Assembly (NCBI GenBank): GCA_017457045.1
Contig: JAFTIF010000020.1
Span: 1 to 13,180, forward strand
Length of the DNA stretch: 13,180 nucleotides
Direction of reading: 5' to 3'
Source of the DNA: Bacilli bacterium
GTDB lineage: Bacteria > Bacillota_I > Bacilli_A > RFN20 > UBA1709
The notes under the pieces are model-generated. The model worked only from the letters and a program-made list of their open reading frames with translations, had not been told where the DNA came from and ran no database searches. The translations under genes were made by a program, and so were the position numbers. This document shows positions 1-13,180 of this stretch, one piece after another (positions within the stretch are counted from its first letter, which is position 1; every line of letters starts with the position of its first letter).

Positions 1-102
1 GAACCTGTAACTGAGCCTTGGGGACAAAGAACTTGTTATATTGCAGACCCTGAGGGGAATTTGATAGAAATAGGTTCTTTTAACAAGCCGTTTAGAAACT
101 GA
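1..102 (+). CDS. VOC (glyoxalase/bleomycin-resistance) family protein, 3' end only
   Basis: The window opens inside a reading frame that gives 33 residues and stops at TGA (100-102). The residues around PWGQRTCYIADPEGNLIEIG match the C-terminal beta strands of the vicinal oxygen chelate fold, where the Glu of the N-L-I-E-I-G motif is normally a metal ligand. The family includes glyoxalase I, extradiol dioxygenases and antibiotic-binding proteins, and the substrate cannot be told from this fragment. The start and N-terminal module lie outside the window. A strong terminator follows at 137-176, so it ends its own transcription unit. Its TGA stop is evidence against the Mycoplasma code. Confidence 0.8.
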   Translation, partial: EPVTEPWGQRTCYIADPEGNLIEIGSFNKPFRN

Positions 103-136
103 TATTTTTATTTATCAAAACGACAAATTCATATTT

Positions 137-176
137 AGCGGTTGGTCGAATAATTCGGTCGGTCGTTTTTTCTTTT
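137..176 (+). terminator. Rho-independent terminator of the VOC-family gene
   Basis: Arms at 137-150 and 154-167 pair over 14 positions around a TAA loop, with several G-U pairs. The T-rich tract that follows is TTTTTTCTTTTT. The right arm contains GGTCGGTC, so it shares the GGTC signature of the other + strand terminators in the window. Confidence 0.85.
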
Positions 177-226
177 TCCAAACTGGGTGTGTAAAATTCG
201 TTCAGATTTGGAGTGTAATTTTACAT

Positions 227-340
227 TTGTAATAGTACAAGTTCATTTTGGAAAAATTACAGATAGCATTCGTATAAAAGATTACATAAGATCGCTTAAA
301 AGAGCGGTCTTTTTTCTATATAGAGAAATAAAATAAATAG
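227..340 (+). repeat. Dispersed repeat R1 (partner of 1955-2092)
   Basis: The core at 252-293 matches 2004-2045 at 39 of 42 positions. It includes the identical stretch CAGATAGCATTCGTATAAAAG apart from its last two bases' context, is followed in both copies by a terminator hairpin, and is then followed by CTATATA-GAGAA. Upstream, TTGTAATAGTACAAGT (227-242) matches TTGTAATATTACAAGT (1955-1970) with one difference. R2 carries about 25 extra bases between the two parts. R1 follows no visible gene, so it may be the leftover 3' region of a lost gene copy. Confidence 0.75.
290..315 (+). terminator. Orphan terminator inside R1
   Basis: Arms GATCGCT (290-296) and AGCGGTC (303-309) pair over seven positions around a six-base loop, followed by six T. 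No gene lies between it and the previous terminator at 137-176. Confidence 0.8.
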
Positions 341-530
341 AAGTTATATTATTAAATAATATAGAACTATCCTACAGTCTATATATTCAGTCTATATCAA
401 GCTTTCTAGCATAACTAATATAAATACTTAGTTTGTTAAATTGGGTGTGACAATGAGCTTTAAATGAGCTAAATAAATCCAGATATTTTTTGTAAAATTA
501 GTTTAAAATAACGATGCTTTTTTTCTGAAA

Positions 531-563
531 TATGATAAAATATTTTTGTGAAGTAATGAGGTG
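531..563 (+). promoter_or_regulatory. Probable -10 box and ribosome binding site of the MATE gene
   Basis: TATGAT at 531-536 is the best -10 candidate. No convincing -35 hexamer lies at 16-18 bp and there is no extended -10 TG. GAGGTG at 558-563 is a good ribosome binding site, five bases before the ATG at 569, and settles that start. Confidence 0.4.
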
Positions 564-568
564 TAAAT

Positions 569-1927
569 ATGAATAATGAATTTTTATCTAAAGAACCTAT
601 AGGTAAATTATTATTTAAATTATCAATTCCAACAGTAGTGGCTCAATTAATAAATATGTTATATAATCTAGTAGATCGTATATTTATAGGTCATATGTCT
701 GAAATAGGAGATTTAGCCTTAACTGGAGTTGGTGTGTGTTTGCCATTAATTATGCTTGTATCTGCATTTGCCGCACTAGTTTCAGCAGGTGGAGCGCCAA
801 GAGCATCTATCTTCATGGGAAAGAGAGACAATGAAACAGCCGAAAAAATAATGGGGAATTGCTTTTTACTACAAATAATAATTTCTTTTATTCTAACAAT
901 TATATTACTTGTTTTTAATCGTGAGTTATTATTGCTTTTTGGAGCTAGTGAAAATACTATAGAATATGCTGTTGCATATATGAATGTCTATGCAATAGGT
1001 ACCTTATTTGTTCAGTTAACATTAGGTATGAATGCATATATTACATCTCAAGGATTTTCAAAGATTGCAATGATTACAGTATTAATCGGCGCTATATGTA
1101 ATATAGCTTTAGATCCTATTTTTATTTATGCATTTAATATGGGAGTGTCAGGAGCTGCACTTGCGACTATTATCTCACAAGCTATTTCTTGTACGTTTGT
1201 TTTATCCTTTTTGTTTAGTAAAAAATCAGTGTTAAAATTGAAAGTATCAAATTTTAAATTAGATTATAGAATTGTTTTGCCTTGTCTAGCTTTAGGATTG
1301 GCTCCATTTATTATGCAATCTAGTGAATGTATAATTATAGTGTGTTTTAACACATCACTACAAAATTATGGTGGAGATTTAGCTGTCGGAGCTATGACCA
1401 TTTTGTCTAGTGTTATGCAGTTTGCCATGTTACCATTACAAGGCTTTGCTCAAGGTGCACAGCCTATTTCAAGTTATAACTTTGGCGCTAAAAATGCAGA
1501 TAGGGTAGTTAAGACATTTAAATTATTATTAATGATATGTTTGATTTATTCAACGGCACTTTATATAGTTGTAATGACTTGTCCAAATATGTTTATATCT
1601 ATGTTTACAGATAAAGTAGAACTAATTGAATTTACAGTTAAAGCTATGAGAAGATATTTCTTTGTCTTATTTGTATTTGGTGCTCAGATAGCTTGTCAAA
1701 TGACGTTTGTGTCTACTGGTAATGCAAAATCTTCAATAATAGTAGCGTGTGCTAGAAAATTTTTCTTATTATTACCTTTAATTTATATTATGCCTGCAAT
1801 TATGGAAGATAAAACAATGGCTGTTTATACAGCAGAACCGGTTGCTGATTTTTTAGCAGTAACATTTACGGTTATTTTATTTATTTTTCAATTTAGAAGG
1901 TCTATTAAACAATTAAAGAATAACTAA
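569..1927 (+). CDS. MATE-family multidrug/cation antiporter
   Basis: This 452-aa integral membrane protein has the usual length and hydrophobic pattern of the MATE family (about twelve membrane segments). These pumps export drugs and other organic cations in exchange for Na+ or H+. Family-typical features are the first helix with Pro21 and the N-x-x-D36-R-x-F-I-G motif, and the start of the second half with QGAQPISSYNFG (residues 295-306). The second-half motif and overall sequence suggest the MepA/DinF-like branch common in Gram-positives, but substrate cannot be predicted. The start is supported by GAGGTG five bases upstream. The gene stands alone, flanked by the two copies of a dispersed repeat, and the downstream copy carries its terminator (2042-2066). 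Confidence 0.93.
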   Translation: MNNEFLSKEPIGKLLFKLSIPTVVAQLINMLYNLVDRIFIGHMSEIGDLALTGVGVCLPLIMLVSAFAALVSAGGAPRASIFMGKRDNETAEKIMGNCFLLQIIISFILTIILLVFNRELLLLFGASENTIEYAVAYMNVYAIGTLFVQLTLGMNAYITSQGFSKIAMITVLIGAICNIALDPIFIYAFNMGVSGAALATIISQAISCTFVLSFLFSKKSVLKLKVSNFKLDYRIVLPCLALGLAPFIMQSSECIIIVCFNTSLQNYGGDLAVGAMTILSSVMQFAMLPLQGFAQGAQPISSYNFGAKNADRVVKTFKLLLMICLIYSTALYIVVMTCPNMFISMFTDKVELIEFTVKAMRRYFFVLFVFGAQIACQMTFVSTGNAKSSIIVACARKFFLLLPLIYIMPAIMEDKTMAVYTAEPVADFLAVTFTVILFIFQFRRSIKQLKNN

Positions 1928-1954
1928 AGTCAACAAATAATTAATTGATATTTA

Positions 1955-2092
1955 TTGTAATATTACAAGTCTAATTTGAACTTTTATAACAATTTGAATT
2001 TGAAAAAATTGCAGATAGCATTCGTATAAAAGCTTATATAAGATCACTCGTTTGAGTGGTCTTTTTCTATATAAAGAGAACTAAAAGAAATA
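1955..2092 (+). repeat. Dispersed repeat R2 (partner of 227-340)
   Basis: It begins 28 bases after the MATE stop. It contains the perfect palindrome TTGTAATATTACAA (1955-1968), the conserved core 2004-2045, a terminator, and the tail CTATATAAAGAGAA. TTGAAA (2000-2005) and TATAAA (2025-2030), also present in R1 as TTGGAA and TATAAA, resemble a promoter, but the 19-bp spacing is long. Here the repeat is the MATE 3' region. Stem arms differ from R1 by a paired G-C to A-T change, which supports selection on the RNA structure. Confidence 0.75.
2042..2066 (+). terminator. Terminator of the MATE gene, inside R2
   Basis: GATCACTC (2042-2049) pairs with GAGTGGTC (2054-2061) over eight positions with a GTTT loop, followed by five T. 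Confidence 0.88.
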
Positions 2093-2131
2093 AAGCGCAG
2101 CTTTAATGAGACTTCCTTTTTAGTAAAGACG

Positions 2132-2157
2132 TGATATAATAAAATAAAAAAGGGAGA
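2132..2157 (+). promoter_or_regulatory. Extended -10 promoter and ribosome binding site of the 78-aa gene
   Basis: TGATATAAT at 2132-2140 is a perfect extended -10 element. The -35 region is poor, as is common when the TG extension is present. AGGGAGA at 2151-2157 precedes the ATG at 2162 by four bases. Transcription should begin near 2147, giving a leader of about 15 bases. Confidence 0.7.
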
Positions 2158-2161
2158 TATT

Positions 2162-2398
2162 ATGGAAATAAAATTATTTAGAAATGGAAAAAAATTAATG
2201 TGTAGATTACCTGGAGAAGATAAGGATATTCCGGCAGCGGACCTATTCTTAGGAGCTATGTTTTTTAAACCGGAAAAACTTAAAGAAAAACTAGGTGAAG
2301 AATTACCTGTTTTAGTTCCTATTTGTGAAATTACTAAGCAAGAAGAAATTGATATTGCAAAGCTTAATGCTTATCTTGGAACTATATACGATAAATAA
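2162..2398 (+). CDS. Small protein of unknown function (78 aa)
   Basis: I do not recognise this protein. It has no signal peptide, membrane segment or metal-binding motif, and looks like a small soluble cytoplasmic protein. The N-terminus (MEIKLFRNGKKLMCRLPGED) suggests a beta hairpin. The middle contains a Lys/Glu-rich helix (FFKPEKLKEKLGEEL), and the end an acidic helix running into AYLGTIYDK. That it is a real gene is well supported: a perfect extended -10, a strong ribosome binding site four bases before the ATG, and its own terminator at 2429-2453. It is therefore monocistronic, between two transporter genes. Two cysteines (residues 14 and 55) are present but isolated. Confidence 0.75.
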   Translation: MEIKLFRNGKKLMCRLPGEDKDIPAADLFLGAMFFKPEKLKEKLGEELPVLVPICEITKQEEIDIAKLNAYLGTIYDK

Positions 2399-2428
2399 TA
2401 GTTTGACTTTGTAAACATATGAATTTAT

Positions 2429-2453
2429 ACCGCTTGAAAGAGCGGTCTTTTTT
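2429..2453 (+). terminator. Terminator of the 78-aa gene
   Basis: ACCGCT (2429-2434) pairs with AGCGGT (2441-2446) around TGAAAG, then C and six T. The C at 2447, which completes GGTC, faces a T and is unpaired, so the GGTC is retained without a pairing reason. Confidence 0.87.
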
Positions 2454-2535
2454 GCATTTTAAGGCATAAAAAGATAAATTGCGTTTGAAAAAGAGGGCAA
2501 TTGTTGAGTAAACCTCATACGATAGCATTATTTAA

Positions 2536-2602
2536 TTAAAACAAGTGAAAAAGTGTGATATAATTAAAATTAAGAAAAAACATTTATAAATTTAATAGAG
2601 GT
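2536..2602 (+). promoter_or_regulatory. Promoter and ribosome binding site of the MFS gene
   Basis: TTAAAA (2536-2541) and TATAAT (2559-2564) are 17 bp apart, with an extended -10 TG at 2556-2557. AGAGGT (2597-2602) lies seven bases before the ATG at 2610. GATAGCATT at 2521-2529 repeats a nine-base word from R1 and R2, possibly by chance. Confidence 0.7.
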
Positions 2603-2609
2603 AAAATAT

Positions 2610-4052
2610 ATGGGAGAAAAAAAAGAAAAAGCACTTAGTGCCGAACAACTTGCAAAAAAAGAGGCAAAAAGGCTAAAAGAAATTGCAAAATTAGAAAAAG
2701 AAAAAAATAAATCAAGAGGTCTCGGCTACTTCGCTTGTTTTTTATTTATCATTACAGTTGTTTATATGGTAGATGAATTAACGTCACAAATTGGCAGTCA
2801 AATGCAAACAATTATTGCTACAGAAATTTTTGCACCAATTGTTGGAGAAGAATTTGCAGTAGCTCGAATGAGCGCATTTGGTGTTGCTGGAACTATTGCA
2901 TCAGCATTATCATTTCTTTATAAACCTTTATCAGATAAATATGGTAGAAAAATATTTTTGATAATAAATACTCTTGGTATGGGTATAGGTATGCTTTTAG
3001 TAGGAATCTCAACAAATATTCCGGTGTATGTCATTGGTGCAACTATTATGGCATTTTTTGTGCCTCACGATATGCAAGCCACATATATTTATGAAAGCAC
3101 TCCACCAAAACATCGTGGAAAAATTTATTCAATCATTAAGGCAATTGCAACTGTTTGTGTTTTATTAATCCCTGTGTTAAGAAATGTGTTTATTTCTGCT
3201 TCAGATTCTTCTAAATGGGTTTATGTTTATATCATTCCAGGAATGATAGCTTTTGTGATTGCGATTTTAGCTATCTTCTTAATGAGAGAATCAGATGCTT
3301 ACATTGAAAGCAAATTACGTATTTTAAAGATGAGTGATGAAGAAAAAGAACAACTTAAAAATAAAAAAGAAGAAGTTGAATCAAATGGTGGTTTAATAGT
3401 AGGTATTAAATGTATTGTAAAAAATAAACAACTTTTGTGGTTAATTGCCGTTTATGCTCTTCAAATGATTGCAATGTTAATGACAGGATATTATGAAACA
3501 ATAATTAACTCTGGTTATGCTAAACAATTTTTAGATCAAGGTATGTCCTTAACTGAAGCAAACAATCTTGCTAAAAATATAGTAAGTCAAGCTTTATTAT
3601 TATTCCCAATTGGATGTGCACTTGCTACATTCGTTCAAGGTTTTCTAGCTGATAAACTTGGAAGAAGAAAAGCGTTTATTATTATGTCTATTTCTATCGT
3701 ATTAGCATTCTTAGGATTTTATTTTGGATCTAAATTTACTTGGAATCAATATTTAGTTGGTTTATTAACTGGTATTGCCGTTGGTTCTGTATGGTCTGCT
3801 GGTGATATTGTTATTTTAATGATTGCTGAATCGTCTCCAACAAAGTTTAGAGCTTCGGTTCAATCTATTGCCCCTCTTATGGCAGGAGCGCCTTATGGGA
3901 TTGTCATGGGGCTAGCAATATTATTTATGAATATTTTTGGAGATGCTATTATTCCTGCAATCATATTGGTTACAGCTGTACCAACATTACTTGGAGCAAT
4001 ATTTATTTTATTTACTAAAGTTAAAGAAACTAATGCCACAAAATTAGATTAA
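2610..4052 (+). CDS. Major facilitator superfamily transporter with lysine-rich N-terminal tail
   Basis: This 480-aa membrane protein has the length and two-half layout of MFS carriers of the sugar-porter-like type. The loop 2-3 signature is SDKYGRK (Asp109, Gly112, Arg113), and its repeat in the second half is ADKLGRRK (from Asp348). A charged central loop (about residues 227-264, rich in Lys/Glu) separates the two six-helix halves. The first about 35 residues are highly charged (Lys, Glu, Ala) and likely form a cytoplasmic helix before the first membrane segment (about residue 38). Secondary transporters of this fold move small solutes using ion gradients; the substrate is not predictable. 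It has its own promoter and a terminator at 4079-4104, so it is probably monocistronic. Confidence 0.88.
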   Translation: MGEKKEKALSAEQLAKKEAKRLKEIAKLEKEKNKSRGLGYFACFLFIITVVYMVDELTSQIGSQMQTIIATEIFAPIVGEEFAVARMSAFGVAGTIASALSFLYKPLSDKYGRKIFLIINTLGMGIGMLLVGISTNIPVYVIGATIMAFFVPHDMQATYIYESTPPKHRGKIYSIIKAIATVCVLLIPVLRNVFISASDSSKWVYVYIIPGMIAFVIAILAIFLMRESDAYIESKLRILKMSDEEKEQLKNKKEEVESNGGLIVGIKCIVKNKQLLWLIAVYALQMIAMLMTGYYETIINSGYAKQFLDQGMSLTEANNLAKNIVSQALLLFPIGCALATFVQGFLADKLGRRKAFIIMSISIVLAFLGFYFGSKFTWNQYLVGLLTGIAVGSVWSAGDIVILMIAESSPTKFRASVQSIAPLMAGAPYGIVMGLAILFMNIFGDAIIPAIILVTAVPTLLGAIFILFTKVKETNATKLD

Positions 4053-4078
4053 ATTGGCGAAATTTAAAATTTGATTAA

Positions 4079-4104
4079 GATCACATTATTTTGTGGTCTT
4101 TTTT
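4079..4104 (+). terminator. Terminator of the MFS gene
   Basis: GATCACA (4079-4085) pairs with TGTGGTC (4092-4098) around TTATTT, followed by six T. Confidence 0.87.
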
Positions 4105-4130
4105 ATATCCAATTAAGTAAAGCCCAGTCT

Positions 4131-4179
4131 TTTAAATAAATTAATAATTTGTTATAATTAGAGGGCAGAGAAAAGGAAG
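4131..4179 (+). promoter_or_regulatory. Promoter and ribosome binding site of the FMN-binding lipoprotein gene
   Basis: TTTAAA (4131-4136) and TATAAT (4153-4158) are 16 bp apart, with TG at 4150-4151 giving TGTTATAAT. The ribosome binding site AAGGAAG ends at 4179, nine bases before the ATG at 4189. A nearer ATG at 4182 is out of frame. Confidence 0.7.
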
Positions 4180-4188
4180 CGATGTTAA

Positions 4189-5265
4189 ATGAAAAAGATT
4201 TTATTAGCATTTTTATTATTATTTAGTTTTGCACTTACAGGATGTGGAATACCTGATTTAGGTAATGGATCTGGTATTGATGCTGAAGTAGAAGAAGTAT
4301 TGAAAGAATATACACCAAGTTGTAAGAAAATTGAAGATGAAACTAATAAGTATGAAAAATCGTCATTAATTCAAGCAGGAATATTAAATGTTTATGTTTT
4401 AAAAGATAATCAAAACGAAGAAGTTTCTTATGGTTATTTAGTTAATGCTAATGGTAGAAATGGCGTAATAAAAATGGTACTTGTATTATCAAATACAGAT
4501 AATGTTGTTTTAGGATTAAAAGTCATGGAACATACAGAAACAGAATCATTCGGTAAAATCCTATTAGAAAGTCCAGATTTTGAAAGTCAATTTATTAATC
4601 TACCTTTTGATAATGTGGACACAAATGTAAAATATGATGGTATTGCTTCAGCATCTTTAACATTAAAAGGAGTTAAAGATAGTGTTAAGAAAGTAATAAC
4701 ATTCCATAAAACAAAAAATCAAAGTGGAACAACAAGTAACGCTAATGTTTCAAGTGAAGAAAGGGCTTTGATGGGACTAGATAAAAACGATGAATTAGTT
4801 GATAAGTCAGAAGAGTTTTTAAACACTTTAAAAGCAAATGTTAGTGAAAACATGTACAACACTTTAACTAAAAATCTAGGTCTTAAATATTATGTTGAAA
4901 TATTAGATGGAAATAAAAACATTAAAGGCTATGGTTATATTGTTGAAGGAAAATATAATTATGAAGCAGAAAACGGATCACGTTTAACTTGTTCTTATAA
5001 ATTATCTTTAACTATGGATAAAAATTATTCAAATATAAAAGTAGCTGTGTTGAGTTCTGAAGATACTATTAAAGATACATTTGTTGAAGATACAGCAGTT
5101 ACTGATTGGATTAATAATAATTATAATGGAAAATCAATTAAGGAAATAAGTGAAATGGGCACAAATGTAGATTCTATAGTTGGAGCAACATTTACTTCAA
5201 GTGCATATCGTAATCACATATCTTATATTGTTAAGGCACATTTAAGAGCGTTCCCAGAACAATAA
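4189..5265 (+). CDS. Lipoprotein with tandem FMN-binding-type domains (PplA-like)
   Basis: The 358-aa product starts with a signal peptide and a classic lipobox, LTGC, with the modified Cys at residue 19, so it should be anchored on the outer face of the membrane. It then has two copies of a domain of the RnfG/NqrC FMN-binding type. The second ends in DSIVGATFTS, where Thr334 is in the position to which ApbE-type enzymes attach FMN covalently. The first has DGIASASLT at the matching place: the Gly is Ser and the acceptor Thr is Ser156, so its flavinylation is doubtful. Two such domains on a lipoprotein recall PplA of Listeria, an extracellular electron-transfer flavoprotein. No ApbE/FmnB, Ndh2 or quinone-synthesis gene lies nearby, so the partner proteins must be elsewhere. 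It is flanked by its own promoter and two terminators. Confidence 0.82.
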   Translation: MKKILLAFLLLFSFALTGCGIPDLGNGSGIDAEVEEVLKEYTPSCKKIEDETNKYEKSSLIQAGILNVYVLKDNQNEEVSYGYLVNANGRNGVIKMVLVLSNTDNVVLGLKVMEHTETESFGKILLESPDFESQFINLPFDNVDTNVKYDGIASASLTLKGVKDSVKKVITFHKTKNQSGTTSNANVSSEERALMGLDKNDELVDKSEEFLNTLKANVSENMYNTLTKNLGLKYYVEILDGNKNIKGYGYIVEGKYNYEAENGSRLTCSYKLSLTMDKNYSNIKVAVLSSEDTIKDTFVEDTAVTDWINNNYNGKSIKEISEMGTNVDSIVGATFTSSAYRNHISYIVKAHLRAFPEQ

Positions 5266-5327
5266 TACAAAAGACTTGTTTGATATATGGGTAAATTCTA
5301 AATATCATATGTTGTTTTTGTTAATTA

Positions 5328-5353
5328 GACCACCAAAAGGTGGTCTTTTTTTT
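5328..5353 (+). terminator. First terminator after the FMN-binding lipoprotein gene
   Basis: GACCACC (5328-5334) and GGTGGTC (5339-5345) pair perfectly around AAAA, followed by eight T. It is the strongest terminator in the window. Confidence 0.93.
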
Positions 5354-5399
5354 CTTTTGATGGTATCGTAAAAACAGATAAATATATTAATTAATAAGT

Positions 5400-5428
5400 G
5401 ATCGAAGTATTGTTTGGTCTCTTTTTTT
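5400..5428 (+). terminator. Second, orphan terminator upstream of the ABC exporter gene
   Basis: GATCGAA (5400-5406) pairs with TTTGGTC (5413-5419), including two G-U pairs, around a six-base loop, followed by TCTTTTTTT. There is no gene between it and the stronger terminator 50 bases upstream. It may be a backup, or the remnant of a lost gene. Confidence 0.7.
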
Positions 5429-5455
5429 ATGATTAAAAACGTGTGAATTTTATGC

Positions 5456-5482
5456 CGCAACCTATAGTTTCCTATAGTTGCG
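5456..5482 (+). promoter_or_regulatory. Hairpin / inverted repeat upstream of the ABC exporter gene
   Basis: CGCAAC-C-TATAG (5456-5467) pairs with CTATAGTTGCG (5472-5482) over 11 positions, with one bulged C and a TTTC loop. No T-tract follows, so it is not a terminator. It lies about 85 bases upstream of the ATG, near candidate -10 boxes at 5511 and 5526, so it could be an operator. Confidence 0.45.
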
Positions 5483-5525
5483 TACTTTGTATATTAAAGT
5501 TGGTAGATTCTACTATCTAAATAAA

Positions 5526-5560
5526 TATAATAAATATCATATTAATAGAATATGGGAGGA
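5526..5560 (+). promoter_or_regulatory. Candidate -10 and strong ribosome binding site of the ABC gene
   Basis: TATAAT lies at 5526-5531 but no good -35 was found at normal spacing. An alternative pair is TTGTAT (5487-5492) with TACTAT (5511-5516), 18 bp apart. GGGAGGA (5554-5560) sits six bases before the ATG at 5567 and decides that start over the in-frame ATG at 5552, which lies at the edge of the ribosome binding site. Confidence 0.45.
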
Positions 5561-5566
5561 ATATAT

Positions 5567-7255
5567 ATGAATAAATCAGTTAAATCATATATTTATAAAG
5601 GAAATGTTTTTAATTTTATTGTTTTGACATTTACTTCATTATTTCAAACAGCCGCACTCATTATGATTTCTCTAATGCTAGAAAAAATAATGGCAATTGC
5701 GACTGCGAAAGATTTAGATGCATTAATTGAACAAGGAGTTATTTTCCTAATATTATTTGTATCTAGTGTATTGGTGTATTTCCTAATTACATATTTAAAA
5801 CCTAAATATCAAAAAAGAGCTATCGTTCAATATAAAAATAATATCTATGGACATATATTAGATAAAAACATAGCTAGTTTTAATAAACAAACCACTTCTA
5901 CGTATATTTCAGCATTAACTAATGATGTGAAAAAAGTAGAAGAAGACTATTTATTTTCTGCGTTTGATTTAATTACAAATATTACTTTATTTTTATGTAC
6001 TATTATTGTAATGCTTATTTATAGCCCTCTTTTAACTATATCAGGAATTGTTTTATCGTTGCTTCCTTTTATAGGTGCGATTGTAGTAGGAGGTAAATTA
6101 TCTTCTCAAGAAAAAGAAATTAGTGATCAAAATGCTAGTTTTCTTCATTTTATAAAAGATAACTTAATAGGATTTTCTACTATTAAGGTTTTTAAATCTG
6201 AACAAAAAATCAAAGAGTTATTTAATAAGAATAATGATGTTTTAGAATCAAAAAAAGCTAATAAAACAAAAACATTATCATTGATGGATCTGGTTCAAAC
6301 TGTACTTAGTTTAATATCACAATTTGGTGTATTCTTTATTGGTGCATATATCTCAATAACAACAAATGATATTGAACCTTCTGTAATATTATTATTTGTA
6401 CAATTAATGAACTACATAATTAGTCCACTTATGAATATTCCTTCTTCTTTATCAAAAAGACTTGCTTGTAAACCTATTTTTAAAAAGATTAGTGAAATAA
6501 TTAAAAAAGAAGATAATACTAATCAAGGAAAACTTATTGAAAGCATTGATGAAATAACAGTTTCTAATCTTAAATTTATGTATGATGATAAGATTGTACT
6601 TAATGATATTTCATATAGATTTAATAAAAATAAGTCATATGCGATAGTTGGAACAAGTGGATCTGGTAAGACTACTTTAATAAATCTATTATTAGGTAAG
6701 TATGATAATTATTCAGGTAATATTTTTTATAACAACATTGAAGTAAAAGACATTTTAATTGATTCCCTATTCGAAAGATCTTCCTTCGTAGAACAAAATG
6801 TATTTGTTTTTGATGATTCAATTATTAATAATATTACAATGTATTCAAATATAGATGAAGAATTATTAAACGAAGCAATTACTAAATCGGGACTAGACAC
6901 ATTAATTAAAGAAAAGGGAAGAAATTATCGATGTGGTGAAAAAGGTTGTAACCTAAGTGGTGGTGAAAAGCAAAGAATAAGTATTGCTAGAGCATTGGTT
7001 AAAAAATCTCAATTATTATTACTTGATGAAGCAACTAGTGCATTAGATAATGAAACATCATCTTCAATAACTAACAATATATTAGCAATTGATAACATCA
7101 CGAAGATAATGATTACTCATAGATTAGATAAAGAAATATTAACTAAATTTGATGAAATAATTGTTATGAAAAATGGTAGTATTGTTGAATTTGGATCATA
7201 TGATGAGCTAATGAACAATAATGCAATATTTAAGTCTTTGGTAGAATTGGATTAA
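5567..7255 (+). CDS. ABC half-transporter, type I exporter fold (fused membrane and ATPase domains)
   Basis: From the ATG at 5567 the protein is 562 aa, the usual size of an MsbA/LmrA-type half-transporter. Residues up to about 300 hold the six-helix export domain. The C-terminal ATPase has Walker A GTSGSGKT (362-369), signature LSGGE (463-467), Walker B ending in Asp487-Glu488, and switch His518. All catalytic elements are intact, so ATP hydrolysis is expected. Such proteins act as dimers exporting lipids, peptides or drugs. Only one half-transporter gene is present, which suggests a homodimer. There is no N-terminal peptidase domain of the bacteriocin-exporter type. It ends with a terminator at 7264-7289, so it is probably not co-transcribed with the large lipoprotein gene that follows. 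Confidence 0.92.
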   Translation: MNKSVKSYIYKGNVFNFIVLTFTSLFQTAALIMISLMLEKIMAIATAKDLDALIEQGVIFLILFVSSVLVYFLITYLKPKYQKRAIVQYKNNIYGHILDKNIASFNKQTTSTYISALTNDVKKVEEDYLFSAFDLITNITLFLCTIIVMLIYSPLLTISGIVLSLLPFIGAIVVGGKLSSQEKEISDQNASFLHFIKDNLIGFSTIKVFKSEQKIKELFNKNNDVLESKKANKTKTLSLMDLVQTVLSLISQFGVFFIGAYISITTNDIEPSVILLFVQLMNYIISPLMNIPSSLSKRLACKPIFKKISEIIKKEDNTNQGKLIESIDEITVSNLKFMYDDKIVLNDISYRFNKNKSYAIVGTSGSGKTTLINLLLGKYDNYSGNIFYNNIEVKDILIDSLFERSSFVEQNVFVFDDSIINNITMYSNIDEELLNEAITKSGLDTLIKEKGRNYRCGEKGCNLSGGEKQRISIARALVKKSQLLLLDEATSALDNETSSSITNNILAIDNITKIMITHRLDKEILTKFDEIIVMKNGSIVEFGSYDELMNNNAIFKSLVELD

Positions 7256-7263
7256 TGAAAAAA

Positions 7264-7289
7264 GATCACTAAAAAATAGTGGTCTTTTT
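7264..7289 (+). terminator. Terminator of the ABC exporter gene
   Basis: GATCACTA (7264-7271) pairs with TAGTGGTC (7277-7284) around five A, followed by five T. It begins nine bases after the stop codon. Confidence 0.88.
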
Positions 7290-7336
7290 GTTTATAGAAA
7301 AAATAGAAATGTTTTAAACAATCAATATTTAGCTGA

Positions 7337-7376
7337 TAGTCATTTATCTTTTATGATGATATAATTTATACGGGTG
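7337..7376 (+). promoter_or_regulatory. Promoter and ribosome binding site of the SGNH lipoprotein gene
   Basis: TAGTCA (7337-7342) and TATAAT (7360-7365) are 17 bp apart, and TG at 7357-7358 makes TGATATAAT. Transcription should start near 7372, leaving a leader of only about 10 bases. GGGTG (7372-7376) would be the ribosome binding site for the ATG at 7383. This argues against the in-frame GTG at 7374, which overlaps that site. Confidence 0.7.
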
Positions 7377-7382
7377 ATTGTT

Positions 7383-10300
7383 ATGAAAAAATATAATAAA
7401 ATAATTGTTTTATTATCTACTATATTGATTTTTGGTCTTCTTTATGGATGTGCTGGAAGTGAAGGTCCACAAGGTCCGCAAGGGGAACAAGGTGTTCAAG
7501 GCGAAACAGGCCCGCAAGGTCCACAAGGAGAACAAGGTGTCCAAGGTGAAACAGGCCCGCAAGGTCCGCAAGGGGAACAAGGTGTTCAAGGAGAAACAGG
7601 CCCGCAAGGTCCACAAGGAGAACAAGGTATCCAAGGCGAAACAGGCCCACAAGGTCCACAAGGAGAGCAAGGTGTCCAAGGTGAAACAGGCCCACAAGGT
7701 CCACAAGGAGAACAAGGTATCCAAGGTGAAACAGGCCCACAAGGTCCGCAAGGAGAGCAAGGTATCCAAGGAGAAACAGGCCCACAAGGTCCACAAGGAG
7801 AACAAGGTATCCAAGGTGAAACAGGCCCACAAGGTCCGCAAGGGGAACAAGGTATCCAAGGAGAACCTGGTAAAGATGGACAAACACCTTATATTGGTGA
7901 AAATGGAAATTGGTGGATTGGACAAGAAGATACTGGTATTGTAGCAGGTGCTCAAGACTATAAATACTTAATTCCGAATCCACTTGAAGATAGTTATTTC
8001 GAAGGGAAAACTATCGTTTGTATTGGTGATAGTATTACTGCTGGAGTTGGAACTACAGTGGGTGAAAATGATTACGTTACATTATTAGGAGAAAGGCTAA
8101 GAGCTAATACAGTTAGAAAAGGTGTTAGTGGAACTACCTTATGTACTGATGGTTCTAGAAAATGTAACATTGATATGCTAACTAAAGAAAATATCGCGGG
8201 AGCAGATATTGTTACTATCTTTATGGGAATCAATGACTGGGCAAATGCTACAAGTAGTTATTATTCTGTAGGTGAAGCAGGAAGTAAAGATACTTCTACA
8301 ATATATGGTGCTGTAGATATGTGGTGTAAAAGAATTGAAGATTTACAAAAAGAAGAAGAGTTTAAGAATACGAAGTTTTATTTCATGACACCAGTTATTA
8401 CTTCTTGGAATAACTCAGTAACTTCTAAAAAATCATGGGATCAAAGCAAAGAAAATATTTGTGGTGATACATTAAGAGATTTATGTGATGCAATTATCGA
8501 TACATGCAATGAATATAAAATTCCTGTAATAGATTTAAATTATTATAGTGGTATTTATTATATATCTGATGATGATAATAACGTTGCAGAGACTGGTGGA
8601 GATGGAGTTCACCCTAGTCCAAAAGGTCATGAATATATCGCAGAAACTATAGAAATATTCTTGTTAGAAAACCCAACATATGTGGACTCTAAAGAGGCAA
8701 TTGATTATATATTGCAGCACGAAGATGTTAGTAAATCATATATTTATCCTGGTAGAGAATGGTTAATTAGAAAACCTGAAAAAGAAGATTCATCAGAACA
8801 TACTCACGTATTCACAGATTGGGACTATATGAAAAAACCAACATGTGAAGAAAAGGGGATATCATTCAGGTTCTGCGAAGAATGTAATTATACGGAAACT
8901 AAATATGTGGATTCACTAGGACATAAAAAAGTGATTGTTGAAGGTGTTGATCCAACATGTGAAGAGGATGGATTAACAGAAGGTCAAATCTGTGAAATTT
9001 GTGGCTATGTATTTGTTGAACAAGAAGTAATTATTGCTTTAGGTCACAATTTCCAAAAAACGATATATGAACCAACATGTGAAGAAAAAGGATATACCGA
9101 ATATAAATGTGAATGCGGACAAAGTTATAAAGAAAATTTTGTAGATGTGATTTCTCATAATGAATATGAAAATTGTGCCCATTTTATTGGAGAAAAAACG
9201 ATTTCATTTTTAGGGGATAGTATCACAACATATCCAGAATGGAGTAACAATACTTCATATAATTCTACAATTGGTAACAATGCACTTTGGTATGATGCTT
9301 CAAAGTTAGATAATGTTGATAAAACATGGTGGAAAAGAACGGTTGATAATCTAGATTTAGAATTATGCGTTAATAATGCTTGGAGCGGTTCTAGAGTTAC
9401 AACAACTGCAGGAACTACAGCAGCTACTTCCATGGATAGAAGTAACAATCTTCATAATGATTTAACTAATTCGTATCCTGATATAATTATTATTTATATA
9501 GGAATTAATGATTTTAATGCTGGAGTTGAATGTGGAACTTTTGTTTCGCTTGATGAAATTTATGATGAAGAAAATAAAACTTACATTGGTGATTTAACTA
9601 ACTTTGCGGATGCATATGCAACAATGCTTCATAAAGTCACAAGCAAATATATTAATGCAGATATATATTGTTGCACAATGTATAATAATGGAAATGATAG
9701 ATTAGTAAATTGGAACAATACAATTAAAAGTGTTGCTGATTACTTTGATGTTGGAATTATTGATTTTTATAGCGGAACAGAAATTAATGGCTCTACATTG
9801 AGTAATTATACAATAGATAATTTGCATCCTAATTCTGATGGGATGTATCAAATGTATAAATGTGTTGAAGAATCATTATCTAAAAATTATAAATTACCAG
9901 ATTTTGGTACAAAAAAATTGTTTGATAAAACAGTTTATTCAAATATAGAAATAAGCAATTTAAACGGTTGTAATTTATCCGATTCTCCATGGATTTATTC
10001 GAATGAAATAAATAATATTTTAGAATGTTCAAAAATAACTCGAATTGGAGCACCGATAAAAACAATTAGCAATTATACTCAAGCAAATTACTATACAATT
10101 AGTGTTATTAATCTATCGACTTACGAAATTAGAAAAACAATTAAAATAATTATACCTGCAAATTATTTTTCATCGAATACTGTTAATGAATGGTACTATT
10201 CTAATGTTGAAATTGAATTAGAAGAAAATGAAACATTGGCTTTTTTATCAAAAGATGATACTGCGAATGTTGGATATAGCTCAGTTATCTCTGAAATTGG

Positions 10301-11021
10301 AGGGGTAATTCAAATCAATAATAAAACACAATATGATCATATTTCTTTATTATTTGATATTACATATTTACCAAATGATGAAATTGATTTCAGTCAATTA
10401 ACATATACTGCTTTTGGTGATAGTATTACTTATGGAGCTGATTTAATAATTGGTGGAAGAGTTGAAAATCCTTATCCTACAGTGTTAAGTGAAATATTAG
10501 ATTTAAAATCTTATGAGAATAAAGGAATCAGTGGTGCTACATTATCAGCTAACGATCAAGGATTAACTTGTATGACAGATGTAATAACAGCATATACTTC
10601 AGAAACTGACATTATAGGTGTACTAGGAGGGGTAAACGATTTTAATAGAAATCTCCCACTAGGTGATATAGATGATAATGATACATCAACTATTTATGGT
10701 TCTCTTCATGTAAGTATGGCATATTTATCTGAAAATTATAGTGATTCATTTGTGTTTTATATGACACCGTATAAAGAATATTTCCATGGTGTATTATGGA
10801 GTGACAATAATTCTCAAGGTTATAATTTAGAAGATGTTTCTGATGCTATTAAAGAAGTTGCTGAAATTTATGATATTCCAGTACTAGATTTATTAAATGA
10901 AGGTAATTTTGAGTCTATAATGTACGATGAAGATTGTGATGGAATTCATCCTAATCAAAAGTTTATTACAAACGTAATGGCTCCTCAAATTGCAGACTTT
11001 ATTGAAGAAAACTATGAATAA
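7383..11021 (+). CDS. Cell-surface lipoprotein: collagen-like stalk plus three SGNH/GDSL hydrolase domains
   Basis: The 1212-aa product has a signal peptide ending LLYGC (Cys23; Tyr at -2 is unusual for a lipobox), nine 15-residue Gly-X-Y units (28-162) and a [18 protein letters not shown] linker (from 163) seen in other stalked surface proteins. SGNH domain 1 (about 205-435) has GDS Ser217, Asn284 in GIND, and Asp407/His410. Three Cys-rich repeats follow (486-514, 524-555, 564-592). SGNH domain 2 (about 605-840) has Ser613, Asn709 and Asp812/His815, with TWW and NNAWSGSRV motifs. A probable beta-sandwich (about 845-1000) precedes SGNH domain 3 (about 1008-1212) with Ser1014, Asn1085 and Asp1186/His1189. 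Domains 1 and 3 share DTSTIYG and F-x-MTP, so they are closer to each other than to domain 2. SGNH enzymes hydrolyse esters, often acetyl groups on glycans; substrates here are unknown. Start chosen from the ribosome binding site. Confidence 0.9.
7464..7868 (+). repeat. Nine tandem 45-bp units encoding a collagen-like stalk
   Basis: Nine in-frame copies encode [10 protein letters not shown][V/I]QGE[T/P] with no length variation. Units 6 (7689-7733) and 8 (7779-7823) are identical at the DNA level. Units 1, 3, 7 and 9 read GGTCCGCAAGG while 2, 4, 6 and 8 read GGTCCACAAGG, which suggests growth in 90-bp steps. Unit 5 breaks the alternation. The last unit ends in Pro rather than Thr. Confidence 0.97.
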
Positions 11022-11028
11022 ATATTAA

Positions 11029-11053
11029 GATTACAAGTAAGTTGTGGTCTTTT
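11029..11053 (+). terminator. Terminator of the SGNH lipoprotein gene
   Basis: GATTACAA (11029-11036) pairs with TTGTGGTC (11042-11049) around GTAAG, with G-U pairs. Only four T follow, so it is weaker than the others. Confidence 0.75.
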
Positions 11054-11063
11054 AATATATAAT

Positions 11064-11097
11064 ATTAGACGTAGATACTCCTCACTCTACGTTTAGT
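11064..11097 (+). promoter_or_regulatory. 12-bp inverted repeat upstream of the XRE-type regulator gene
   Basis: Positions 11064-11075 pair with 11086-11097 around a ten-base loop; the inner ACGTAGA/TCTACGT is perfect, the outer part includes G-T pairs. The loop is long for a terminator, and the T-rich sequence after it is interrupted. It may be a backup terminator or an operator for the adjacent regulator gene. Confidence 0.45.
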
Positions 11098-11152
11098 TTG
11101 TTTATTTTTGAAAGTTTAAATTATATATTAATGTTGAAAGGAGAGAGTAAAC

Positions 11153-11761
11153 ATGGATCAAGAGAAAATAGGAAAGTTTATAGCTGAATGTCGAAGAAGA
11201 CAAAAGTTAACACAATTTGAGTTGGCGGAAAAACTAAGCATTACAGATAGAGCTGTTTCTAAATGGGAAACAGGACGAGGAATGCCTGATTCATCATTGA
11301 TGCTTGATCTTTGTAAGATTCTTGAAATCAGTGTTAATGATTTATTAAGTGGGGAGGTTGTTACGATGAATGAATATAATCAAAAACAAGAACAAACATT
11401 ATTAGATTTAGTAAAACAAAAAGAAGAAAACGATAAAAAGTTATTAGCTTTAGAGGTATTAATTGGAATATTTTCGATTATTATTCTTTTAGGCTTTACA
11501 TTTACTGCAGCTTTTGCACAGATGGAAAGTTGGTTAAGAATTGTCTTAATAGTTTTAGGGTTTATTATTTCTTTAATAGGAATTGGCTTCGCCTTAAGAA
11601 TTGAGCAAACAGCAGGATACTATGAATGTCGTGAATGCAGACATAAATATATTCCTACATTTAGTAAGGTACTATGGGCTATGCATTATGGTAGAACTAG
11701 ATATATGAGGTGCCCTAGTTGTGGTAAGTATTCCTGGAATAAAAAAGTTATAAAAAAATAA
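11153..11761 (+). CDS. XRE-family HTH regulator with two membrane segments and a C-terminal zinc ribbon
   Basis: The 202-aa protein begins with a Cro/C1-type helix-turn-helix (about 6-66), including ITDRAVSKWETGRGMPDSS, the typical recognition region. A charged, coil-prone stretch (75-97) leads to two hydrophobic segments (about 98-120 and 127-150). The C-terminus has a Cys159-x-x-Cys162 and Cys187-x-x-Cys190 pair, a probable zinc ribbon. A DNA-binding domain tethered to the membrane would sense envelope or cytoplasmic signals; with a short loop between the two helices, both ends lie in the cytoplasm. AAAGGAGA, ending eight bases before the ATG, supports the start. The ligand and regulon are unknown. 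The aldo-keto reductase gene starts 71 bases downstream without a clear terminator between, so the two may be co-transcribed. Confidence 0.88.
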   Translation: MDQEKIGKFIAECRRRQKLTQFELAEKLSITDRAVSKWETGRGMPDSSLMLDLCKILEISVNDLLSGEVVTMNEYNQKQEQTLLDLVKQKEENDKKLLALEVLIGIFSIIILLGFTFTAAFAQMESWLRIVLIVLGFIISLIGIGFALRIEQTAGYYECRECRHKYIPTFSKVLWAMHYGRTRYMRCPSCGKYSWNKKVIKK

Positions 11762-11793
11762 AACATATTTTCTCCGTTTTCTTTTAAAAAAAC

Positions 11794-11826
11794 TATTATT
11801 ATGAAATAATATATAAAAGAAGAGGA
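11794..11826 (+). promoter_or_regulatory. Inverted repeat, possible -10 and ribosome binding site before the aldo-keto reductase gene
   Basis: TATTATT (11794-11800) and AATAATA (11805-11811) form a 7-bp inverted repeat around ATGA. TATAAA (11812-11817) abuts it and could be a -10, with no clear -35. AGAGGA near 11820-11826 serves the ATG at 11833. In so AT-rich a stretch the repeat could be chance. Confidence 0.35.
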
Positions 11827-11832
11827 ATTAAT

Positions 11833-12645
11833 ATGAAAAAAGTGCAAAGATTAACATTAAATAATAAAAATACTATTCCTGATATAGGATTTGGAACATG
11901 GCAAATAAGTAATGAAGCTGTTATTGATGCAGTAATTACAGCATTAGAATGTGGATATAGACATATCGATACAGCAATAGATTACGGAAATGAAGAGGGT
12001 GTAGGAAAGGCTTTAAAACTAACTGATGTAAAAAGAGAAGAAATCTTTTTAACATCTAAAATACCTGCGCATGTTAAAACATATGAAGGTGCGAAAAGGT
12101 GTATTGAAGAATCATTAAAAAGATTACAAGTTGATTATTTAGATTTGATGCTTATTCATTCTCCTAGACCTTGGGAAGGGTTATGGGATCCTAATTATCC
12201 TAGATATTATAAAGAAAACTTGGAAGTATATAAAGCATTGGAAGAGGCTTATAAAGAAAAAAAGATTAAGTCGATAGGAATATCAAATTTCTTTATTGAT
12301 GATGTTAAAAATATACTTGAAAATGTAGAGATAAAGCCTGTAATAAATCAAATATGTGTTTTTATTGGGAACACACCAAAAGAGTTAATAAAATATTGTA
12401 AAGAAAACGATATTTTAGTTGAAGCTTATTCTCCGATTGCTACAGGAAGATTGTTAAAAAATAAAGAGTTAATCGCTATTGCTGAAAAATATGATGTAAG
12501 TGTTCCTCAATTGTGTATTAGATATTGTATGCAAATTGGAACATTACCGCTACCAAAAAGTCAAACAAAAGAACATATTAAGAGCAATCTAGATGTTGAT
12601 TTTGAAATTGATAAAATAGATTTAGATTATTTATTTAATTTATAA
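11833..12645 (+). CDS. Aldo-keto reductase family oxidoreductase
   Basis: The 270-aa cytoplasmic protein has the (alpha/beta)8 aldo-keto reductase pattern and near-normal family length. The catalytic tetrad is complete: Asp46 and Tyr51 in DTAIDYGNE, Lys76 in TSKIP, and His109 in LIHSP. GFGTWQI (residues 19-25) and SIGISNF are family-typical, and PLPKS near the C-terminus matches the NADP(H)-binding segment. The expected reaction is NAD(P)H-dependent reduction of a carbonyl compound to an alcohol; relatives act on methylglyoxal, 2,5-diketogluconate and other aldehydes, and specificity cannot be read here. Ribosome binding site AGAGGA supports the start. It may follow the upstream regulator in one transcript. 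It ends facing the - strand membrane-protein remnant, with a shared terminator between them. Confidence 0.93.
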   Translation: MKKVQRLTLNNKNTIPDIGFGTWQISNEAVIDAVITALECGYRHIDTAIDYGNEEGVGKALKLTDVKREEIFLTSKIPAHVKTYEGAKRCIEESLKRLQVDYLDLMLIHSPRPWEGLWDPNYPRYYKENLEVYKALEEAYKEKKIKSIGISNFFIDDVKNILENVEIKPVINQICVFIGNTPKELIKYCKENDILVEAYSPIATGRLLKNKELIAIAEKYDVSVPQLCIRYCMQIGTLPLPKSQTKEHIKSNLDVDFEIDKIDLDYLFNL

Positions 12646-12655
12646 ATTGTATAAG

Positions 12656-12690
12656 AAAAAGGATTGATAATCATTATCAAGCCTTTATCT
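12656..12690. terminator. Bidirectional terminator between convergent genes, containing a perfect Fur-type 7-1-7 palindrome
   Basis: AAAGG (12658-12662) and CCTTT (12682-12686) flank the palindrome TTGATAATCATTATCAA (12664-12680), with one A-G mismatch between. Read on the - strand it is followed at once by TTTTTCTT; on the + strand the T-rich tract is interrupted. The inner 15 bases (12665-12679) equal TGATAATNATTATCA, the 7-1-7 consensus for Fur described in Bacillus subtilis. A terminator is the simplest reading given the position after both genes. Confidence 0.65.
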
Positions 12691-12693
12691 TTG

Positions 12694-12894
12694 TTATTGT
12701 TTTTTTCTTTTTGTTACACAAGCTAATACTAAAATTAAGATATCCAATACTACAACGATTAACATTGCCCATACTGGAGAAAGATATTTAACTATTGCAT
12801 ATAAAATTGGAACGAAAATCGCTACAGAAACGATAATTGCGATTACTGTTTTGTATAGATATGGACGAATAGTGTTGTGACATACTCCCACCAC
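12694..12894 (-). CDS. Small two-segment membrane protein, N-terminus apparently lost to an IS insertion
   Basis: The frame encodes up to 66 aa with two hydrophobic segments (about residues 17-38 and 42-60) and a basic end (TKRKKQ), so it would be an integral membrane protein. I do not recognise the family. The only upstream start is GTG at 12892-12894, which falls inside the conserved right end of the adjacent IS200/IS605-type element, with no ribosome binding site. Codons that belong to the original gene begin only at about 12876, and the sole internal Met lies in the second segment. It is therefore best read as the 3' part of a gene whose start lies on the other side of the element, outside the window. 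A chance or fusion start inside the element cannot be excluded. Confidence 0.5.
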   Translation of the reverse strand: MVGVCHNTIRPYLYKTVIAIIVSVAIFVPILYAIVKYLSPVWAMLIVVVLDILILVLACVTKRKKQ

Positions 12895-13030
12895 TTAGTT
12901 TAAATAACTAGAAGTGGGGTTTCTCGGGCAAGAAGTCTAATGACTTCAGTAAGCGAGCTATCTCCGCGTGCCCCGCGGTTTAATTAATCTTAGATTTGGG
13001 TCTAGACTTTTAATAGTCTTAGACCTTCTT
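12857..13030 (-). ncRNA. omega-RNA (TnpB guide RNA) region at the right end of an IS200/IS605-type element
   Basis: On the - strand after the tnpB stop are the elements of a TnpB guide scaffold. Hairpin 1 is CCGCG/CGCGG (12974-12978 with 12964-12968), whose loop GGGCA (12969-12973) is complementary to TGCCC (12926-12930), giving a pseudoknot. Hairpin 2 is GAAGTC/GACTTC (12932-12937 with 12942-12947). The terminal hairpin is CCACTT-AGTT/AACT-AAGTGG (12891-12917). After a putative element end at TCAC (12877-12880) the next 20 bases, AACACTATTCGTCCATATCT on the - strand, would be the guide. The 5' limit, set at 13030, is approximate; another imperfect hairpin (12998-13023) overlaps the tnpB end. 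Confidence 0.7.
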
Positions 13031-13180
13031 TTTTTATATTAATTGCTGCATTGTAATCTCTATTGTGTTTTGTTCCACATTCAGGACAAACCCATGTTCT
13101 TTCATGTAGTTTTAATTCGGTATGAATATGTTTACAATTACTACATAGTTTACTAGATGGATAATATTTATCTATCTTAA
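12877..13180 (-). mobile_element. IS200/IS605-type (or tnpB-only) element, right end, continuing beyond the window
   Basis: It comprises the tnpB 3' end and a hairpin-rich right end. There are no inverted terminal repeats, as expected for this single-strand-transposing class. The boundary at 12877 is inferred from the terminal hairpin and the following TCAC; the left end and any tnpA are outside the window. Confidence 0.75.
13002..13180 (-). CDS. tnpB: TnpB (IS605 OrfB) RNA-guided endonuclease, C-terminal part
   Basis: The last 58 residues are present, ending at TAG (13002-13004); the rest runs past the window edge. They contain the TnpB zinc ribbon, C-S-N-C then C-P-E-C-G-T, followed by the family signature HNRDYNAAINI, which includes the last RuvC acidic residue (Asp of NRDYNAA, where most members have DRD). 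TnpB is the RNA-guided DNA nuclease of IS200/IS605-type elements and an ancestor of Cas12. Its guide RNA is made from the 3' end of the gene and the right end of the element, both visible here. Whether the gene is full length, and whether tnpA accompanies it, cannot be seen. Confidence 0.93.
   Translation of the reverse strand, partial: KIDKYYPSSKLCSNCKHIHTELKLHERTWVCPECGTKHNRDYNAAINIKKEGLRLLKV

Follow-up and report, generated by a model that had tools for sequence, protein, structure and literature searches.

Architecture of the gene and its surroundings

The gene analyzed here lies within a window of 13,180 nucleotides, by which we mean the whole stretch of DNA that was studied. It starts with ATG, although an in-frame GTG nine bases 5' of the ATG at 7383 is also a possible start, and its product is ordered as lipobox, Gly-X-Y tract, linker, first SGNH domain (S1), segment 431-480, cysteine repeats, second SGNH domain (S2), beta-sandwich module (B) and third SGNH domain (S3). 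The features are as follows.

7383..11021, + strand: whole gene, 1212 aa, ATG start, stop codon at 11019-11021
7383..7451, + strand: signal peptide and lipobox LLYG-C23, predicted lipoprotein anchor (regular expression, FGLLYGC23)
7455..7886, + strand: collagen-like Gly-X-Y stalk, 48 triplets, in nine 45-bp units of the type ten residues plus (V/I)QGET
7887..7994, + strand: linker, delimited from the sequence
7995..8672, + strand: SGNH domain S1, residues 205-430; Ser217, Asn284, Asp407, His410
8673..8822, + strand: segment after S1, residues 431-480, kept in the relative P0002
8823..9182, + strand: three cysteine repeats, TC-x(9-10)-C-x(1-2)-C-x(12-14)-H, residues 481-600
9183..9878, + strand: SGNH domain S2 (PF16255 type), residues 601-832; Ser613, Asn709, Asp812, His815
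9879..10388, + strand: beta-sandwich module B, residues 833-1002; relatives of it adjoin S2-type domains in P0081, P0099 and P0100
10389..11018, + strand: SGNH domain S3, residues 1003-1212; Ser1014, Asn1085, Asp1186, His1189

Bacterial lipoproteins are assigned by the lipobox rule; the N-terminus reads as a signal peptide, and a regular expression found its lipobox ending in Cys. The Gly-X-Y tract that follows comprises 48-49 triplets (residues 22/25-168), and its nine 45-bp repeats match at 91%. This is a long and unbroken tract of the kind that defines bacterial collagen-like proteins, and the Pfam Collagen model scored 85.2 bits against a cut-off of 27.2. The NCBIfam models of the Scl1, Scl2 and Lcl adhesins gave 105, 98 and 98 bits, below their cut-offs of 400, 500 and 325. 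A collagen triple helix rises 0.86 nm per triplet; with this value, 48 triplets would span about 41 nm. Judging from the Gly-X-Y tract, the stalk is probably homotrimeric; for one collagen-like protein of a phage, in contrast, dimers were observed where a trimer had been expected (PMC7048315). The linker resembles, by eye, the TP-x-ITI-x-NGYWYIDG segments that separate the collagen stretches of P0016, in which Pfam places CFSR.

Above the Pfam cut-offs, the protein matched Lipase_GDSL_2 in three stretches, Collagen, and PF16255 on S2. In S1, S2 and S3 alike, the Ser, the Asn and the Asp-x-x-His pair of the SGNH/GDSL superfamily are correctly placed, and the block II Gly is found in GVSG, WSGS and GISG, respectively. 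The flavodoxin-like alpha/beta/alpha fold of the superfamily was also found, as shown for S2. An earlier note, written from the DNA alone, had described a lipoprotein with a collagen-like stalk and three SGNH domains, and this description was borne out by the lipobox at Cys23, the 48-49 triplets and the three Lipase_GDSL_2 stretches. The catalytic residues it had assigned (217/284/407/410, 613/709/812/815 and 1014/1085/1186/1189) were correct to the letter; its account of the architecture had, however, omitted the cysteine repeats (481-600) and the beta-sandwich (833-1002). No dockerin, the hallmark sought for a cellulosomal enzyme, appeared among the Pfam matches of the protein (E 0.01). The model of the carbohydrate esterase AxeA1 scored 44.5 bits where its cut-off demands 700, so that the protein is not AxeA1 by the curated rule. 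PADLOC found no match in the window, and thus no defence system is indicated.

The six scanned neighbouring genes encode, by Pfam, a MATE transporter, an MFS transporter, an FMN-binding lipoprotein, an ABC transporter, an HTH protein and an aldo-keto reductase. Neither a carbohydrate-active enzyme nor a phage-like Pfam match was found among them, and these neighbours name no substrate. The FMN-binding lipoprotein (4189-5265) has a domain resembling RnfG and adjoins the MFS transporter; no further Rnf-like gene was found among the scanned genes of the window. The terminator scan of the window gave a single site (5327-5346), before the ABC transporter. A promoter-like site lies just 5' of the gene (7337-7365), and such sites showed no excess in the scan, with 40 found and 45.5 expected. 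Neither an Rfam family at gathering score nor a tRNA gene was found in the window.

The SGNH domains and the modules between them

A tree of extracted SGNH domains placed S1, S2 and S3 in three separate clades. This tree was built from 148 of the 220 extracted domains, the other 72 being proteins of the S3 search outside the selection, and it came with a warning of long branches meeting between S1 and S3. The three-clade placement indicates that the domains are not tandem copies, ruling out tandem duplication of one esterase, and makes it plausible that they have different ester specificities. It also extends the earlier suggestion that the second domain belongs to a subgroup of its own, since all three do. 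S1 is the leading domain of secreted multi-esterases, and S3 is the domain type of small single-domain lipoproteins. On S2, PF16255 scored 42.1 bits (gathering cut-off 29.2) over residues 605-795; the SGNH fold is supported for this domain, with the PF16255 structures 4nrd and 4m8k as relatives. These two Bacteroides proteins, GDSL-like lipases of unassigned function, differ from S2 in being separate chains of 227-236 aa. For S1 and S3, a match was found in the SGNH domain that phage 80alpha carries in its tail-associated lysin (6v8i). A whole-length MAFFT alignment for joint folding was set aside, because it had placed S1 rows on S3.

Among the relatives, regular expressions recognized only one or two SGNH motifs out of three in 13 of 38 S2-type domains, which have, for example, an altered GDS block or lack Asp-x-x-His; they include domains of P0008, P0010, P0039, P0005, P0009, P0081 and P0099. 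The S2 subgroup can thus lose or alter its triad, and some of these motif-deficient domains may be binding domains or users of another acid. SGNH proteins act on lipids, peptides and thioesters as well. According to a 2022 review, biochemical characterization within GDSL has been limited to members of GDSL-1 and GDSL-2 (PMC9487903).

The repeats between S1 and S2 carry the triplets Cys488/498/501, Cys526/537/540 and Cys566/576/578. Of the 214 proteins examined, 68 contain the pattern TC-x3-G...C-x(1-2)-C, with 378 copies in total, and the first His was found 12-14 residues beyond the last Cys in 328 of these copies. The pattern selects the three Cys and leaves the His free. A His lay within 30 residues of the last Cys in 369/378 copies versus 49% (1869/3780) of random 30-residue stretches of the same proteins. 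The constant spacing of the three Cys and the His suggests a metal site rather than disulphides, and the repeat may be an extracellular Cys3-His metal site. The repeats of this protein matched no Pfam or NCBIfam family, and a literature text search with four typical repeat strings returned no paper. As for B, which was folded from a five-row alignment only (pLDDT 70.6), a search with this module alone recovered the protein itself as the sole match at E 0.001 (434 candidates), and a comparison with viral structures gave no match at the same threshold.

Relatives and the exchange of modules

A search with residues 195-1212 scored the 7991 candidates sharing most words, in a size range of about 667-2121 aa, and found 174 proteins, the best 120 of which were analyzed. 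S3 alone added 94 more, giving 214 proteins examined. Domains among them were called with phmmer at E 1e-3, a setting that admits weak calls such as the first S2 of P0006 at 13 bits, and the protein under study is included in every count. The order S1-Cys-S2-B-S3 occurred only in P0001, the 90%-identity cluster of the protein itself, which holds six member sequences on two contigs. S1 followed by S2 was found in 14 of the 214 proteins, with the cysteine repeats in between in seven of these; in two of the 14, P0075 and P0093, the domain called as S1 falls outside the S1 clade. The reverse order, S2 then S1, was equally found in 14/214, and S2 then S3, directly or across B, in 5/214. At least two SGNH domains were present in 38 proteins and at least three in 12. 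In 12 proteins, an S1, S2 or S3 domain was found together with a Gly-X-Y tract six or more triplets long. In P0030, S1, S2 and S3 were all labelled, but the tree does not place the domain labelled S3 within the S3 clade. Dockerins were noted in 10 of the 120 relatives analyzed and confirmed in both of the two scanned.

The 94 proteins from the S3 search include many small single-domain ones; a permissive regular expression recognized a signal or a lipobox-like sequence at the N-terminus of 44 of the 94. S3 alone makes up the 256-aa lipoprotein L002 (63%) of a Bacilli genome from sheep rectum, and further relatives come from MAGs of goat and roe deer cecum. Few species genomes encode a relative of S3 at E 1e-30: 2/279 in the order of G002 and 9/396 in the order of G001.

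Three groups of proteins come closest to the one described here. The secreted multi-esterases with S1 and S2 (P0004-P0037 and others) share the order S1 then S2; several have at least three SGNH domains and some have dockerins. In the present protein, the collagen stalk and lipobox replace their dockerin and LRR parts, and S3 is added at the C-terminus. The collagen-like lipoproteins P0002, P0012, P0013, P0016 and P0031 share the lipobox, the Gly-X-Y tract and a C-terminal S3 (69-88% identity) but differ in their cores, which consist of S1 by itself, of an S2-like domain and a different beta module, of a middle stretch resembling a beta-helix by eye and followed by S2, or of DUF4886 with a sub-threshold SASA match. 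P0016, a 1764-aa lipoprotein encoded on a 96,746-base contig, is likewise a multi-esterase carried on a collagen stalk; its parts are a lipobox, six Gly-X-Y stretches, CFSR, cysteine repeats, DUF4886, the SASA match below threshold and the S3 cap. Like the present protein, P0008, P0011 and P0026 each combine a lipobox with three Lipase_GDSL_2 stretches; in contrast, a collagen tract was not found in them, and their order is S2-S2-S3 or S3-S3-S3 instead of S1-S2-S3. Two further likenesses come from the literature. According to the abstract of PMC7110780, the fused CE6-CE1 acetyl-feruloyl esterases combine two ester specificities per chain with intramolecular synergy; they belong to Bacteroidetes xylan loci and to other esterase families, and the abstract mentions no collagen stalk. 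Phage SGNH tail proteins (80alpha Tal gp59, 6v8i; Klebsiella prophage fibres, PMC13123978) have an S1-related SGNH domain and sometimes collagen-like fibre parts but are virion components devoid of a lipobox; esterase activity has been proven for two SGNH tail fibres (PMC13123978).

The earlier note had proposed that this order of domains was new and that many proteins of the same architecture would speak against the proposal. Taken literally, no such abundance was seen among the 214 proteins, where the exact order was confined to one cluster; the theme is nonetheless common, since multi-SGNH proteins, collagen with SGNH and three-GDSL lipoproteins all recur. In the literature, a collagen-stalked triple SGNH protein was absent from titles and abstracts among the matches listed, in a corpus mostly outside the subscription journals. 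Since its parts are widespread, as is the multi-esterase theme, the protein is a new combination and not a new kind of system: it is one more arrangement of known parts among mix-and-match surface esterases.

Comparison of the S3 caps points to exchange of modules. The S3 domains of P0016 and P0020 are 96.6% identical over 208 residues while the upstream parts are unmatched at E 1e-3, P0020 being possibly a fragment, as it has no signal peptide. The same identity, 96.6%, was found between S3 of P0012 and P0122, the latter with only 39 residues upstream. In P0002 and P0012, S3 is 92.3% identical and the cores differ, with S1 in one and an S2-like domain in the other; in P0008 and P0010, it is 99.5% identical and the number of S2-type domains is unequal. 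From these sequences, an origin of the present gene by module exchange would have joined an S1-Cys-S2 tandem, a collagen-lipoprotein frame and an S3 cap. Third-position GC was 0.12-0.20 in its modules versus 0.12-0.21 in the neighbouring genes. The modules thus lie within the range of their neighbours, so that the assembly is not obviously recent here, and recent import of a module left no sign in this measure.

S1 is 54-58% identical to domains of ten aligned phage-tail-like proteins, and all four of the scanned ones match PHROG tail-fibre families. Despite this top identity, capture of S1 from a phage is not evident: in the tree, for which long branches between S1 and S3 were flagged, S1 groups with secreted clostridial proteins (support 92), apart from the phage-like ones. 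Proteins P0040-P0066 have phage-tail-like N-termini of the MSYTKQNFNAGDVLKAAQLN type together with an S1-type SGNH domain, often with Big_2; no relative in viral contigs was confirmed with the patterns used. In viral contigs, the S3 pattern hit 71 stretches and the S1 pattern 12, none of which was confirmed by tblastn. Among phage records, 219 were matched by tblastn (210 of them Staphylococcus phages), all below 60% identity and none covering 80% of the query. A plasmid home was likewise rejected, with 12 matching records, none over 80% of the query.

Proposed function and alternative explanations

The protein is real and apparently functional. We consider it likely to be a lipid-anchored, surface-displayed multi-esterase with three SGNH subfamilies, built by module exchange; its lipidation, trimeric state, stalk length and esterase activity are predictions. 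The N-terminal Cys23 would be lipidated, holding the protein at the membrane, and the Gly-X-Y tract of three chains would form a triple helix, a stalk of about 40 nm that would reach across the wall or past it; should the envelope be Gram-positive, this length would suffice to span its wall. At the end of the stalk, each chain would bear the putative O-acyl-esterases S1, S2 and S3, spaced by the cysteine repeats and the beta-sandwich; three chains with three SGNH domains each would give nine SGNH sites per trimer. These domains might hydrolyse esters of acetyl and other short acyl groups on nearby glycans, making the glycans usable by other enzymes or transporters or remodelling the surface. 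Several points weigh against this reading: SGNH proteins also act on substrates other than glycan esters, none of the six scanned neighbours is a carbohydrate-active enzyme, S2-type domains of relatives can lose or alter their triad, and the phage collagen-like protein mentioned above was seen as dimers. As to the substrate, the earlier note had suggested host or dietary glycans; the dockerins of relatives hint at plant fibre, and the likeness of S1 to phage-tail domains hints at polymers of bacteria.

The latter hint leads to a reading that we regard as rather unlikely, in which the protein acts on capsule, teichoic acid or the O-acetyl groups of peptidoglycan, remodelling the surface polymer of the cell itself or of its neighbours instead of serving to feed on host or dietary glycans. 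The identity of S1 to phage-tail-like domains and their tail-fibre matches would fit, as would the tail fibre that is the best PHROG match of the whole protein and a stalk long enough to span the wall. In addition, the lysin whose SGNH domain S1 and S3 match works at the bacterial wall, although the SGNH activity there is putative (PMC7048315). Against this, S1 itself sides in the tree with secreted proteins of clostridia, the dockerin-bearing relatives suggest plant fibre, and three specificities exceed the obvious needs of one surface polymer.

Collagen-like surface stalks are common in adhesins. It is nevertheless improbable, in our judgement, that the protein is mainly an adhesin whose SGNH domains and beta-sandwich bind acylated glycans with catalysis secondary: the weak matches of the stalk to SclA, SclB and Lcl, far under the cut-offs, are confined to the repeat tract, and the catalytic motifs are complete in all three domains. 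There is a precedent for non-catalytic binding by an esterase site, as the active site of a CE2 esterase can double in this way according to the title of PDB 2w9x. It is highly improbable that the protein is a phage tail component encoded by the remains of a prophage and not a cellular surface protein. PHROG tail-fibre matches of the protein would agree with it, and collagen with SGNH is known in phage tails too (PHROG matches; PMC7048315); however, a tail protein would show a tail module and no export signal, while here a signal peptide with lipobox is present, none of the six neighbours is phage-like, and neither the viral contigs nor the phage records yielded a confirmed relative of S3 or S1 or 80% of the query.

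The multi-esterase reading may also be taken further, to a tentative and speculative proposal that we think probably goes too far: a cassette system with a constant frame (lipid anchor, collagen stalk of variable length, and S3) and swapped esterase cores, which would provide many acyl specificities per population on nine-site, wall-spanning trimers, with some cores shared with phage tails and previously undescribed zinc-binding Cys3-His spacers.

These results show how a surface esterase repertoire can arise by shuffling. Near-identical S3 domains (96.6%) on unrelated cores imply that specificity could shift fast while anchor and cap stay constant. They draw attention to a repeated Cys3-His module that Pfam and NCBIfam did not match here. 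Moreover, they offer S2, a PF16255 domain placed on one chain with two other subfamilies, as a candidate for the study of a family said in the 2022 review (PMC9487903) to have no biochemically characterized members.
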